DNA from: Candidatus Latescibacterota bacterium
GTDB taxonomy: Bacteria; JAAXHH01
Direction: 5' to 3'
Assembly (NCBI GenBank): GCA_022823465.1
Contig: JAJEHX010000008.1
Span: forward strand, 1-64,000
Length of the DNA: 64,000 nt
Of this stretch, positions 1 to 64,000 are shown piece after piece; position 1 is the stretch's first letter, and every line of letters starts with the position of its first letter. The position numbers were made by a program, and so were the translations under genes. The notes below the pieces were generated by a model. It was not told where the DNA came from. It was given only the letters and a program-made list of their open reading frames with translations, and ran no database searches.

Positions 1-460
1 GATCTGCACGGGGGAGGATATCTATCTCAGGGAGGGGTTCATGGACCTCTTCGAAAACCGGGCCATATCCGTGTGTCATCCGGATCTGGCCACTTCGGGC
101 GGCATCCTGGAAACCAAGAAGATCGGCGATACGGCCCAGGAATACGGCATCTCCATGGCGCTGCACATGTCCGCCATGCCGGTCGCCCAGATGGCCAGCG
201 TGCACTGCGCCGCGGCCACCGAGAACTTCATCGCCCTCGAACACCACCACGTGGACGTGCCCTGGTGGGGCGACCTCGTGACCGGGCTGCCGAATCCGGT
301 GATCAGGGATGGGTTCATGGCCGTGCCCGATGCGCCCGGACTGGGTATCGAATTGAACGAAGAGGCCCTACGGGAGCACATCAGCGAGAAAGATCCCGGA
401 TACTTCGAACCCACCGACGAGTGGAACGACTTGCGATCCCACGACCGGCTGTGGAGTTGA
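1..460 (+). CDS. Enolase-superfamily (mandelate racemase/muconate lactonizing type) enzyme, C-terminal part
   Basis: Only the last ~150 codons are present; the reading frame is already open at base 2, so the gene is cut by the window edge. The fragment has the C-terminal barrel signatures of the MR/MLE family: a Thr-Gly-Glu-Asp-Ile-Tyr stretch at the window start, where the last metal-ligand Glu is expected, and an Ala-Leu-His-Met segment carrying the likely general base His. These enzymes abstract a proton next to a carboxylate, usually as sugar-acid dehydratases or racemases. A full-length relative lies at 50200. It is followed 80 bp downstream by a run of PhyH genes on the same strand. The substrate cannot be told from this fragment. 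Confidence 0.85.
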   Translation, partial: ICTGEDIYLREGFMDLFENRAISVCHPDLATSGGILETKKIGDTAQEYGISMALHMSAMPVAQMASVHCAAATENFIALEHHHVDVPWWGDLVTGLPNPVIRDGFMAVPDAPGLGIELNEEALREHISEKDPGYFEPTDEWNDLRSHDRLWS

Positions 461-539
461 CCTGCCCGCGAATGGAAAGAGTTCCGCGCTTACGCGCCAA
501 TGATCGCCCGCGGAGTTGATCTTCTGAAGGAGTGAAACC

Positions 540-1550
540 ATGTCTATACCCGCCGCCCAGGCTCAGCCGGAACCCTTTGAACCGGACCCTCACCTGGCCA
601 TTACCGAAGCGCAACGGCGACAGTTCGACGAAGACGGATTCTTTCTGATAGAAAACGCCCTCAAGCCGAAGCGCGTCGAGCGGCTGCTTGGCGTCGTCGA
701 CAAGCTCTACGACAAATACCACAAGGCCCATGGCACTTCGCCCGACGCGCCATACCAGATTCGCAACGCCCTGGCGCACCACAAAGAGCTTTTCAGATTG
801 GTCGATTACCGGAAGATCCTGCGGCTGGTCGTGGACGTCATGGGGGTAAACATCCAGATCCGCACTTCCCACGTGGATGTACGGCCGCCCATGAGAGATC
901 ACGCGGTAGGAGAACTTGGGGCCAGCGGCAGCTTCTTCCCCTGGCACTCCGACGCACCCAATTACGGTTATCCCATCACCAACGGCGCCATCCCCTTCTT
1001 AGAGGTGAAGGTCGGGTACTACCTGACCGACCTCACCGAGCTCAACAGCGGGGCCATCTGCGTGGTGCGCGGCAGCCATCGACTTTCGCCCGAACTGATC
1101 CACGATCCGGACTACCGAATCGAACCGGAGGACATCGTGGAGGTAAACGTAAAGCCCGGCACCGCCATGGTCTGGCGGACGGCCCTGTGGCACTGCCTGA
1201 CGCCCAACCTGTCCGACCGCACGCGCAAGTGTCTTTACTACGGGTACAACTACCGGTGGGCGCGCCCGGGGGATTACGACCGACAGGACGCCAGATTGCT
1301 GGCGCGATGCAAGCCCATTCAGCGCCAGTTGCTGGGCTCCAACACGCCAGAGGACGGGGTGGCCTTGCAGGACGGCGATCCGGCCCATCCGGCTTCCAGG
1401 TACTGGCGCCCCGAACCCGGTGACGTGCCCCTGGATGCGTGGGCCGAGAAGCAACGACGAAAAAAGATACAGAAGGAATGGAAGCGATGGAAACGCAGGA
1501 ATACCCTGCCCCCATACGCCGTGGGCGCGCCGGCGGAGCCGACATCATGA
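540..1550 (+). CDS. PhyH-family Fe(II)/2-oxoglutarate dioxygenase
   Basis: A 336-residue protein of the phytanoyl-CoA dioxygenase family, which hydroxylates diverse small molecules using Fe(II), O2 and 2-oxoglutarate. The canonical iron motif is visible as His-Ser-Asp at residues 136-138, with the distal His at 218 (Ala-Leu-Trp-His) and a following Arg (Ser-Asp-Arg-Thr-Arg) that should bind 2-oxoglutarate. The start is supported by AAGGAG at 527-532. The C-terminal ~60 residues are basic and rich in Lys/Arg. Its stop overlaps the start of the next PhyH gene (ATGA), so the two are probably translationally coupled. The substrate is unknown. Confidence 0.9.
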   Translation: MSIPAAQAQPEPFEPDPHLAITEAQRRQFDEDGFFLIENALKPKRVERLLGVVDKLYDKYHKAHGTSPDAPYQIRNALAHHKELFRLVDYRKILRLVVDVMGVNIQIRTSHVDVRPPMRDHAVGELGASGSFFPWHSDAPNYGYPITNGAIPFLEVKVGYYLTDLTELNSGAICVVRGSHRLSPELIHDPDYRIEPEDIVEVNVKPGTAMVWRTALWHCLTPNLSDRTRKCLYYGYNYRWARPGDYDRQDARLLARCKPIQRQLLGSNTPEDGVALQDGDPAHPASRYWRPEPGDVPLDAWAEKQRRKKIQKEWKRWKRRNTLPPYAVGAPAEPTS

Positions 1551-2278
1551 CCGAAGCGGAAATCTTCGAATTCGACCTCAACGGCGTCATCATCTACCGG
1601 AACATGCTGTCCCCGGACCAGGTCGATTACATGAACGGGGTCCTCGACGAACACCTCACGGATGAATCCTACAATTTCCCTTTCCTGGACCTGGACCCGG
1701 TGTTCATGGAGGTCATGGCCCTGCCCCGGACGCTGAACATCCTCAAGACGATGATCGGTGGATGGATGCGCCTGGACCATGCCTACGGGCTGCAGATGGA
1801 CACGCTCACCGTGGAGCGGGGCGATATCCGGCCCAATCTCCACGGCGGGCCGCTGGAGGACAACGGCGAGCACCATTACCAGTGGTTCAACGGAAGGATG
1901 TACAACGGGCTGACGGTGGTCATGTACGCGCTCACGGATGTCAACCCCGGCGACGGCGGATTCATCTGCGTCCCTGGAAGCCACAAGACCAACATGGAAT
2001 TCAAGCCGCCGCCGGATTCCCACCTCGTCGTGAATCCCACCCTCAAGGCCGGCGACATGCTCATCTTCACCGAGGCGCTTGTACACGGTTCGGACACCTG
2101 GTCCTCGTCGAACAAGCGGCGCTCCCTGCTCTACAAGTATTCGCCCGGTCATTCCACCTGGGCGATTCCGGAGAACTGGGAAAAACTGCAGGACCTGGCC
2201 GCCAACGACTTGCAGCGCGACCTGCTCAGGGCGCCCAGCATCGAAGGCCGGACGCCGGTAGAGATACCGGAAGCGTAG
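1547..2278 (+). CDS. PhyH-family protein with HGG in place of HxD (tandem copy 1)
   Basis: A 243-residue PhyH-family protein. The frame is open upstream to 1439, but the ATG at 1547, overlapping the previous stop, gives the same N-terminus (MTEAEIFEFDLNG) as its paralog at 2289, so that start was chosen. Residues 99-101 read His-Gly-Gly where canonical members have His-x-Asp. The distal His is at 180 (Leu-Val-His-Gly) and Arg residues at 191-192 are kept, and the 81-residue spacing matches the 82 residues in the gene at 540. Loss of the carboxylate ligand is the arrangement known from non-haem iron halogenases (HxA or HxG), but a halogenase role here is only a hypothesis. It forms a tandem duplicate with the next gene. 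Confidence 0.88.
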   Translation: MTEAEIFEFDLNGVIIYRNMLSPDQVDYMNGVLDEHLTDESYNFPFLDLDPVFMEVMALPRTLNILKTMIGGWMRLDHAYGLQMDTLTVERGDIRPNLHGGPLEDNGEHHYQWFNGRMYNGLTVVMYALTDVNPGDGGFICVPGSHKTNMEFKPPPDSHLVVNPTLKAGDMLIFTEALVHGSDTWSSSNKRRSLLYKYSPGHSTWAIPENWEKLQDLAANDLQRDLLRAPSIEGRTPVEIPEA

Positions 2279-2288
2279 AGAGGATACC

Positions 2289-3020
2289 ATGACCGAAGCC
2301 GAGATCTTCGAATTCGACCTCAACGGATACATAATCTATAAGGACATGTTGACCCGGGACCAGGTCGATCACATGAACGGGATCCTGGACGGACACTTGT
2401 CCGAGGATGCCCACGGCTTCGATTTCCTCACGCTCGATCCGGTGTTCATGGAACTCATGGCCCATCCCCGGACGCTTCGGATCATCCGCACGATGATCGG
2501 GGAATGGCTGCGGCTGGACCACGCCTACGGGCTGCAGATGGACCGGCAATCGGTCGAGCGAGGCCATGTGCGGCCGAACCTGCATGGCGGCCTCCGGCAC
2601 GACCACGGCGAGCATCAGTACGAGTGGTTCGACGGGAACATGTACAACGGACTGATCGTGGTCATGTACGCCCTCAAGGACATCAACCCCGGCGACGGCG
2701 GGCTCATCTGCGTTCCCGGCAGCCACAAGTCGAACTTCCGTTTCCGTCCGCCCGTGGATTCCCACCTGGTCGCGAACCCCTCCTTCATGGCGGGCGACAT
2801 GCTCATATTCACCGAAGCGCTGGTCCACGGCACCACCACGTGGACGTCCGATCAGCAGCGGCGCGCCTTGCTGTACAAGTATTCGCCCGGTTATTCCGCC
2901 TGGGCCTCCGCCGAAAGGCTGGACGAGGCACGCGACATGGCCGCCAACGATCTCCAGCGCGACCTGTTGCGTCCCCCAAGTGTGGGCAAGCGGACTCCTT
3001 TGGAAATCCCCGATGGGTGA
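2289..3020 (+). CDS. PhyH-family protein with HGG in place of HxD (tandem copy 2)
   Basis: A 243-residue paralog of the preceding gene, alignable without gaps and starting 10 bp after its stop; a GAGAGGA ribosome-binding site lies at 2277-2283. It has the same His-Gly-Gly in place of His-x-Asp, the conserved Pro-Gly-Ser-His loop, the distal His in Ala-Leu-Val-His-Gly, and the Gln-Gln-Arg-Arg segment expected to hold 2-oxoglutarate. Retention of the unusual motif in both copies after clear divergence suggests it is functional rather than decayed. It is probably cotranscribed with the two PhyH genes before it. The substrate is unknown. Confidence 0.88.
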   Translation: MTEAEIFEFDLNGYIIYKDMLTRDQVDHMNGILDGHLSEDAHGFDFLTLDPVFMELMAHPRTLRIIRTMIGEWLRLDHAYGLQMDRQSVERGHVRPNLHGGLRHDHGEHQYEWFDGNMYNGLIVVMYALKDINPGDGGLICVPGSHKSNFRFRPPVDSHLVANPSFMAGDMLIFTEALVHGTTTWTSDQQRRALLYKYSPGYSAWASAERLDEARDMAANDLQRDLLRPPSVGKRTPLEIPDG

Positions 3021-3118
3021 ACGTAGACCCGCAACAGTATGAGCGCGGGCCGTAAGGTTGTGAAGTGGCCCAGTGAAGCCTGAGAGGAGAACCGGACCTG
3101 GAGCAGCTTAGGAAGTGA

Positions 3119-3162
3119 CCCGGCGTAGCATGTGAAGAAGCCCGGCGTAGCATGAGAGGAGA
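3119..3162 (+). repeat. 22-bp direct repeat reaching into the creatininase leader
   Basis: Two adjacent copies share CCCGGCGTAGCATG at 3119-3132 and 3141-3154. The second copy runs into the GAGAGGAGA that serves as ribosome-binding site of the next gene. A related GAGAGGAGA...ACCTGG segment also lies about 75 bp upstream, so the leader looks built by local duplication. Confidence 0.7.
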
Positions 3163-3169
3163 CCTGGTA

Positions 3170-3985
3170 ATGAACGTGCGGGATGAGTACCGCTACAATC
3201 GCCTGACCTGGGAAGATATGAACGAGGCCATCGCCATGCAGAAGGTGGTGGTCCTGCCCACGGGCTCCACCGAGCAGCACGGCAAACACCTGCCCCTCGA
3301 CACGGACGCCTTTCTCGTCGAATCCGTCTGCCACGAACTGGGGCGCCGCATCCCCGACCGCGTCCTCGTCCTTCCCACGGTCAGCTACGGCCTGAACCTG
3401 CACCATATCGATTTCCCGGGCACGATCCACATCGAGCCCGAGGTATTCATCGCATTCTGCCTGAACATCACCAAGAGCGTGGCTTACCATGGATTCGAGA
3501 AGATACTGCTGGTGAACGGCCACGGTTCCAACGCCCCGCTGATTGACCTGGTGGCCCGGAAGACGGTATTAGCCACGGAGTCGCTCTGTTTCGCCGCCAA
3601 CTACTTCACCTTCCTGGTAGACGCCTTCAACGAGGTCAGGGAGTCGGAGGTGCTGGCCCACGCCGACGAACTGGAGACGTCCCTCTACCTGCACCTTGCC
3701 GGCGAACGCGTAAAGATGGACAAGGCCGCGCCGGACATGGACCGGGTAGGGAAGTACTGCTCGTCGGACAGCACGGGTACCGTGCGCTTTAACGACTTCT
3801 GGGGCCGGTGGACGGGGCTGGGGGTCCACGGCGATCCGACGCCGGCCACGGCCGAAAAGGGCGAGATTATCTTCAACGCGTCCGTGGATGGCCTGGTCGA
3901 ACTGATCGACGATATCCGGGATTGGCCGATCGAGGAGCGAAGCGATCAGCACGCGGGACCGGTGCAGCGCGGGATCAGGTGGTAG
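3170..3985 (+). CDS. Creatininase-family amidohydrolase
   Basis: About 271 residues. The family signatures are clear: Leu-Pro-Thr-Gly-Ser-Thr-Glu-Gln-His-Gly near the N-terminus, Asp-Thr-Asp, and Leu-Val-Asn-Gly-His-Gly-Ser-Asn, which supply the metal ligands of this hydrolase fold. Members cleave C-N bonds in creatinine, in formamidopyrimidines of flavin/F420 biosynthesis (ArfB type), or in peptides (MftE in mycofactocin), so the substrate cannot be assigned by family alone. I chose ATG 3170 over the in-frame ATG at 3152 because a GAGAGGAGA site lies about 8 bp before it. It follows the PhyH cluster on the same strand. A second family member lies at 41873. Confidence 0.88.
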   Translation: MNVRDEYRYNRLTWEDMNEAIAMQKVVVLPTGSTEQHGKHLPLDTDAFLVESVCHELGRRIPDRVLVLPTVSYGLNLHHIDFPGTIHIEPEVFIAFCLNITKSVAYHGFEKILLVNGHGSNAPLIDLVARKTVLATESLCFAANYFTFLVDAFNEVRESEVLAHADELETSLYLHLAGERVKMDKAAPDMDRVGKYCSSDSTGTVRFNDFWGRWTGLGVHGDPTPATAEKGEIIFNASVDGLVELIDDIRDWPIEERSDQHAGPVQRGIRW

Positions 3986-4078
3986 GCACTCGGGTAGTAA
4001 GGTCGGCGCGGCGGTGGAGACTGCGTCCTATCGCCGTCCTATCGCCGCGTTCTTTCAGCATCCAGTCTTCGCGGCCTG

Positions 4079-4858
4079 CTAGTAACTTAAGAAACCCCCA
4101 TCCACAAGCCAGGTCGCTCCGGTAACAAAACTCGCCTCGTCGCTGGCCAGGAACACGGCCACGCGGCCGATTTCCTCCGGCGTTCCCCGGCGGTCCAGGG
4201 GCGTGTCCCGGAAGAATCTTCCTGTAGCGCCTCGTCCTACCGCGTCTTCTCTCGGCTGATCGCTTTGCTCCGTGTGCACGTCGCCCGGCGCGATGCTGTT
4301 CACGCGGATGCCGTGCGCCGCCAGTTCGATGGCCGCGGACTTGGTGAGGCCGTCCATGCCCGCCTTGCCGGCGCAGTAGGCGCTGGCGCCTTCCTGCGCG
4401 GCGAACTGGGCGACGGAGGATACGTTGATGATCGAACCGCCCGCCCCGCGGGCAATCATCCGCCGTGCCGCCTCCTGCGTCCCGATAAACGCCCCGGTAA
4501 GGTTTATGTCGAGCACGTTGCGCCAGTGCTCGTCCGTCTCTTCCATGAAGGGTCTCAGCTCCAGGGATTTACCCGTCAAAGCGGCATTGTTGATCATCAC
4601 GTCCACGGGGCCGAGCAGGGATTCCGCCTGGTCCAGCAGGGCCGCGACATCCGTCCGGCGGCGTACGTCGCATCGATGGGCCTGAACGGCAAAGCCCTGG
4701 TCACGGAGCCGTGCGGCCTCAAGTTCGGCGATCTCGATCCTGCGCTGGGCGATCATCACGGCGGCTCCTGCTTCGACACAGCAGCGCGCGATGCCAAGGC
4801 CGATGCCGGTACCGCCGCCGGTAACGACCACGACTTTGCCTTTCAACCGGTCATTCAT
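4079..4858 (-). CDS. Short-chain dehydrogenase/reductase (SDR)
   Basis: A 259-residue classical SDR. It has the NAD(P)-binding Thr-Gly-Gly-Gly-Thr-Gly-Ile-Gly near residue 13, an Asn-Asn-Ala motif, the catalytic Ser of Ile-Asn-Val-Ser-Ser, Tyr-Cys-Ala-Gly-Lys (the YxxxK pair), and the C-terminal Gly-Ala-Thr-Trp-Leu-Val-Asp-Gly-Gly typical of glucose 1-dehydrogenase-like members. The length is normal for the family. It starts 7 bp after the stop of the SelA-like gene, so both are probably read from one transcript. The substrate is unknown; a sugar or sugar-acid alcohol would be usual. Confidence 0.9.
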   Translation of the reverse strand: MNDRLKGKVVVVTGGGTGIGLGIARCCVEAGAAVMIAQRRIEIAELEAARLRDQGFAVQAHRCDVRRRTDVAALLDQAESLLGPVDVMINNAALTGKSLELRPFMEETDEHWRNVLDINLTGAFIGTQEAARRMIARGAGGSIINVSSVAQFAAQEGASAYCAGKAGMDGLTKSAAIELAAHGIRVNSIAPGDVHTEQSDQPREDAVGRGATGRFFRDTPLDRRGTPEEIGRVAVFLASDEASFVTGATWLVDGGFLSY

Positions 4859-4865
4859 AGGCGCT

Positions 4866-6134
4866 TCATTCCCCGTTTCGTGCCGCGTTGACGTCCATCT
4901 GACGCGCGATTTCCCTGGCTCCGGTTTCGACCAGCGGGAACGCCCGCTCCTCCAGCGTACGCAAGTCGAGCAGAAAACGATCTCCCGACAACCGGCCGAA
5001 TACGGGGGGCAACTGCCTCCTGAAGGCGGCCGCCAGCTGTCGATTCGTCCATGTGACGGGCCTTAGCGCCACGACGCGGGACGGGAGTTGCTGGACCGGC
5101 AGGGCGCCGCCGCCGATTTCGGCAAAGGATTCTTCCACGGTCACTCCGACCCGGCGGGCAAAACAGCCCGCCAGGCGTCCGGCGAGTCGACGCGCCTTCG
5201 ATTCGAGTTCCGCGGGAGAAGCAGCGATCATGCCCGTAACCGCGTGGCGGTCCGCGAGTTTGCCCGGATCGGCGAACAACTCCAGCGTAGCCTGCAGGGC
5301 CGCATAGACCATCTTGTCCGCGCGAAAAGCCCGCATCAGCGGATCCTTCTTCATCCTGTCGAGGAGGTCCCGACGGCCGGCGATGATTCCGGCCTGCGGG
5401 CCGCCCAGCAGTTTGTCGCCGCTGAAACAGACCACGTCGATTCCCCGGTCCAGTGCTTCCCGCACCGTATATCCACTGTCTAGCCCGTGCGCTGCGAGGT
5501 CAATCAGGGCGCCGCTTCCCTGGTCGTAGACGACCGGCAGGTCCCTTTCGCGTCCGAGCGCAGCCAGTTCGTCGAGGGGCACGGAGACGTCCAGGCCGGC
5601 GAGGTCGAAATTGCTCCGGTGGACGGCCATGATGAGAGCCGTCCGATCCGTGATGGCCGCCCGGTAGTCCTCCAGTTCGGTGTGATTGGCCGCACCCACG
5701 CCAACGAGTCGCGCCCCGCCCGCGGCCATGACGTCCGGCATGCGGAAGGATCCGCCGATTTCCACCAGTTGGCCGCGGGAAATGATGACTTCGCCGTCCA
5801 GCGCCAGGGCGTGCAGGATCAGCATCACCGCGGCGGCGTTGTTGTTCACCACGATGGCGGACTCCGCCCCTGTCAATGCGCACAGCAGAGCGGAAACCAG
5901 GTCGTGGCGCGAACCTCTCTTGCCCGTCCCGGCATCGATCTCCAGCGTGCAGTATCCCTCGGCCACGTCGGCCACGGCACGCCGCGCCGCTTCTGACAGC
6001 ACAGCACGTCCCAACCCGGTGTGCAGGATCACGCCCGTGCCATTCAGGGCCGGGTTCAATGCGCCGGTCGGATGCCCAGATGTGGATGGATCAGCCTGGT
6101 CTGTCATTGTGGGTAGATCAGCCTGGTCTGTCAT
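4866..6134 (-). CDS. SelA-like PLP enzyme lacking the N-terminal domain
   Basis: About 422 residues, resembling L-seryl-tRNA(Sec) selenium transferase in its PLP core: Asn-Gly-Thr-Gly-Val-Ile-Leu-His-Thr-Gly-Leu-Gly-Arg near the start and Phe-Ser-Gly-Asp-Lys-Leu-Leu-Gly-Gly-Pro-Gln with the Schiff-base Lys. Bacterial SelA normally has an N-terminal tRNA-binding domain of about 70-80 residues before this core. Here only a short, low-complexity leader precedes it. Neither SelB nor a tRNA-Sec is seen in the window, so another reaction, as in SelA-like enzymes outside selenocysteine synthesis, is quite possible. The start is uncertain: ATG 6134, ATG 6107 and GTG 6176 are all in frame and none has a good ribosome-binding site. 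The first two lie in a direct repeat. Confidence 0.75.
   Translation of the reverse strand: MTDQADLPTMTDQADPSTSGHPTGALNPALNGTGVILHTGLGRAVLSEAARRAVADVAEGYCTLEIDAGTGKRGSRHDLVSALLCALTGAESAIVVNNNAAAVMLILHALALDGEVIISRGQLVEIGGSFRMPDVMAAGGARLVGVGAANHTELEDYRAAITDRTALIMAVHRSNFDLAGLDVSVPLDELAALGRERDLPVVYDQGSGALIDLAAHGLDSGYTVREALDRGIDVVCFSGDKLLGGPQAGIIAGRRDLLDRMKKDPLMRAFRADKMVYAALQATLELFADPGKLADRHAVTGMIAASPAELESKARRLAGRLAGCFARRVGVTVEESFAEIGGGALPVQQLPSRVVALRPVTWTNRQLAAAFRRQLPPVFGRLSGDRFLLDLRTLEERAFPLVETGAREIARQMDVNAARNGE
6089..6134. repeat. 19-bp direct repeat carrying two possible start codons
   Basis: The segment GATCAGCCTGGTCTGTCAT occurs at 6089-6107 and again, identical, at 6116-6134. On the minus strand each copy encodes Met-Thr-Asp-Gln-Ala-Asp, so the SelA-like gene has two duplicated candidate starts in one frame. 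Confidence 0.85.
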
Positions 6135-6198
6135 AGGATATGGAAGGGAAGTCCGGTCATGAGAGGCAAATACCACCGATGAAAGCCGGGATTACCGT

Positions 6199-6235
6199 GC
6201 CTGCTTTCGCGACTACTGCCTGCTTACGCGACTAC
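6199..6235. repeat. Direct repeat at the 3' end of the amidase gene
   Basis: Copies at 6199-6216 and 6218-6235 differ by one base. On the minus strand the gene-proximal copy begins with the amidase stop codon (TAG at 6234-6232) and the second repeats it 19 bp further on. Confidence 0.8.
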
Positions 6236-6825
6236 CATCGGTCGGCGATTACTTCGGTCATCCTCGTCTTGAATTCCACCCAGGGGAACGCGGGTCCGGG
6301 GTCGATCTTGCGATCCGGCGCGATATCGCTGTGGCGCACGATGTTGTCCAGGGGGATCCGGTGGCGCTCGACGAGCAGCCTGGACAGCGATTCGACCTGT
6401 TCGACCTGTCCGTACGGATAAGACGCCCACCAGTCTCCCCCGGCCAGAACGGGCGGTAGTCCGCTGTAGGGCATCCCGTAATCCTCCGGCCAGCAGTAGA
6501 AACGTCCGTTTTTCTTCCGCAGCCGCCCCCAGTTCACGATCTCGATCCCCAGCGACCAGCGGTTACATCCTTCCCGCCCCCGCCACACGCTGACTCCGCA
6601 GTGCCAGGCGCAATCTTCGTCGCGGACCATCTGCAGCACGGCGCCGTCGAGTCCCACGATGTAATGGCAGCTCACGCGCCGTTCCGGGTCCTGAAAGATC
6701 GCGACGCAGTCCTCCAGCGAAGGACCGTCCGTGAAGTGGAGCACCAGCATGTCGATCGGCGCATCTTCACGGCTCGAGGCATACAGGGCCGGTATAAATG
6801 GTATCTCGGCAGGGATATTTGACAT
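6232..6825 (-). CDS. N-acetylmuramoyl-L-alanine amidase family protein (Amidase_2/AmpD-like)
   Basis: A 197-residue protein beginning Met-Ser-Asn-Ile-Pro. It has the Amidase_2 zinc-hydrolase pattern: Leu-Val-Leu-His-Phe-Thr near residue 27, Ser-Cys-His-Tyr-Ile-Val, Ile-Glu-Ile-Val-Asn, and Arg-His-Ser-Asp-Ile-Ala-Pro-Asp-Arg-Lys-Ile-Asp-Pro-Gly near the C-terminus, giving the zinc His ligands and the final Lys/Asp. Such enzymes cut the lactyl-Ala bond of peptidoglycan or of muropeptides during recycling. There is no signal peptide, which favours a cytoplasmic recycling role. The frame stays open far upstream, but that part is antisense to the next gene. An in-frame ATG at 6855 is an alternative start. 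Confidence 0.85.
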   Translation of the reverse strand: MSNIPAEIPFIPALYASSREDAPIDMLVLHFTDGPSLEDCVAIFQDPERRVSCHYIVGLDGAVLQMVRDEDCAWHCGVSVWRGREGCNRWSLGIEIVNWGRLRKKNGRFYCWPEDYGMPYSGLPPVLAGGDWWASYPYGQVEQVESLSRLLVERHRIPLDNIVRHSDIAPDRKIDPGPAFPWVEFKTRMTEVIADRW

Positions 6826-6950
6826 GTTTGCCGCATGCCCTTCCGGGGGTTGCATACGTCCCTGGATCGTTCCTTCAAACTTATAGAAAGGACCGCCGCA
6901 AGGCAATCCGTTTCGCCGCGTTCCACGGGCGCAACAACCGCTCGCTCCGG

Positions 6951-6979
6951 TTGACACGAAACCGCTCACCCCGTATACT
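6951..6979 (+). promoter_or_regulatory. Consensus sigma70 promoter of the indolepyruvate oxidoreductase gene
   Basis: TTGACA at 6951-6956 and TATACT at 6974-6979 with a 17-bp spacer, close to an ideal sigma70 promoter. The start point is expected near 6986, leaving a leader of about 32 nt before the ATG at 7018. Confidence 0.8.
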
Positions 6980-7017
6980 AACGCCATGATCCGGAAGTGC
7001 AGGACACCCGTTTTTAA

Positions 7018-10000
7018 ATGCCTCGCGACCAGGCAGGCCCGGCCTTGACCACCGACTCCTTGCAAGCGCCCTCGCTGCAGGACCGATACCTCAAAAACCG
7101 CGGTCCGGTCTTTCTCACCGGCATACACGCCATCGTCCGCTTCCTGCTGGACAAGCAGCGGCGCGACGCCCTTTCCGGCGGCCCTGTAAGGCGCAGTTTC
7201 ATAGCGGGCTACGAAGGCTCGCCCCTCGGCGGCCTCGACCTCGAACTCCGCCAGCAGGCTACCCTGCTCAACGAGGCGGCGCCTTTCGTGCACCAGGCCG
7301 CGGTCAACGAGAAGACGGCGGCGGCCGCGGTGCACGGCAGCCAGTACGAAGGGAACGTGGACGGGTTCTGGTACGGCAAGGCCCACGGCGTTAAATGGGC
7401 CCTGGACGAATTCAGCCTGGCCAACATCGCGGGAACGGGGAAGGACAGCGGCGTCGTCCTGTTCTGCGGGGACGACCACATGGCGAAGAGCTCCGGCTAC
7501 CCCGCCAGCAGCGAGCAGGCCCTCCGCGACGCCCGCATTCCCGTTTTCTACCCTTCGACGGTCTCGGAAGTCATCACGTACGCCCACCATGCGCTCGCAC
7601 TCAGCAGGTACGCAGGCGTCCTCTGCGGACTGAAACTCGTCACGCCCATCTGCGACGGCGCGGAAACGGTGGACGTGAATCCCGATCTTCCCGATGTGGT
7701 ACTGCCGCCCCGCGCGTCTGGTGGCCCGCCTGGACAGCCTGGACAGCCTGGACAGCCTGGCCGGCTCTACGAGAAACGCTTTCACCAGGTGGTCATCTCC
7801 ACCCAGTCCATCCCATTCGAAGAAGAACTGACCACGATACGCCTGGAAATCGCCGGCGAGTACGCCCGGGTCAACGGGATCGACACGGCCCGCAACCCGG
7901 AGTCGGATTGTCCCCTCGGTATCGTCGCGACGGGGAAGAGCTACGCCGACATCGTCCAGGCGCTTCGGTTGCTGAATCTGGAGGACCAGGTACCGGTCCT
8001 GAAGCTGGGTGTGATCTATCCGGTCAATCCGCAGACGATCCGTGGGTTCGCGCAGCGCATGCGGACCGTGGTGGTCGTGGAAGAAAAGGGTCCCTTCGTG
8101 GAAGAAGCGGTGGCCCATGCGCTTCTGGGCGCCGGCGTCGAACGCGTCCACGGAAAGCGAGGTCCGGATGGCCGCCCGCTCATTCCCGCTCACGGAGAGT
8201 TGAATCCCGACCTGCTCACCCTGAGCCTGGGTCCCATCCTGCAGGAGGTTTTTCCCTCTGCCCCTGTGACCGCCCGCATGGAGGAATTGAAGGCCATCGC
8301 GGAAAGGGACCCCGGCTCCTTCCCCCGGCGTACCGCCCACTACTGCCCCGGATGTCCCCACAGCGTATCGGCCCGCGCGCCGGAAGGGGAGGTCGCAGGG
8401 GGTGAAATCGGCTGCTCTTCACTGGACGCCTACATCGAGGCGGACGGCAGAGGCGTGCGATGGATACCCACCATGGGCCTGGGCGGCGCCATCTACAACG
8501 GCATGTTTCCCTTCAACGGGAACCGCCACCTGTTCCAGAACATCGGCGACGGCACGGTGCTCCACAGCGGCCTGATCACGTTGTTCAGCTCGGTTTCCCA
8601 CGGCGCCAACATCACCTATAAAATACTGTGGAACCACGTGGTGGCCATGACCGGCGGCCAGGACATCTCCGGGCAACCCACGCTGGACGACTTCGCGCTG
8701 ATGCTACTGGGCATGGGCGTGCAGGATATAACGGTCGTCAGCAAATTTCCGGAACAGGTATCGCTCAAACGCGCCCGGTCCGCGGTGAAACCGGGCCAGC
8801 ACCTGCTGCTCGAACCGCGGGACCGGCTCGAATCCGCCCAGGAGAGCCTGTCGCGAAAGCCCGGGGTGAAGGTACTGATCTACGACCAGGAATGCGCCAC
8901 GGAACACCGGCGCCGCCGCAAGCGTCAGGGTCTCTCTCCCGAACGGCATGTCTTCATTCACGAAAGGGTGTGCGAAGGGTGCGGCGACTGCGGGCAGCAG
9001 TCCATGTGTCTCGCCCTCGAACCCAGGGAAACGGAATTCGGGCCCAAGACCGCCATACTCCAGTCGGCTTGCAACCAGGACCTGTCCTGCCTGAAGGGCG
9101 ACTGCCCTTCCTTTTTCTCCGTCGAACCGGTCGGGGACAGCAAGCCTATAAAACCGGAATGCCCGTTACTCGACGAATCGGACCTGGAAGAACCCACCGC
9201 CAGGGCCGCCATAGCGGGAGAATACGCAATACACCTCATCGGTATCGGCGGCACCGGCGTCGTGACCGTGGCCCACCTGCTGGCCGTCGCGGCGCTTTTC
9301 GACGGGAAGAAAGTCAGCGAAATGAACCGTACGGGCCTGGCGCAGAAGGGCGGTCCCGTGGAATCGCCCATCATCCTGGGCGAAGGCGAGGCCCCCCCGT
9401 CCAGTTACATTCCGGCCGGCCGGTGCGACCTGTACCTGGCGGCGGATATCGCCGGTGCGGTGAACCCCCTGAACCTCCAGGTCGCCGCTCCGCACCGTAC
9501 GGTGGCCGTGGTGAGCCGGTCCGGCGTCCCGACCGCCCAGATGGTGTACGATCCCCAGGTGCCCGGCGCCGACGTCCCGGCCATGGAAGCGCTGATCGAG
9601 CAACACACCCGGCTGGAGGACAATGTCTTCATCGATGCGCAGGAGTACGCGATGAAGCTCTTCGGCAATCACATCGTGGCGAACGTGTTTCTCCTGGGCG
9701 TCGCCTATCAGGCCGGGTACATCCCCCTGCAGGGCGAGAGTATCGAACGCGCCATCCGGTTGAACGGCCAGGCCGTTGACACTAACATCCAGGCCTTTCG
9801 GTGGGGACGCATGGCCGTTCACGACCGGGCCCGGCTGGACGGGTCTGTGGAGGAGCCCGAACCCGATTCAGATGCACTTATCCGCCGCTATGCCCATCGA
9901 CTCGGCCGTAAGCGGGCGCAAGCCTTCGAGGCGCTGATCGATCGGATTCCCGTGCCTGAGGAATCCTTCCGCAGGACATGGGCCGTACGCGTGGCCGAAC

Positions 10001-10617
10001 TGATCGCCTTTCAGAACGCGGCGCTCGCCGAACGGTTCGTCGATCGGATGGTAAGGGTTTACGAAGCTGATGAACGAACAGGCGGGGCGGACCGCGGATA
10101 CCTGCTTACCCGGCACGCGGCGTTTATGTTGCACAAGCTCATCGCCTACAAGGACGAGTACGAGGTGGCGCGGCTCCTGACGGACCCGGCGGAACCCGGC
10201 ATCGCGGACCGGTTCGATGGACCGGTCAGGGTATCCTACCATCTGCATCCGCCGCTGTTGCGGGCGTTGGGGCTCGACCGCAAACTGCGGCTGGGTCCCT
10301 GGTTCAGGCCGTTCTTAAGGATCATGGCCCGGTGCAAGGGGCTGCGCGGAACCTTCTTCGATCCTTTCGGATATACCGCGGCCCGGCGGGAGGAACGAGC
10401 GCTGGTCGCCTGGTATGAATCCCTGCTGGACCAGGCCCTCGCCCTGCTCAGCGAGGAAAACTATCCTGAAGTCGCGGAACTGGTGCGGCTGCCGGACGAG
10501 ATCCGCGGGTACGAACAGGTCAAGCACCGCTCGGTGCTGAGGGTAAAGAAGAAGGCCGCTGAAATGCACGACGCCCTCTTTCAAGGTACGGAGGAACGCA
10601 GGATCAGCGCCGGATGA
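7018..10617 (+). CDS. Fused indolepyruvate ferredoxin oxidoreductase (IorA-IorB type)
   Basis: A 1199-residue single-chain 2-oxoacid:ferredoxin oxidoreductase. In order it shows an N-terminal pyrimidine-binding region, a thiamine-diphosphate domain (Tyr-Cys-Pro-Gly-Cys-Pro-His at ~442, Gly-Asp-Gly at ~511), a ferredoxin-like Cys-Glu-Gly-Cys-Gly-Asp-Cys cluster motif at ~652, and the gamma-type domain from Gly-Ile-Gly-Gly-Thr-Gly-Val at ~742. The remaining ~250 residues match the C-terminal extension of long fused forms. The expected reaction is oxidative decarboxylation of aryl-pyruvates from aromatic amino acids, giving aryl-acetyl-CoA and reduced ferredoxin. Residues ~238-249 are a Pro-Gly-Gln repeat encoded by 9-bp units. 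No clear ribosome-binding site is visible. The next gene overlaps its stop. Confidence 0.92.
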   Translation: MPRDQAGPALTTDSLQAPSLQDRYLKNRGPVFLTGIHAIVRFLLDKQRRDALSGGPVRRSFIAGYEGSPLGGLDLELRQQATLLNEAAPFVHQAAVNEKTAAAAVHGSQYEGNVDGFWYGKAHGVKWALDEFSLANIAGTGKDSGVVLFCGDDHMAKSSGYPASSEQALRDARIPVFYPSTVSEVITYAHHALALSRYAGVLCGLKLVTPICDGAETVDVNPDLPDVVLPPRASGGPPGQPGQPGQPGRLYEKRFHQVVISTQSIPFEEELTTIRLEIAGEYARVNGIDTARNPESDCPLGIVATGKSYADIVQALRLLNLEDQVPVLKLGVIYPVNPQTIRGFAQRMRTVVVVEEKGPFVEEAVAHALLGAGVERVHGKRGPDGRPLIPAHGELNPDLLTLSLGPILQEVFPSAPVTARMEELKAIAERDPGSFPRRTAHYCPGCPHSVSARAPEGEVAGGEIGCSSLDAYIEADGRGVRWIPTMGLGGAIYNGMFPFNGNRHLFQNIGDGTVLHSGLITLFSSVSHGANITYKILWNHVVAMTGGQDISGQPTLDDFALMLLGMGVQDITVVSKFPEQVSLKRARSAVKPGQHLLLEPRDRLESAQESLSRKPGVKVLIYDQECATEHRRRRKRQGLSPERHVFIHERVCEGCGDCGQQSMCLALEPRETEFGPKTAILQSACNQDLSCLKGDCPSFFSVEPVGDSKPIKPECPLLDESDLEEPTARAAIAGEYAIHLIGIGGTGVVTVAHLLAVAALFDGKKVSEMNRTGLAQKGGPVESPIILGEGEAPPSSYIPAGRCDLYLAADIAGAVNPLNLQVAAPHRTVAVVSRSGVPTAQMVYDPQVPGADVPAMEALIEQHTRLEDNVFIDAQEYAMKLFGNHIVANVFLLGVAYQAGYIPLQGESIERAIRLNGQAVDTNIQAFRWGRMAVHDRARLDGSVEEPEPDSDALIRRYAHRLGRKRAQAFEALIDRIPVPEESFRRTWAVRVAELIAFQNAALAERFVDRMVRVYEADERTGGADRGYLLTRHAAFMLHKLIAYKDEYEVARLLTDPAEPGIADRFDGPVRVSYHLHPPLLRALGLDRKLRLGPWFRPFLRIMARCKGLRGTFFDPFGYTAARREERALVAWYESLLDQALALLSEENYPEVAELVRLPDEIRGYEQVKHRSVLRVKKKAAEMHDALFQGTEERRISAG
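7729..7764 (+). repeat. In-frame 9-bp tandem repeat (Pro-Gly-Gln)n
   Basis: Three perfect CCTGGACAG units (7729-7755) and one diverged unit lie inside the oxidoreductase gene, giving Pro-Gly-Gln repeats in what is probably a surface loop. Confidence 0.9.
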
Positions 10618-11741
10618 CCAGGGAAGATGCCATGAATGGCCGCAGTTCGCTCGCGCCGGTCAGGTTCCACGACCTGGACGCGCTGCGCGCATTCGCCATG
10701 TTGCTCGGCATCGTGCTGCATGCGAGCCTCTTCCTCATGCCCGCCGACCTGTGGCCGGTCCAGGACGAGTGGTCGAATTTCCACGATTTGGAGAACAATC
10801 CCTACGCTATCCTGTTCGGCGCCATACACGGTTTTCGCATGCCGCTCTTCTATCTGATCAGCGGCTTCTTTACCGCCATGCTCTGGCAGTCCCGCGGTTT
10901 GAGCGGCCTGGCGCGTCACCGTCTGAAACGCATCGGCCTTCCCCTGCTGGTGGGAACATTGACGATCATCCCCGCCACGAACGCGTTCTTCTCTCCCCTG
11001 AATCCCCTGACGTGGATGTTTTCCTGGCTGTTCGGCCTCGCCCACCTCTGGTTCCTCTGGTACCTGATCCTCATGGCGGCGGTGTTCATCGCCTGCGCGA
11101 GACTCGGCCTTCGGTTCCGCCACCCGGCCTGGTGGCTTCTCGTACCGGCAAGCATCCTGCCACAGTACCTGATGCGGGAGGGCATGATCGGCGCGGACGG
11201 ATCGCTGGGTCTCGTCCCGATCCCTCACGTGTTCGGATACTACCTGGTCTTCTACCTGTTCGGCGTGTTTTTCTACCAGAAGGGCGTCGAAGTGCGAAGG
11301 TGGTGGTCCGCGTGTCTGGCGCCGGCTATCCTGGTGGCCCTGCCTGCCGGCTACTTCATGCTGGACCCCGAATCAATGGGGCTGCCGCCGTCCAGTGCAA
11401 CCGGGATGACGGCCGTGGCGATCGGGATGACGGCCGCGGCGATCGGCATGGCCTATACCTGGCTTGCCTGTTTCGGATTGCTTGGCCTGTTTCGCTGGGT
11501 CGCGTCTAAGGATCGATACTGGGTCCGCTACGTCTCGGACGCTTCTTACTGGCTGTACCTGTGCCATTTGCCGCTTGTACTCGTCGGGCAGACGCTGGTC
11601 GTGTCCTGGCCCATCAGCGTGCATCTCAAGTTCGCGCTGATATGCGTCGCGGTTACCTGCATCCTGCTGGCAACCTATCATTTTGGGGTACGATATACGC
11701 TGATCGGCAGCATGCTGAACGGCCCCCGCGTCCGTCATTGA
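10614..11741 (+). CDS. Membrane acyltransferase (acyltransferase 3 / OpgC-like)
   Basis: A 375-residue multi-pass membrane protein. The N-terminus reads Phe-His-Asp-Leu-Asp-Ala-Leu-Arg-Ala-Phe-Ala-Met-Leu-Leu-Gly-Ile, the usual opening of this family, followed by Val-Leu-His-Ala-Ser with the conserved His, and about ten hydrophobic segments. Members transfer acyl or succinyl groups to glucans, O-antigens or other envelope sugars. The start ATG overlaps the stop of the preceding gene by 4 bp; an internal ATG at 10632 is possible. A 21-bp duplication (11403-11444) doubles a Gly-Met-Thr-Ala block within a predicted membrane helix. The acceptor substrate is unknown. Confidence 0.85.
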   Translation: MTREDAMNGRSSLAPVRFHDLDALRAFAMLLGIVLHASLFLMPADLWPVQDEWSNFHDLENNPYAILFGAIHGFRMPLFYLISGFFTAMLWQSRGLSGLARHRLKRIGLPLLVGTLTIIPATNAFFSPLNPLTWMFSWLFGLAHLWFLWYLILMAAVFIACARLGLRFRHPAWWLLVPASILPQYLMREGMIGADGSLGLVPIPHVFGYYLVFYLFGVFFYQKGVEVRRWWSACLAPAILVALPAGYFMLDPESMGLPPSSATGMTAVAIGMTAAAIGMAYTWLACFGLLGLFRWVASKDRYWVRYVSDASYWLYLCHLPLVLVGQTLVVSWPISVHLKFALICVAVTCILLATYHFGVRYTLIGSMLNGPRVRH

Positions 11742-11832
11742 GCGGAAGGGGGGCCGGTACGTTCGACACGCGGCACGGCCGGGAACCGAATGCGGCTCGG
11801 TCGGAAACCGCGCGGAGGTTGGTCCGGTGCCG

Positions 11833-11866
11833 TCAGCTGCTCACGAGGCCTTCAGCTGCTCACGAG
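11833..11866. repeat. Duplicated 3' end of an aminotransferase gene
   Basis: TCAGCTGCTCACGAG is present at 11833-11847 and 11852-11866. The second copy is the end of the minus-strand gene (Leu-Val-Ser-Ser-stop); the first repeats it 19 bp downstream of the gene, stop codon included. Confidence 0.85.
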
Positions 11867-13069
11867 CACTTTCTTCAACGCGGCGATGAAGGCCTCGTTC
11901 TCTTCCTGCAGGCCTGAGGTGACCCGCAGCCAGTTGTTCATCCGCCAGCGGCGCTTGCCGTTTCCGACCATCACGTTGTACTCTTCAAAGAGCTTCTGGG
12001 TAATTTCGTCCGCGTCCTTGCGCACGTTGACCAGCATGAAACTGGACTGGCTGGGCACGTATTCGAGACCCATCTCGTCAAACTGGCTCATGAAATAGTC
12101 GTGTCCGGCCCACGCCGCCTCCCGGGCACGGTCCTGGTAGTCGTTATCCTCTATGCATGCCTCCGCGGCGACCACCGAGAGCGAACTGACACGGCCGCCC
12201 TTGTTGTCTTCAAGCTTTTCGATGACATGGGGCCGGGCCAGGCCATAGCCGATACGCAGGCCCGCCATGCCCATAATCTTGGAAAAGGTACGAGTCACGA
12301 TGACGTTCTCGTGGTCCAGGATAAGGGGAGCGGCGCCGACGCGGTCCTCTGGATTCCTGGCGAACTCGATATAGGCCTCGTCCACGAAGACCATGACATC
12401 GGAGGGTATGTCGCTCACGAACTTCTTGAGATCGTCGAAAGGCGCGATAATCCCCGTCGGATTACCAGGAGACGTGATGATTACCACCCGGGTGTCTTCG
12501 TTGACGGCGGCTTTCATGGCGTCTAGATCCTGGTGGAAATCGGGGGTCGTGCGGACTAGGCGCGCCCTGGCGCCGTACTTCCGGGCCGTGCGAATCACGC
12601 CGCCGTATCCGGGCGCCGCCTCGATCATCTGGCCGCCGTCGCGCAGGTAGGCCGACGCGATGGCGAAGAGCACTTCCGACGATCCGCATCCGAGGGTGAC
12701 CCACGGTTCTGACCGTTCTTCAGAGGAGTTGTTGGAAGGTATGACGACGGGCAACCCGTGGCGTTCGGCGATCTGGCCATACAGTCCGCGGCCCCGATAG
12801 TACCGGTTGAACTTGTAGACGTACTGCATGATGGCCTCGACGGCCCGGGGCGACGGACCGATCGGGTTCTCGTTGCTGCTCAGCCGGATGAAGCCTTCGG
12901 GTACGCCCCAGCCCCGCACGGGCCGTGCCCGTGGTCCCGCAACCATCTGCGCCACGGCCTCGTAGCTGCCCAGGGAGGCCGCCCCGGCCCCGACCGCAAG
13001 CCCTTTGAGAAACTTCCGCCTCGTGAACCCGGATGCCGCCAGGTTCATTGCCTTTGTCATGTTCGACAT
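11852..13069 (-). CDS. Tat-exported class I/II aminotransferase (HisC-like), copy 1
   Basis: A 405-residue PLP aminotransferase of the histidinol-phosphate aminotransferase type. The N-terminus carries a twin-arginine signal, Thr-Arg-Arg-Lys-Phe-Leu-Lys followed by a Gly/Ala hydrophobic stretch, so the folded, cofactor-loaded enzyme should be exported. The core has Pro-Gly-Asn-Pro-Thr-Gly, Val-Asp-Glu-Ala-Tyr and Arg-Thr-Phe-Ser-Lys (Schiff-base Lys). An AAGGATGG ribosome-binding site precedes the start. It lies 44 bp downstream of a close paralog, so this is a tandem duplication. A periplasmic aminotransferase is unusual. The amine substrate is unknown, and no his genes are nearby. Confidence 0.88.
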   Translation of the reverse strand: MSNMTKAMNLAASGFTRRKFLKGLAVGAGAASLGSYEAVAQMVAGPRARPVRGWGVPEGFIRLSSNENPIGPSPRAVEAIMQYVYKFNRYYRGRGLYGQIAERHGLPVVIPSNNSSEERSEPWVTLGCGSSEVLFAIASAYLRDGGQMIEAAPGYGGVIRTARKYGARARLVRTTPDFHQDLDAMKAAVNEDTRVVIITSPGNPTGIIAPFDDLKKFVSDIPSDVMVFVDEAYIEFARNPEDRVGAAPLILDHENVIVTRTFSKIMGMAGLRIGYGLARPHVIEKLEDNKGGRVSSLSVVAAEACIEDNDYQDRAREAAWAGHDYFMSQFDEMGLEYVPSQSSFMLVNVRKDADEITQKLFEEYNVMVGNGKRRWRMNNWLRVTSGLQEENEAFIAALKKVLVSS

Positions 13070-13113
13070 AACACCATCCTTTGATCAGACGCTCGATACG
13101 ATCATACGAACAA

Positions 13114-14328
13114 TCAGCTGCTCACAAGCACCTTCTTGAGCGCGGCCATGAAGGCCTCGTTCTCTTCCTGCAGACCCGAGGTTACCCTCAGCCACGTATC
13201 CATTTCCCAGCGGCGCTTTCCGTTGCCGACCATCACGTTGTACTCTTCCCTGAGCTTGCGGACGACTTCATCCGCGTCCTTCCGCACGTTGATCAGCATG
13301 AAGCTGGACTGGCTGGGGACGTACTCGATCCCCATCTCGTCGAACTGGCTGGCGAAATATTCCTGTCCCTCCCAGGTCACCGCCCGCGCACGGTCCTGGT
13401 AGTCATGATCATCGATTCCGGCCACCGCGGCGTTGGTGGAAAGCATGCTGGGCCGCCCGCCCTTGTTCTGGTTCAGCTTCTCGATCACCTCCGGACGGGC
13501 CAGGCCGTAGCCGACGCCGAGCCCCGCCATGCCCATGATCTTCGAAAAGGTACGGGCGACGATGACGTTCTCGTGGTCCAGGATCAGCGGTGCGGCGCCG
13601 ATGCGGTCATCGGGATTTTTCGAAAATTCGATATAGGCCTCATCCACGAAGACGATCACGTCGGACGGGACTTCCTGGACGAACTTCTTCAGGGCGTCCG
13701 GGGGTACGAGCACGCCGGTCGGGTTCCCTGGATTGGTCACGACCACCACCCGCGTGTTCTCGTTGATGGCCGCCTTCATCGCGTCGAGATCCTGTTGGAA
13801 GTCGCTGGTCAGCGGGACCCACCTGGCCGTTGCGCCGTACGCTTCAGCCGTGCGGAACACGCCTGCGTAACCCGGCGAGGCTTCGACCACCTCGGCCCCG
13901 TCTCTGAGATAGGCGGAAGCAACGGCAAACAGCACCTCCGACGATCCGCAGCCCAGCGTAACCCAGGCGCCGGGCGGCGTGAAGGAATTAGGTACCCACT
14001 CCACCACGGGAAGTCCATGGCGCTCGGCGATTTTGGCATAGATGTCCCTGTTCCGGTTGTACCGGTTGAACGAATACACATTTTCCAGCACCGCCTCGAC
14101 CGCACGGGGCGACGGTCCAATCGGCATCTCGTTACCGCTCAGGCGTACGAGTCCGGCCGGAACGCCCCATCCGCGCACGGGCCTTGCATTGGGACCGGAG
14201 ACCATCTGCGCCACGGCCTCGTAACCGCCTACCGATACGGCACCCGCGCCGACCATGATTCCTTTCAAAAAGCCTCGCCTGGAAAAGCCGGAAGGGGCTT
14301 CCTGTGTCCTATCAGCCCTGTCTACCAT
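13114..14328 (-). CDS. Tat-exported class I/II aminotransferase (HisC-like), copy 2
   Basis: A 404-residue paralog of the next gene downstream. They share the signal (Ser-Arg-Arg-Gly-Phe-Leu-Lys plus hydrophobic core), the sequence following the signal (Gly-Pro-Asn-Ala-Arg-Pro-Val-Arg-Gly-Trp-Gly-Val) and the C-terminus Lys-Lys-Val-Leu-Val-Ser-Ser. The catalytic Lys lies in Ala-Arg-Thr-Phe-Ser-Lys. The start at 14328 has AAGGAG about 8 bp before it. Divergence between the copies is spread along the gene, so the duplication is old and both copies look intact. It is probably the promoter-proximal gene of the pair. Confidence 0.88.
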   Translation of the reverse strand: MVDRADRTQEAPSGFSRRGFLKGIMVGAGAVSVGGYEAVAQMVSGPNARPVRGWGVPAGLVRLSGNEMPIGPSPRAVEAVLENVYSFNRYNRNRDIYAKIAERHGLPVVEWVPNSFTPPGAWVTLGCGSSEVLFAVASAYLRDGAEVVEASPGYAGVFRTAEAYGATARWVPLTSDFQQDLDAMKAAINENTRVVVVTNPGNPTGVLVPPDALKKFVQEVPSDVIVFVDEAYIEFSKNPDDRIGAAPLILDHENVIVARTFSKIMGMAGLGVGYGLARPEVIEKLNQNKGGRPSMLSTNAAVAGIDDHDYQDRARAVTWEGQEYFASQFDEMGIEYVPSQSSFMLINVRKDADEVVRKLREEYNVMVGNGKRRWEMDTWLRVTSGLQEENEAFMAALKKVLVSS

Positions 14329-14353
14329 GATGAACTCCTTGAAGGATTAGTGT

Positions 14354-14376
14354 ACAGGCCACTGGAAACGGCCTGT
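14354..14376. other. Short inverted repeat in the leader of the aminotransferase pair
   Basis: ACAGGCC and GGCCTGT form a perfect 7-bp stem with a 9-base loop, 26-48 bp upstream of the start of the exported aminotransferase at 14328. No T-run follows it, so it may be an operator or an mRNA leader hairpin rather than a terminator. Confidence 0.45.
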
Positions 14377-14620
14377 CGAGATGCGTTACGCCATGGGACG
14401 GCGCAGCCGCGTCAACTGTACGTTCTTAAACCCGTATCCGTTGATCAGCCAATGTAATGCGTTACGCATGGAATGACAAAGGTATTGTGGATAAGTATAC
14501 AATTTCGAGACGGTCGGTATTCAGAATCGTGCAGAGCGTCTCGACCTGTTCAGGCTGCCAAGTCTGCCCACTCAGCTCTTCCCGCCCGGTCGTCAACTCG
14601 TTCCGTTCAGTCCGCTCGCT

Positions 14621-15643
14621 TCACGCCGCGCACAGGTAGTCGTCCACTTCCACCAGCCCCATATCCGAAAGCGCCTGCCGGATCAGCTTCCGCGCGCCGC
14701 GGGAGGAAACCGCGGCAATAAGCATCGGGCGGGCGTGTCGCGACCAGGCACCGGGCAGTTCGTCGGGACCGATCACCGGCGCCCCACGCAGGATGCCGCC
14801 GATCTTCCGGGAAGATATGTCGACGAAGGCATCGACCGGACGGCCCATGCGAACAAGGTGTTTCGACAACCTGCGGCCGGTCTGACCCGCACCCCATACG
14901 ATCAGCCCGTCTCGGTCGTCGAGGGGACCGTCGACGAGAAACCGGGCCTTGACGCGAAGGAAGTTCTCTACCGAATAACGGGAGTCCGTATGGGTCAACC
15001 GGTCCGCGTGTTCCCGCCAGTACAACAGGACCTCCGGTACCTTGGCGAATCGCAGCCCGGCGGCGTGGCAACGAAGCCACAGGTCGTAATCCTCCGGCCA
15101 TCCGGCATCGCGGTATCCTCCCAGGCCGACCAGTACTTCCCGCCGGACCATGGCCGACGGATGGGCGATGGGGCTTTCGATGAAGATTTCCCGGGCGATA
15201 TCCCGGGGTTCGACCAGGCTGTTCAGCCAGGTTTCGTATACCTTCATGCCCTCGCCCACCGTCCCGTCGGCGAAGATCTCCACGAGCGATCCGGCCACGC
15301 TGATTTCGGGCCGGGATTCCAGCAACGCCGCCTGCCTGGCAAGGCGATCGGGATGCATTCGGTCGTCGGCGTCCATGCGGGCGACCCACTCCCCCGTGCA
15401 CAGCGACAACCCGTGATTCAGGGTCGCGACCAGTCCGGCCCGGTCCGCGTAGACCGGCTTGATTCTTCTGTCCCCGCGCCGCCAGGCCTCCAGTATCAAC
15501 CTGGTATCGTCGTCGGAACCGTCGTCGACCGCGATAACCTCGAAATCGCCCAGATTCTGCCCGGCGATGCTTTGCAGGGCTTCCGGAAGGGTGCCGGAGG
15601 CGTTGTATACCGGCATCAGGACGGAGACGCGTGGTGAGGACAT
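14621..15643 (-). CDS. Family 2 glycosyltransferase with C-terminal Rossmann-like segment
   Basis: A 340-residue GT2 (GT-A fold) enzyme. It has Val-Ser-Val-Leu-Met-Pro-Val-Tyr-Asn at the N-terminus, Val-Asp-Asp-Gly-Ser, and Met-Asp-Ala-Asp-Asp as the DxD metal/nucleotide-sugar site. After about residue 240 comes a separate segment, Val-Trp-Gly-Ala-Gly-Gln-Thr-Gly-Arg-Arg, which looks like a nucleotide-binding fold and is not part of the minimal GT2 domain. There is no signal or membrane anchor. It starts 13 bp after leuS ends on the same strand and is probably cotranscribed. The acceptor is unknown; an envelope polysaccharide is likely. Confidence 0.87.
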   Translation of the reverse strand: MSSPRVSVLMPVYNASGTLPEALQSIAGQNLGDFEVIAVDDGSDDDTRLILEAWRRGDRRIKPVYADRAGLVATLNHGLSLCTGEWVARMDADDRMHPDRLARQAALLESRPEISVAGSLVEIFADGTVGEGMKVYETWLNSLVEPRDIAREIFIESPIAHPSAMVRREVLVGLGGYRDAGWPEDYDLWLRCHAAGLRFAKVPEVLLYWREHADRLTHTDSRYSVENFLRVKARFLVDGPLDDRDGLIVWGAGQTGRRLSKHLVRMGRPVDAFVDISSRKIGGILRGAPVIGPDELPGAWSRHARPMLIAAVSSRGARKLIRQALSDMGLVEVDDYLCAA

Positions 15644-15656
15644 GGACGAACCGGAC

Positions 15657-18098
15657 CTACCCTTTGACCACGATATTGAGCAGCTTGTCCGGCACGAAGA
15701 TGTTCCGGACCGATTCCTTGCCGTCCGTCCACGCCCGCACGCGTTCGCTGGCGAAGGCGGCCTGCTCGATTTCCTCGCGAGGTGTCCCGGGCGGCAGTTC
15801 GAGACGGTCGCGTACCCGGCCGTTGATCTGGATGACGTACTCGATGGTGGCGGATACGATCAAAGCCGGGTCGTACGCCGGCCAGGGCGCGGCGCCGATC
15901 ATACCCTCGCCACCCAGGCGGGTCCACAGTTCCTGGGTGATGAAAGGCGCGAAAGGCGCGGCGAGTTGAAGCAGCCTGCAGACGGCGTCGCGATGGTGTA
16001 CCGGCGCGTTCTGCAGGCCGTTGAGCAGTTCCATCAGACGCGCGATGGCCGTGTTGTACTGGAACGTCTCCATGTCCCCGGTGACGTCACGGGTCTTCTC
16101 GTGCAGCAACGCGAGCAGTTCAGGGTCTTCCGACGGCGCATCGCTGAAATCGGTCCCGGCGACGTAGCGCCACATCCGGTCATAGAACCGCCGCACCCCG
16201 TTGATGCCCGCGTCCTGGAAATCGCCGCCCACCTGGAAAGGCCCCAGGAACATGAGGTAGGTGCGGAAGGTATCGGCCCCGAAATCGTCCAGGTACTCGT
16301 CCGGATTGATGACGTTTCCCCGGGACTTGCTCATCTTCGCGCCGTTTCGGATGATGGTCCCGTGGGCCCGGAACTTCTTGAAGGGTTCGGAGAAGGAGAT
16401 CAGGCCGATGTCGTGCAGCGCCATGGTGATGAACCGGGTGTACATGAGGTGCAGCACCGCGTGTTCGTTGCCACCGATATACATGTCCACCGGCAGCCAC
16501 CGCTCCGTGGTCTCCCGGTCGAATACCACGTCGTCCCGTTCCGAACTGGGGTACCGGAAGAAGTACCACGCCGAATCGAGGAAGTTGTCGTTCACGTCGG
16601 TTTCCCTGGTGGCGGGACCGCCGCACTCCGGACAGGTGGTGTTCAGGAAGGACGGATCCCGCGCCAGCGGACTCCGGCCCGTGCCGTCCGGTTTGAAATC
16701 CTCCTCATGGGGCAGGATCACGGGCAACTCATCGTCGGGAACGGGCACTACGCCGCAGTCGCCGCAGTGTATCATCGGTATGGGCGGTCCCCAGTACCGC
16801 TGACGGCTGATGCACCAGTCCCGGAGCCGGTAGTTGACCTGCCGGCGCCCGACCCCCCGCGCTTCCAGCCATTCAGTGACCTTACGCACGCCCACGGCGC
16901 TGGGCGTCCCGTCGAAGGGTCCGCTGTTGATCATGGTCCCTTCGCCGGTATAGGCCTCCTCCAGTACGGCCGCGCCGTCGTATCCGTTCGTCGTATCTTC
17001 CGATCCGCCGATCACCTGCACGATAGGCAGATCGAATGCCCTGGCGAACTCGAAGTCGCGACTGTCGTGAGCCGGCACGGCCATGATGGCGCCCGTTCCG
17101 TAGGTCATCAGCACGTAATCGGAAATCCAGATCGGTATCCTGGCGTCGTTCACAGGATTGACCGCGTAACCGCCCGTGAATACGCCGGTCTTTTCGCGGG
17201 TGACGTCCTCCCGTTCGATGGCCGTTTTCCGGCCGCTCTCCTTTACATATCGATTTACTGCCGCGTGCTGTTCTTCTGTGGTTACGATGTCGACCAGCGG
17301 GTGTTCCGGCGCCAGGACCATGTAGGTAGCGCCCCAGAGCGTATCCGGCCGCGTGGTGAACACACTGATCTTCTCGTCTTGATCCGACAGATGAAATGTC
17401 ACTTCGGCCCCTTCGCTGCGGCCGATCCACCTGCGCTGCGCGGTCTTGGTCGTCTCGGACCAGTCAATCGTTTCCAGGTTCTCCAGGAGTTGTCTGGCAT
17501 AAGCCGTGATCCGGAAGAACCACTGGCGCATGTTTCGCTGTTCGACCTGCGTATCGCACCGCTCGCAGACGCCGCCCTCGGCCTGTTCAGCCGCCAGTAC
17601 CGTATTGCACGAAGGGCACCACGTAACCGGCGCTTCCTTCTGGTAGGCCAGGCCGGCCTTGAAGAGCTGGATGAAAATCCACTGGGTCCACCGGTAGTAG
17701 TCCGGGTCCGTGGTCTGCACCTCGTGGCGCCAGTCGAACATGGCGCCCAGGCGCTTGAACTGGTGGGTGAAGTTGGCGATGTTCTCGGGGATCAGCCGGC
17801 CGGGATGGGAGCTGATCTTGAGGGCGAAGTTCTCGGAATGGATCCCGAAGGCGTCGAAACCCATCGGCTCGAACACGTCGAAACCCCTGGCGCGCATGTA
17901 CCTTCCGTGGATATCCGCGCCCGTGTAGGCGAAGACGTTACCCACGTGCATGCCCTCGGCGGAGGGATAGGGGAACATCATCAGGTTGTAGTAGGGATTC
18001 CGCGCCGCCTTCAGGTCGACCTCGTAGGTTCCTTCCGAATCCCAGCGCTCGATCCAACGCGCCTCTACCGCTCCGTGATCGTATTTGTCGCCGTTCAT
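15657..18098 (-). CDS. leuS: Leucyl-tRNA synthetase
   Basis: About 813 residues, within the normal size of bacterial LeuRS. The class I signature appears as Pro-Tyr-Pro-Ser-Ala-Glu-Gly-Met-His-Val-Gly-Asn (HIGH type) and as Lys-Met-Ser-Lys-Ser-Arg-Gly-Asn-Val (KMSKS). Between them are the zinc-type Cys-Pro-Ser-Cys segment, the CP1 editing domain (Thr-Thr-Arg-Pro-Asp-Thr-Leu) and the Asp-Ser-Ala-Trp-Tyr-Phe-Phe-Arg-Tyr block. It charges tRNA-Leu with leucine in the cytoplasm. The frame is open to 18152, but the ATG at 18098 is preceded by GGGGAAGAA and was chosen. It diverges from the PhyH-HEAT gene. Confidence 0.96.
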   Translation of the reverse strand: MNGDKYDHGAVEARWIERWDSEGTYEVDLKAARNPYYNLMMFPYPSAEGMHVGNVFAYTGADIHGRYMRARGFDVFEPMGFDAFGIHSENFALKISSHPGRLIPENIANFTHQFKRLGAMFDWRHEVQTTDPDYYRWTQWIFIQLFKAGLAYQKEAPVTWCPSCNTVLAAEQAEGGVCERCDTQVEQRNMRQWFFRITAYARQLLENLETIDWSETTKTAQRRWIGRSEGAEVTFHLSDQDEKISVFTTRPDTLWGATYMVLAPEHPLVDIVTTEEQHAAVNRYVKESGRKTAIEREDVTREKTGVFTGGYAVNPVNDARIPIWISDYVLMTYGTGAIMAVPAHDSRDFEFARAFDLPIVQVIGGSEDTTNGYDGAAVLEEAYTGEGTMINSGPFDGTPSAVGVRKVTEWLEARGVGRRQVNYRLRDWCISRQRYWGPPIPMIHCGDCGVVPVPDDELPVILPHEEDFKPDGTGRSPLARDPSFLNTTCPECGGPATRETDVNDNFLDSAWYFFRYPSSERDDVVFDRETTERWLPVDMYIGGNEHAVLHLMYTRFITMALHDIGLISFSEPFKKFRAHGTIIRNGAKMSKSRGNVINPDEYLDDFGADTFRTYLMFLGPFQVGGDFQDAGINGVRRFYDRMWRYVAGTDFSDAPSEDPELLALLHEKTRDVTGDMETFQYNTAIARLMELLNGLQNAPVHHRDAVCRLLQLAAPFAPFITQELWTRLGGEGMIGAAPWPAYDPALIVSATIEYVIQINGRVRDRLELPPGTPREEIEQAAFASERVRAWTDGKESVRNIFVPDKLLNIVVKG

Positions 18099-18204
18099 TT
18101 CTTCCCCGAATCCTGGTGCCCGAATCTTATCATCAGATACCCCGCCGCCCAAGTGTTCCGGGGTTCTGACCGGTCATTCCACGTCCCGTAATCTACCTAT
18201 CTGA

Positions 18205-18232
18205 TTGTAAAAATCAAGTTACTACTTATATT
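18205..18232 (+). promoter_or_regulatory. Promoter of the PhyH-HEAT gene
   Basis: TTGTAA at 18205-18210 and TATATT at 18227-18232, spaced by 16 bp, lie in a locally AT-rich part of the divergent region between leuS and the PhyH-HEAT gene. The predicted leader is about 65 nt. Confidence 0.55.
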
Positions 18233-18303
18233 GTAATGTGTTCCCATTCCGGCGTAATAAATGGAATGGCCCCAATTTCAAAAGTCACACCGAAAGGTCC
18301 ACT

Positions 18304-19752
18304 ATGACCAACCGAAACTCCCATCTGCTTCGGGATGATGACATCCGCAAGTTCATAACGGACGGATATGTCCAGGTTAACGCCGGCCTGCCCGGGGAGT
18401 TTCACCAGAATCTCTATCGCAAGATCGAGACCGTGCTCGAAGAGGAAGGCAATCCCGGAAACAACATCCTGCCCAGGATACCGGAGATACAACGGGTCTT
18501 CGACCAGCCCGCCGTGCGGGGCGCTCTGACCAGTCTGCTCGGGCCCGGCTATCTCATGCATCCCCACAGGTACTGCCACCTGAACAAGCCGGGCAGTCCC
18601 GGCCAGCAGTGGCACAAGGACGACTACATATTCGACCATAACGTGCGGCATGCCCGCTGCCGGTGGGTAATGGCATTCTACTATCCACAGGACGTGAATG
18701 CGGACATGGGCCCCACGGGCATCCTGCCCGGCAGACAGCACTATAACCGCATCTCCGACTGTGACGCGTCCCGGACCACGGAGTCCGCACTGGACCTGCG
18801 CGGTCCCGCCGGCACGGTTTCCATCGTCAACTTCGATTCATGGCACCGGGCCACGGCAAATTCCAGTAAGAATAACCGGTACATGCTCAAGTTCCAGTTT
18901 ACTCGTTCACACGAACCGAACGGGCCCGACTGGGAAAACAGGATCGGCGGATGGAAACCGCAGCCAGGCAACGCACTGCCCGCCATTTCCGAGGTGGTAT
19001 GGAACTGGATGGCTGGTTCGGACAGCGGACAGGCCGAAGCCCACGGTGTGTCCATCGATCGATGCCTGAGCGAACTGGACGACAGGGAAGAAGAGGTTCG
19101 GCTTCAGGCGGCCTATACATTCAGAAGAAAGGGTAAGGCAGCCGTGGAGCCGCTTGCGGAACGACTGCGTGCGACGAGCGAAGAGGAGGCGCTGGCGGGC
19201 GTGCCCAAGAACCCGGCGAATCCCGTGGGAGGCAATCCATCGGAACTGCCTGCCGCCTACGCGTTGTCAGCAATGGGATTCCCTGCCGTTGAGCGCCTGG
19301 AGCAACTGCTTGAAGACGATGCCTGGTGGGTCCGGGCCGCCGCCGCGGACGTGCTGGGCGACATCGGCCTGCCCGCAGCGGCCGCCAAGCCTGCGCTGTT
19401 CCGTTCCCTTGGCGACGAGGATGCCTGGGTACGCCGCAACGCATCCGAAGCGGTTGGCGTGATCGGTGGTTTCAGTAACGAAGACGCTCCCGTTTTTCGA
19501 AGCGCGCTCGCGGACGAAGACGAACGGGTGCGGCGCAACATCGCATTCGCCCTGGCCAGGCACCCTGTGCAAGATGCGGACCTGGTCGACGACCTGGCAG
19601 CGCGTTCGATCGAAGACGAGGGACGATACGTCCGCTACTACGCCCTGGCGGCCGCGGCGAGGATGGCGGGAAAAGCGGGCCATGAGTCTTTGTGGGAGGC
19701 GATGCTCGCTACGCGCTGGTGCCCGCTGACGACCCGCAAGAGCGCGTTCTGA
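18304..19752 (+). CDS. PhyH dioxygenase fused to C-terminal HEAT repeats
   Basis: A 482-residue fusion. Residues ~1-250 form a PhyH domain with the iron motif His-Lys-Asp in Gln-Gln-Trp-His-Lys-Asp-Asp, Pro-Gly-Arg-Gln-His, and the distal His in Asp-Ser-Trp-His-Arg-Ala. From about residue 255 to the end there are HEAT/PBS-lyase-type repeats, recognisable by recurring Val-Arg-Arg-Asn and Trp-Val-Arg-Ala-Ala-Ala-Ala-Asp-Val-Leu-Gly-Asp-Ile-Gly units. HEAT repeats usually bind proteins, so the catalytic domain may act on, or be held to, a protein or large partner. The start at 18304 has GAAAGG in front, which is preferred over the open frame from 18238. It appears to be transcribed alone. Confidence 0.88.
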   Translation: MTNRNSHLLRDDDIRKFITDGYVQVNAGLPGEFHQNLYRKIETVLEEEGNPGNNILPRIPEIQRVFDQPAVRGALTSLLGPGYLMHPHRYCHLNKPGSPGQQWHKDDYIFDHNVRHARCRWVMAFYYPQDVNADMGPTGILPGRQHYNRISDCDASRTTESALDLRGPAGTVSIVNFDSWHRATANSSKNNRYMLKFQFTRSHEPNGPDWENRIGGWKPQPGNALPAISEVVWNWMAGSDSGQAEAHGVSIDRCLSELDDREEEVRLQAAYTFRRKGKAAVEPLAERLRATSEEEALAGVPKNPANPVGGNPSELPAAYALSAMGFPAVERLEQLLEDDAWWVRAAAADVLGDIGLPAAAAKPALFRSLGDEDAWVRRNASEAVGVIGGFSNEDAPVFRSALADEDERVRRNIAFALARHPVQDADLVDDLAARSIEDEGRYVRYYALAAAARMAGKAGHESLWEAMLATRWCPLTTRKSAF

Positions 19753-19760
19753 TTTCAAAT

Positions 19761-19792
19761 TGTGGATGGCCTCGCCTATGTGGATAGCCTCG
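19761..19792. repeat. Short direct repeat between convergent genes
   Basis: TGTGGATGGCCTCG at 19761-19774 recurs with one change at 19779-19792 (18-bp period), just past the stop of the PhyH-HEAT gene. Confidence 0.65.
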
Positions 19793-19868
19793 TACTATCA
19801 GTGCGTGCCTCGGCCGATCCGGGATTTGCCGCGCCGCCATCCGCTGAGCGATCATCCCTGCCCGGCTC

Positions 19869-21224
19869 CTACCCGGCTTCTTTTCGATCCGTCTCCGCAT
19901 TGATCCGACGAAACAGCAGGTACAGGGGATAGCTCAGGACGACCACGACGAGGGCTGTCAGGCTGACTCCCGTGCCGCCTATGATGTTTCCAGCCAGGAA
20001 AGCAACGCCACCCGCGAGGGTGAGCGCCGTGGTCCAGGGATAGCCCCAGGCCCGGTAGGGACGGGGCAGGTCGGGTTCCTTTCGCCTGAGTATAAAGACG
20101 GACAGGAAAAGGATGACGTAGTTGACCACGGTGAAGAACGCCAGGGCCTCCACCAGGCGTACGAAGCTCCCGCTGAATAACAGGAAGATGACCGTGGCCG
20201 CCAGGCTGGCGATCAGCGCCACCGTGGGCGTGCCGCCCCGGTTTACCCGCCGGCACTGACGGAAGAAAAGCCCGTCGGTGCTCATGGCGTAGATCACCCG
20301 GGCGGCGAACATGTACCCCAGGTTGATTCCCACAATCAGGAATCCCGTCAGGAACGCGGTGATCAGCGTCTCCGCAAGCGGTCCGAATACGGTCTCCACC
20401 GCCCGGCCCACGGCCAGTTCGGCTCCCACGATTTCCGACATGGGCAGCATGCGAAGCAGAGCGATGTTGATGAGCAGGTAGACGGCGATCACGATCCCTA
20501 CGCCGATGAACATCGATCGAGGGATCGTACGGCCCGGATCTTCCATTTCCTCCGAAAAGTAAGCGGTGAACACCCACCCGTCGTAGGCGTAGAGCACCCC
20601 TCTCAGCGCCACGATAAAGGCCATCGCCACGGCCCATCCCGCGGGCATGGGCGGCAGTGAGGATGTCCCGGCCTCCGTTCCTCCGTCTCCCGCCAGCACG
20701 AAACAGCCAATGATGAGCACGGCGAATATCACGGCTTTGATCATGCTCGCGACGTTATGCACGCCGGTTCCCCATTTTACGCCCCTCCATTGGATCAGCG
20801 CGAAGGAGATTGCGATGGCCAGGCACAGTGACAGGCTGAATTCCGGTATGGCAGGGGTCAGCAGATGGAGATACTCGTTGATCACGATGATGGTCATGGC
20901 CGTAGCGCCGCACCAGTTCAGCCAGTCCGTCCATCCGCTGACGAATCCGACGAAGGGACCGAGGGTCCGATGGGCGTAGACGTAGTAGGCGCCGGCGCGC
21001 GGCAGCGCCGTCGCCAACTCGGCGGCCGATGCCGTGCTGAACAGCACGAACACGCCGGCCGCGATCCAGGTCGCCATGTACCACCACGGATCGGGAAGCT
21101 GGGCCGCCACTTCGCCCGGCGCCCTGAGGATGCCGAGGCTGACGATGCCCCCGAAGGTTATGGCCAGACCCGTGATCAGGCCGAGTACCCGCAGCAGACC
21201 TCTTTGGGAGGACATGGAAGGCAT
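19869..21224 (-). CDS. APC-family amino acid/amine permease
   Basis: A 451-residue secondary transporter with about 12 hydrophobic segments. The first helix contains Gly-Gly-Ile-Val-Ser-Leu-Gly-Ile-Leu, like the unwound substrate-binding stretch (GSGIF type) of the APC superfamily, followed by Leu-Pro-Arg-Ala-Gly-Ala-Tyr-Tyr-Val-Tyr, the conserved helix 2 motif. A later segment reads Ala-Tyr-Asp-Gly-Trp. It should move amino acids or related amines across the inner membrane with H+ or by exchange. An AAGGAA site lies just upstream of the start. The substrate cannot be inferred from its neighbours. Confidence 0.88.
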   Translation of the reverse strand: MPSMSSQRGLLRVLGLITGLAITFGGIVSLGILRAPGEVAAQLPDPWWYMATWIAAGVFVLFSTASAAELATALPRAGAYYVYAHRTLGPFVGFVSGWTDWLNWCGATAMTIIVINEYLHLLTPAIPEFSLSLCLAIAISFALIQWRGVKWGTGVHNVASMIKAVIFAVLIIGCFVLAGDGGTEAGTSSLPPMPAGWAVAMAFIVALRGVLYAYDGWVFTAYFSEEMEDPGRTIPRSMFIGVGIVIAVYLLINIALLRMLPMSEIVGAELAVGRAVETVFGPLAETLITAFLTGFLIVGINLGYMFAARVIYAMSTDGLFFRQCRRVNRGGTPTVALIASLAATVIFLLFSGSFVRLVEALAFFTVVNYVILFLSVFILRRKEPDLPRPYRAWGYPWTTALTLAGGVAFLAGNIIGGTGVSLTALVVVVLSYPLYLLFRRINAETDRKEAG

Positions 21225-21340
21225 GAGGGTTCCTTACTTCAGCAGAAATCCGATCAGGTCGAGCACGAAGGGCATGATGGAATCCGGGGGTTTTCGGACA
21301 CCTCGCCAATATGATCCGCCACAGTGTATGTGACAAGGGA

Positions 21341-21369
21341 TTGCCAGCTACTTGTACGAAAGGTATATT
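21341..21369 (+). promoter_or_regulatory. Sigma70-type promoter upstream of the AICAR transformylase gene
   Basis: TTGCCA at 21341-21346 and TATATT at 21364-21369 with a 17-bp spacer. The predicted leader is about 155 nt and includes the 18-bp tandem repeat. Confidence 0.7.
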
Positions 21370-21399
21370 GTCCGCCCAAAGACTTCGCGCGATGCACGC

Positions 21400-21471
21400 G
21401 TGAACGGAACAGCGAGCGTGAACAGAACAGCGAGCGTGAACGGAACAGCGAGCGTGAACAGAACAGCCAGA
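21400..21471 (+). repeat. 18-bp tandem repeat, four units, in an mRNA leader
   Basis: GTGAACGGAACAGCGAGC and its GTGAACAGAACAGCGAGC variant alternate (21400-21417, 21418-21435, 21436-21453), followed by a fourth diverged unit. The strict A/B/A alternation points to a two-unit (36-bp) duplication event. Confidence 0.9.
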
Positions 21472-21531
21472 TTGTTGTGACCGTCCAGGGGCAGGGCGTA
21501 GGACTGGATATCGGACCCGGAAAGTCCTTAG

Positions 21532-22698
21532 ATGGATCTACCGCTGAAATACGGACTCAACCCCCATCAACATCCCGCCAGGGTGACCCTCCCGTCCGCG
21601 TCACCGCTGCGCGTGCTCAACGGGACGCCGGGCTACGTCAATGTCATCGATGCCATGGGCGCGTGGCAGTTGGCGCGGGAACTGAAGCGCGCCACGGGGT
21701 TGGCCGGGGCGGCGTCGTTCAAGCACGCCAGTCCCGCGGGCGCGGCGATCGCCGCAAACCTTGAAGAGACCTACCTGGCCTCCCAGTTCCTGGCCAGGAA
21801 GGAGCTTTCTCCCGTTGCCTCCGCCTACATGAGGGCCCGCGGCGGCGACCGCATGTGCTCCTTCGGGGACGCGGCGGCCGTGAGCGAGGTGGTGGACCGG
21901 TCCCTGGCCAACGTGCTGAGACGGGAAGTATCGGACCTGATCATCGCGCCGGGATACGATCCGGACGCACTCGAAATCCTCAGTGCGAAGAAGGGCGGCA
22001 ATTACCTCGTGCTGGAGATCGATCCGGACTTCGAACCGCCCGATATAGAGCAGAGAACGCTGTTCGGTCTTAAGCTGGAACAGCCCCGCAACGACGCGGC
22101 CATCACGCGGGAAACCTTTTCCAATATCGTAACGGGCAACCGGGACATACCGGACGCCGCCCTCGACACCCTCGTCGTGGCGACCATCGCCCTCAAGTAC
22201 ACCCAGTCCAATTCCGTCTGCGTGGCCTGCGATGGCCAGGTAATCGGCATGGGCGCGGGCCAGCAGTCCCGAATCCACTGTACCCGGCTGGCCTGCGACA
22301 AGGCCGACAAGTGGTTCCTTCAGCAGCATCCCCGGACGCTGGACCTCCCCTTCCGCGAAGGACTCAAACGCACCGAGAAGACGAACCTCGTCGACCAGTA
22401 CCTCCTGTGGGACCAGCTTTCCAGCACGGAAGAGGCCCGAATGCTGGGCGACCTGGAAGAACGCCCTGATCCGATCCCGCCAGAAGAACGCCGGCGTTAT
22501 CTCTCCCGGTTCAACGGGGTCTGCCTGTCCTCGGACGCCTATATCCCATTTCGAGACAACATCGACCGCGCGAGCCGGAGCAACGTGAAGTACGTCGCTC
22601 AGACGGGCGGGTCAACGGCGGACGAGAGCGTGACGGAGGCGGCCGACGAATACGGCATGGCCATGGCCCACACCGGCCTGAGGTTGTTTCTGCACTAG
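21532..22698 (+). CDS. AICAR transformylase (PurH C-terminal domain only)
   Basis: A 388-residue homolog of the AICAR formyltransferase half of bifunctional PurH, which formylates AICAR to FAICAR in purine synthesis. Signatures are Lys-Tyr-Gly-Leu-Asn-Pro-His-Gln at the N-terminus, Ser-Phe-Lys-His-Ala-Ser-Pro-Ala-Gly with the catalytic Lys-His pair, Ser-Asp-Ala-Tyr-Ile-Pro-Phe-Arg-Asp, and the closing Gly-Gly-Ser...Ala-Asp-Glu-Tyr-Gly...Thr-Gly-Leu-Arg-Leu-Phe. The IMP cyclohydrolase domain (~190 residues) that normally precedes it is absent, and the upstream sequence does not encode it. A separate cyclohydrolase would be needed elsewhere. The start follows GGAAAG. Confidence 0.9.
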   Translation: MDLPLKYGLNPHQHPARVTLPSASPLRVLNGTPGYVNVIDAMGAWQLARELKRATGLAGAASFKHASPAGAAIAANLEETYLASQFLARKELSPVASAYMRARGGDRMCSFGDAAAVSEVVDRSLANVLRREVSDLIIAPGYDPDALEILSAKKGGNYLVLEIDPDFEPPDIEQRTLFGLKLEQPRNDAAITRETFSNIVTGNRDIPDAALDTLVVATIALKYTQSNSVCVACDGQVIGMGAGQQSRIHCTRLACDKADKWFLQQHPRTLDLPFREGLKRTEKTNLVDQYLLWDQLSSTEEARMLGDLEERPDPIPPEERRRYLSRFNGVCLSSDAYIPFRDNIDRASRSNVKYVAQTGGSTADESVTEAADEYGMAMAHTGLRLFLH

Positions 22699-22719
22699 CA
22701 CGGGCGCCGATGGCTCCCG

Positions 22720-22794
22720 CTACGCGGTTTCCGCAATCACCGCTTTCAGCCGTTCACACTACGCGGTTTCCGAAACAACCTCGTTCAGCCGTTC
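22720..22794. repeat. Diverged duplicate of a gene tail (36-bp units, stop retained)
   Basis: Units at 22720-22755 and 22759-22794 are clearly related. The second is the real end of the minus-strand phosphodiesterase gene (…Glu-Arg-Leu-Asn-Glu-Val-Val-Ser-Glu-Thr-Ala-stop). The first, just downstream, reads Glu-Arg-Leu-Lys-Ala-Val-Ile-Ala-Glu-Thr-Ala-stop in one frame. Confidence 0.85.
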
Positions 22795-23484
22795 CGGATA
22801 GTTCGTCAGGACCCCGTCCACACCCATCCCGATATATGTCCGCATGTCTTCGGGGGTATCCGCGTAGAATACATGCACCCCCAGTCCTGATTCGTGTGCC
22901 TTCTGAACGAATTCCGGCGTGGTCATGTCCCTTCCAGGTTGCATTGTCCGAAGCCCCATCTCCACCGACGACTGGATGTAATCCTCGGGTGAGCGGCCGT
23001 TCGGAAAGATCCGGCAGGCTATTCGAGGGTCGATCTCGGCGAATATCCCCACGCTCTCATCATTGCAGGCCAGAATGGAATCGTCCACCATCCGGAACGC
23101 GCGCAACGCCTTCGCTACCTTACGTTCATATTCGCCGTCCGGAATCCCGCCCTCTTTAAGGTGTACATTGAGTTTTACTTTACCCTGAACGAGATCCAGC
23201 GCTTCCTCCCAGGTCGGCACTCGCTCCCCCCGAAACCGTTCGCCAAACACCCCTCCGGCGTCGAGCGCCCTGATCTCGGCAAGCGTGAGCTCGCCAATCG
23301 CGCCCGTACCGTCGGTCGTTCGGTCTACGGTGGCGTCGTGCATGACGACGAGATGTCCGTCCAGGGTCATGCGCAGATCGAACTCGATCTCGTCCACGCC
23401 GATCGCAAGGGCCTTTTGAAATGCGAGGAGCGTGTTCTCAGGGTAGTTACCTGCTGCGCCGCGATGGGCGACGTTGGCGACCAT
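22759..23484 (-). CDS. Glycerophosphodiester phosphodiesterase (GDPD, UgpQ-like)
   Basis: A 241-residue cytoplasmic-type GDPD. Catalytic signatures are Ala-His-Arg-Gly near residue 6, Pro-Glu-Asn-Thr, and Glu-Phe-Asp-Leu-Arg-Met-Thr-Leu-Asp-Gly with Val-Met-His-Asp, the usual metal and His ligands. It hydrolyses glycerophosphodiesters from phospholipid turnover to glycerol 3-phosphate and an alcohol. There is no signal peptide and the length is normal. AAGGAAAA precedes the start. The gene is divergent from the sulfatase and shares a 98-bp intergenic region with it. Its extreme 3' end is duplicated downstream. Confidence 0.92.
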   Translation of the reverse strand: MVANVAHRGAAGNYPENTLLAFQKALAIGVDEIEFDLRMTLDGHLVVMHDATVDRTTDGTGAIGELTLAEIRALDAGGVFGERFRGERVPTWEEALDLVQGKVKLNVHLKEGGIPDGEYERKVAKALRAFRMVDDSILACNDESVGIFAEIDPRIACRIFPNGRSPEDYIQSSVEMGLRTMQPGRDMTTPEFVQKAHESGLGVHVFYADTPEDMRTYIGMGVDGVLTNYPERLNEVVSETA

Positions 23485-23493
23485 GTGTTTTCC

Positions 23494-23522
23494 TTAGCCA
23501 TTGACGAGGGTGTGATTATAAT
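23494..23522 (+). promoter_or_regulatory. Probable promoter of the sulfatase gene
   Basis: A perfect TATAAT lies at 23517-23522. TTAGCC at 23494-23499 is at the right 17-bp distance, although TTGACG at 23501 resembles a -35 better but sits too close. The leader would be about 55 nt. Confidence 0.45.
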
Positions 23523-23582
23523 GGTAATGACCAAATCTGTTGTTTCGCAACGCTTTCGTAACGCTTAGGAGTAGAAAACAAG

Positions 23583-25361
23583 ATGACCGGTAAAAGACCC
23601 AATGTCGTCCTGGTCATCACGGACGACCAGGGATACGGTGACCTGGGATGCACGGGGCATCCGTGGCTCCAGACGCCAAATATCGACGCCTTTCACGACG
23701 ACGCGGTTCGCTTGGTCGATTTCCACGTGTCGCCCCTGTGCACGCCGACGCGCGGCGCCCTGATGACCGGCCGCCGGCCCGTGCGCAACGGCGCCTGGGC
23801 GACCTGCTGGGGCCGGTCCATACTGCGGAAGTCGGAGACGACCATGGCGGACGTCTTCGGCGCCGCGGGCTACCGCACCGCCATGTTCGGCAAATGGCAC
23901 CTGGGCGACAACTATCCCTACCGGCCCCAGGACCGGGGATTCCGGCACGTGGTCGCCCACAAGGGCGGCGGCGTGGGACAGACGCCCGACTTCTGGGGCA
24001 ACAACTATTTCGACGACACCTATTTCCACAACGGCGAGCCCGTGGAACACGCCGGGTACTGCACGGACGTGTGGTTCGACGAGGCGATCCGTTTCATCGA
24101 GGATTGCGCAGCCGGTCAGTCCGCGGGATCGTCAGCCGGCCATGCGGAGGACGGGGACGTGCCGTTCTTCGTCTATCTCGCCACCAACGCACCGCACACC
24201 CCCTATCTCGTGTCCGAAGAATATACCCGGCTCTACCGGGGCAACCCGGACGTGCCGGAGCCGGCGTTCTGCGGAATGATCGCGAACATCGACGAGAACT
24301 TCGGGCGTCTGCGGCGTACGCTTGCCCGACTCGACCTGGAGGAGAACACCATCCTGGTCTTCATGACCGACAATGGCAGTTCCGGCGGCAGCGAACTGGA
24401 CGAATCTCAGTATGTCGCCCGTGGATACAATGCGGGGATGCGCGGGAAAAAGGGCTCCTACTACGACGGTGGACACCGTGTGCCCTTCCTGATTCGCTGG
24501 CCCGGCGGCGAGCTTAAAGGAGGGCGAGACGTCGACGAAATGACCCTCCATGTCGACATCCTGCCGACCTTCATCGAGCTGTGCGGCTTGAACGCGCCGG
24601 ATGTGGACTTCGATGGAGAGAGCGTGGCACCGCTGCTGCAGGGCGAGCGGGCCGACCTGCCAGGCGACCGGATCCATTTCCTGCAGTATCGCCAGGATAC
24701 CGTGCCTCCGGAGAAATGGACCAACGCCGTCATGACGCGCCGCTGGCGGCTGGTGCGGGGAGAAGAACTGTACGACATCAAGGCCGATCCGGGACAGCGT
24801 CGTGACGTGGCCGCCGGCCATCCCGCCGAGGTTGAACGGCTGCGCCGCGCCCACGACGCCTGGTGGGACGAGATCTCGCCCGGACTCGAAGCGTACTGTC
24901 CCATCGCGCTCGGCAATCCGGCCGAGCATCCCACGCGCCTCTGCGCCATGGACGTGCTCGGAGACGTGGCCTGGCACCAGACCCACATCGCACAGGCAAA
25001 AAGGAGTACCGGAACCTGGTCCGTCGAGATCGAGCGGCCGGGCCGCTACCGGTTCTCCCTGCGCCGCTGGCCCGCCGAGCGCGAACTCGCCATCAATGGA
25101 GCGATCCCACCGGAAGAAGCGCGGCACCTCATCTACGCCCGGGAGGATGCCCGCTCCGTGGCGATTCGGCCTGTCGAAGCGCGTCTGTCGCTTTTCGACG
25201 ACGAACGGAGCGGATCCCTGGAATCCGGCGACAAAACCGTCGAGTTCATCCTTGAGGTCAGAAGGACGGGAACCACGTTCCTGAATGCTTCCTTCATCGA
25301 CGAGGAAGGCGGGATCCAGGGCGCGTACTACGTGGACGTGGAACGGATTGGCGAGGCATGA
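23583..25361 (+). CDS. Type I sulfatase (arylsulfatase family)
   Basis: A 592-residue sulfatase. The N-terminus has Thr-Asp-Asp-Gln-Gly-Tyr-Gly-Asp (metal site). At about residue 55 is Cys-Thr-Pro-Thr-Arg, the CxPxR sequence whose Cys is converted to formylglycine, followed by Met-Thr-Gly-Arg. Phe-Gly-Lys-Trp-His-Leu-Gly and Met-Thr-Asp-Asn-Gly-Ser complete the active site. The last ~130 residues form an extra beta-rich segment. There is no convincing signal peptide. Sulfatases of this kind remove sulfate esters from algal or animal polysaccharides, fitting a marine heterotroph. The substrate is unknown. Confidence 0.93.
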   Translation: MTGKRPNVVLVITDDQGYGDLGCTGHPWLQTPNIDAFHDDAVRLVDFHVSPLCTPTRGALMTGRRPVRNGAWATCWGRSILRKSETTMADVFGAAGYRTAMFGKWHLGDNYPYRPQDRGFRHVVAHKGGGVGQTPDFWGNNYFDDTYFHNGEPVEHAGYCTDVWFDEAIRFIEDCAAGQSAGSSAGHAEDGDVPFFVYLATNAPHTPYLVSEEYTRLYRGNPDVPEPAFCGMIANIDENFGRLRRTLARLDLEENTILVFMTDNGSSGGSELDESQYVARGYNAGMRGKKGSYYDGGHRVPFLIRWPGGELKGGRDVDEMTLHVDILPTFIELCGLNAPDVDFDGESVAPLLQGERADLPGDRIHFLQYRQDTVPPEKWTNAVMTRRWRLVRGEELYDIKADPGQRRDVAAGHPAEVERLRRAHDAWWDEISPGLEAYCPIALGNPAEHPTRLCAMDVLGDVAWHQTHIAQAKRSTGTWSVEIERPGRYRFSLRRWPAERELAINGAIPPEEARHLIYAREDARSVAIRPVEARLSLFDDERSGSLESGDKTVEFILEVRRTGTTFLNASFIDEEGGIQGAYYVDVERIGEA

Positions 25362-25379
25362 GACACGCGCGGGACTATG

Positions 25380-26318
25380 CTACGCTGTCCGCGCATGGTT
25401 CAGGCAGAGGGCGTCCGTGAACCGTTCGATCGACGTTTGCAATCCATCGATCAGTCCCTCGTCGAAGGCGGTCAGGCTGGCATCCGTTGAACGGCAGCGC
25501 GTCGTGATGGGCAGTCCGATACGTTGCAGGTACCGTTTGCAGGTTACGAGGTACTTGTTGTTCACGACCGGCGCCAGCGACGTCATCATTCGTTGTACTT
25601 CCTCCGCCGTTTCCGGCTGCCTGTCGTATTCGGCGCACAGCCAGGAGAACAACTCGGGAAACACGTTGGCGGCGACTGGGGATATGCCGGCGGCTCCGTA
25701 CCGCAGTCCGTCGAGGCCGGTCTCGAAGTGGGCGTTGTAGACGCCAAGCCGTGTCTGGCGCGCGGCGTCGATCTTCAGACGGAGCAGATCGATGTCGCAG
25801 ACAGTGTCCTTGTGATAAAGGAACCTGCCGGTGCCGCCGAGATGCCCGAACAGCGCGGGCGACAGTTTCCGGTGATAAGGGGTCGGGCATTCATAGAGGC
25901 CAAGCGGAACGGGGTCAGTGAGTTCCAGGAGCCGTACCATGTTCCGCTTCAATACATCTTCGTCTTCGTTTCGCCCCGCGAGCAGGCAGACGATGACGAC
26001 CACCGCGTCCACGCCTGTATCGGCCATGCGCCTGACGAAAGCGGCCTGGTCCTCGACGGGTCCACCGAAGGTGCCCGTGGCGACTACGGGTACGCTGCCG
26101 CCGGACCGGCTCACGACGCGTCTTGTCACGTCCAGGCGTTCGCCGTCGTCCAGATGAAACATCTCGCTGGAACCGCAGCAGGCGAAGAGTCCCGCCGATC
26201 CTCTCTCGATGTACCAGTCGGTCAGGGCGTCCACCCCCGGCCAGTCGATGGATCCGTCCTCGTGAAAGGCATTGAGCATCACCGGCCAGAGGCCGCGGGG
26301 CAGCGTGTGTGTTGACAT
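25380..26318 (-). CDS. DapA-family aldolase/lyase (DHDPS/NAL-like)
   Basis: A 312-residue class I aldolase-fold protein of the dihydrodipicolinate synthase/N-acetylneuraminate lyase family. The segment Leu-Trp-Pro-Val-Met-Leu-Asn-Ala-Phe starts the barrel, Cys-Cys-Gly-Ser-Ser-Glu-Met matches the GTTGE-type phosphate or carboxylate loop, and Tyr-His-Lys-Asp-Thr carries the Schiff-base Lys. It is probably a catabolic 2-oxo-sugar-acid lyase or dehydratase rather than a lysine-pathway enzyme. I moved the start from 26363 to ATG 26318, which has AGGAAG in front. It converges on the sulfatase gene with an 18-bp gap. Confidence 0.87.
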   Translation of the reverse strand: MSTHTLPRGLWPVMLNAFHEDGSIDWPGVDALTDWYIERGSAGLFACCGSSEMFHLDDGERLDVTRRVVSRSGGSVPVVATGTFGGPVEDQAAFVRRMADTGVDAVVVIVCLLAGRNEDEDVLKRNMVRLLELTDPVPLGLYECPTPYHRKLSPALFGHLGGTGRFLYHKDTVCDIDLLRLKIDAARQTRLGVYNAHFETGLDGLRYGAAGISPVAANVFPELFSWLCAEYDRQPETAEEVQRMMTSLAPVVNNKYLVTCKRYLQRIGLPITTRCRSTDASLTAFDEGLIDGLQTSIERFTDALCLNHARTA

Positions 26319-26604
26319 GGGGTCGCTTCCTGTAGTTTGGCCTGTCCTGATTGTCTGCGTCATGAATTCGGCCCGGATTCGGTTCGGATTCGGATTTGGT
26401 TCGGATTCGGTTCAGGGATCATATCGGTCTGCCGTCTTCAGTGTCAAGGAGAACCTGGGCGGCGCAACCTGTAGTCCTTTACACCTCCGGCCCCGAGGGT
26501 ATATTCTGGGGTAGCGATCCTGATATCGCGCCGGATTCTGCATACCTTAAAGCGGAACTGTAGCGGCAAAACCGGCGCAATTCATTTCAATCAATAAGCA
26601 GACC
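26319..26604. other. Intergenic region with TTCGGATTCGG repeats
   Basis: A divergent spacer. Positions 26366-26415 hold a degenerate array built on TTCGGA/TTCGGT, next to the start of the DapA-like gene. I see no coding frame and no clear promoter elements for the downstream threonine-synthase-like gene. Confidence 0.5.
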
Positions 26605-27864
26605 ATGTCCATTCTCGGCCTTACCTGTACCCGTTGCGATGCCCAGTATTCCATGGAACCGATGTTCTTCGGCTGTCCCGCTTGCGTGGACGAAGCAGGC
26701 GCCGGCGCGGCCGCGTTGACCGTGGCATACGACTACCGGGCGATCGCGTCCGGTCTGAACGTGGAGGACTGGCGTCGCGCGGGGCACGGTATCTGGCGAT
26801 TCGACGCGCTGCTGCCCCTGCGGGATCCGGCGGCGCAGATCTCCCTGGGCGAGGGGAACACGGCGCTTGTGCGGCCCCGGGCGGTGTGTGAGACCACCGG
26901 TTTATCGAACCTGTATGTCAAGAACGAGACAACCAATCCCACCTGGGCCTTCAAGGACCGGTTCCACGCTTCCTCGGTCTCCATGGCGAGATCCCTGGGA
27001 TACGCCCGGGTCACGGCCAGTACCACGGGCAATCACGGCGCCTCGGCCGCAGCCTACTCCACCGCCGCGGGGTTGGAATCCTGTATCATTCTCTGCCACC
27101 CCGAATCATCGATGCTGCAGCGGGACATGATCGCCCTGTACGGTGGTCACGCCTTCGTGCTGGAAGACCGCTTTCAGTACCTGGACACGTTGATCCGGGA
27201 TTATGGCTACTATCCCTCGACAACCATGACGCCCATGCCCACGGGCACGCCCTTCGGCGTCGAGGGCTACAAGACCATCGCCTTCGAAATCTTCGTGCAG
27301 CTCGGCGGCCGGATCCCTGATCGGATGTTCTGCCCCATCGCCGCGGGCGACGCGTTGTACGGTCCGTGGAAGGGATTCAGCGAGATGCGCGCGCTGAATC
27401 TGGCCGATCGGAATCCGGTCATGCACGGCGTGCAGCCGGCGGGATGCAACCCCTATGTACAGTCTTTCCGGCAGGGACTGGGCGACGTAATCGTCCATCC
27501 CGGTCCGAGTTCCATCGCCCTCTCCATCCGCGACGATACCGGCGGCCCCGCGGCGCTGCAGGCCATCTACGACTCCGGCGGAGACGCGACCGACGTCACC
27601 GAGGAAGAGATCATCGAGGCGGTGCGGCTGCTCGCCCGGAGCGGTTACCTGGTCGAACCCTCGTCGGCGGCCTCCGTTGCCGGGGCGATCAAGGCGGCCC
27701 GGGCGGGTCGGCTTGCCTCTGACGAAACGGTCGTGTGCCTGGTCACCGGATCGGGCGCCAAGTGGCCGGAAGTCATGTCTGAACTCGTCGATCACGAAGC
27801 GCCCGTCGAGCCCTCCTGGGAAGAGATCAGGGCCCGGGCCGGCCTGGACGACGCACCTCAGTAA
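26605..27864 (+). CDS. Threonine synthase-like PLP enzyme
   Basis: A 419-residue fold-type II PLP enzyme. The N-terminus has a zinc-ribbon-like Cys-Thr-Arg-Cys…Cys-Pro-Ala-Cys, as in plant/archaeal-type threonine synthases. The cofactor Lys lies in Trp-Ala-Phe-Lys-Asp-Arg-Phe and the PLP phosphate loop further on. Thr-Thr-Gly-Asn-His-Gly is the substrate-carboxylate loop. It could make threonine from O-phosphohomoserine, but no other threonine genes are near. Its position 12 bp before a four-carbon acid-sugar kinase fusion suggests a related catabolic role instead. No strong ribosome-binding site is seen. Confidence 0.85.
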   Translation: MSILGLTCTRCDAQYSMEPMFFGCPACVDEAGAGAAALTVAYDYRAIASGLNVEDWRRAGHGIWRFDALLPLRDPAAQISLGEGNTALVRPRAVCETTGLSNLYVKNETTNPTWAFKDRFHASSVSMARSLGYARVTASTTGNHGASAAAYSTAAGLESCIILCHPESSMLQRDMIALYGGHAFVLEDRFQYLDTLIRDYGYYPSTTMTPMPTGTPFGVEGYKTIAFEIFVQLGGRIPDRMFCPIAAGDALYGPWKGFSEMRALNLADRNPVMHGVQPAGCNPYVQSFRQGLGDVIVHPGPSSIALSIRDDTGGPAALQAIYDSGGDATDVTEEEIIEAVRLLARSGYLVEPSSAASVAGAIKAARAGRLASDETVVCLVTGSGAKWPEVMSELVDHEAPVEPSWEEIRARAGLDDAPQ

Positions 27865-27876
27865 AACAGCTACGCA

Positions 27877-30417
27877 ATGAACACGCCCATGTACATGCTC
27901 GCCGACGACCTGGCCGGCGCTCACGACGTGGCGATTCCCTTCGCGAAACGGGATTTCGCCGTGGCCGTGCTGTCCGACCCTGACCGGCTGGAACGATTCG
28001 ATTCGGCGGACCTGATCGTGCTGAACACGAATACCCGTTCCTGTGGCGAGGCGGAAGCCGCCGATCGCGTGGGGGCGGCCTGCGAAGCGATACGGGCCCG
28101 ATCGGGATCGTTGATCTACAAGAAGATCGACTCGACGCTCAGGGGAAATGTCGGCTTTGAAATCGATCTTGTCAGCGAAAGGATGGGCTTCGACCTGGCC
28201 GTATGCGCTCCGGCTTTTCCCGAAATGGGACGCACTACGGTGGGCGGCTATCAACTGCTTCACGGCGTTCCGGTACGGGGCCTGGACATGGCGGGTCCCG
28301 ACGTTCCACCGCAACATGCCTTCATACCGGACCTCCTGGGCAATGGGTCCCGCAGGGAACTGGCTCATATCGATCTGAAAACCGTCCAGGGCGGTTCGAC
28401 AGCCATTCGAGACGCAGTCGACAGGTTCGGATTTGGTACCGCAACCACGGTAGTCGTGGACATGGTCGATCCATCGTACTGGAACGGGTTGCTGGATGCG
28501 GTCCTCGAGGACCATGAAGCGTACGCAGTCGAGGACCGTGATGCTTCGGCGAATAGGAGATCTCCAGTGGCCGGGGCGGTTTCTACGCTGCTCTGCGGCT
28601 CCGGTGGCATGGCCGGCGCCTTGGCGGAAAGATTGGCGCTCACGCGGAAATCGCGGGCTTCATCAACCTGGAATTCACGGACTTCTGCAACCTCGCCGCT
28701 AAAAAGGGAAGGCCGCGTACTCGTTTTCGCCTGCAGCCTGCATGACACGACTGCCCGACAGGTCGAGGAAATCACAGATCGAAAGTCGACAGCCATCTGC
28801 TCCTTCGATCCCCTGTCGATTGTGGATGAGCGGAGTTGCGGCGGCGAGGTGGCTCGGTTGGCAACAGACGCCGCGCAGGCCATGGCGAATGACAAGAATG
28901 CGGTCGTAACTCCGAAGCGGCCTAGCCGGTCGCACCTTCAGGCGTGGTTGGGACGGCTGTCGGAGGCGGCCGATGGCTGCGATCCCGCCTCGGTGGTGAT
29001 TGAGAACCTGGGTACAGTGGCCCGCCACCTGTTCGCGGCCACGGACCCGGGCGGCATCGTACTCACGGGAGGGGAGACCGCCGGAAGCGTGTTCCAGGAA
29101 CTGAATGCCGACGGTGCCTGGATCCTCGACGGGATCGAACCAGGGGTGGCACTCGCCACTGTCGCGGGCGGCCCCCGAGACGGCATGGGCGTGGTCATCA
29201 AACCCGGATCCTTTGGCGACGAGCACACCCTGGCGAAGGCTATGGACCGCCTGGACCGCCTGGATCACCTGGATCACCTCTCTCCGCACGCCGATGATGC
29301 GTCGTCAGGCGACAGTCGGGCTCATGGAATCCGCAGAGGAAGCGGTACGGATGAACGTCCGGTCATCGGCATCACCCTGGGCGATCCGAATGGCGTGGGG
29401 CCGGAGATCATCGCCAGGATCCTGTCGCAGGGATGGATCTACGAGCTATGCCGGCCGCTGGTCATCGGGCACGATGAAGTCATCCGCCGTGCCCTGCCAT
29501 TGGTCCATGCCGGCTCTACCAAAGACGACGATGGCGAGGGATCCGCTCCAGTCCCCGGCATCCACCCTATCGACCATCCTGAATCAGGCCTGTACCGCCA
29601 CGGCACGGTGGACGTTCTGAACGCCGCGGACGTGGAAATCGGCGGGCTGAAGCCAGGACAGGAGCAGGCCGAAGCCGGACGTCTTGCCGTGGAATCCGTC
29701 AAGCTGGCCGCCCGCCTTGCGATGGCTGGTGATATCGCCGCCCTGGTCACCGCGCCGATGAACAAGGCGGCCATGGCCCTTGCGGGATACGCCTATGCCG
29801 GTCACACCGAATTGCTGGCTGAATTAACGGGAACGAAGCGTTACCGGCTTGCGCTGGCCTTCGACGGGATCCTGGTCTCCCACGCGACGACCCACGTATC
29901 CCTGCGAGACGCCGTTGAACGATTGTCCGAGGAGGAAATCCTCGTGACTATCGACCTGGTCGGCCGCGCGCTGGTCGGCATGGGCGTTGCGGCGCCCCGG
30001 ATCGCCGTTTGCGGACTGAATCCCCATGCCGGCGAAGGCGGGCTCTTCGGGGACGAGGAGATCCGGATCATCGAACCCGCCCTGGAGAAAGCGCGTGAAA
30101 CAGGATGGCGGCTCGTCGGCCCATTGCCGCCGGACACCGTGTTCATGCGGGCCCGAAAGGACGAGTTCGACGGGATCATCGGCATGTACCACGACCAGGG
30201 CCATATCCCGGTCAAGGCCATCGCCTTCGACCGTACCGTGAACGTGACCCTGGGCCTGCCGATCATCCGCACCTCCGTGGATCACGGCACGGCCTTCGAC
30301 ATCGCGGGCAGGGGCATTGCCGACGCAGGCAACCTGGGGGAAGCGCTGCGGATGGCGGTGCAACTGGTGGGCGACCGGTGGTCCGTCGGATCCAACCCGG
30401 GAGAGCACGCGACGTGA
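27877..30417 (+). CDS. Four-carbon acid-sugar kinase fused to PdxA-type dehydrogenase (DtnK-PdxA2 like)
   Basis: An 846-residue fusion. Residues ~1-450 are a four-carbon acid-sugar kinase (OtnK/DtnK family), opening with Leu-Ala-Asp-Asp-Leu-Ala-Gly-Ala. From ~497 a complete PdxA-type domain begins with Gly-Ile-Thr-Leu-Gly-Asp-Pro-Asn-Gly-Val-Gly-Pro. It contains Ala-Gly-His-Thr-Glu, Asn-Pro-His-Ala-Gly-Glu and Met-Tyr-His-Asp-Gln-Gly-His, which supply the three metal His. In the known pathway DtnK phosphorylates threonate or erythronate and PdxA2 oxidises and decarboxylates the product to dihydroxyacetone phosphate. Here both steps are on one chain. The linker (residues ~456-469) is made of 9-bp repeats. 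It overlaps the next gene by one base. Confidence 0.88.
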   Translation: MNTPMYMLADDLAGAHDVAIPFAKRDFAVAVLSDPDRLERFDSADLIVLNTNTRSCGEAEAADRVGAACEAIRARSGSLIYKKIDSTLRGNVGFEIDLVSERMGFDLAVCAPAFPEMGRTTVGGYQLLHGVPVRGLDMAGPDVPPQHAFIPDLLGNGSRRELAHIDLKTVQGGSTAIRDAVDRFGFGTATTVVVDMVDPSYWNGLLDAVLEDHEAYAVEDRDASANRRSPVAGAVSTLLCGSGGMAGALAERLALTRKSRASSTWNSRTSATSPLKREGRVLVFACSLHDTTARQVEEITDRKSTAICSFDPLSIVDERSCGGEVARLATDAAQAMANDKNAVVTPKRPSRSHLQAWLGRLSEAADGCDPASVVIENLGTVARHLFAATDPGGIVLTGGETAGSVFQELNADGAWILDGIEPGVALATVAGGPRDGMGVVIKPGSFGDEHTLAKAMDRLDRLDHLDHLSPHADDASSGDSRAHGIRRGSGTDERPVIGITLGDPNGVGPEIIARILSQGWIYELCRPLVIGHDEVIRRALPLVHAGSTKDDDGEGSAPVPGIHPIDHPESGLYRHGTVDVLNAADVEIGGLKPGQEQAEAGRLAVESVKLAARLAMAGDIAALVTAPMNKAAMALAGYAYAGHTELLAELTGTKRYRLALAFDGILVSHATTHVSLRDAVERLSEEEILVTIDLVGRALVGMGVAAPRIAVCGLNPHAGEGGLFGDEEIRIIEPALEKARETGWRLVGPLPPDTVFMRARKDEFDGIIGMYHDQGHIPVKAIAFDRTVNVTLGLPIIRTSVDHGTAFDIAGRGIADAGNLGEALRMAVQLVGDRWSVGSNPGEHAT
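29242..29277 (+). repeat. 9-bp tandem repeat in the kinase-PdxA linker
   Basis: Units ATGGACCGC, CTGGACCGC, CTGGATCAC and CTGGATCAC follow each other in frame, encoding Met-Asp-Arg-Leu-Asp-Arg-Leu-Asp-His-Leu-Asp-His exactly at the junction of the two enzyme domains. Confidence 0.9.
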
Positions 30418-32111
30418 TGAAAGCGAGACGGCGGTCGATATCAGGTATGTGCGTGATTTCGTGCATCATCGCGCTGGGATGCGCATGTCTGCTGATCGCC
30501 GACGCCGGTCCGGCGGTTTCGCAAAATACCGCTGTCGTCAATTCCATCGGCAAGCCGATGCCGCCGGATGCTGCGCCGCTCGAATTCCAGACCTACCGGT
30601 TCATGCGGGACGAGCCCACGAGCCTGGACGTGAGCGTCAACCTCTACGTCGGCCAGTGGAACGAGTTCCTCTTCGAAACCCTGGTGGCCAAGGATGAAAA
30701 CGGCGACCTCATCCCGGCGGCGGCCGATCGCTGGGAGATCTCCCCCGACGGGAAGACCTGGACCTTCTACCTGCGAAAGACGGGGCGTTGGAGCGACGGC
30801 AGGCCCGTCACGGCCCACGACTTCGTGTATACATTCCGCAGGTCTCTTTCCTACGAGACGGCCAATCCCTATGCGGCTTTCTACAGCGATATCGTCGGCG
30901 CGAAGACCTACAGCCAGACCCCGAAGGCGGACCCTGCCATGCTGGGCGTCCGGGCCGTCGACGACCACACGCTGACCATCGATACGACCCATCCCGCCCC
31001 CTACCTGGGGCTGATTCTCTCCGTCCCCACGTCCATGCCGGTGCCCCGGTGGCAGGTGGAGAAACACGGCCCCAGGTGGACCGAGGAAGGGAACTGCGTG
31101 TCCAATTCGAGCTACCGGTTGACGGAGTGGCAGCACGGCAGCCACATGAACTTCGAGCTCAATCCCTATTACGACGGACCCATCAAGGGCTACGTAGAAA
31201 AGATACACCGCGTCTTCCGCCATCCGTCGACGGCCAACCTGCTTCCCTACGAAAACGACGAAGTAGGCTTCGCCGAAGTACAGGCCAACGAGTTGATTCG
31301 CGTGCGGCGCGATCCCGAACTGAGTTCGGAGCTCATTTCCAACCCGACCGACGGCACCTGGTACATTTTCTTCGGTACGCGCGAGCCCCCCTTCGACGAC
31401 GCCCGGGTCCGGCGCGCCGTCGCAAGGGCCATCGACCGGGAGGCGATCTGTCGCGTCGTGCTGCACGGCGCGGCCGTCCCTGCTTATTCCATGCTGCCGG
31501 TCACCTTCGAGGCCCACGGCGATTACAGGGCCTACCAGGAGTTTGATCCCGGGAAGGCGCGTAAATTGCTGGCCGAGGCCGGTTATCCCGGAGGCCGCGG
31601 ATTTCCGACGATGGAGATGTGGCTCAGGCAGCCCCGGCCGGATATCCGGATGGTCGCGGAAGTGATCCAGGGGATGCTCAGGGAACACCTGGGCATCGGC
31701 ATCACGTTCCGTAGCGCCGACTACCCGGTATTCACCAATTACATGTTCAACTGGAATATCAAACTGGGCCTGGTGCCCTTTTTCGGAGACTACCGGGATC
31801 CGAAGAACATGCTGGACATGATCTGGCGCCCCGGCAGCCGGGGACGCAGCCGCCACGATTTCGAAAACGCCGAATTCGACGCCCTGCTGAACGCGGCGGA
31901 CCAGGAAATAGACCCCGATGAGCGTACGGAAATCGTTCGCCGGGCCGAACGCATCCTGGTCGAGGAGGCCGGCGCCGCCTTCGTCTTCCACCCTATGGCC
32001 AATCACCTCTTCAAACCATGGCTCAGAGGGCTCAAAACCAACCGGTTCGGCGGCAAGACCGTGATCTTCACAGATCTCTATATCGGTGAGGATTTTCCCG
32101 AGGCGAGGTAG
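30417..32111 (+). CDS. Peptide/oligosaccharide ABC transporter substrate-binding protein (SBP_bac_5)
   Basis: A 564-residue extracytoplasmic binding protein of the OppA/DppA family. It starts with basic residues and a hydrophobic signal segment (Ile-Ser-Cys-Ile-Ile-Ala-Leu-Gly-Cys…), probably cleaved near residue 36. The mature part has the usual Leu-Val-Ala-Lys-Asp…Pro-Ala-Ala-Ala-Asp-Arg-Trp-Glu-Ile-Ser-Pro-Asp-Gly-Lys-Thr family pattern. ATG 30417 overlaps the preceding stop (TGATG), so it is translationally coupled to the fusion enzyme. This supports uptake of the substrate degraded by that enzyme. No permease or ATPase gene follows; the next genes are on the opposite strand. Confidence 0.9.
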   Translation: MKARRRSISGMCVISCIIALGCACLLIADAGPAVSQNTAVVNSIGKPMPPDAAPLEFQTYRFMRDEPTSLDVSVNLYVGQWNEFLFETLVAKDENGDLIPAAADRWEISPDGKTWTFYLRKTGRWSDGRPVTAHDFVYTFRRSLSYETANPYAAFYSDIVGAKTYSQTPKADPAMLGVRAVDDHTLTIDTTHPAPYLGLILSVPTSMPVPRWQVEKHGPRWTEEGNCVSNSSYRLTEWQHGSHMNFELNPYYDGPIKGYVEKIHRVFRHPSTANLLPYENDEVGFAEVQANELIRVRRDPELSSELISNPTDGTWYIFFGTREPPFDDARVRRAVARAIDREAICRVVLHGAAVPAYSMLPVTFEAHGDYRAYQEFDPGKARKLLAEAGYPGGRGFPTMEMWLRQPRPDIRMVAEVIQGMLREHLGIGITFRSADYPVFTNYMFNWNIKLGLVPFFGDYRDPKNMLDMIWRPGSRGRSRHDFENAEFDALLNAADQEIDPDERTEIVRRAERILVEEAGAAFVFHPMANHLFKPWLRGLKTNRFGGKTVIFTDLYIGEDFPEAR

Positions 32112-32173
32112 GACTTGGCGGTGAAGCGGAACTCCGTGCGTCTAATGACCGCGCGGAGACCCCCGCTGCCGCT

Positions 32174-32263
32174 TTATTTCTTCTTATGCCTGTCGGCCCG
32201 CAAGCGTTTCTTGCGCTTATGGGTAGCGATCTTGGTACGCTTGCGCTTCTTACCACTTGGCAC
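32174..32263 (-). CDS. mS38/COX24 (AURKAIP1)-like 29-residue ribosomal small protein
   Basis: A 29-codon gene with a GTG start and a strong AGAGGAGA site 5-6 bp upstream. The product begins Met-Pro-Ser-Gly-Lys-Lys-Arg-Lys-Arg and continues Thr-His-Lys-Arg-Lys-Lys-Arg-Leu-Arg, ending His-Lys-Lys-Lys. This matches the AURKAIP1/COX24-domain small proteins of Bacteroidota and relatives, which correspond to the mitochondrial small-subunit protein mS38. It is almost wholly basic, as expected for an rRNA-bound peptide. It lies downstream of HU and SppA on the same strand. I recognise the family from sequence; its ribosomal role in this organism is inferred. Confidence 0.88.
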   Translation of the reverse strand: MPSGKKRKRTKIATHKRKKRLRADRHKKK

Positions 32264-32280
32264 GTCTGTCTCCTCTTTGA

Positions 32281-32562
32281 TTAGTCTTGTTTCTGTACAC
32301 GATCCTTCAGGTGATCGGACGGTTTGAAAACGGGCACGACGCACGGAGGTATCCTGATGCCCGTCCCCGTCTTGGGATTACGGGCGACGCGCGCCTTTCT
32401 TTCCTTCACTTTGAATATGCCGAACCCGCGCAGTTCGATCTTTTCGCCCCTGCCCAGCGCGGATGAGATGGAGTCCAGCAACGCGTTCAGCACTTCCGCG
32501 GTGTCCACCTTGGTCATCCCGGTGGATTGAGCTATACGAGCCACGATATCGGCCTTTGTCAT
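32281..32562 (-). CDS. HU/IHF-family DNA-binding protein
   Basis: A 93-residue histone-like protein. It starts Met-Thr-Lys-Ala-Asp-Ile-Val-Ala-Arg-Ile and contains the family block Gly-Phe-Gly-Ile-Phe-Lys-Val-Lys-Glu-Arg followed by the DNA-intercalating arm with Arg-Asn-Pro-Lys-Thr-Gly. It bends and compacts DNA as a dimer. The start at 32562 has AAGGAGAG at the right distance, so the open frame up to 32628 is not used. It starts 31 bp downstream of sppA and precedes the mS38-like gene by 17 bp, suggesting one transcript. Confidence 0.93.
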   Translation of the reverse strand: MTKADIVARIAQSTGMTKVDTAEVLNALLDSISSALGRGEKIELRGFGIFKVKERKARVARNPKTGTGIRIPPCVVPVFKPSDHLKDRVQKQD

Positions 32563-32593
32563 ATCACTCTCCTTGATCGTAGATGTTGCCGCA

Positions 32594-33472
32594 TTAGCGA
32601 TACCGGTATTCAACGATGCCCGGCGCATACAGCCCGGTCATCGTCTCCATGTTCTCCATCAGCATCTCGAAAAACGTCTTGGGCCGCTGACGCACCACGT
32701 TGGGTTTTCCTGTAAGGCCGGTCATCTTGCCGGCCAGGGCGATGGCGTCCTGGTAGGTGCCCAGGCGGTCCACCAGCCCCAGGGGCAGCGCCTGGTTTCC
32801 GGTGTATATCCGTCCGTCCGCAAGTCCGACCACTTCTTCGCGGGAAAGCGGCCGATAATCGGACACCGCTTCGACAAACTGGTCGTATACGTCGTCCACC
32901 ACGGACTGCACGATCCCGAATTCCTCGTCGGTCATGCTACGGCTCATCGATCCTATGTCCTTGTGCCGGCCGCTTTTGACGACCTGCCAGTCGATGCCGA
33001 TCTTCGCGAACAGATCTTCCGCACTCGGCGCGACGGTGATCACGCCGATGCTGCCCGTTATAGTACCCGGATTGGCCATGATGGAATCCGCCGCGCAGGC
33101 GATGTAGTAACCGCCCGACGCCGCTATGCTGCCCATGGACGCCACGATGACCTTGCCCGCTTCCCGGGTCTTGCGCAGTTCATCGAAAATTTCCTGCGTG
33201 GGGGCTACGGCTCCGCCGGGGCTCTCGACGCGAAGCACGATGGCACGTACGGAATCGTCCTCGCGGTACCTGATGAGCTGCTTGACCGTGTCCTCCGCCC
33301 GGGTGATCGGTCCCCTGACTTCGACCAGCGCGACCCGTCCGCCGCCTATGCCGGAAAGTGAACTTTCACTGCTCAGCATGGGACCGGCGATCAGCAGAAC
33401 CATGACCACTACGATAACCAGTACGCCGCCGCCGAGCAGGCCGCCGATTATCCAGTCTGATTTTCGAGCCAT
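32594..33472 (-). CDS. sppA: Signal peptide peptidase SppA (short form)
   Basis: A 292-residue membrane-anchored serine protease of the S49 family. One N-terminal helix (residues ~8-29) is followed by the protease domain: Glu-Ser-Pro-Gly-Gly, Gly-Ser-Ile-Ala-Ala-Ser-Gly-Gly-Tyr-Tyr with the catalytic Ser, Thr-Gly-Ser-Ile-Gly-Val, and Ser-Gly-Arg-His-Lys-Asp-Ile with the general-base Lys. The size matches the single-domain type of Bacillus rather than the tandem E. coli form. It degrades leftover signal peptides in the membrane. GGAG lies 7 bp before the start. A good promoter is at 33551-33579. Confidence 0.92.
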   Translation of the reverse strand: MARKSDWIIGGLLGGGVLVIVVVMVLLIAGPMLSSESSLSGIGGGRVALVEVRGPITRAEDTVKQLIRYREDDSVRAIVLRVESPGGAVAPTQEIFDELRKTREAGKVIVASMGSIAASGGYYIACAADSIMANPGTITGSIGVITVAPSAEDLFAKIGIDWQVVKSGRHKDIGSMSRSMTDEEFGIVQSVVDDVYDQFVEAVSDYRPLSREEVVGLADGRIYTGNQALPLGLVDRLGTYQDAIALAGKMTGLTGKPNVVRQRPKTFFEMLMENMETMTGLYAPGIVEYRYR

Positions 33473-33808
33473 GACAATACTCCGCCAGCCGGTTTCATTA
33501 ACAAAATCCGGTCAGTCGATGGGCTCCATTGGACATCATAACCCGCGACCAAAATATCACGTTAGTTTAAGTATGTCAATGACTTTTTGGAATTCGGAAG
33601 CAGGGAGAACGGCCCTGTGGCCGATTGTTTCGAGGTGCGGTAGACGGGGGAACTTCGAGGGACGGACACGGTCTTTCTGAGCAGGACAGACGCGGTCTTC
33701 TTGTGCCGGGCTGACACGGTCTTCCGAGGCGGATGTGGATTCACGGGACAAACGTCGTCTCGCAGTCGCGTCATCTACCTGGAATCGGGCAGGTCGCAGT
33801 CGCGTCAT
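33473..33808. other. Intergenic region: sppA promoter and gene-tail repeats
   Basis: A 336-bp spacer. The sppA-proximal part holds a minus-strand promoter. From 33650 to 33808 the sequence is made of duplicated blocks: three diverged GACACGGTCTTC-type units near 33664, 33692 and 33713, then a copy of the lytic transglycosylase gene tail. No gene is seen. Confidence 0.6.
33551..33579 (-). promoter_or_regulatory. Promoter of the sppA-HU-mS38-like unit
   Basis: On the minus strand TTGACA (33579-33574) and TATTTT (33556-33551) are separated by 17 bp. Transcription would start near 33544 with a leader of about 70 nt. Confidence 0.75.
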
Positions 33809-33828
33809 CTACCTGGAATCGGGCCGGT
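33761..33828. repeat. 34-bp direct repeat duplicating the transglycosylase gene tail
   Basis: Two units (33761-33794 and 33795-33828) differ at one base. The second includes the true stop (TAG at 33811-33809) and the codons Pro-Asp-Ser-Arg before it; the first is a second copy of that end, stop included, directly downstream. Confidence 0.9.
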
Positions 33829-35785
33829 CGATACGGAGACGGTCGCCGGGGTGAATGGCGCTGCGCCGGCTGAGGCCGTTTGTCCTTCGGAGCGCGCTCA
33901 CGGTCACGTTATGAGCCCGGGCGATATCCCAGAGGGTGTCTCCCGGGCGGACCGTGTAGGTGATGGCGTCCGATGCCGCCGCGCCGCCCTCGCCGCGGGT
34001 CGTTGCGTCCCTTGCGGCGGATTCGCGATTTGGGGTCGAAGTTCCGCTGGTCGAAGCGCCCTGTGACGAGCGGGGAACATAGATCGTCAGCGTGCGGCCG
34101 GCGATGATGTCGCCAGGGTTGTTCAGCCTGTTCCAGTCCTGCAAATTCGCCATGGATACGCCGTACCGCCTGCTGATGCTCGCAAGCGTGTCACCCCGCC
34201 TGATTCGGTACGAAACGGCGCGGTGGGTCGAAGGATCGGGGGGCTGAACGTCCCTGGGCTTCCGGTTATGTATGGATCGATTCGCCAATCGGTTCGGGGA
34301 GCCATACAACGGTATGGTGAGGACCTGTCCGATCCTCAGGCGATTCGGCCGGCGTATGTTGTTCTCGACGACGATATCCGCCGTCCGCACCCCGAAGCGG
34401 CGGGCTATGCGCCCCAGTGTATCGCCCCGCCTGACCCTGTAGAATGTCAGGTCGGAAGGGTCGGGGCCAGGCGGCTCGATGCCGGCCCAGGCGGCGTAGG
34501 ACCGGGTAGTGCCCAGCGGCACCTTGAGATTGTAACCGGACTCGGCCTTCCAGCGACGCAGTTCCGGATTGAGCCGGCGCAATTGCTCGACAGGGACCTT
34601 CATGCCCCCGGCCACTTCCTCCAAAGCCATTGGTCTCGGAACCGGCACGGACTCGTGGATCAGCGGGAGGCCCCCTACTGGTTCGAATCCGTACTCCTCC
34701 GGTGACTGGGAAATGATGGCGGCCGCCATGACGAAGGACACGAAGGGAATCGTCTGCCTGGGCAGTCTCATATTCCACAGGCTCAGCCCCTCGGCCGTGC
34801 GCAGAGGCGTCGATCCTGCATGATGCGCCGCGAGCACGAACTCCCAACTGCCCAGTTCCAGGTAGAGATCTTTGAACCGCGCCGCCGCTGCCCGTGTCGA
34901 CTTCTCCGGGTCGTAGCGCTCGTCGATCTCGCCGCTTCGGGTCAGGCCGTATCGTTCCGCGTCCTCCGGAGACAACTGCCACAGGCCTGCGCCGCCTTCC
35001 GCCGAGCGCGCGCGGGGATCGAATCCGCTCTCGACCATGGCAACGTAAATCAGATCGCCGGGCAGTCCCGACTTGGAGAGGATCGACTGGATCATGGCCC
35101 GGTAGTTGTTCGTTCGACCCAGCCAGGCGGCAAAAACATCGAAGGCATCGTTCCTGAGGATGTGAATCGCCTTCTTGACCCGTTCGTTGTAACTGATTGG
35201 CACGTCGAATCGTCCGAAATCGGGCCAGGGCGGCGCTGGCGCCGCAGCGCGGTCCGATCCCTCCAGGAAAGGCGTGAGGAGGGCAAACCCGGCATCACCG
35301 TTCCGTTCTTCGGCGTAAGGCTCGGGCGATGAATCCGCAGCCGCGGTGGACGCATCTGCGCCCGCTTCGGACGGCGTACCCGCTTCGGACTGCGAACCCG
35401 CTTCGGCCGCGCGTGCGTCGGTTGTTGGCGTGTATTGGTCGCCGACGTGATCCTTCTCACCGCCGGTATCTGTCGCGCGTGCGTCGGTTGCTGGACCAGC
35501 GTCAGTTGGACCAGCATCCTCCGCGGAGCCGGCGGATCGGAACACAGATTCCGCGACGGGATTCGCCGGCGCGCTCGTGTCAGGCTCGCTCGGAGTCGGC
35601 AAATAAAAAACCGGCGCCGTGTTCAGTAGGGCGCCGGTTGGCTTCTCTTCAATGGTGTGGGGCCCTGCATAGAGAAAGGAAGGGAGCAGGACCAGGCAAA
35701 ACAGACAGATCGGCAGCCGCCTTACAGAACCTGAACGGCCGTTGGTCGGTATACTGCGATTGACTGTGCAGGTGGTACTGAGCAT
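33809..35785 (-). CDS. MltD-type membrane-bound lytic transglycosylase with LysM repeats
   Basis: A 658-residue exported cell-wall enzyme. A hydrophobic signal segment (residues ~24-40) is followed by an acidic, Ala/Thr/Asp-rich low-complexity linker to about residue 180. The SLT domain has the catalytic Glu in Val-Ala-Met-Val-Glu-Ser-Gly-Phe-Asp-Pro and the Gly-Leu-Trp-Gln-Leu segment. Three C-terminal LysM modules each begin with a Gly-Asp-Thr-Leu motif. It cleaves glycan strands, leaving 1,6-anhydromuramic ends, while LysM binds peptidoglycan. The order SLT then LysM is that of MltD. No lipobox is evident. Confidence 0.9.
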   Translation of the reverse strand: MLSTTCTVNRSIPTNGRSGSVRRLPICLFCLVLLPSFLYAGPHTIEEKPTGALLNTAPVFYLPTPSEPDTSAPANPVAESVFRSAGSAEDAGPTDAGPATDARATDTGGEKDHVGDQYTPTTDARAAEAGSQSEAGTPSEAGADASTAAADSSPEPYAEERNGDAGFALLTPFLEGSDRAAAPAPPWPDFGRFDVPISYNERVKKAIHILRNDAFDVFAAWLGRTNNYRAMIQSILSKSGLPGDLIYVAMVESGFDPRARSAEGGAGLWQLSPEDAERYGLTRSGEIDERYDPEKSTRAAAARFKDLYLELGSWEFVLAAHHAGSTPLRTAEGLSLWNMRLPRQTIPFVSFVMAAAIISQSPEEYGFEPVGGLPLIHESVPVPRPMALEEVAGGMKVPVEQLRRLNPELRRWKAESGYNLKVPLGTTRSYAAWAGIEPPGPDPSDLTFYRVRRGDTLGRIARRFGVRTADIVVENNIRRPNRLRIGQVLTIPLYGSPNRLANRSIHNRKPRDVQPPDPSTHRAVSYRIRRGDTLASISRRYGVSMANLQDWNRLNNPGDIIAGRTLTIYVPRSSQGASTSGTSTPNRESAARDATTRGEGGAAASDAITYTVRPGDTLWDIARAHNVTVSALRRTNGLSRRSAIHPGDRLRIDRPDSR

Positions 35786-35913
35786 AGTGAGCGCTGTATA
35801 CGGAATGCCGACTGGGTATAACGGGTGCTAGCGTTTCGATGGAACGGCCTGAAGCATCAAGATCGATCAAACAGGGACTGTATATTCACTTGAAGGCCGC
35901 CGCCGTCGAGTAG

Positions 35914-35986
35914 TGGAGCTGAGCGGGATCGAACCGCTGACCTCATGAATGCCATTCATGCGCTCTCCCAGCTGAGCTACAGCCCC
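35914..35986 (-). tRNA. tRNA-Ala (anticodon GGC)
   Basis: The 73-base minus-strand sequence folds as a full cloverleaf: acceptor GGGGCTG pairing with CAGCTCC, D-arm GCTC/GAGC, anticodon stem CATGA/TCATG with loop ATGGCAT (anticodon GGC), and T-arm AGCGG-TTCGATC-CCGCT. The G3-U70 wobble pair, the identity element for alanine, is present. CCA is not encoded (the genomic 3' bases are CTA after the discriminator A). Confidence 0.96.
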
Positions 35987-35997
35987 TGACGACGGTC

Positions 35998-36026
35998 AAG
36001 ATAGGAAAACACCCGCAGGGTGTCAA
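35998..36026 (-). promoter_or_regulatory. tRNA-Ala promoter
   Basis: TTGACA (36026-36021) and TATCTT (36003-35998) on the minus strand with a 17-bp spacer. The expected start point is about 5 bp before the mature tRNA 5' end. Confidence 0.8.
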
Positions 36027-36265
36027 GCGAAAACAGGATCGTTTCCGGGCGCGGCGCCAGGCGGCTCGGCACACGTTCCACCGGGTTGGCACGAATTGGC
36101 TTGTATCCGTCGATTCCTGTATTTAATGTTTCCGAATATCGGTAAATCGTGAGTGAATGGAGGTCCCATGACCGGGCTTTGCACCCGGCCGCCGGACGAT
36201 CAGTCACGGAAGTTCCGGAAGCAGAGAACAAGGGCCAGAAGGACCGTTAGAGAGGCGCGCCAACC

Positions 36266-37741
36266 ATGTCCGAAGTAAAAACCAGCCGGAGCCATCCACT
36301 TCGTATCGACCCGGTACGTCCGGGGGAGGGCTTCGGCCGCATAGGAATCACCCTGTGCCCCGGCAAGACAGATCCCTGGGGAGTCGCGGGTAAATGGGAG
36401 CGCGATCTGGACCTGGATCTCGATAGGGCCAGAAAATGGGGCGCGACAGCGGTCGTCAGCCTGATCACGCAGGAGGAGATACGGGATCTGAAAGTGCCCG
36501 GTCTTTCCAGGGCGGTCGCGGACCGTCACATGGAATGGTGGCACCTGCCGATACCGGACGGACAGCCACCGGGCACTGATTTCGAGCAGGCATGGCGCGT
36601 CGCGGGACCGGCCATCAGGGACCGGCTCCGGCTCGGTTTCGACGTCGTCGTCCATTGCAAGGGGGGACTCGGCCGCGCGGGCACCCTCGCTGCCCGTCTC
36701 CTCGTGGAATTCGGGGCGACCCCGTCCGAAGCAATGCGCCGGGTTCGAGAAGCCCGTTCCACCAACGCGATAGAGACCCTGAGCCAGGAGCGGCACGTGG
36801 CGCAGTGCGAGGCAGCGGCGGAACCGCGGCCTTCCGCGGCCGAAAAGAGCATCCGGGACCGTGCCGTCGGGGCTTTTCTCGGTCTCGCAGTGGGCGACGC
36901 GGTGGGCACGACACTCGAGTTCCGGCCTCGCGACGGGCAGGCGCGGGTGGAGGACATGGTGGGGGGAGGCCCTTTCGATCTGCCTGCCGGATCGTGGACG
37001 GACGACACGACTATGGCGCTGGCCCTTGCGGAAAGCCTGGCCGCATCGGAGACGCTGGACTGCCGGGATCTGATGGACCGTTTCGTCAGCTGGTGGCGAG
37101 ACGGCGAATACTCCTGCACGGGCAGTTGCTTCGACATCGGGAACACCACGAGCGCGGCGCTCGCCCGATATGAACGAACCGGAGACCCGATCGCCGGTTC
37201 CACCGACCCGCGCGCCTCGGGCAACGGTTCCCTGATGCGCCTCGCCCCGGTCGCCCTGCGCTTCTGGGACGACCGGTCGCAACTCGACGCCACCGCGGCC
37301 GAGCAGTCCCGGACCACGCACGGAACCGAAGAAGCGGTGGATGCGTGCCGCGCCTTCGCGGAACTGCTGGCGGACGCCATCGCCGGTTCGCCCCGGGCGG
37401 ATCTCCTGGCGCCAAGGCGTTTCGACGGGGCGCCGGCCGTGAAACGGATCCTGGCCGGGAGCTGGCGGGGGCGGCCACGGGACGAAATCAGCTCGAGCGG
37501 TTACGTGATCGACACCCTCGAAGCCGCCATCTGGTCCGTCGCCCGCACTGCCGACTTTCGCAGCGCCGTACTCCTCGCCGCCAACCTGGCCGACGACGCC
37601 GACACGGTTGCCGCGGTGACGGGTCAACTCGCCGGCGCGCTTTACGGACTCAGCGGGATTCCGGATAGCTGGCTCGAGTGGCTCGCCTGGAAGGATCGGC
37701 TGTTGGACGTGGCCCACCGCCTGTCCGGCAGGAACGCCTGA
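36266..37741 (+). CDS. Dual-specificity phosphatase fused to ADP-ribosylglycohydrolase
   Basis: A 491-residue fusion. Residues ~1-170 resemble a cyclin-dependent-kinase-inhibitor-3-like phosphatase, with the P-loop His-Cys-Lys-Gly-Gly-Leu-Gly-Arg-Ala-Gly at ~130 (HCx5R intact). From ~195 comes an ADP-ribosylglycohydrolase (DraG/ARH): Gly-Leu-Ala-Val-Gly-Asp-Ala, Thr-Asp-Asp-Thr at ~245, Gly-Asn-Gly-Ser-Leu, and Asp-Asp-Ala-Asp-Thr at ~444, which together provide the two-magnesium site. It could remove both phosphate and ADP-ribose marks, or process ADP-ribose-1''-phosphate-like products. That combined role is inference. It lies between tRNA-Ala and the PLP-enzyme cluster. Confidence 0.9.
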   Translation: MSEVKTSRSHPLRIDPVRPGEGFGRIGITLCPGKTDPWGVAGKWERDLDLDLDRARKWGATAVVSLITQEEIRDLKVPGLSRAVADRHMEWWHLPIPDGQPPGTDFEQAWRVAGPAIRDRLRLGFDVVVHCKGGLGRAGTLAARLLVEFGATPSEAMRRVREARSTNAIETLSQERHVAQCEAAAEPRPSAAEKSIRDRAVGAFLGLAVGDAVGTTLEFRPRDGQARVEDMVGGGPFDLPAGSWTDDTTMALALAESLAASETLDCRDLMDRFVSWWRDGEYSCTGSCFDIGNTTSAALARYERTGDPIAGSTDPRASGNGSLMRLAPVALRFWDDRSQLDATAAEQSRTTHGTEEAVDACRAFAELLADAIAGSPRADLLAPRRFDGAPAVKRILAGSWRGRPRDEISSSGYVIDTLEAAIWSVARTADFRSAVLLAANLADDADTVAAVTGQLAGALYGLSGIPDSWLEWLAWKDRLLDVAHRLSGRNA

Positions 37742-37754
37742 CGTTACAATCCCG

Positions 37755-37805
37755 TCCGGGGTCCACTCCGATCCGGGGTCCATCCGAATCCGAAGTCCGC
37801 TCCAA
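37755..37805. repeat. 17-bp tandem repeat, three units
   Basis: TCCGGGGTCCACTCCGA (37755-37771) is followed by two progressively diverged units (37772-37788, 37789-37805), immediately after the stop of the fusion gene. Confidence 0.8.
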
Positions 37806-37812
37806 TTTGTAC

Positions 37813-37841
37813 TTGTAACGGGTTGCCCTCCGTGTTATAGT
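37813..37841 (+). promoter_or_regulatory. Promoter of the PLP-enzyme cluster
   Basis: TTGTAA at 37813-37818 and TATAGT at 37836-37841 with a 17-bp spacer, giving a leader of about 55 nt before the DegT-type gene. The same TTGTAA -35 variant is seen at 18205. Confidence 0.7.
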
Positions 37842-37902
37842 CCTGAATCCCGATTCAACCTTTGAAGTACCAACCCGAAACGTTTATTGAGACAGGATGC
37901 CC

Positions 37903-39168
37903 ATGGCGGAATCACTGGCGATCGACGGCGGGACGCCGGTTCGCACCGGGAAATGGCCGCCTCTCGTGCCCGGTGGATCGGTGTACGGGGAAGAAGAGAA
38001 GCAGGCCGCCATTGAAGTCATAGAGGCCCGGTCGCCCTTTCGGTATTACGGGATCGAACCCCTCGGCAAGGTGGACCGTTTCGAGGCGGCCTACGCTCGT
38101 TACGTCGGCACGCGCTTCGCCCTGGCCACCCACAGCGGCAGCACGGCCCTTTCCGTGGCGCTCGCCGCCCTCGACGTGGGACCCGGAACCGAGGTCATCA
38201 TGCCGGCCTTCATGTGGATCGCCGACGTAAACGCCGTCGTGCACCTGAGGGCCGTGCCTGTGCTGGCCGACATCGACGACACCCTCAATCTGGATCCCAA
38301 CGACATCGAACGGCATATTACGCCCCGGACCCGGGCCATCGTCGCCGTGCATATGGCGGGAACGGTCGCCGACGTGCCGTCCATCGTGGAAATCGCGGAC
38401 CGGCACGGGATTCCGGTCCTGGAGGACTGCTCCCAGGCCGCGGGCGCGAGCATCGACGGCCGTCGCGTCGGGTCGATGGGCACGGTGGGCGCCGTCAGCC
38501 TGCAGTACAACAAGAACTTCACCACGGGCGAGGGAGGCATGGTCACGACGGACGACGAGGGGGTATTTCGCCGCGCCGTGTGCTTCCACGATACGGGTTT
38601 TGAACGGGACATCGAAGGCGTTTCCACCGGGGAGGATTCGCTGTTCGAGACCTTTGGCATGGGCGTCCGCATGGACGAACTCCGCGGCGCGCTGGGTCTG
38701 GTCCAGCTGGACAAGCTGCCCGCCATTCTGGCAGGCATGCGCCGCCACCACGTCCGTTTGCGGGAAACCCTCGGCAAGACGCCGGGCATCCAGCTCCGGC
38801 GCATCGTTGATCCCGAGGGCGACAGTGGGGCCTATTTCTCGTGGATTCATGAATCGGCCGGCGACGCGGCGCGTTTCACCTCGGCCATTCGCGCGGAGGG
38901 GATTCCCGCCAGTGAGCCCCACGGCGGCATCCATCAGTACCGCTATATGTCCAATCTGTTGAAGAAGGTGCCGGTCACGACGGCGGGATGTCCGTGGACC
39001 TGTCCGTTCAATGCCGAGAGCCCCATGGAATACCGCGCCGGCATGCTGCCGCGCAGCGACGATCTGCTGGACCGAGCGCGCATACTGCCCCTGCCGGCGC
39101 AACTGGTAGATGAAGACGTGGACGACGTGATCCGCGCGTTCCGCAAGGTGGCGCGGGCCGTCCTGTAA
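37903..39168 (+). CDS. DegT/DnrJ/EryC1/StrS-family aminotransferase
   Basis: About 421 residues. The family pattern is clear: Phe-Glu-Ala-Ala-Tyr-Ala-Arg-Tyr-Val-Gly-Thr near residue 60, His-Ser-Gly-Ser-Thr-Ala-Leu, Glu-Asp-Cys-Ser-Gln-Ala-Ala-Gly-Ala, and Gln-Tyr-Asn-Lys-Asn-Phe-Thr-Thr-Gly-Glu-Gly-Gly with the PLP Lys. Such enzymes aminate keto-sugars or make aminohydroxybenzoate and aminocyclitols for natural products. ATG 37903 has AGGA five bases before it and is preferred over ATG 37897. It opens a plus-strand run of three PLP enzymes, a creatininase, a lipoprotein and a PhyH protein. The substrate is unknown. Confidence 0.9.
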   Translation: MAESLAIDGGTPVRTGKWPPLVPGGSVYGEEEKQAAIEVIEARSPFRYYGIEPLGKVDRFEAAYARYVGTRFALATHSGSTALSVALAALDVGPGTEVIMPAFMWIADVNAVVHLRAVPVLADIDDTLNLDPNDIERHITPRTRAIVAVHMAGTVADVPSIVEIADRHGIPVLEDCSQAAGASIDGRRVGSMGTVGAVSLQYNKNFTTGEGGMVTTDDEGVFRRAVCFHDTGFERDIEGVSTGEDSLFETFGMGVRMDELRGALGLVQLDKLPAILAGMRRHHVRLRETLGKTPGIQLRRIVDPEGDSGAYFSWIHESAGDAARFTSAIRAEGIPASEPHGGIHQYRYMSNLLKKVPVTTAGCPWTCPFNAESPMEYRAGMLPRSDDLLDRARILPLPAQLVDEDVDDVIRAFRKVARAVL

Positions 39169-39174
39169 GTGTCC

Positions 39175-39209
39175 TGAGCCTGACAGTAAGTATCTCTTGA
39201 GCCTGACAG
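39175..39209. repeat. Short direct repeat downstream of the DegT-type gene
   Basis: TGAGCCTGACAG occurs at 39175-39186 and 39198-39209 (23-bp period), starting within ten bases of the preceding stop codon. Confidence 0.7.
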
Positions 39210-39335
39210 AAGGTGCCGGAAACGGGCGAGTGGTCGGAGTGTATGCCGCGGTTCGCCTTGGCACCCGCGCTTACCGTCGCCATTCAGTCGACACGCCATT
39301 CAATCAACACGATGCATCCACCACGGGAGCACCGC

Positions 39336-40523
39336 ATGCAAGACGATTCGAGTCCGGCCGTAACCGATACACTACCCGCCCCGGACGACGCATTCTGGAA
39401 GGCGATCCGCCGTGATCAGTTCTATCTTGAACCCGATATCGCCTTTCTGCAGGGCGGTTCCGTCGGGCCGTCGCCCAAGCCGGTCGTGGACCGGGTGACC
39501 GAGGCCATGCGGGCCTTCGACAGCGATCCACTGAAGCACCAGCAGCAGTACTGGCCGATCGTCGAGGAATCCCGGGAGAAACTGGCGAAATTCGTGGGCA
39601 CGCGCCCGGAGCGCATCGCCCTGGTGCAGAACACCACCATGGCGCTGAGCGTCTTCGCCCAGGGCGTGACCTGGAAGGTGGGCGGCGAGATCCTGATGAC
39701 AGACCAGGAGTACGGCGCGGTGAACGCCTGCTTCGACTACATCGCCGAGCGCCACGGGCTGACCGTGAGGCGGGTGCACCTGCCCATGGAGATCACCGAC
39801 CAGCAGCAGATCATCGATGTATTCAGGGACGGGATGAACGAGAAAACGGCGGCCGTGGTCTTCGGCCACGTGTACTGGTCGACCGGCCTGGTGACGCCGG
39901 TGAAGGAACTGACCGAAATCGGCCGGGATCGTGGCATCTGGGTCGTCGTGGACGGCGCCCACGCCGTCAGCATGGTGCCGCTGCGCCTGGACGAATGGAA
40001 TCCCCACTTCTACGCGTCCAGTCTCCACAAATGGACGCTGTCTCCCAAGGGCACGGGCATGCTCTTCGTCTCCGACGACGCCCACGACCGGGTGGAGCCG
40101 CTCATTCTCGGGTCCAGCGCCCATCCGAACCCCAATGCCAGCCGGTTCGACATGATGGGCACCCGGGACCAGACGCCCTTCATCGGTCTGGGCACGGCGC
40201 TGGATTTCCAGCAGGAGATCGGCTGGGACCACATCCGGACGTACTGCCGGGGCCTGGTGAATTACATGCGGGAGCGGTTGGGCCGTATCCGGGGCGTGCG
40301 CTTCCTGACGCCGCGGGATTCCGAGATGTCCGGGTTCATCACGACCTTCACCATCGAAGGGGCCGATCTCCAGAAGATCCGGCAGGAGTTGTGGGACGAC
40401 GAGAAGATCGAGACCGTGGCCTTTCATGTCAACGACGTGCCTGTGTTCCGTATTTCCACCCATTTCTACAACAGCAGGGAGGAAATCGACCGGATGGTCC
40501 GGGCCATCGAGCGGCGCCTGTAG
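39336..40523 (+). CDS. Class V aminotransferase (isopenicillin-N epimerase-like)
   Basis: A 395-residue PLP enzyme resembling isopenicillin N epimerases and cysteine-desulfurase-fold aminotransferases. It has Gly-Gly-Ser-Val-Gly-Pro-Ser-Pro near residue 40, Val-Asp-Gly-Ala-His-Ala (the PLP-binding Asp) and Ser-Ser-Leu-His-Lys-Trp with the Schiff-base Lys. The ATG at 39336 has GGGAG seven bases upstream; in-frame codons from 39213 precede it but look non-coding. Epimerases of this type invert amino-acid side chains in beta-lactam pathways, though close homologs of unknown role are common. The last 12 codons are repeated twice downstream. Confidence 0.88.
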   Translation: MQDDSSPAVTDTLPAPDDAFWKAIRRDQFYLEPDIAFLQGGSVGPSPKPVVDRVTEAMRAFDSDPLKHQQQYWPIVEESREKLAKFVGTRPERIALVQNTTMALSVFAQGVTWKVGGEILMTDQEYGAVNACFDYIAERHGLTVRRVHLPMEITDQQQIIDVFRDGMNEKTAAVVFGHVYWSTGLVTPVKELTEIGRDRGIWVVVDGAHAVSMVPLRLDEWNPHFYASSLHKWTLSPKGTGMLFVSDDAHDRVEPLILGSSAHPNPNASRFDMMGTRDQTPFIGLGTALDFQQEIGWDHIRTYCRGLVNYMRERLGRIRGVRFLTPRDSEMSGFITTFTIEGADLQKIRQELWDDEKIETVAFHVNDVPVFRISTHFYNSREEIDRMVRAIERRL

Positions 40524-40592
40524 AAGACCATGGACCGGGCCATCGAGCGGTGCCTGTAGAAGACCATGGACCGGGCCATCGAGCGGCGTGAC
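40494..40592 (+). repeat. 36-bp tandem repeat of a gene tail with repeated stop codons
   Basis: Units at 40494-40529, 40530-40565 and a partial one at 40566-40592. The first is the gene end (Arg-Ala-Ile-Glu-Arg-Arg-Leu-stop). The second reads Met-Asp-Arg-Ala-Ile-Glu-Arg-Cys-Leu-stop in the same frame, and the third begins identically. The period is exactly 12 codons. Confidence 0.92.
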
Positions 40593-40680
40593 GAAGCGTG
40601 ACGCGGCGTGACGCGGCATCAGTATTCTGGTTCCCCGCAGGCCGACGCACTTCAAACATCCTGTGGGAAAGGAAATGTTA

Positions 40681-41736
40681 ATGGACGAAGAACACGGGTT
40701 CGTCACTCGCTCCATCCACGCGGGCGAGGCGGAAAACACGTCGGCGACGCCGATCTACCAGTCCACGACCGTGGACGGCGCCTACCTCCGGGGTAGCAAT
40801 CCCACGTTCACGGCGTTCGAGGAGAAGATGTGCGCCCTCGAAGGCGGGGGCCGCAGCATCGCCACCGCCTGCGGCATGGCATCGGTCACCCAGGCCGTGA
40901 TGACCCTCATCAAGGCCGGATCCAGAATCGTCTGCCACCAGACGACCTATGTGTGGACCCGGCACTTCATGTCCGAAGAACTGCCCCGCCTGGGGTTCGA
41001 CGTCGACATCATCGACATGCGGGACCCGAATCAACTCGACGCGGCCCTCGAAAGACCTACCGACGTCGTCTACTTCGAACCGCTCGCCAATCCCACCCTG
41101 GACATCGTCGATACCCCCACGGTGATCCGTAAGGGCCACGAAGCCGGTGCGAAGGTCGTGATTGACAATACGTTTCTTTCTCCCTACCTGTTCCGGCCGA
41201 TGGACCATGGAGCCGACGTCGTGTTGCACAGCGCCACCAAGTACCTCTGCGGTCACGGCGACGCCCTGGCCGGGATCATCACGACCCGCGACCCTGAACT
41301 GGGCGAACAGGTCCTGCGCAGCCGGAACACCTACGGCGGCATCCTCAGTCCATTGAACGCCTTCCTCCTGCTCCGAGGGATCAAGACGCTGTCCATGCGC
41401 ATGGACCGCCACGTCGAGAATGCCGGGGCCGTAGCGGACTTCCTGGAATTCCACTCCCGGGTAAAACGGACCTACTATCCCGGCCTGCCCTCCACGCCAG
41501 GTCACGAAATCGCCCGGTCGCAGTGGGCCGGATACGGCGGGATGATCAGTTTCGAAATCGCCGAAGGGACCGTCGATCGATTCCTCGACCGCGTGCGCCT
41601 GTGCCGGCCCTGGGTCAGCCTGGGCGACGTGGGCTCGCTCGTCACCGGCGACCGGGAGGGGCAGCGCATCAGGATGTCTGTGGGACTCGAAGACACCGAG
41701 GATATCATAGGGGATCTCGAGCAGGCGTTGGAATGA
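40681..41736 (+). CDS. Cys/Met-metabolism PLP enzyme (cystathionine gamma-synthase/lyase family)
   Basis: A 351-residue trans-sulfuration-family protein. It shows Arg-Ser-Ile-His-Ala-Gly, Pro-Ile-Tyr-Gln-Ser-Thr-Thr, Ala-Cys-Gly-Met-Ala-Ser, Tyr-Phe-Glu-Pro-Leu-Ala-Asn-Pro and His-Ser-Ala-Thr-Lys-Tyr with the cofactor Lys. Members catalyse gamma- or beta-replacement or elimination on Cys, homocysteine or O-acyl-homoserine. It is about 30 residues shorter than usual. ATG 40681 has AAGGA at a 7-bp distance; a GTG at 40663 is a less likely start. It is the third PLP enzyme in a row on this strand. Confidence 0.88.
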   Translation: MDEEHGFVTRSIHAGEAENTSATPIYQSTTVDGAYLRGSNPTFTAFEEKMCALEGGGRSIATACGMASVTQAVMTLIKAGSRIVCHQTTYVWTRHFMSEELPRLGFDVDIIDMRDPNQLDAALERPTDVVYFEPLANPTLDIVDTPTVIRKGHEAGAKVVIDNTFLSPYLFRPMDHGADVVLHSATKYLCGHGDALAGIITTRDPELGEQVLRSRNTYGGILSPLNAFLLLRGIKTLSMRMDRHVENAGAVADFLEFHSRVKRTYYPGLPSTPGHEIARSQWAGYGGMISFEIAEGTVDRFLDRVRLCRPWVSLGDVGSLVTGDREGQRIRMSVGLEDTEDIIGDLEQALE

Positions 41737-41872
41737 TGGAATCGCTGCAATCGCGGGTCGAGGAGCCACCGGGGCAACGGGGGCTGACACAAGGCCGATC
41801 CGGGGCCCACACACCGGCCCTTGTCAATTTAAGAACCATCATACGCATACCGACACCAACAGGAGCCGCTTC

Positions 41873-42637
41873 ATGTCGAGAAAGCGTGTTTTCATAGGAG
41901 ACCTGACCCGCAAGGAGTTCAGGGAAGGAATCGACGGCGGCACCATCCAGGCGGCCATCGTGCCCACGGCTGCGACAGAGCAGCACCTCGAACACTTGGA
42001 GATGATTCACGATACGGCCAGCGTCGCCTACATGGCCGAGCATGCGGCGCTCAAGCTCTTTCCCCATGTCGTGGTGGCATCACCCATCGCCATCGGCGTA
42101 TCGGAACACTGGATGGAGCACAAAGGCACGCTGACCGTCCGTGCGGAGATCTTCACCGAGTACGTCTACGACGTGTGCGACGCCCTCAAGCGGGGCGGCG
42201 TGACCAACATCCTCATCCTGAACGGACACGGCGGAAACGTCGTCCCCATGATGAACCGGATAGACGCTTTCAGGGAACGGCTTGGCGTCAACGTGCGTTT
42301 CAATTCTTATTGGGACACGTACCCGGCCGATGTCGTCTACCAGCATATGGACGATCAGCGGCTGCCCGGTCACGCCGACGAATACGAGACTTCCATGGCC
42401 ATGGCCCTTTTTCCCCACCGGGTGCACGAAGCGGACATGGAAATGGAAAGCTCGGCGAAACTGGGGACGAAGGAAAAGGGTGAAGCCCTCGCGCCCGTGG
42501 CGGTGGACGGCGTGGCCGAATTGCTTAGGAAGATGATCGCCGGGGAGGAGATTGACCTGGAACCTCGCACGTTCCGCCCGGGCGGCGCCACGTCGATGCT
42601 TAGGGATCACATAATTGAGGAGAAGAAGCATGGCTAA
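41873..42637 (+). CDS. Creatininase-family amidohydrolase (second copy)
   Basis: A 254-residue creatininase-like hydrolase. It has Val-Pro-Thr-Ala-Ala-Thr-Glu-Gln-His-Leu-Glu-His at ~32, a His-Asp-Thr metal segment (in place of Asp-Thr-Asp in the gene at 3170), and Ile-Leu-Asn-Gly-His-Gly-Gly-Asn. CAGGAG lies 8 bp before the start. The role could be amide or formamide hydrolysis on a small molecule made by the preceding PLP enzymes, as ArfB and MftE act in cofactor or peptide pathways. That link rests only on gene order. The next gene overlaps its end by 8 bp. Confidence 0.88.
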   Translation: MSRKRVFIGDLTRKEFREGIDGGTIQAAIVPTAATEQHLEHLEMIHDTASVAYMAEHAALKLFPHVVVASPIAIGVSEHWMEHKGTLTVRAEIFTEYVYDVCDALKRGGVTNILILNGHGGNVVPMMNRIDAFRERLGVNVRFNSYWDTYPADVVYQHMDDQRLPGHADEYETSMAMALFPHRVHEADMEMESSAKLGTKEKGEALAPVAVDGVAELLRKMIAGEEIDLEPRTFRPGGATSMLRDHIIEEKKHG

Positions 42638-43340
42638 GAAAAAACCACGCGTGTCGGGTATGGATCGTAAAGAGCGTATAGCACCCGCTATCCGTTCAAT
42701 CACCTTCACCCTGATCGCCTGGGCGGCGGCGGCCGGACTCGTTGCGATGCTTGGACTGGGCGCACTGAGCGGGTGTGCAGGCGACCAGGGCGAAGACAAC
42801 AAGACCGGAGAACCGGACGCGGAGCACGTCGGAGCCGAAAACGCCGAGTCCGCATCGGACGACGGGGAAGAATCGGGAGAAACCCTTGCCCTGGACGAAA
42901 CCTATGATTACGTCCGCAAAGGCGCCCGGCTCATCCTGCGTTACGACGCTGAAGGCAATTCATTCGCGGGTACCGTTCAGAATACGACCGACGAGGTACT
43001 GAACATCGTCAGGGTCGAAGTGCACCTCTCGAACGGCACGGAACTCGGTCCCACGACACCGGTCGATCTCGCTCCGGGCGAGACGGTTGATGTCTCACTG
43101 GCCGCAACGGAAGAACTGTTTACCGGGTGGACGCCCCATGCCGAGGTCGGAGAAGGCGAGCACGGGGGAGAGGGCGAGGATGGAGAAGATGACGGCGAGC
43201 ACGGAGGAGGGGGCGAGGGCGGAGAGCACGGTGGTAGTGAAGGCGGTGGCGGAGAGCACGGAGAAGGCGGTGAGGGTGGAGGAGAACACGGCGGCGGAGA
43301 AGGTGCGGAAGGTGACGGCGAGCACGGAGGAGGCGAATAA
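42630..43340 (+). CDS. Lipoprotein with FxLYD-like domain and Glu/His/Gly-rich tail
   Basis: A 236-residue exported lipoprotein. A basic N-terminus and hydrophobic helix end in Ala-Leu-Ser-Gly-Cys, a good lipobox, so the mature protein should be lipid-anchored. An acidic spacer is followed at ~residues 85-160 by a beta-rich segment (Gly-Asn-Ser-Phe-Ala-Gly-Thr-Val-Gln-Asn) like FxLYD domains. The last ~70 residues are repeats of Glu-His-Gly-Gly-Gly-Glu type, which could bind metal ions such as Ni, Zn or Fe, but this is inference. It starts inside the creatininase stop and its own TAA overlaps the next ATG, so all three genes are tightly coupled. Confidence 0.82.
   Translation: MAKKKPRVSGMDRKERIAPAIRSITFTLIAWAAAAGLVAMLGLGALSGCAGDQGEDNKTGEPDAEHVGAENAESASDDGEESGETLALDETYDYVRKGARLILRYDAEGNSFAGTVQNTTDEVLNIVRVEVHLSNGTELGPTTPVDLAPGETVDVSLAATEELFTGWTPHAEVGEGEHGGEGEDGEDDGEHGGGGEGGEHGGSEGGGGEHGEGGEGGGEHGGGEGAEGDGEHGGGE
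43140..43335 (+). repeat. Low-complexity repeat coding for Glu/His/Gly
   Basis: Repeats built on GAGCACGGAGGAGGCGA-like units run through the last ~65 codons of the lipoprotein gene, producing alternating Gly-Glu-His-Gly-Gly blocks. Confidence 0.8.
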
Positions 43341-44425
43341 TGCAATCGATGCCAGCCAACCCGGTTGTGAAGCAAGTCCCGCTCCTGACCACGGACCAGA
43401 TCGCCCGGTTCAAGCGCGACGGCTTCCTCGTGCTGCCCGCCGTGCTCGACCCCGAACTGTGCCGCCAGGCCAGGGAAGCGTTGTGGGCCGCGGTGGACAC
43501 ACACCATCCCGGCATGAAACGTGGAGATCCCTCCACCTGGACGGGGTTCAACGATGAAGAAACCGGCCATCTGAACGCGAAGCGGCCCGAGATCGGCGGC
43601 GACCCCTATTTCTTTACCGAAGGCCACCGCTTCTACGTCCGAAACGGCACCGAGCCCTTCATGCTCGATCTGGCCCCCAGGGCCCTGTGGCGGGTCGCCG
43701 AGCAATTGCTTGGCAAGGGCACGGTGGTCTGGCCCGCCGGGGCCGATGACTCCGGCATGACGACCGGACCGTGCTTCATGGCCGATGACGTGGTGAGCGG
43801 GTTGGCCGCCCACGGGATCAAAGAAACCTCGCAATGGCCGGAGAAGGGATCCTTCTCCACGGAAGAAGCGCTGCGCCTGCCCAGGACGGGTCCGGTGTGG
43901 TCGACCGGCCAAGGGACGCGCGGCCTGTACTGCACCCTGCCCGGCAGCCCTTCGCCCGGTTCCGAATACCGCGGCGCCCATACGGACGGCGCCTGCTACG
44001 GCCGCGTCCGGTTTCAGGTAACGGCCTATGTCGACAACCTGCCTCCCGATTCCGGCGGCTTCACGGTTTGGCCGGGAAGCCACAGCCGGATCTGGCGCGC
44101 GCAGTGGCGGGACTTCCTCGAAGGCGCAAAGCATATGGACGAACACCTGGCGGGACGCAAGCCCGGCTACAACGATCCCGTCATCCAGCGCATCAAGCAA
44201 GATACCCGGCCCGTCGATTGCCACGGTCCCGCGGGCACGGCGGTCCTGTGGCACACCAAGATCCTGCATATCGCAGGACAGAACAGGTCGGCCGACATCA
44301 TCCGACAGGCGACCATCTACGGCTTCCTCAAAACGCCGGAATCCCTTCCGGACCCGCTTGTAACAGACGAAACCAACGTCGACATCTGGCGGGACTGGTC
44401 CGATGAGGTCCGGGCTATTGAGTGA
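43340..44425 (+). CDS. PhyH-family Fe(II)/2-oxoglutarate dioxygenase
   Basis: A 361-residue PhyH enzyme. The iron motif is His-Thr-Asp in Gly-Ala-His-Thr-Asp-Gly-Ala, followed by Pro-Gly-Ser-His, and the distal His in Leu-Trp-His-Thr-Lys-Ile-Leu-His. An Arg in Asp-Ile-Ile-Arg-Gln-Ala should contact 2-oxoglutarate. It overlaps the lipoprotein gene by one base (TAATG) and ends the plus-strand cluster that begins at 37903. It may oxidise the product of that cluster. The substrate is unknown. Confidence 0.9.
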   Translation: MQSMPANPVVKQVPLLTTDQIARFKRDGFLVLPAVLDPELCRQAREALWAAVDTHHPGMKRGDPSTWTGFNDEETGHLNAKRPEIGGDPYFFTEGHRFYVRNGTEPFMLDLAPRALWRVAEQLLGKGTVVWPAGADDSGMTTGPCFMADDVVSGLAAHGIKETSQWPEKGSFSTEEALRLPRTGPVWSTGQGTRGLYCTLPGSPSPGSEYRGAHTDGACYGRVRFQVTAYVDNLPPDSGGFTVWPGSHSRIWRAQWRDFLEGAKHMDEHLAGRKPGYNDPVIQRIKQDTRPVDCHGPAGTAVLWHTKILHIAGQNRSADIIRQATIYGFLKTPESLPDPLVTDETNVDIWRDWSDEVRAIE

Positions 44426-44529
44426 GCGCCTGTAACATCAACGTGAAGATCGCAAGCATTGAGGAACGAGATTAACTGTTTTCCGAGTTGTGTTGCCACT
44501 GCGTGTATTGATGTGTGATTTATAGAATT

Positions 44530-47160
44530 TCATGTTCTTCGGTTTGACTTTTCTTCCATTGTGCGCATAACGTCTTCGGCTACTTCAATAACCTCCGCGG
44601 GCGCGCGTACTGTTTCCCCCAAGCGCATTTTCATTGCTACAATGATTGGTGATAGCGCCTGCGCTTTTCTTTCGTCGCTCTGCAACACATCGAGAACTTC
44701 CCGTTCTGATACACCTAATACAATCATATCCGATACACCTGACTGCATCATGCTCAATGCAGCTTCGTTGACCGGATCGAAATCGTGATAAATGGAGTTG
44801 AACGATGCCAATGCGTCTTGTTCTTGTGAATGAAGGAGCAATGCCATCACCTTTACCCATGCAAAACCTAGTTCCTCACTATTCTGTGCTTTTCCTCCAT
44901 CTTGAAGTCTTCGTTCTAATTTTTCACACGTACTCAGAGCATCTTCCGATTTTCCAAGTTCGATAAAATACAAGGTCTTAATAATCAGAGTCCGGGTGAT
45001 ATAAATCTGAACTTCTACCGACTCTACTTTATCATAGTCTTCGACAATCCGATTGAATATTGCGATTGCATTCTGATGATCGCCTTTTTGCATATGAATG
45101 TTACCCACATTCAACATGGCTCTAACCACTGATGCCATTAATTCAGGTTCTCCCGTTCCCCCATAACGACTTTCTACTGCCTCACAAGCTACAAGAGCTT
45201 CTTCAAAATCTCCACATTCAATTAGAACAACACTTTTGTTGGTCATAGCGTTAGCGACGAACACCTGCACTGCATCCTTCGTATCTGAACTGAAGCGATT
45301 GATGACCTCATCGTAGGATTCGATCTCCTCAGCGCGCTTACCAAGCTGTCCTTTAAACGTGCCAAGGGTTAGCAACGCTCTAGCGACAACTTCACGCATC
45401 TGAGTCATGGCGTCTGTTTCGTATTGTTTGACGACGTTTTCTATTGTATTTATCGCAGATTCTAAGTCACCTTGGTGACACTGGGTTGTACCCTTATTTA
45501 CCAAACAGGCGGCAACAGTGACTTTTACCCTTGGTTCTGTACTTTTACCAAATCGTTCGATCATTTCATCGTACGATGCGATAGCAACATCGTAGTCCCC
45601 TTTTCGGTCATAAATGTGTCCAATGGATACTGATGCCATGGCGACGAGGATTTCGACGTCGGGGATTTTGATTCTTCCGAATTCTTCAACAATCGAAGCG
45701 TAGACTGGAATCGCAGCATCATAGTTGCCACTTAAATACAGTATATTTCCTTCAATCCACTTGGGGCTGATGCGAAACAGAAGTTGCTGTCGCTGAGAAA
45801 GATCAGACAGCGAAGATTTCGAAAATCCCATAGAAGAGGGTTCAGGTTCTGCAACGGAAGAAACTGCGTGATCGTAAAGATAACCAAAGTGGGGGATTTC
45901 TGCTCTCGCACGATCCAACCCCTCTTTGATAATCGGAAATCCTGCGGCTTCCATTCTAAATGTATCGGCCATTGTAACGAGTTCTTGTTTGGTGTAAAAC
46001 ATCGACATGAACCTTATCAGGTAGTGTACGATGGCTGCTTCACCTCGTTCACGCCTGACCTTGTAGTAAATGCTGTATAGTCGCTCCGCGGCCGAGTACA
46101 AGCGCTTCCTACCTGTTCCCTGGGCCATTACCACACCACGGTCGATCAATCTGCCAAGAAGGCTGGAAACACTGCGAACGTCCATACGTGCTCGTGCCGC
46201 GATTTCGCTGGTACTTGAAGGTTGCCAAAGATCCATCGCGGCCAGATAAACGCGGCGCTCCGTTGGCGGCAGGGCTTCCAGGTGACCGCGGAAATACTCG
46301 GTATGGTCGTCTACCAGGGAAACGAGTTCTTCCATCAACTTGCGCAAAGAGCGATGCCCGGCGAACTCCGCGACGATGACCAGCAGGCGGGGATTGCCGC
46401 CAGTAAGAATCTGTAGCGGTCTTATGCGGCGTTCAGACACATCGTCACCGCTGACCACCTGCCAGAGCCGCCGGCAGGCTTCGGCGTCCAAAGGTTTGAG
46501 GTCAAGCATCCGGAACAACCCGAAGAAGGGCTCCCGTAAGTCATCCAGACGTTCGAAACGGCTGGTGGCCGTGCCAAGCAGGATGACCTGAGGCTCGGTT
46601 TGCAACGTCTCCCTCAACTGCCAGCCAAAGTCCTCGTCTACGTCATCGCATAAAGTCTGCATGTTCTCGATCATGAGCACGAGTTTTCTGCCCAATTTGT
46701 CCGATGCGTCCAGCACCGCGGCTCTGGCCCGTTCCGCCAGGAATTCGCCCCGCCATTGACCTGTCAGATCGGCATGGACGGTCTGTAATTCCCGAGCGAG
46801 ATCCGGGTCAGAACGTACAATCTCTTTCGAAAGATAGAAGAGTGTTTCTAGCCAGAAATCGGCGATGTCGAACACCTCGTGGCTTTCTTCCATGAACCGC
46901 ACCGGCAACATTTTCCGGGACAGTTCATTTTCAGCGCGCAGTTCAGCGGCGACGCGGGCCAGCAGCATGGTCTTACCCCTGCCGCGGGGTGCGACCATAA
47001 GGACGTGCTGGCACGAAGGAGTCTTAATGTTGCCGCGTAGTACATCCAGTACGATTCCCAGCTCGCGTTCCCGTACCGTGAACTGCCGGATCACCTCTTC
47101 ATCGGACTGAAACGTCCCTGGATTGAACTTGCGGATCATTCGGTCTTGGACTGAATCCAT
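44530..47160 (-). CDS. AAA/Orc-Cdc6-like NTPase with winged helix and TPR repeats
   Basis: An 876-residue protein. Residues ~20-250 form a P-loop NTPase with Walker A Ala-Pro-Arg-Gly-Arg-Gly-Lys-Thr at ~57-64, Walker B-like Leu-Val-Leu-Met-Ile-Glu-Asn, and sensor-type Leu-Gly-Thr-Ala-Thr-Ser. A winged-helix segment (Ser-Thr-Ser-Glu-Ile-Ala-Ala-Arg-Ala) lies at ~330-400. From ~480 there are about eight TPR-like repeats (Gly-Asn-Ile-His-Met-Gln-Lys-Gly-Asp and similar). This build resembles STAND-type signalling NTPases, where TPRs sense a ligand and the NTPase oligomerises, but no effector domain is recognisable. I chose ATG 47160 (GAGGAAA upstream), 16 bp after the preceding gene. The TPR part is visibly less GC-rich. 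Confidence 0.82.
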   Translation of the reverse strand: MDSVQDRMIRKFNPGTFQSDEEVIRQFTVRERELGIVLDVLRGNIKTPSCQHVLMVAPRGRGKTMLLARVAAELRAENELSRKMLPVRFMEESHEVFDIADFWLETLFYLSKEIVRSDPDLARELQTVHADLTGQWRGEFLAERARAAVLDASDKLGRKLVLMIENMQTLCDDVDEDFGWQLRETLQTEPQVILLGTATSRFERLDDLREPFFGLFRMLDLKPLDAEACRRLWQVVSGDDVSERRIRPLQILTGGNPRLLVIVAEFAGHRSLRKLMEELVSLVDDHTEYFRGHLEALPPTERRVYLAAMDLWQPSSTSEIAARARMDVRSVSSLLGRLIDRGVVMAQGTGRKRLYSAAERLYSIYYKVRRERGEAAIVHYLIRFMSMFYTKQELVTMADTFRMEAAGFPIIKEGLDRARAEIPHFGYLYDHAVSSVAEPEPSSMGFSKSSLSDLSQRQQLLFRISPKWIEGNILYLSGNYDAAIPVYASIVEEFGRIKIPDVEILVAMASVSIGHIYDRKGDYDVAIASYDEMIERFGKSTEPRVKVTVAACLVNKGTTQCHQGDLESAINTIENVVKQYETDAMTQMREVVARALLTLGTFKGQLGKRAEEIESYDEVINRFSSDTKDAVQVFVANAMTNKSVVLIECGDFEEALVACEAVESRYGGTGEPELMASVVRAMLNVGNIHMQKGDHQNAIAIFNRIVEDYDKVESVEVQIYITRTLIIKTLYFIELGKSEDALSTCEKLERRLQDGGKAQNSEELGFAWVKVMALLLHSQEQDALASFNSIYHDFDPVNEAALSMMQSGVSDMIVLGVSEREVLDVLQSDERKAQALSPIIVAMKMRLGETVRAPAEVIEVAEDVMRTMEEKSNRRT

Positions 47161-47176
47161 GGCTGTTTCCTCACTC

Positions 47177-48403
47177 TTAGCGAACCGGACCACGTCGTTC
47201 GATGGGTACGTGGTTGTTTCCAAACCGCGCAGCCCACCAGTCCTTCAGCAGACGCGAGGTAAATCGCCGACCTCCGCCGCATGCTTCGATATAACCTTCA
47301 TGTTCGAGTATGTCGAGGACCTCGGAGATGCGATCAGGTGCATTGTCTACTATTGGTAAGTATAGCCGTCCGAGTTGGCGTTGTGCTTCTAGGGTGAATA
47401 CATCTTTCGTCGATGCTTCTGCCAGTATTTCCATGGCTATGGTAAGGTCCTGGTCATCACCCAGACCATCAATGAGGCGCGATTCATAGTGCACGAGATA
47501 GTTCTGACCTGCCGGACCCAGAAGATCGTTATGGTATACATCATCGACGTCCTCCACAGCCACTCTGTCCTGACTGTGCATAAGCGCGTGATCTGTCAGC
47601 CTGGCGAAAAAGAACTGTACCTGATGCGGTATGCCTGTATCGAGACGCTCATAAACAGCATTCGCAACACCCGAATCTACCTTAACGGTCGAATTCTCCG
47701 CTAGACGATTCAGGCACTCTATAGTGACTTCACGATTCCATGGTCCGAGTTGAAATGGATAGAAATAGTTTATGCGATCTGAAATGCCGAGTCGACGTAC
47801 GAGCGGGGTCAGTCCGATACTTCCAGATACCATGAGTACAAACGATCCACCACTGAACTGCTGGAGGAGTCCTCTAAGCCAACTCAAGAACTCGTCGACT
47901 TTCTGGCGACCTCCCTTTTGACGGAGCATACGTTTTAGGAAAATAGGCAATTCGTCCAGGACGAGCAGTACGGGATTCGCAAGATCGGCGCAATATCTTA
48001 GCAAAGTGCCGCCGTGTTGCTGCCAGGTTTCTTCGCTCAACCCGGCGCGTACCTTCAGACGAAAATCGTATGCGCTAATTTCTTCAATACTTTCGGTGAA
48101 CCATCGATGCATAGCTTTTGCAAATCGAGACGATATCGAACGAATGGGATATACCGCTTCAGCTATGACCGCGATTACGTCCTCCGGGCCTGTCGCCCCT
48201 TCGACGTCCGCAAACAGAAACCCCCATTCGTCCGCTTGAAGTCGACGACCCAGTTCCATTGCAATACTGGTTTTACCCATACGACGCTGGCCGGTCAACA
48301 ACACGTGGTTTCCATCCCGCACACGCTGATCCAGTATTTGTAGTTCGTTTTCTCGATCAAAAAAGTCTTCACCACTAACCCATGGTCCAGTAACAGATTT
48401 CAT
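47177..48403 (-). CDS. Archaeal-type ATPase (STAND-like) with C-terminal winged helix
   Basis: A 408-residue P-loop ATPase of the ATPase_2 type. Walker A is Leu-Thr-Gly-Gln-Arg-Arg-Met-Gly-Lys-Thr-Ser at ~residue 40, Walker B is Val-Leu-Leu-Val-Leu-Asp-Glu-Leu, and Val-Ser-Gly-Ser-Ile-Gly-Leu fits sensor 1. The C-terminal ~100 residues look like a winged helix (Leu-Asp-Ile-Leu-Glu-His-Glu-Gly-Tyr-Ile). ATG 48403 has AGGAG five bases before it and was chosen over 48424. It is the first gene of a two-gene unit with the TPR NTPase, under two palindromes at 48471-48499. A role in defence or regulation is possible but unproven; no nuclease or membrane effector is fused. Confidence 0.82.
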   Translation of the reverse strand: MKSVTGPWVSGEDFFDRENELQILDQRVRDGNHVLLTGQRRMGKTSIAMELGRRLQADEWGFLFADVEGATGPEDVIAVIAEAVYPIRSISSRFAKAMHRWFTESIEEISAYDFRLKVRAGLSEETWQQHGGTLLRYCADLANPVLLVLDELPIFLKRMLRQKGGRQKVDEFLSWLRGLLQQFSGGSFVLMVSGSIGLTPLVRRLGISDRINYFYPFQLGPWNREVTIECLNRLAENSTVKVDSGVANAVYERLDTGIPHQVQFFFARLTDHALMHSQDRVAVEDVDDVYHNDLLGPAGQNYLVHYESRLIDGLGDDQDLTIAMEILAEASTKDVFTLEAQRQLGRLYLPIVDNAPDRISEVLDILEHEGYIEACGGGRRFTSRLLKDWWAARFGNNHVPIERRGPVR

Positions 48404-48730
48404 TTTTACTCCTGTAATTTCCATGATTTGGCTGACTGTAAATCCTGTGGATTACAACCAGGGTAATAGTCAACAATTTTGTTGTCAACAAATTTGTTGA
48501 ATTTTGTGGGATCATCTGCAGGACAGGCGCGGCGCATCGTCAGCAGGACATACGCAGGGCATCCTCAGCGGCGGGGTCGTCAGTGTGTCTATAAAACCGT
48601 ATCCCGTTTGTCTGGAGAGCTGCATCTTGAAGAGGTTATTTGAGGATTCGACCTTGACAATCGCTCTGAAATCGGGCATTGCTAAGCATCATCGCACAAC
48701 CAAGCCAGACGATGCCGAAGGAGGCGCTTC
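48404..48730. other. Divergent intergenic region with operator palindromes
   Basis: This ~330-bp region lies between the ATPase pair (-) and the addiction antidote gene (+). It contains twin palindromes at 48471-48499 and a TTGACA at 48654-48659, whose downstream -10 (CATTGC after 17 bp) is poor. Nothing else is recognised. Confidence 0.6.
48471..48499. promoter_or_regulatory. Twin palindromic operator over the ATPase-pair promoter
   Basis: CAACAATTTTGTTG (48471-48484) and the perfect palindrome CAACAAATTTGTTG (48486-48499) lie one base apart. On the minus strand TTGTTG at 48491-48486 and TATTAC at 48468-48463 are 17 bp apart and could be -35 and -10, so a bound repressor would block the promoter. 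Confidence 0.75.
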
Positions 48731-48958
48731 ATGGTCACACTCAAAGTCCGCAAGTTCGGCAACTCGCTCGGCGTTATCCTGCCCAGGGAGGTCGTCGATC
48801 GGCTAAAAACGAAGGATGGGGAGCCGCTGTTCCTGATCGAAGGACCGGACGGCAGTTACAAGTTGACGCCCTACGATCCGGCTTTTGCGGAGAAGCTGGC
48901 GAAGGCCGAAAAGATCATGGGCCGCTATCGCAACACGCTCCATGTCCTGGCCAAGTGA
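48731..48958 (+). CDS. AbrB/MazE-fold addiction antidote (Doc-partner type)
   Basis: A 75-residue swapped-hairpin AbrB-type protein beginning Met-Val-Thr-Leu-Lys-Val-Arg-Lys-Phe-Gly-Asn-Ser-Leu-Gly-Val-Ile-Leu-Pro, typical of the antidotes usually paired with Doc/Fic toxins. These bind their own promoter and neutralise the toxin. No complete toxin gene follows. A GTG overlapping the stop (48955) opens a frame that starts like a toxin partner but ends after about 30 codons. The gene is therefore probably an orphan or a decaying pair. Confidence 0.85.
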   Translation: MVTLKVRKFGNSLGVILPREVVDRLKTKDGEPLFLIEGPDGSYKLTPYDPAFAEKLAKAEKIMGRYRNTLHVLAK

Positions 48959-49050
48959 CGGACTCAGCCTGGATAGTACGCGTAGCTTTGATAAGAGCGC
49001 GAGGCAGATCGTATGCAGAGTGTAATGTTGGGAACGCGGAGCGATGTTGA
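48955..49050 (+). pseudogene. Possible remnant of a Doc-type toxin gene
   Basis: The frame from GTG 48955 overlaps the antidote stop as GTGA, the usual arrangement for such pairs. It reads Thr-Asp-Ser-Ala-Trp-Ile-Val-Arg and stops at 49050. Doc-type toxins are much longer, and nothing toxin-like follows before 49177. Similarity over such a short stretch is weak. Confidence 0.3.
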
Positions 49051-49176
49051 GAGTGGAACGGTAATAGGGACACAGAACAAGAATAACACGGAACGATGAC
49101 GTCGCATCATCATGGCCCATCCACCGCGAAAGCAAGCCTTATGTCAGACCCTTAATCCGAAGAATTGGAGAAAAAC

Positions 49177-50088
49177 ATGTCGACCACAACCGAACCGGCC
49201 GCCGTGCCCGCCGCCGCATCCGCGCCCGAGTCCACATCCACCCCCGCCCAACCCGTTCCCATGACCGAAGAGCAGAAGTTCTTCTTCGATCTGAAGGGCT
49301 GGATCCTCGTGCCCTCCGTGCTGACGGAGACCGAGATCGAGGAGATGAAGGCCGAAGTTTACGCTGCGGTGAAACCGGACTACAAGGGCAAGAACAGCGA
49401 CATCAGACAGGGTTACCAGGGGAAGCTGGCCGACCTGCTCGATCATCCGGCCGTGGTGGGCATCCTGAACGAAATCCTTACCGAACCGCCTTTCGTGGCG
49501 GACGATTACTACGGCTTCCGCTGTGAAAACTCCTTCCTCATGGTGCGCGAACCCGGTTGGAAGTCGACCGTGCAGGGAACGGGGCTGCCCCACGTCGTCC
49601 GTCCGCCCCAGCAGGCCAACGCCATGCGCTACCAGGTGCAGGGCGGCAAGATATTCGCGGGACTCACCCGCGTAGTCTGGGAACTGGAAGAAGTTAAAGC
49701 CGGATTCGGCGGCACGTCCTTCCTGAGCGGTTCGCACAAGGCCCATTTCAACTATGGCGGTCCGGACAGGTACCGTCCCAACATCAGCGAATCCCCATGG
49801 GAGGAGAGCCTTTACGGCGCCCTGGAGGACTACAGCTGTCCGCCGGGATCGATGCTGGTCTTCACCGAAAGCCTCATCCACGCGGCGAACGACTGGACCA
49901 ACCCGGACAACCCGCGCTGCGCGGTCTTCAACTGCTACAACTCGATCTGGGCGCAGTGGCACCGGCTCAACCTCGGTCACGAAATCATCGAGAAGATGCC
50001 GCCGAAACGGCAGTCCCTCTTCCGGGGCGCGTGGCAACTGGGCGGCGAAGGAAACCGTACGTACGCGCTGGACAACCGGTCGGTGTAG
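49177..50088 (+). CDS. PhyH-family protein with altered iron motif (HVV)
   Basis: A 303-residue PhyH-family protein. Where HxD is expected it reads Leu-Pro-His-Val-Val, so the acidic ligand is missing. The Gly-Ser-His loop follows at the normal distance, as does the distal His in Ser-Leu-Ile-His-Ala-Ala. Other features match the two HGG-type proteins at 1547 and 2289, including Phe-Thr-Glu-Ser/Ala-Leu before the distal His. Residues 1-28 are an Ala/Pro/Thr-rich leader. ATG 49177 is preceded by GGAGAAAAAC. It is probably read with the enolase-superfamily gene 111 bp downstream. Confidence 0.87.
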   Translation: MSTTTEPAAVPAAASAPESTSTPAQPVPMTEEQKFFFDLKGWILVPSVLTETEIEEMKAEVYAAVKPDYKGKNSDIRQGYQGKLADLLDHPAVVGILNEILTEPPFVADDYYGFRCENSFLMVREPGWKSTVQGTGLPHVVRPPQQANAMRYQVQGGKIFAGLTRVVWELEEVKAGFGGTSFLSGSHKAHFNYGGPDRYRPNISESPWEESLYGALEDYSCPPGSMLVFTESLIHAANDWTNPDNPRCAVFNCYNSIWAQWHRLNLGHEIIEKMPPKRQSLFRGAWQLGGEGNRTYALDNRSV

Positions 50089-50109
50089 AACGGCTCGACA
50101 ACTCGCGGT

Positions 50110-50176
50110 AGATGTTGGCGCGTCTCGCGACGTAACCATATCTCGGCAGATGTTGGCGCGTCCCGCCACGTCACCA
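50110..50176. repeat. 29-bp direct repeat downstream of a PhyH gene
   Basis: Units at 50110-50138 and 50148-50176 share AGATGTTGGCGCGTC and most of the following 14 bases, between the PhyH stop and the enolase-superfamily start. Confidence 0.85.
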
Positions 50177-50199
50177 GTCGGTATTTTGAGGACATTCAG

Positions 50200-51486
50200 A
50201 TGACCGAAATCCCTGGCGGGCTGGATTCAGTCTCCCCGCAACCCGCGCCCGTCCCGTCAAGTTCCGACCTGAAGATCACCGCGGTGGAAACCCTCATCCC
50301 CGACGACATCATGCCCGGGTTGATCCTGCTGCGGATCCATACCGACGGCGGCGCTGTCGGCCATGGCGAGTCCTACTACGTCCCCCAGGCGGTGGCCGCC
50401 GTAATCCATGACTGGCTCGCCCGCCGGCTGCTGGGCAGCGACCCGTGTTCCATCGAGCACCACTGGCGGTTCTTCTACGAACGGTTCAGCGCCTTCGGAT
50501 CAAGGGGCGCCGAAATGCGGGCATTGAGCGCCGTCGACCTGGCCCTCTGGGACATCCTCGGGCAATCGTGCGGTTTATCCGTCTGGCAACTCCTGGGCGG
50601 CAAGGCCCGGGATTCCGTTCGCGTCTACAATAGTTGCGGCGGTCCGACATACGGCCGGCGACCTCCGGGAGCGCCGTCCGAACAGGGCTGGCCCGGCCAC
50701 GGCGACATCGGCAAGCCGGGGCCTCTGGAGGACAACTGGGCAGCCCACCACGCCGCGGGGGACCTGGCCGAGGAACTGGTGGCGGAAGGGTACACGGGCA
50801 TGAAGTTCTGGACCTTCGACCGGGCCTACCGCGCCCACGGGGGCAGCTATCTCCCCATGTCCACGGTCAGGGCGTGCGTGAAGCCCATGGAGGAGGTGCG
50901 CAAGCGGGTGGGCGACCGCATCGAGATCCTGCTGGATGGTCACGGCTTCTTCCAGCTTCCCGCCGCCCTGCGCATCGCCGAGGCCGTGCGGGACCTGAAC
51001 CCGATGTGGCTCGAGGACGTCATGCGACTGGACAACGTAGATACGCTCAGAGACTTCCGCGACAAGGCGGGGGTGCCGCTGGCCGTCAGCGAGATGTACA
51101 TCAGCCGGGAGGACTACCGGCACGTCCTGGAACGGGGCGCGGCCGATTACCTCATGGTGGATCCCACCTGGGTGGGCGGCATCAGCGAGACCCGGCGGCT
51201 GGCCGAGATGGCCCAGGGCTACAACGTCCCGGCGGCCATGCACGACTGCACCGGACCGCTTACGCTGTTTGCCGGCATTCACGTGGCCACCGCCGTGCCC
51301 AACGTCGTCATCCAGGAGTCCGTCCGCGCCCATATCCGGACCTTCTACGACCTGCTCATCGAACCCAATATCGTCATAGACAAAGGATTTGCCCGGCCGC
51401 CTGAGGGACCGGGCCTGGGCACCCGCCTGCGGCCGGAGCTCTTCGATCCGGCACACCCGGGATACCGCATTACGCGCAGCCAGTGA
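50200..51486 (+). CDS. Enolase-superfamily sugar-acid dehydratase-like enzyme (MR/MLE)
   Basis: A 428-residue full-length MR/MLE enzyme. The capping domain is followed by the barrel with Gly-Met-Lys-Phe-Trp-Thr-Phe-Asp, metal ligands in Ile-Leu-Leu-Asp-Gly-His-Gly, Trp-Leu-Glu-Asp and Ala-Val-Ser-Glu-Met, and the catalytic His of Ala-Met-His-Asp-Cys. Lys-Phe-Trp in place of the KxK of mandelate racemase fits galactonate- or mannonate-dehydratase-like members. It should dehydrate a sugar acid to a 2-keto-3-deoxy acid. An insertion at ~residues 150-180 is rich in Gly/Pro. It follows a PhyH gene, as the partial homolog at the window start precedes one. Confidence 0.9.
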   Translation: MTEIPGGLDSVSPQPAPVPSSSDLKITAVETLIPDDIMPGLILLRIHTDGGAVGHGESYYVPQAVAAVIHDWLARRLLGSDPCSIEHHWRFFYERFSAFGSRGAEMRALSAVDLALWDILGQSCGLSVWQLLGGKARDSVRVYNSCGGPTYGRRPPGAPSEQGWPGHGDIGKPGPLEDNWAAHHAAGDLAEELVAEGYTGMKFWTFDRAYRAHGGSYLPMSTVRACVKPMEEVRKRVGDRIEILLDGHGFFQLPAALRIAEAVRDLNPMWLEDVMRLDNVDTLRDFRDKAGVPLAVSEMYISREDYRHVLERGAADYLMVDPTWVGGISETRRLAEMAQGYNVPAAMHDCTGPLTLFAGIHVATAVPNVVIQESVRAHIRTFYDLLIEPNIVIDKGFARPPEGPGLGTRLRPELFDPAHPGYRITRSQ

Positions 51487-51489
51487 AGC

Positions 51490-51575
51490 TAGTGCAGCCA
51501 GCAGAGCCAGCGGAGCTAGCGGAGGTAGTGAAGCTATCGGAGCCAGGGCGGCTAGCGTAGCCAGTGGTGGCTAGT
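51490..51575. repeat. Degenerate AGC(C/T)AG-type repeat array
   Basis: Short units such as GCAGCCAGCAGAGCCAGCGG and GGAGCCAGGGCGGCTAGCG follow each other from the enolase-superfamily stop into the start of the next PhyH gene. The initiator GTG of that gene lies inside the array. Confidence 0.6.
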
Positions 51576-52439
51576 GGAACCAGTTTGGAGAACCCGCCAC
51601 GAAGCACTGCAAAATCAACCGGGAACAGGCCAATCAAACTAACCGATGATCACTTCGACACACTTGTGAATAAAGGATACGTGATTATTCACAGATTCCT
51701 GCCGGAAGCGCAGTGCGCCGAGATGGCGGCCGCCGTTCGGCGATTGCTGCCTCCGTGGGAAGAAATAGGAGATGACACGCGGGACGACCGCATAGACGCC
51801 TGCTATTTCCCTTATTCGGAACAGTGCCTGAACCACGCCATCCTCAATCCGGAAGCCATTCACTTTGCGCAACGCTGGCTCGAAACGGAACATATTCACT
51901 ATCGACCGGGCCTGGCGCTCGTCCGTTATCCGGGCTTCAAGGGAAGTCGCGACAAGTGCCATATCGATAACGGCAACAATTCGTTACTGCCGCCCACGGC
52001 AACGGACCACGCCCACGCACAGCTCAATTTCTGGTTCTATCTCGAAGATGTTGCCGCCGACCAGGCACCGACATTATTCATCGCCAACGACGATAATCAG
52101 GATCTAAGCAAAGCGGAAGCCATGGTGGCTCCTGCGGGTTCGGTGTGCATTTTTCACAACTACACGCAACATGCCACCAGCGACTATGGGCGAATCCAGG
52201 GGCAAAGATACGTATGGAAATTCGCATTCGGCCGGGCGGACCACTACTGGGAAGGCGTGATGCACTACACGGACGTGGGCAACAATAGACATTTTCGGGA
52301 GTTCATCGGATCCATTACTGCCAGAGAACGCGAACTCTTTCGCTTCCCACCGGCCGGGCACCCATACTACACCGGACAGACCCTCGCGGCGCTGGAAGAA
52401 CAATACCCGGGATGGAATCGACGCAACGAGTACGCGTGA
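51564..52439 (+). CDS. PhyH-family Fe(II)/2-oxoglutarate dioxygenase
   Basis: Up to 291 residues. The iron motif is His-Ile-Asp in Lys-Cys-His-Ile-Asp-Asn-Gly, with the distal His in Tyr-Thr-Gln-His-Ala-Thr and a downstream Arg (Gly-Gln-Arg-Tyr). The start is uncertain. The first in-frame ATG would remove the conserved N-terminal helix, so a GTG (51564 or 51567) or TTG (51585) must be used, and the GTG codons sit in a degenerate repeat without a clear ribosome-binding site. The last eight codons and the stop are copied 50 bp downstream. The substrate is unknown. Confidence 0.85.
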   Translation: MVASGTSLENPPRSTAKSTGNRPIKLTDDHFDTLVNKGYVIIHRFLPEAQCAEMAAAVRRLLPPWEEIGDDTRDDRIDACYFPYSEQCLNHAILNPEAIHFAQRWLETEHIHYRPGLALVRYPGFKGSRDKCHIDNGNNSLLPPTATDHAHAQLNFWFYLEDVAADQAPTLFIANDDNQDLSKAEAMVAPAGSVCIFHNYTQHATSDYGRIQGQRYVWKFAFGRADHYWEGVMHYTDVGNNRHFREFIGSITARERELFRFPPAGHPYYTGQTLAALEEQYPGWNRRNEYA

Positions 52440-52482
52440 CAGGGTGGTTGAAGCGACTGGGATGGAATCGACGCAACGAGTA
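52409..52482 (+). repeat. 24-bp exact repeat of a PhyH gene tail
   Basis: A 24-bp block beginning GGGATGGAATCGACGC occurs at 52409-52432 (gene end, Gly-Trp-Asn-Arg-Arg-Asn-Glu-Tyr-Ala-stop) and unchanged at 52459-52482, where it reads Gly-Trp-Asn-Arg-Arg-Asn-Glu-stop. A third partial copy starts near 52509. Confidence 0.92.
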
Positions 52483-52610
52483 GGCACGTCATCCCAGGTG
52501 AAGCGCCCGGGATGGAAACGCCCGGGAGAAAGTAACGCTGATCGCATGGCCAAGAGGAACGGCCATGAATCCGGACGGTCGCCACTGGCTGTCCAATCGG
52601 GGGAGTTATC

Positions 52611-53384
52611 ATGCTGAAGGTCGAGATCCTCAAGCCAGGCGATGTCGAGCGCGCCGCCGCGGTATTCCACCGCGACGGATTCGTCTGCGTTGCGAATCCC
52701 CTGAGCCAGGAGCAGTTCGCCCTCAACCGTTCCGGCGCCGAGCGCGTGATGGCGGAGCAGGAGGCCGAGTTCGGACGCGAAAGCATGAACCGGGGCTACG
52801 CACGCCATTCTTTCGGAAGCCAGTTGCACAACTGGGAATGGTGCATCCTGATCGACCTGCCTGCGATCCTGCCCATTATCGATACGATCTGGGGGAACGA
52901 CGACTACACCTGCACCGGCGCGGGCGGCGACTACTCCCTGCCCAGCGCGAAGATCCAGCATCTGCACTCCGACCGGAACGACGACCTCTTCAACGATCCG
53001 GACGGACGGGTCACTCTGAGGGACGTCCCGGCGCCTTTCATCGTAATCAACTTCACCATGGTGGATTTCACCGTGGAAAACGGCGCGATCCGGTTCATTC
53101 CCGGCACCCACCGGTCCCATGCGCCGATCCCTTCGCTCGAGGAAGAGCCGGAATGGATGCGCACGAATCACCTCTGCGCGCCGGCGAACACGGCCATCAT
53201 CCGCGACGTGCGCTGCTGGCACGGGGGCACGGCGAACCACTCGGACATGAAGCGGCCGATGACGAGCGTGGGCTATCATGCGCCGTGGTTCCGGGCCGTC
53301 GAGGAAAAGACGCTCCCGAGGGAGCATTACGACCGGCTGTCTCCCAAGGGTCGGCAGCTTTGCCGGCATATCGTGGCGGGGTGA
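52611..53384 (+). CDS. PhyH-family Fe(II)/2-oxoglutarate dioxygenase
   Basis: A 257-residue PhyH enzyme with an intact iron motif, His-Ser-Asp in Gln-His-Leu-His-Ser-Asp-Arg, then Pro-Gly-Thr-His-Arg-Ser and the distal His in Arg-Cys-Trp-His-Gly-Gly-Thr. GGGGAG precedes the ATG. The gene ends Ser-Pro-Lys-Gly-Arg-Gln-Leu-Cys-Arg-His-Ile-Val-Ala-Gly. Diverged copies of this tail occur at 55015-55061 and near 59190-59235, either side of the toxin-antitoxin genes. The substrate is unknown. Confidence 0.9.
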   Translation: MLKVEILKPGDVERAAAVFHRDGFVCVANPLSQEQFALNRSGAERVMAEQEAEFGRESMNRGYARHSFGSQLHNWEWCILIDLPAILPIIDTIWGNDDYTCTGAGGDYSLPSAKIQHLHSDRNDDLFNDPDGRVTLRDVPAPFIVINFTMVDFTVENGAIRFIPGTHRSHAPIPSLEEEPEWMRTNHLCAPANTAIIRDVRCWHGGTANHSDMKRPMTSVGYHAPWFRAVEEKTLPREHYDRLSPKGRQLCRHIVAG

Positions 53385-53478
53385 ATGTGATCACCGGTCT
53401 CGTCCATACGGCTCGGTATCCTTTGGTGGATGTAACGCCCGCCCCATCTAAAACCTGCGATTGGGTGTATGGAAAGTG

Positions 53479-53507
53479 TTGACAAGATGCACACATTGTA
53501 CGATAAT
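53479..53507 (+). promoter_or_regulatory. Consensus promoter of the BrnT-type pair, likely leaderless
   Basis: TTGACA (53479-53484) and GATAAT (53502-53507) with a 17-bp spacer. The expected start point falls at or within a base or two of the toxin ATG (53514), so the mRNA would have no leader. Confidence 0.75.
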
Positions 53508-53513
53508 TGACGC

Positions 53514-53801
53514 ATGGACATCGGCTTCGACTGGAGCACCGAAAAGAACCGGCGGCTCATTGAACAGCGGGGAATCTCGTTCGAGCGGGTTGTCGTTGCC
53601 ATAGAACAAGGCGGTCTGGTGGACGTGCTCGAACACCCAAACCAGGACAGTTACCTAGGACAGTTGATCTACGCCGTGGAAATCGATAAGTACATTCACC
53701 TCGTGCCTTTCGTGAAGCAGGCCGACGGCACTCGCTTTTTGAAGACAATCATTCCCAGCCGCAAGGCAACGAGAGATTACAGGAGGAGGCGAACATCGTG
53801 A
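53514..53801 (+). CDS. BrnT-like (DUF497-type) toxin
   Basis: A 95-residue protein opening Phe-Asp-Trp-Ser-Thr-Glu-Lys-Asn-Arg-Arg-Leu and containing Arg-Gly-Ile-Ser-Phe-Glu, the usual start of BrnT/DUF497 RelE-fold ribonucleases. It ends with Ile-Ile-Pro-Ser-Arg-Lys-Ala-Thr-Arg-Asp-Tyr, the basic C-terminal region of that group. Such toxins cut mRNA when their antitoxin is lost. The toxin gene comes first, and its TGA overlaps the GTG of the antitoxin. There is no ribosome-binding site before its ATG, in keeping with leaderless translation. Confidence 0.85.
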   Translation: MDIGFDWSTEKNRRLIEQRGISFERVVVAIEQGGLVDVLEHPNQDSYLGQLIYAVEIDKYIHLVPFVKQADGTRFLKTIIPSRKATRDYRRRRTS

Positions 53802-54073
53802 GCGACGAATTAAGCGCTGAAGAACGCGATGTGCTCGATCGATTCGAACGGGACGAGTTGCCCATCGCCCCCGATGCCGAACGAGAAATCGAGGCGGCCC
53901 GGCAGGCAGCTCGCAATACGTTTAATAAAACCAGACGGGTGAATCTCCGGGTGACCGAGCGCGACTTCAATCTCGCGCACGCGCGGGCCAGGGAAGAGGG
54001 GATACCCTATCAGACGCTGCTGTCCAGCGTCATCCACAAGTACCTGTCCGGCCGCCTCACGGAGAAGGAGTAG
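53798..54073 (+). CDS. BrnA-like antitoxin (ribbon-helix-helix)
   Basis: A 91-residue partner of the preceding toxin. The N-terminal half is acidic and helical; the C-terminal half, Arg-Val-Asn-Leu-Arg-Val-Thr-Glu-Arg-Asp-Phe…Gly-Ile-Pro-Tyr-Gln-Thr-Leu-Leu-Ser-Ser-Val-Ile-His-Lys-Tyr, is a typical CopG/BrnA ribbon-helix-helix. It should bind the toxin and repress the shared promoter at 53479-53507. It starts at GTG 53798 (GTGA overlap). The order toxin then antitoxin is normal for this family. Confidence 0.85.
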   Translation: MSDELSAEERDVLDRFERDELPIAPDAEREIEAARQAARNTFNKTRRVNLRVTERDFNLAHARAREEGIPYQTLLSSVIHKYLSGRLTEKE

Positions 54074-54135
54074 GGTAACATCGTCCGCCGGACGATGCTC
54101 GCCATCGGGGTTCCTGGCGTAAAGCGCGCTTTCAG

Positions 54136-54714
54136 TCAGAACGTGACGCGAGCCCCCACGACGATTCCGGGGTTCCGGTTCCGCGCGAGAACCACGTCGA
54201 TCATGGGGTCGATTCGCAACCGTCCACTGGCGGACGGTACGCGGACGGAGGCCCATGCTTCTCTCTTTACGAATTCGCCTGCGATCAATCCCCCCAGCCC
54301 CAGTACCCCGCCCGAAATGACGCCCGATACGATCGCACCCTCCATCTTTTCTTCAAAGTCGCACGGGGCGAGCCCCAATGTGCCGACGACGCATCCCACG
54401 TCCATGGCGAAGTAGCCCGTGAATCCGCCGACCACGGCGCCGGCGCCGAACCCGATGAGGAAACCTCGCTTCTTGTAGGTCCGGATTCCCAGACTGCGTT
54501 CCATCCGGGCGACGTCGCGATACATGACGGAATGAGACCAGCCATCCTGCAGGTTGACGTCGAAGCCGTTCCCGCTCGCTGACGTCACGGTACCGATCAT
54601 CACGTCGTCTTCAACGGTTACGCGAACGCGTTGGCCTATGTCCTGTCCAAAAAGATCGTGGGCATGGCTGACGCTCATTAGTAGCATGCATAGCATCAGG
54701 AGATTCATTCTCAT
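54136..54714 (-). CDS. Exported protein of unknown function with Gly-rich membrane segments
   Basis: About 192 residues. A signal peptide (Met-Asn-Leu-Leu-Met-Leu-Cys-Met-Leu-Leu…) is cleaved probably after Ala-His-Asp or Phe-Gly-Gln. A short beta segment (Val-Arg-Val-Thr-Val-Glu-Asp-Asp) comes next, then two glycine-rich hydrophobic stretches (Gly-Phe-Gly-Ala-Gly-Ala-Val-Val-Gly-Gly and Gly-Gly-Val-Leu-Gly-Leu-Gly-Gly). The C-terminus is beta-like and ends Val-Thr-Phe, as in small outer-membrane proteins. AGGAGA lies ~10 bp before ATG 54714. I do not recognise a named family. It is convergent with the BrnA-like gene. Confidence 0.7.
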   Translation of the reverse strand: MRMNLLMLCMLLMSVSHAHDLFGQDIGQRVRVTVEDDVMIGTVTSASGNGFDVNLQDGWSHSVMYRDVARMERSLGIRTYKKRGFLIGFGAGAVVGGFTGYFAMDVGCVVGTLGLAPCDFEEKMEGAIVSGVISGGVLGLGGLIAGEFVKREAWASVRVPSASGRLRIDPMIDVVLARNRNPGIVVGARVTF

Positions 54715-55261
54715 TATCACGTATCTCCTGCTAATGATGCCATCTCTCGGGTTCCGGGATGTCGGGCCCCGCCTTGGTGGGGCAATCGAAACTGCAAGAA
54801 AAACCGGCCCGTCGATTGGACAAGCGTACATCCTTAAGGCCCGAATGACTGCGTTTAATCAGCGTTCCCACGATCTTTAGTATTGATGAGTAGTAAATCA
54901 GTATTATAAGTGAATAGCTGGCAGGGGACGGGTGATTCCTGCTTTTCTGTGACTGGCTGTCGGAGACGTATCTAAACCTGAAACTCCGACACTCAAAACT
55001 GCTCGGTACCACTGCCCAAGGGTCTGCGAAACTGCCGGCATATCGTGAAGGAGGGGTAAGGGACTCGTTGCCTGATACACAGCGTATGGTTTGACATTTT
55101 GTGGGGAAGGTGGGGGCTGATCGTAACGAGAGGAAAGTCTGATGGTTCGCACTTACAACCGTCGTACTATCTTCTCCTGACTAAAGCAGCAACCTCTTCG
55201 GCCAGCCGGCTCGTTTCTCTATACCCATATCCTGATCCGCTTTCTTGAACAATCCCCTTTT
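54715..55261. other. Gene-free stretch with a PhyH-tail relic
   Basis: This 547-bp region has stop codons in every frame. The only recognisable content is the relic of a PhyH gene end at 55015-55061. The stretch from 54860 to 54920 is AT-rich. Confidence 0.6.
55015..55061 (+). pseudogene. Relic of a PhyH gene 3' end (copy 1)
   Basis: The segment reads Pro-Lys-Gly-Leu-Arg-Asn-Cys-Arg-His-Ile-Val-Lys-Glu-Gly-stop, against Pro-Lys-Gly-Arg-Gln-Leu-Cys-Arg-His-Ile-Val-Ala-Gly-stop at the end of the PhyH gene at 52611. The DNA shares CCCAAGGGTC and the 15-mer TGCCGGCATATCGTG (55033-55047; 53361-53375). No upstream PhyH sequence is present. Confidence 0.75.
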
Positions 55262-55642
55262 TCAGGTCCTGCTACGCTCATATAACACTTCTCCCTCATT
55301 CAAAATCGTATTGATCAGAGAATACGGGTCTTCGCGCTGTCTGGCGATGCTTTCCGGTGACCGGACAATTACGTCGACGGGCAGAACGAAACGTTCGGCA
55401 ATCGCCCGGCGAACCGGATTGCCGCGCTGTTTGTGCCAGTCCGCATCTTCACGCGTCACAACCAGCAGGTCCACGTCGCTGTGCTTTCCCGCCTCGTTTC
55501 GGGCATGGCTGCCAAAGAGTATAATCTGGTTCGGATCAAAGCGCTCGACGATCAGTTTCGGCATGGCCCGAATAGTGTCTCGGCCAATCTGATTCTCGGT
55601 AGTTTCCATTGAAGTAAGTCCGGTCATGAATCCGCTATTCAC
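55262..55642 (-). CDS. MNT-type minimal nucleotidyltransferase
   Basis: Up to 126 residues. It has the nucleotidyltransferase signature Ile-Leu-Phe-Gly-Ser-His-Ala-Arg…His-Ser-Asp-Val-Asp-Leu-Leu-Val, with the two catalytic Asp. Small proteins of this type are antitoxins of HEPN/MNT pairs and can AMPylate or otherwise nucleotidylate their partner. GTG 55642 has AGGAAG eight bases upstream and is chosen; ATG 55627 or 55609 would be shorter. It lies 75 bp after the HEPN-like gene on the same strand, in a plausible pair with it. Confidence 0.85.
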   Translation of the reverse strand: MNSGFMTGLTSMETTENQIGRDTIRAMPKLIVERFDPNQIILFGSHARNEAGKHSDVDLLVVTREDADWHKQRGNPVRRAIAERFVLPVDVIVRSPESIARQREDPYSLINTILNEGEVLYERSRT

Positions 55643-55717
55643 GCCTTGAACTTCCTGTCATCCGGGACGCGACGTCGGAAGAGTTCTTTCAGTTTAGCGA
55701 TATTGAAGCATTAAGAT

Positions 55718-57115
55718 CTATTCGATGTCACACCCCAGAATCAACCCATCCCAGTCGGGTTCCTCTTGCACCTCGAGGGCCTTCAGAATTCCCCGACGGC
55801 ATATGTCTCTCGCCTGATCAAGCCACTCGTGGTCGTCCTTGGCCTCATCAAACTCTCCACCGTGGATGATCCTCGAGGCGGCATCGTAGAACTTCGTCAG
55901 CATCTTTTTGATCTTCCTTCTTTCGGCCGGGTTGCGTCCCACGTGCCACGCTCCATTGACCGCAAGCCGAAACCTCAGTTCCCCCTGGTTATTATCAATG
56001 TAGAGCGCTTCCAGAGCAATGCGAAGATCGATGAAATAGTCCGTCAGTTCCAAGTCGGGACGCATGGATCTGAACCATCGGTGAACGGCCACCCTGAATC
56101 TACGGCCGATTCTCTTGCGAGCGTCAAGCACGGCATGTATCTCCCAAGCCTTGTGTAGATCCTCCAGGGACAGTTTTGCTACGGATACGGGTGCTACCCC
56201 TTTCCTCGGCGGTTTCGCTTCAATGGAAGGATCATCTAGCCAGCCTGCGAATTGTCTGTAATCAAACACCGTTCCCGTTCGCACACTGCTGTTGCCGGAT
56301 ACTTCAAACGCCATGGCGCTCTCTTCGTCATAGTCACACCAATGAAGCTCTGAGTACACATAGCCGTTGCATATGAGTGAAAGCGCCTCGTAGAGTGAAT
56401 ACAATGATGCATCTACTCGAACCCATCGGGGTTTGGGGTCTTCGTCTGACGTTCGACTGCCCCGTACGCTGAAGAGGGCCGGATGCACTTCCGAATCGAT
56501 GTATAGCACGGCTTTACCCAAATAATCAACACCCGACATCGAGAGGGTTTTAGGTAAAGTAACCGGCAGGGCGTCCACGGATTTCGGCAGAGGAATCACA
56601 CGGACCCCGTTATCCAGATCCAGTGGTCCTTCGACCGTTACGCCGAGAAGCAAAGCAGCGGTGCGATAACGAAAGGGTTCCCCTTGTTTGGACCTGATGA
56701 GTAATTCAACCGCATGGGTGGAGCCCAGAACGGCTGCATGCCATATCACTCCCTTCGCAAAGTCTGATACCGTGGACTCTTGCTCGTAAGCCACCACACC
56801 GCCATTACCAGACGTTAGCACACTGGTTGACGGACATAACAGGGGAAAGGCGTGTCCTATGCGGTCATTCCCGGTGTCAATAAAATCGGCCAGGGCTTCG
56901 CGGAGCTTTCCGACAAGTTCTTCAACTAAATGTTCGGGAGTTGCGAGGGGGGAAGCAATTGGAATGAATCGTTGGTTTTTACTCCAGTTGGTTCTTCCGA
57001 GTGTGTCACGCAGTTGTTCCGAAGATAAACTGGTCACCGGGGCCGCACCGCACGTCGTCTGCTCCAGGATTTCTTCCATCAAGGCTGTAAGGGCTTTAAT
57101 CGTCGATCTCTGCAT
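55718..57115 (-). CDS. Large protein with C-terminal HEPN-like (ApeA-type) domain
   Basis: A 465-residue protein. The first ~300 residues are not recognised. The C-terminal ~130 residues resemble an ApeA-like HEPN domain: Ile-Asp-Leu-Arg-Ile-Ala-Leu-Glu-Ala-Leu-Tyr, then Leu-Arg-Phe-Arg-Leu-Ala, and Phe-Tyr-Asp-Ala-Ala-Ser-Arg-Ile-Ile-His-Gly-Gly near residue 430. In that family the RNase motif is Rx4-6H; here Ala sits where the usual Arg would be and Arg lies only three residues before the His, so activity is doubtful. It lies between the PIN gene and the nucleotidyltransferase gene, all on the minus strand. No ribosome-binding site is evident. Confidence 0.65.
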   Translation of the reverse strand: MQRSTIKALTALMEEILEQTTCGAAPVTSLSSEQLRDTLGRTNWSKNQRFIPIASPLATPEHLVEELVGKLREALADFIDTGNDRIGHAFPLLCPSTSVLTSGNGGVVAYEQESTVSDFAKGVIWHAAVLGSTHAVELLIRSKQGEPFRYRTAALLLGVTVEGPLDLDNGVRVIPLPKSVDALPVTLPKTLSMSGVDYLGKAVLYIDSEVHPALFSVRGSRTSDEDPKPRWVRVDASLYSLYEALSLICNGYVYSELHWCDYDEESAMAFEVSGNSSVRTGTVFDYRQFAGWLDDPSIEAKPPRKGVAPVSVAKLSLEDLHKAWEIHAVLDARKRIGRRFRVAVHRWFRSMRPDLELTDYFIDLRIALEALYIDNNQGELRFRLAVNGAWHVGRNPAERRKIKKMLTKFYDAASRIIHGGEFDEAKDDHEWLDQARDICRRGILKALEVQEEPDWDGLILGCDIE

Positions 57116-57226
57116 CTGTGTTAAAACTCATGTCGACACTGGTGCTTCGGTGGTGACGTGTCATTGCCGTATTCTTACAGTGCTGTTACAGCGTTACCTT
57201 TGCAATTTAGGAGGAGTCAGCAGACG

Positions 57227-57718
57227 TCAAGTTCTCCAGTTGGTCCGGAAATCCATTTCGCGCAGGAATCCAAACGTGTCGCAGCATTTTATGTTCAGAT
57301 CACCACAGACGTCTGGCATGTGCCGGTTCGCGCGCTTCATCTTTGGCTTTCTTGCCTCAGTCGTAACGACACAGCGGTTCTCGATGTCTTCCATCGCATA
57401 GGCTATGAGGAACGGATCCATTCCGATCTTCTCTATTTCCTCGTCGTTCAAATCGTGAGCGTAACCCTCGTCCAAGACATACGAGACAGCTTCTTCACTA
57501 ACGGTTTCGACAAGCACTATGTCATCCTGGCAGTCTACCACCCAGTCCTTGAGGGTGTCGTTGCCTTCTTTTAACTCTTCATAGATTTCGGTGGGGATTT
57601 TTGCTCTCTTCGAACTGGCAATGTGCAGGAGCCAATCCCAGAACTCGGGTACACGTTCGAGCGGATAATAGTCCCTGTTCGCGTCTATCAGAACATTTGA
57701 ATCAAGTAGATAGAGCAC
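57227..57718 (-). CDS. PIN-domain protein (DUF4411 type)
   Basis: A 163-residue PIN-fold protein starting Leu-Tyr-Leu-Leu-Asp-Ser-Asn-Val-Leu-Ile-Asp-Ala-Asn, the first catalytic Asp segment. Further acidic residues lie in Ile-Pro-Thr-Glu-Ile-Tyr-Glu-Glu-Leu and Asp-Pro-Phe-Leu-Ile-Ala-Tyr-Ala. The C-terminal Val-Val-Thr-Thr-Glu-Ala-Arg-Lys-Pro matches DUF4411. PIN proteins of toxin-antitoxin pairs are RNases. The GTG start at 57718 has GGGAG in front and lies 11 bp after the ImmA/IrrE-type gene, the usual partner of this group. Confidence 0.88.
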   Translation of the reverse strand: MLYLLDSNVLIDANRDYYPLERVPEFWDWLLHIASSKRAKIPTEIYEELKEGNDTLKDWVVDCQDDIVLVETVSEEAVSYVLDEGYAHDLNDEEIEKIGMDPFLIAYAMEDIENRCVVTTEARKPKMKRANRHMPDVCGDLNIKCCDTFGFLREMDFRTNWRT

Positions 57719-57729
57719 GATAACTCCCG

Positions 57730-58920
57730 CTATATACCGCTTCTATCAAACAATTTGGATAGATTCTTGGGTTTGACATCCAGTATCTTGGCGGCCTTCG
57801 TAGTCGTGAGCGCTCCTGCATTCATCATGCGATGTACCAGATTGATCAGACCGCTGCCAATACGGTGTCGACGTACCACATAGTAGTTGGGACCAGTGGA
57901 TCTCAACCGTGCTTGCACCCTGCGGTCTTCGCGTGCCTGTAATCGATCTCTGCTAAATCTGTCGGCAAGGGACTTGAAGACTTCCCATGTGATCAGTTTT
58001 TGCCGCCAGGCCACATACGCAACCATAGATCTACTCAAATGACGAACTCGGGCAAACTCGCCTATCCGATGTACCGCCAGGTCGATGCCCGAATCGTCGT
58101 TGAGTTCAACGTCGCCCAGTTCCCGGACCGAGAGCAGGAACTCACCCGCAACATCGTTGCAGAACCCTTCGATCTCGCTATCCGGTTGCCCGCCGCTGAT
58201 AGCCGTATGTCCCAGGATAAGATGCACCAGTTCATGCAACAGGGTAAAAGACCATGCGGTGACGGCGTCTCTATCGTTGATGACCACAAAAGGAGCCACA
58301 TTGTCTGCGATGGTAAATCCCCTGAAACTTTCTACGTCGAGGGCTGTATGGTGACTGCCCAAATCGCCCTTCAATAGTACGAAAACTCCTGCCTCTTCAG
58401 CTCTTCCACGTAGTAGAGCGAAACCAGTTTGTGCATCACGTTGTTCGCGATAATGGGAGCGATGTATACCTAACAATGCATGCAGCGATTCAAGTATCCT
58501 TTCCTTACCATCCTGCATACTGCCGCTACCGATGAAGGCGAGCGGTTCGTCCTCCTCTTCATCCTCCAGGATGGCTCGGACCATGCTCTGACGAACCCGC
58601 ACGTCACGCAACAAGGCATCCAACCAGCCTTGAGTTTCCGGGGTTGGATCACCTGGCAACGAACGGAAGTCGGCCCCGCGTTCTACGCGCTTAGGTGGAA
58701 CTGCTAAGTAGAATGTCAGTAGCGGCCGTCTGTATTGCTTTGCCATCTTCACCAGCATGGGTCTGGTAGGGCGTACCTTTCCGGTTTCGATGTCGGCCAG
58801 ACGTTGTACTGCTTCAACGCCATGCGCGTCGCCGATGCCCAACTTCGAGACCGCTGCCTCACGAGTCATATATGCGGTTTCTCGGGCCCAAACCAATATG
58901 TCAGGATTAACTTTCGGCAT
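57730..58920 (-). CDS. XRE-type regulator with ImmA/IrrE metallopeptidase domain
   Basis: A 396-residue two-domain protein. An N-terminal helix-turn-helix (~residues 15-75, Leu-Ala-Asp-Ile-Glu-Thr-Gly-Lys) is followed by a COG2856/ImmA-IrrE zinc-peptidase domain with Leu-Leu-His-Glu-Leu-Val-His-Leu-Ile-Leu-Gly-His (HExxH). Such proteins act as antitoxin/repressor of the DUF4411 PIN toxin encoded next. GGGAGC precedes the start. It is the first gene of a minus-strand series of four toxin-antitoxin-like genes running down to 55262. Confidence 0.9.
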   Translation of the reverse strand: MPKVNPDILVWARETAYMTREAAVSKLGIGDAHGVEAVQRLADIETGKVRPTRPMLVKMAKQYRRPLLTFYLAVPPKRVERGADFRSLPGDPTPETQGWLDALLRDVRVRQSMVRAILEDEEEDEPLAFIGSGSMQDGKERILESLHALLGIHRSHYREQRDAQTGFALLRGRAEEAGVFVLLKGDLGSHHTALDVESFRGFTIADNVAPFVVINDRDAVTAWSFTLLHELVHLILGHTAISGGQPDSEIEGFCNDVAGEFLLSVRELGDVELNDDSGIDLAVHRIGEFARVRHLSRSMVAYVAWRQKLITWEVFKSLADRFSRDRLQAREDRRVQARLRSTGPNYYVVRRHRIGSGLINLVHRMMNAGALTTTKAAKILDVKPKNLSKLFDRSGI

Positions 58921-59289
58921 TGTGTGTGTAGCTCCCCATCATATCTATTGAACGGGGCGTGGTACATGTAGACATCAACTATCTATGCCTCGTCGCTTAC
59001 ATCACGCATGTCTTCTCATTCGACCGACACACCTCATTTAACGTAAGCGATCACGTATTGAAAGTCAGCAATATTCCGGCGTCAATACTCAAAGGTCGTT
59101 TGGTATGATCGAGCAACTTCTTCCCAAGTCCCGTCGTTGTTTCAGGGAATGCGGAAGTGGGTGTATTTGTCTACGGACCGGTTCTATTGATCCCGGGATC
59201 GCAGGATCTGTGTCGGCATATCGCGGAGGCGAGCGAGGGCGGTCGGAATGACAGTTGCAAACACTACATAAACGGGATGGATTGTCGGG
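58921..59289. other. Gene-free stretch with a second PhyH-tail relic
   Basis: This 369-bp spacer between the ImmA/IrrE-type gene and the Mrr-type gene has no convincing gene. It contains the relic at 59190-59235. The part next to 58920 is AT-rich and should hold the promoter of the four-gene array, but no clear -35/-10 pair stands out. Confidence 0.55.
59190..59235 (+). pseudogene. Relic of a PhyH gene 3' end (copy 2)
   Basis: The stretch reads Ile-Pro-Gly-Ser-Gln-Asp-Leu-Cys-Arg-His-Ile-Ala-Glu-Ala, aligning with Ser-Pro-Lys-Gly-Arg-Gln-Leu-Cys-Arg-His-Ile-Val-Ala-Gly of the PhyH gene at 52611. The DNA shares 13 of 15 bases at TGTCGGCATATCGCG (59211-59225). The preceding TACGGACCGG also resembles the TACGACCGG of the intact gene. 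Confidence 0.6.
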
Positions 59290-60348
59290 TTAGACGATGT
59301 CACCTGAATCTGGCTGAACGGGCCAATACACCTTCGTCAGAGGGACGAGGGCCCGGATCTCTGAATCGAGCGATTCGTAGTAATCTACAAGCAGTTCCCG
59401 GAGTTCAGGCATCGCTAAGAGCGTCAACGGAATCTGAGATCGTTCCGCTTCGTATCGAGCCTCTTTTGAGAATCCGCCGGTACTGACATATAGACACCGG
59501 TCACCGTCTCGGCGGCCACCGAGAAAAGATCGAATTCCCGGGGCGCCGACAGCTCCTTCACGGTGTTTGACTTCAATGAAGATACGCGGTTCTTCAAGAC
59601 CCAATCCATCCGGTGAGGCAAACACGTCAACGCCGCGGTCCGGTCCCGGATTGGAAACTCTTGTCCTATATCCCATTGCGCGTACTATACCGGCCACCAG
59701 TTCCTGCAACTGATCCCAATCAAGCTTCGCTATCTGATCTGCGATAAATTCGTCGGATTTATCAATGTACTCCTGCAGTATTTGACTCGAATCTATTTCA
59801 TCGGATTGTGGTCGTATACTTTCGCCGGACTGTGAGGTTTGACCCTCTCCATTCAAAAGCCCCAGCATCTCAGCGCTTGCATTGTCAGAGGGGTTAAATA
59901 GTGTAGAGATGGCCCCCAGGCTGTTCCGTGTAGTTGTTGATAGATCATCGCGGGAGACCGTGCCCTTCCATCTCACCTTGCGCACGTACTCATGTCGTTC
60001 TGAATCGTCGACAGTCCGTGTATTGATTGACGCATCAGTATCAACTTCCCCCACGTGGTATCGCCGAGCTTCAGGATCGTACGTGACCACGGTATCTCCG
60101 ATCTCAACCTCCCGGACGAATCTCTTGACCTGTGCTACCCATGAGTTTCGTGTTCCCGGCTTGTCTTCTGGATACGCCTCTTCGAATCGTAGTCTTAGCT
60201 CCTCATCAGAGTCATTCGGCCCGATCGGCCCGCCCTTTCCACCACCGATGGCCACTAACCCCTCACTCAGAAAATGAGCCAGGTAGGCAGCTTTTCTACC
60301 AGCTCGAACCATCCAGAGTGTAGGTCGCAAATGAGTTGATTCGTTCAT
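59290..60348 (-). CDS. Mrr-type restriction endonuclease with PUA/EVE-like N-terminus
   Basis: A 352-residue protein. The C-terminal half (~residues 195-310) is an Mrr-like PD-(D/E)xK nuclease: Gly-Pro-Asp-Arg-Gly-Val-Asp-Val-Phe-Ala with the catalytic Asp, and Ile-Phe-Ile-Glu-Val-Lys-His-Arg (ExK). The N-terminal ~130 residues (Leu-Trp-Met-Val-Arg-Ala-Gly-Arg…Gly-Asp-Thr-Val-Val-Thr-Tyr-Asp) look like a PUA/EVE-type fold. Such folds often recognise modified bases, so this may be a modification-dependent defence nuclease. ATG 60348 was chosen because the alternative upstream start at 60405 would overlap the FAH-family gene. No methylase gene is nearby. Confidence 0.85.
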   Translation of the reverse strand: MNESTHLRPTLWMVRAGRKAAYLAHFLSEGLVAIGGGKGGPIGPNDSDEELRLRFEEAYPEDKPGTRNSWVAQVKRFVREVEIGDTVVTYDPEARRYHVGEVDTDASINTRTVDDSERHEYVRKVRWKGTVSRDDLSTTTRNSLGAISTLFNPSDNASAEMLGLLNGEGQTSQSGESIRPQSDEIDSSQILQEYIDKSDEFIADQIAKLDWDQLQELVAGIVRAMGYRTRVSNPGPDRGVDVFASPDGLGLEEPRIFIEVKHREGAVGAPGIRSFLGGRRDGDRCLYVSTGGFSKEARYEAERSQIPLTLLAMPELRELLVDYYESLDSEIRALVPLTKVYWPVQPDSGDIV

Positions 60349-60392
60349 AATTACCCAATGCTTATTGAGTCTTCGTTGGGTAAGCGTATTCC

Positions 60393-61238
60393 CTACCGCT
60401 CCCACGTCCTTTTCTTGTCATCCGCGCACGTAATCGTCAGCGCCGGTCCCAGCTTGTCGATATCCAGGCGCAGACTGTCGCCGTCCTGCACGGGGCTTAG
60501 GGCGTAGTGGTGCGTGCCCGTTGAAACGACGTCGCCGGGCTCGAGGGTGACCACGGCGGTCACTTCTGCCAGGAGTTCGGGGATGTGCCGGGCCATTTCG
60601 CCGGTGGAGAAATCGTGCTTGAGGTTGTCGTTGATCCACATCTTCGCGGGCAGGTCGTTGGCGTCGCCCACCTCGTCGGCCGTGACCAGCGCGGGCCCCA
60701 TGGGGCCGAAGGTGTGCCAGCTCTTGCCGAGGAAGAAGCCGCCGGGCAGTCCGCGGGCCGAGACGTCGATGAACTGGGTGTAGCCGAAGATGTGGTCCAG
60801 GGCTTCGTCCTGGCTGAGCTTGCTGGCTCGCTTACCGATCACGAGGGCGAGTTCGGGCTCGAAGTGGAAGACCGAGGCGTCCGAATCGGGCAGTTCCACG
60901 ACCGCGTCCTGGCCCATGACGGACGTGTTGGATTTCAGGAAGGCGTTGAAGGTTTCCTTGGTCGGGTGGTCGGGCTCGATGTAATTTCCGGCGAGGCAGA
61001 GCAGTTGTCCCGGCCGCGGCAACGGAGCGCGCAGATTCACCGCGGACAGCGGCGTGCCGGCCTGTCCCTGGGCGGCATCGGCGATGCGGGCGCCATAGGT
61101 ATCCCAGCCGCTGATGACCGCTTCGATCTGAGTCTGGGGACCGGACGCCCCGGTATCCGACACCGCGGCTGAAACGTCGATGATCGCGTCGTTCTCGATG
61201 ACGCCCAAGGTGTAATCGTTGTAGAATGCCAGTTTCAC
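60393..61238 (-). CDS. Fumarylacetoacetate hydrolase (FAH)-family protein
   Basis: A 281-residue FAH-fold enzyme. Metal ligands are visible in Phe-Glu-Pro-Glu-Leu-Ala-Leu-Val-Ile-Gly (ExE) and Phe-Ile-Asp-Val-Ser-Ala-Arg-Gly, with the catalytic Lys in Gly-Lys-Ser-Trp-His-Thr-Phe-Gly-Pro-Met-Gly-Pro. Members hydrolyse, decarboxylate or isomerise 2-oxo acids from aromatic or sugar-acid breakdown. The GTG start at 61238 has a strong AGGAGG site. The gene returns to the high GC of the core region, so the edge of the accessory block lies between it and the Mrr-type gene. Confidence 0.9.
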   Translation of the reverse strand: MKLAFYNDYTLGVIENDAIIDVSAAVSDTGASGPQTQIEAVISGWDTYGARIADAAQGQAGTPLSAVNLRAPLPRPGQLLCLAGNYIEPDHPTKETFNAFLKSNTSVMGQDAVVELPDSDASVFHFEPELALVIGKRASKLSQDEALDHIFGYTQFIDVSARGLPGGFFLGKSWHTFGPMGPALVTADEVGDANDLPAKMWINDNLKHDFSTGEMARHIPELLAEVTAVVTLEPGDVVSTGTHHYALSPVQDGDSLRLDIDKLGPALTITCADDKKRTWER

Positions 61239-61346
61239 GTAAGCCTCCTGTCAGGTGACGGGGTATGTATCTTAATTCTGTTTCAGTACGATGTTTACGG
61301 AAAAGGACGAACTAATATAACCGGATCCGGTATTCCGTCAACTTCA

Positions 61347-64000
61347 TTAAAACGTATACCGAACGCCCATCTGCACCTGCCAGCGAGACGAGAGGTTGGT
61401 GGACTGAAAGGCGTCCTCGCGGTCAATCGTGCCGTCTTCGTTGGCGTCCCGGACCCGTAAGTCCAGGTCGGGCCTGCCCTGTTCGTCGTACCCGTCGAAA
61501 TTGAACAGGCCCACGGCGTCGAACCGAACGAAGCGGCTCTGGCCCCAGTCGCTCTTAAGCAGGTTGGCCAGGTTCAGGACGTCCAGCGTCAACTCGAAGC
61601 GGTGGTTCCGTATCGAGGGCAGTTGCTGGATCAGGCGCAGGTCCAGCCGGTTCCGCCACGGCGACCGGGTCGCGTTGCGCCGGACGATGCCGCCCCGGGC
61701 TTCGCGCAGCGTGGGATCGGACCCGATGAACGTGTCGATCGCCTGCCACTCGTCGTCCGTGACCTCCGCACTCACGTCGCTCCTGCCCGCCGGGACGTAG
61801 GCGAGGTCGTTGCCCCGGATGCCGTCGCCGTTCACGTCGTCGGCGTACATGTAACTGTATGGATCTCCCGCGCTGCCTTCGTAGAAGACGGAGACCGTCG
61901 TGGCGTGTCCCTCTCCGAACTCGAACTTCCACGACCCGCTGGCCAGGATCCGGTGCCGCACTTCGAAATCGGACGTGGCGGTCGTCTCCCCATTGGGATC
62001 GTCGGTCTCGTTGTACTGCCAGTTGGAAATGGCGCGGCTCGACCGCCCGCTGTTGATGTCCTCGGCGTCCTGGAACACATAGGCGACGCTGCCGAAGAGG
62101 CCGGGCAGAAAGGACGTATTGTCTCCCTTGCGCAGCCGCAGCGTCAGGTTGAACTGGCGGCCCTTGGCCGTGTTTTCCAGGAGGATGACGTTGGTGAAAT
62201 CCCCGCTGACCTTCCTGCCGCCGTAGTCGGGACGCCCGTCCGGGGTCGAGCCCGTCGGCCGGCCGTCGTTGCCGATGTTGAGGTTGCGGAAACGGACCTC
62301 GTCCAGGTTCCGGGCCAGCAGGACTTCCACGGTGCCGACCAGGTCCAGGGGCAGTCTGCGGTCGAGGGCGAGGTTGGCGCGGAAGACCCGGGGCAGCCTG
62401 AAATTCGGATCGATGACGTTCACCTCCGTGGTCTGGGGCGCGGTGAGACTGGCATCCATTGGAAGCGGTTGCGCGAAGGGGTCCGCCACGAACCCCGGGA
62501 CGTCCTGCCCCCGGAAGGTCGCAAGGTCGATGCGCGCGAAGTCTACCCCGGTGTTGCTGTAGGCGTTGGAGAGCCAGACGGCCGGGGGCAGCCCCGCGAA
62601 GACGCCGGCGCCACCGCGTACCTGCGTCGATCGATCTCCTCCGGCGTCGAGATTGAAACCGAAACGGGGAGACCAGAGGATTTGACCGCCCGGAGTCCGG
62701 TCCGTCCGGTGGCCGGCGAACTGGCGGGCGAAACGGTCGTTGGCCAGGGGCTTGTCCGGCAGCACCGGCACGTCGGCCCGCAATCCGAAGTTCAGACTCA
62801 GCCTGGGACTGATCCGCCAGTTGTCCTGGGCGTAGAACCCCATCTGGGCGTAATCCCACGCCGCGCGGGGCTGTTCGACGCCGGGTACCCTGGAGAGACT
62901 CAGGAGGTAGCGGGTGGGCGTACCGTCTTCGAAAGCCTCGATGCTGTCGAATTCGTAGGCGCCGTAGTAGTCCTGGATGAACAGGTTGTCGAAGGAGATG
63001 AACTCGTTGTGCGTGCCGATGGTAATAGTGTGATCCGCCTTGAAAAGATGGAGATCGTTGGTGAATTCGAAGGTGTCCTGGTCCAGGGTGTTGGCCTGGG
63101 AAAACCGCTCCACGCCGAGCCGGACCTCGCCGAGGAACGCGCCGCCCGGTTCTTCGAGGTCTATCCGGACCTGGGGAAAGGAAGCGGCCAGCGGCGACCG
63201 GCGGTCGCGCACGCGGCTGTAGGATAGCCGCGCTTCATTGGCGAGGCTGCCGGAGAAGGTGCTGTTGAGCTGCACGACCGAAGACTGGGTGACGTTGTCG
63301 CGTTTGAACTGGTTGCTGGTCAGGGTGAAGAGGGTGCGTCCCCGGTTCAGCCCGTCGTCCCGGTCGCCGGTTACGAGGTTGTGGCGCAGGGTGAGCCGGT
63401 GCCTGGACGACAGGTTGACGTCCAGCCGGCCGAATAACTTCTCGTTCCGCGTATCCTGCGAAAAGGGATCGTATCTTCCGGCGTCGTAACCGTATTTTTC
63501 GCGGGCGATATCCACGATCCGCTGCAGATCCGCCGATCCCGCCCCGAAGCGGATGGGCAGCCCCGAATCCGCAGGTCCCGCGCTCGACGGGCTCGAGCGC
63601 CGCCGCAGTTCTCCATTAATGAAGAAGAAGGCCCGGTTCCTGGCCACCGGGCCGCCGAGCCTGAAACCGAGTTGGTAGTCGGAGAAGTCCCCGAACTCGT
63701 CTCCGTCCAGGTCGCCCACCAGGGATTCGTTGCGGCCGAACCAGTACAGGGAACCCCGGAACCGGTTCGTTCCGCTGCGCGTCACCGCGTTGATGAGCCC
63801 GCCCGCGAAACCGCCGGAACGGACGTCGAAGGGCGCGACCTGCACCTGGAATTCCTCAATGGCGTCCAGGCTGATCGGCTGGGCGTTCACCTGGCCCGTG
63901 GGCAGGCCCTCGCCCGTGAGTCCGAAGGCGTCGTTCAGGACGGCGCCGTCCACCTGGAAGTTGTTCAGGCGGTTGTTCTTGCCCGCGATACTCTGTCCGC
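61347..64000 (-). CDS. TonB-dependent outer-membrane protein (Oar-like), 5' end beyond the window
   Basis: About 884 residues are present and the frame runs off the window end. The upstream codons (Ile-Ala-Gly-Lys-Asn-Asn-Arg-Leu-Asn-Asn-Phe-Gln-Val-Asp-Gly-Ala) and Asp-Ala-Ile-Glu-Glu-Phe-Gln-Val are plug-domain signatures of Oar/CarboxypepD_reg-type TonB-dependent proteins. The GTG at 63953 is therefore an internal Val codon, not a start. A long beta-rich barrel follows and the last residues are Val-Arg-Tyr-Thr-Phe, the C-terminal aromatic signal for outer-membrane insertion. The substrate is unknown; large carbohydrates or peptides are usual. Confidence 0.9.
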   Translation of the reverse strand, partial: GQSIAGKNNRLNNFQVDGAVLNDAFGLTGEGLPTGQVNAQPISLDAIEEFQVQVAPFDVRSGGFAGGLINAVTRSGTNRFRGSLYWFGRNESLVGDLDGDEFGDFSDYQLGFRLGGPVARNRAFFFINGELRRRSSPSSAGPADSGLPIRFGAGSADLQRIVDIAREKYGYDAGRYDPFSQDTRNEKLFGRLDVNLSSRHRLTLRHNLVTGDRDDGLNRGRTLFTLTSNQFKRDNVTQSSVVQLNSTFSGSLANEARLSYSRVRDRRSPLAASFPQVRIDLEEPGGAFLGEVRLGVERFSQANTLDQDTFEFTNDLHLFKADHTITIGTHNEFISFDNLFIQDYYGAYEFDSIEAFEDGTPTRYLLSLSRVPGVEQPRAAWDYAQMGFYAQDNWRISPRLSLNFGLRADVPVLPDKPLANDRFARQFAGHRTDRTPGGQILWSPRFGFNLDAGGDRSTQVRGGAGVFAGLPPAVWLSNAYSNTGVDFARIDLATFRGQDVPGFVADPFAQPLPMDASLTAPQTTEVNVIDPNFRLPRVFRANLALDRRLPLDLVGTVEVLLARNLDEVRFRNLNIGNDGRPTGSTPDGRPDYGGRKVSGDFTNVILLENTAKGRQFNLTLRLRKGDNTSFLPGLFGSVAYVFQDAEDINSGRSSRAISNWQYNETDDPNGETTATSDFEVRHRILASGSWKFEFGEGHATTVSVFYEGSAGDPYSYMYADDVNGDGIRGNDLAYVPAGRSDVSAEVTDDEWQAIDTFIGSDPTLREARGGIVRRNATRSPWRNRLDLRLIQQLPSIRNHRFELTLDVLNLANLLKSDWGQSRFVRFDAVGLFNFDGYDEQGRPDLDLRVRDANEDGTIDREDAFQSTNLSSRWQVQMGVRYTF

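Follow-up and report, generated by a model that had tools for sequence, protein, structure and literature searches.

Tandem HygX-like PhyH proteins of a Latescibacterota bacterium carry HGG at the iron site and a conserved glutamate that may replace the missing carboxylate

Two tandem PhyH proteins of a Candidatus Latescibacterota bacterium are probably active Fe(II)/2-oxoglutarate (2OG) oxygenases of the HygX clade, in which Glu176 would substitute for the lost HxD carboxylate; they would serve sugar or polyol oxygenation and not halogenation. They are encoded in the window analyzed here, the first 64,000 nucleotides of contig JAJEHX010000008.1; all window coordinates below refer to the + strand. 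HGG paralog 1 (P0001, a HygX-like PhyH protein of 243 aa, 1547-2278) starts with an ATG that overlaps the stop codon of the upstream PhyH gene (ATGA), and HGG paralog 2 (P0002, 243 aa, 2289-3020) shares 70% identity with it. Both exceed the curated score cut-off of the PF05721 PhyH HMM, with 50.8 and 45.1 bits versus 22. Genome-wide, PF05721 has 113 matches in 3.86 Mb, a very large PhyH expansion in this Latescibacterota genome; a PhyH expansion of comparable scale was reported for Poribacteria (PMC3909097).

As the earlier note on this DNA had read, the acidic iron ligand is replaced by glycine in both proteins. Instead of HxD they carry H99-G100-G101 (P0001, 1841-1849) and H99-G-G101 (P0002, 2583-2591), with Gly101 rather than Asp or Glu at position +2 of the first iron His. 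The same note had described the remaining residues as kept, and they are: in each paralog H99 is followed after 81 residues by the distal His, H180 (2084-2086 and 2826-2828), and then by the 2OG Arg, R191 (2117-2119 and 2859-2861), while the canonical PhyH neighbor at 540-1550 has a spacing of 82 and retains its Asp (H136-S-D138 ... H218). Four residues before the distal His (position -4) lies E176 (2072-2074 in P0001, 2814-2816 in P0002), an acid conserved across the clade and the proposed replacement carboxylate.

H99, H180 and R191 are invariant in an alignment of 75 divergent relatives, and dN/dS of the HGG proteins against their orthologues is 0.07-0.17, i.e., selection is strongly purifying. 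Because of this invariance and selection, the HGG genes are considered functional and the glycine is not an error; chance, a frameshift or a sequencing error behind the motif is ruled out by the orthologues and the selection. A non-catalytic role was among those the earlier note had allowed; the paralogs would then be inactive or scaffold proteins whose activity was lost together with the carboxylate. The absence of the HxD acid is compatible with it, as is the arrangement of a tandem duplicate adjoining an active-looking HxD paralog, but the three invariant residues, the low dN/dS and the crystallization of HygX, which has the same motif, with metal and 2OG make such a role highly improbable.

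The genomic context points to sugar metabolism. The canonical PhyH gene (540-1550; HSD...H, with Thr at -4) belongs to the same operon as the HGG pair. It is preceded by the 3' part of an enolase-superfamily sugar-acid dehydratase gene (41-460; the contig starts at base 1), whose full orthologue in a relative (L188:6041-7297) is galactonate-dehydratase-like. The conserved downstream gene (3152-3985) encodes a creatininase-family amidohydrolase; for this family search the 97%-identical orthologue L188:9994-10806 served as the query. In relatives with longer contigs the gene order is PhyH, galactonate-dehydratase-like enolase, HxD PhyH, HGG1, HGG2 and creatininase-family hydrolase, with divergent upstream genes encoding a Gfo/Idh/MocA oxidoreductase as well as an FAD oxidase. 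In several more distant genera, the HxD PhyH gene adjoins a single HGG gene. Overall, the operon looks like one for carbohydrate or polyol breakdown.

The close relatives of this genome are classified as Latescibacterota or Gemmatimonadetes, and many of them are sponge-associated. A close match was found in 16 of the 16 genomes of a phylum sample, in which most genomes of the same genus also possess the tandem pair. HGG is retained in all Latescibacterota orthologues collected, orthologues in a few planctomycetes and cyanobacteria read HAG or HGG, and matches at E below 1e-40 were detected in 79 of the 85 genomes searched around a poribacterium. The HGG family is conserved and frequently tandem-duplicated, and its clade is large and mostly uncharacterized; the motif itself is old and widespread, occurring in Latescibacterota, Poribacteria and some planctomycetes and cyanobacteria.

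To our knowledge, HygX is the only characterized member of this PhyH clade. By sequence and by predicted model, this hygromycin B oxidative cyclase is the nearest solved protein to both paralogs. It ranked first in a single-sequence search of the PDB (E 1e-6) and in a profile search (E 1.7e-27), in which the next family was DhiD (4.6e-14). An AF2 model was built from our own alignment of relatives (mean pLDDT 94), and in Foldseek its 16 best PDB matches were all HygX chains, with E down to 1.8e-17; they include 4ZPI (Fe), 4XCA (Ni/2OG) and 4XCB (Ni/2OG/hygromycin). The iron site of HygX reads LHGG, hence HGG as in P0001 and P0002, and the paralogs carry the complete HygX-type combination of HGG with Glu four residues ahead of the distal His. 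McCulloch 2015 is said to mention, in its abstract, variation in metal coordination in HygX, and a literature search for a description of the HygX ligands found none among open papers. The enzyme is tied to oxidative cyclization in hygromycin B biosynthesis by the titles of McCulloch 2015 and Li 2018, as cited in PMC8748661, and by a summary in PMC8234114. The suggestion in the earlier note that the paralogs resemble halogenases thus finds no support, as the best match in both sequence and fold is an oxidative cyclase that is itself HGG.

To relate the loss of the +2 acid to position -4, essentially all PhyH domains of this genome (114) were gathered stretch by stretch and their motif positions were read. 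An acid occupies -4 in all 15 domains that have no +2 carboxylate (14 Glu, 1 Asp), versus 3 of the approximately 97 HxD domains, all with Asp. A second repertoire comprised 143 PhyH domains of one poribacterium, five of them ambiguous; here the acid at -4 was found in 23 of the 26 domains without a +2 acid versus 7 of the 112 with one. The exchange between +2 and -4 gives Fisher p = 5e-16 and 5e-17, values that do not represent independent evidence since the co-occurrence lies mostly in one clade. For the same reason a tree-corrected sign test on independent pairs has no power, with two to three concordant and almost no discordant cases among five pairs. E176 is, from the alignment, a candidate for another Asp/Glu completing the iron triad. 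D77-H78 were also considered as replacement metal residues and set aside; they are kept in most of the clade, are L and E in HygX and vary elsewhere, and seem less likely than E176.

Both repertoires contain further departures from the common pattern. Three poribacterial proteins have no acid at either position; one of these (L323, from 7218 onward, in the poribacterium G644) combines HGG with Pro at -4 (FLPNTRHAG) and by motif would be a better halogenase-like candidate than P0001 or P0002. Four clade members carry acids at both +2 and -4, two with HHE (L144, L127) and two with HAD (L133, L325), and are possible intermediates. In a PhyH paralog ORF of the window overlapping 49285-49908 (+), the first of the two iron His is either absent or displaced (TVQGTGLPHVV), and the Glu at -4, distal His and Arg are retained; the poribacterial protein L362 is likewise without the first iron His.

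A tree was then built without the motif columns; HctB itself is absent from it. The analysis revealed that 53 of the 55 rows with Glu at -4 fall in one clade of 58 rows (support 97/94), so the motif does mark a clade, a question raised by the earlier note. HygX lies on a long branch within this clade. Nested inside it with strong support are two paralogs from the same genome (L254, L258) that have HRD and Thr at -4; they are sister to an own-genome paralog with HNG and Glu at -4 (100/98), a reciprocal swap back to HRD.

The HGG paralogs could also be two-His hydroxylases resembling AspH, with water in the carboxylate site and E176 serving only in substrate binding or structure. AspH is itself an HxG hydroxylase, and FIH with Asp changed to Gly kept some activity (PMC10947486). 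However, a plain two-His site leaves unexplained why E176 is near-invariant beside a drifting +2 position, and why the two residues swapped back together, and we regard it as rather unlikely.

Halogenation deserves closer consideration, as the vacant Asp site could in principle bind chloride (or azide or nitrite) and the substrate radical take the chlorine. Both His are present, and Gly101 is the small Ala/Gly-type +2 residue of halogenases, as in HxG enzymes. Position 197 is K/R in 70 of 80 clade members and aligns with an Arg of CytC3 and of two cyanobacterial proteins (L272, L273); in the halogenase HctB, Arg245 was proposed to tune Fe-Cl (PMC6218459). The glutamate at -4 bears on the question in both directions. 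It is described as unusual in HctB, with other halogenases typically having Ser or Lys there (PMC6218459), and Glu176 of P0001 and P0002 departs from this typical state. Position -4 is Ser in the HQA chlorinases CytC3 and SyrB2 and Ala in L272, a cyanobacterial TIGR01762 protein that reads HQV; a literature search for Ser231 of SyrB2 gave nothing. At the same time, Glu223 of HctB (four residues before His227) came within 6 A of the iron-oxo-chloro unit in QM/MM work, and one of the models placed it along the Fe-Cl axis (PMC6218459), facing the position usually occupied by Asp. An initial assumption that Glu at -4 bars halogenation was abandoned, HctB being a true halogenase with this residue (PMC6218459).

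Several other observations make halogenation by P0001 and P0002 unlikely. HygX and the canonical hydroxylases score closer to both proteins than CytC3 and SyrB2 do, the latter two ranking below canonical hydroxylases in the PDB profile search; with 18.3 and 13.6 bits, P0001 and P0002 stay far under the TIGR01762 chlorinating-enzyme cut-off of 226.3. CytC3, L272 and L273 form a branch separate from the clade of P0001 and P0002. The +2 position in the wider clade is also S, N, Y, H, Q or T, and the bulky ones among these (Y, H, Q, T, N) are a poor fit to a conserved halide pocket. The operon showed no carrier-protein gene, and removing the carboxylate from P4H produced no halogenase (PMC2767507). 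Oxygenase activity is preferred over halogenation because of kinship, branch, family score and operon, and not because of E176 alone. A broader version, in which the paralogs and their many poribacterial relatives act on sugars as free-standing chlorinases or similar anion-rebound enzymes, with HctB-like Glu176/Lys197 steering rebound, appears very unlikely; if true, sponge symbionts would be an extensive and hitherto hidden source of aliphatic halogenases. L273 (HQA with Glu at -4) groups with CytC3, away from the P0001/P0002 clade, and is an independent, halogenase-like case of Glu at -4; it adjoins PKS/FAAL-like genes and is possibly an HctB-type halogenase.

Returning to the oxygenase model, we hypothesize that H99 and H180 bind the iron and R191 the 2OG, as the invariance of these residues suggests, and that the HxD carboxylate would have been lost early in the clade. 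E176 would then take over its role as a direct ligand, forming a relocated facial triad; alternatively, it could act as a second-shell group that holds water in the vacant site. The placement of Glu223 in the QM/MM models of HctB lends this geometry indirect support. The reaction is probably an oxygenation, for example hydroxylation, O-demethylation or oxidative cyclization, and the context suggests that the substrate is a sugar or polyol arising as an intermediate of the operon, which also encodes the sugar-acid dehydratase, the canonical PhyH protein and the creatininase-family hydrolase.

Proteins without the HxD acid are often interpreted as halogenases or dead paralogs; the large clade described here keeps everything else, and an acid elsewhere goes with the loss in nearly every case. 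Should E176 be a relocated ligand, a second signature ([TNS]-E-x3-H) would be needed for annotating 2OG oxygenases by motif, and HygX would no longer be an isolated oddity. If it is a second-shell residue, the clade offers natural variants for probing hydroxylation versus halogenation. L254 and L258 provide natural test cases for the reciprocal swap.

Among known systems, HygX (PDB 4XC9, 4XCA, 4XCB, 4ZPI) shares with P0001 and P0002 the PhyH fold, HGG, NEALMHG with its Glu at -4, and the 2OG Arg. Identity is only about 22%, however, and HygX does not have the R-L-D-H strand motif, W185 or K197; it is also the product of a Streptomyces antibiotic-pathway gene, whereas the paralogs are encoded in an operon resembling those for sugar-acid catabolism. 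The SyrB2/CytC3 chlorinases (TIGR01762) likewise combine a PhyH-type fold and both His with the absence of a +2 carboxylate; unlike the paralogs, they have HQA, Ser at -4 and carrier-protein substrates, and CytC3 lies on a separate branch. HctB resembles P0001 and P0002 in having no +2 carboxylate (Val113 at this position) and Glu at -4 (Glu223; PMC6218459), but it is a multidomain protein with an acyl-carrier substrate. The human Asp/Asn beta-hydroxylase AspH has a comparable HxG...H iron site with two His only (PMC10947486), yet it is not a PhyH protein by name and its substrates are EGF-like domains. Finally, PHYHD1/FJS and the canonical PhyH/EctD hydroxylases share the family (PF05721), the 2OG Arg and the distal His with the paralogs, whereas the HxD PhyH proteins in the sets examined here retain the carboxylate and hardly ever carry Glu at -4.
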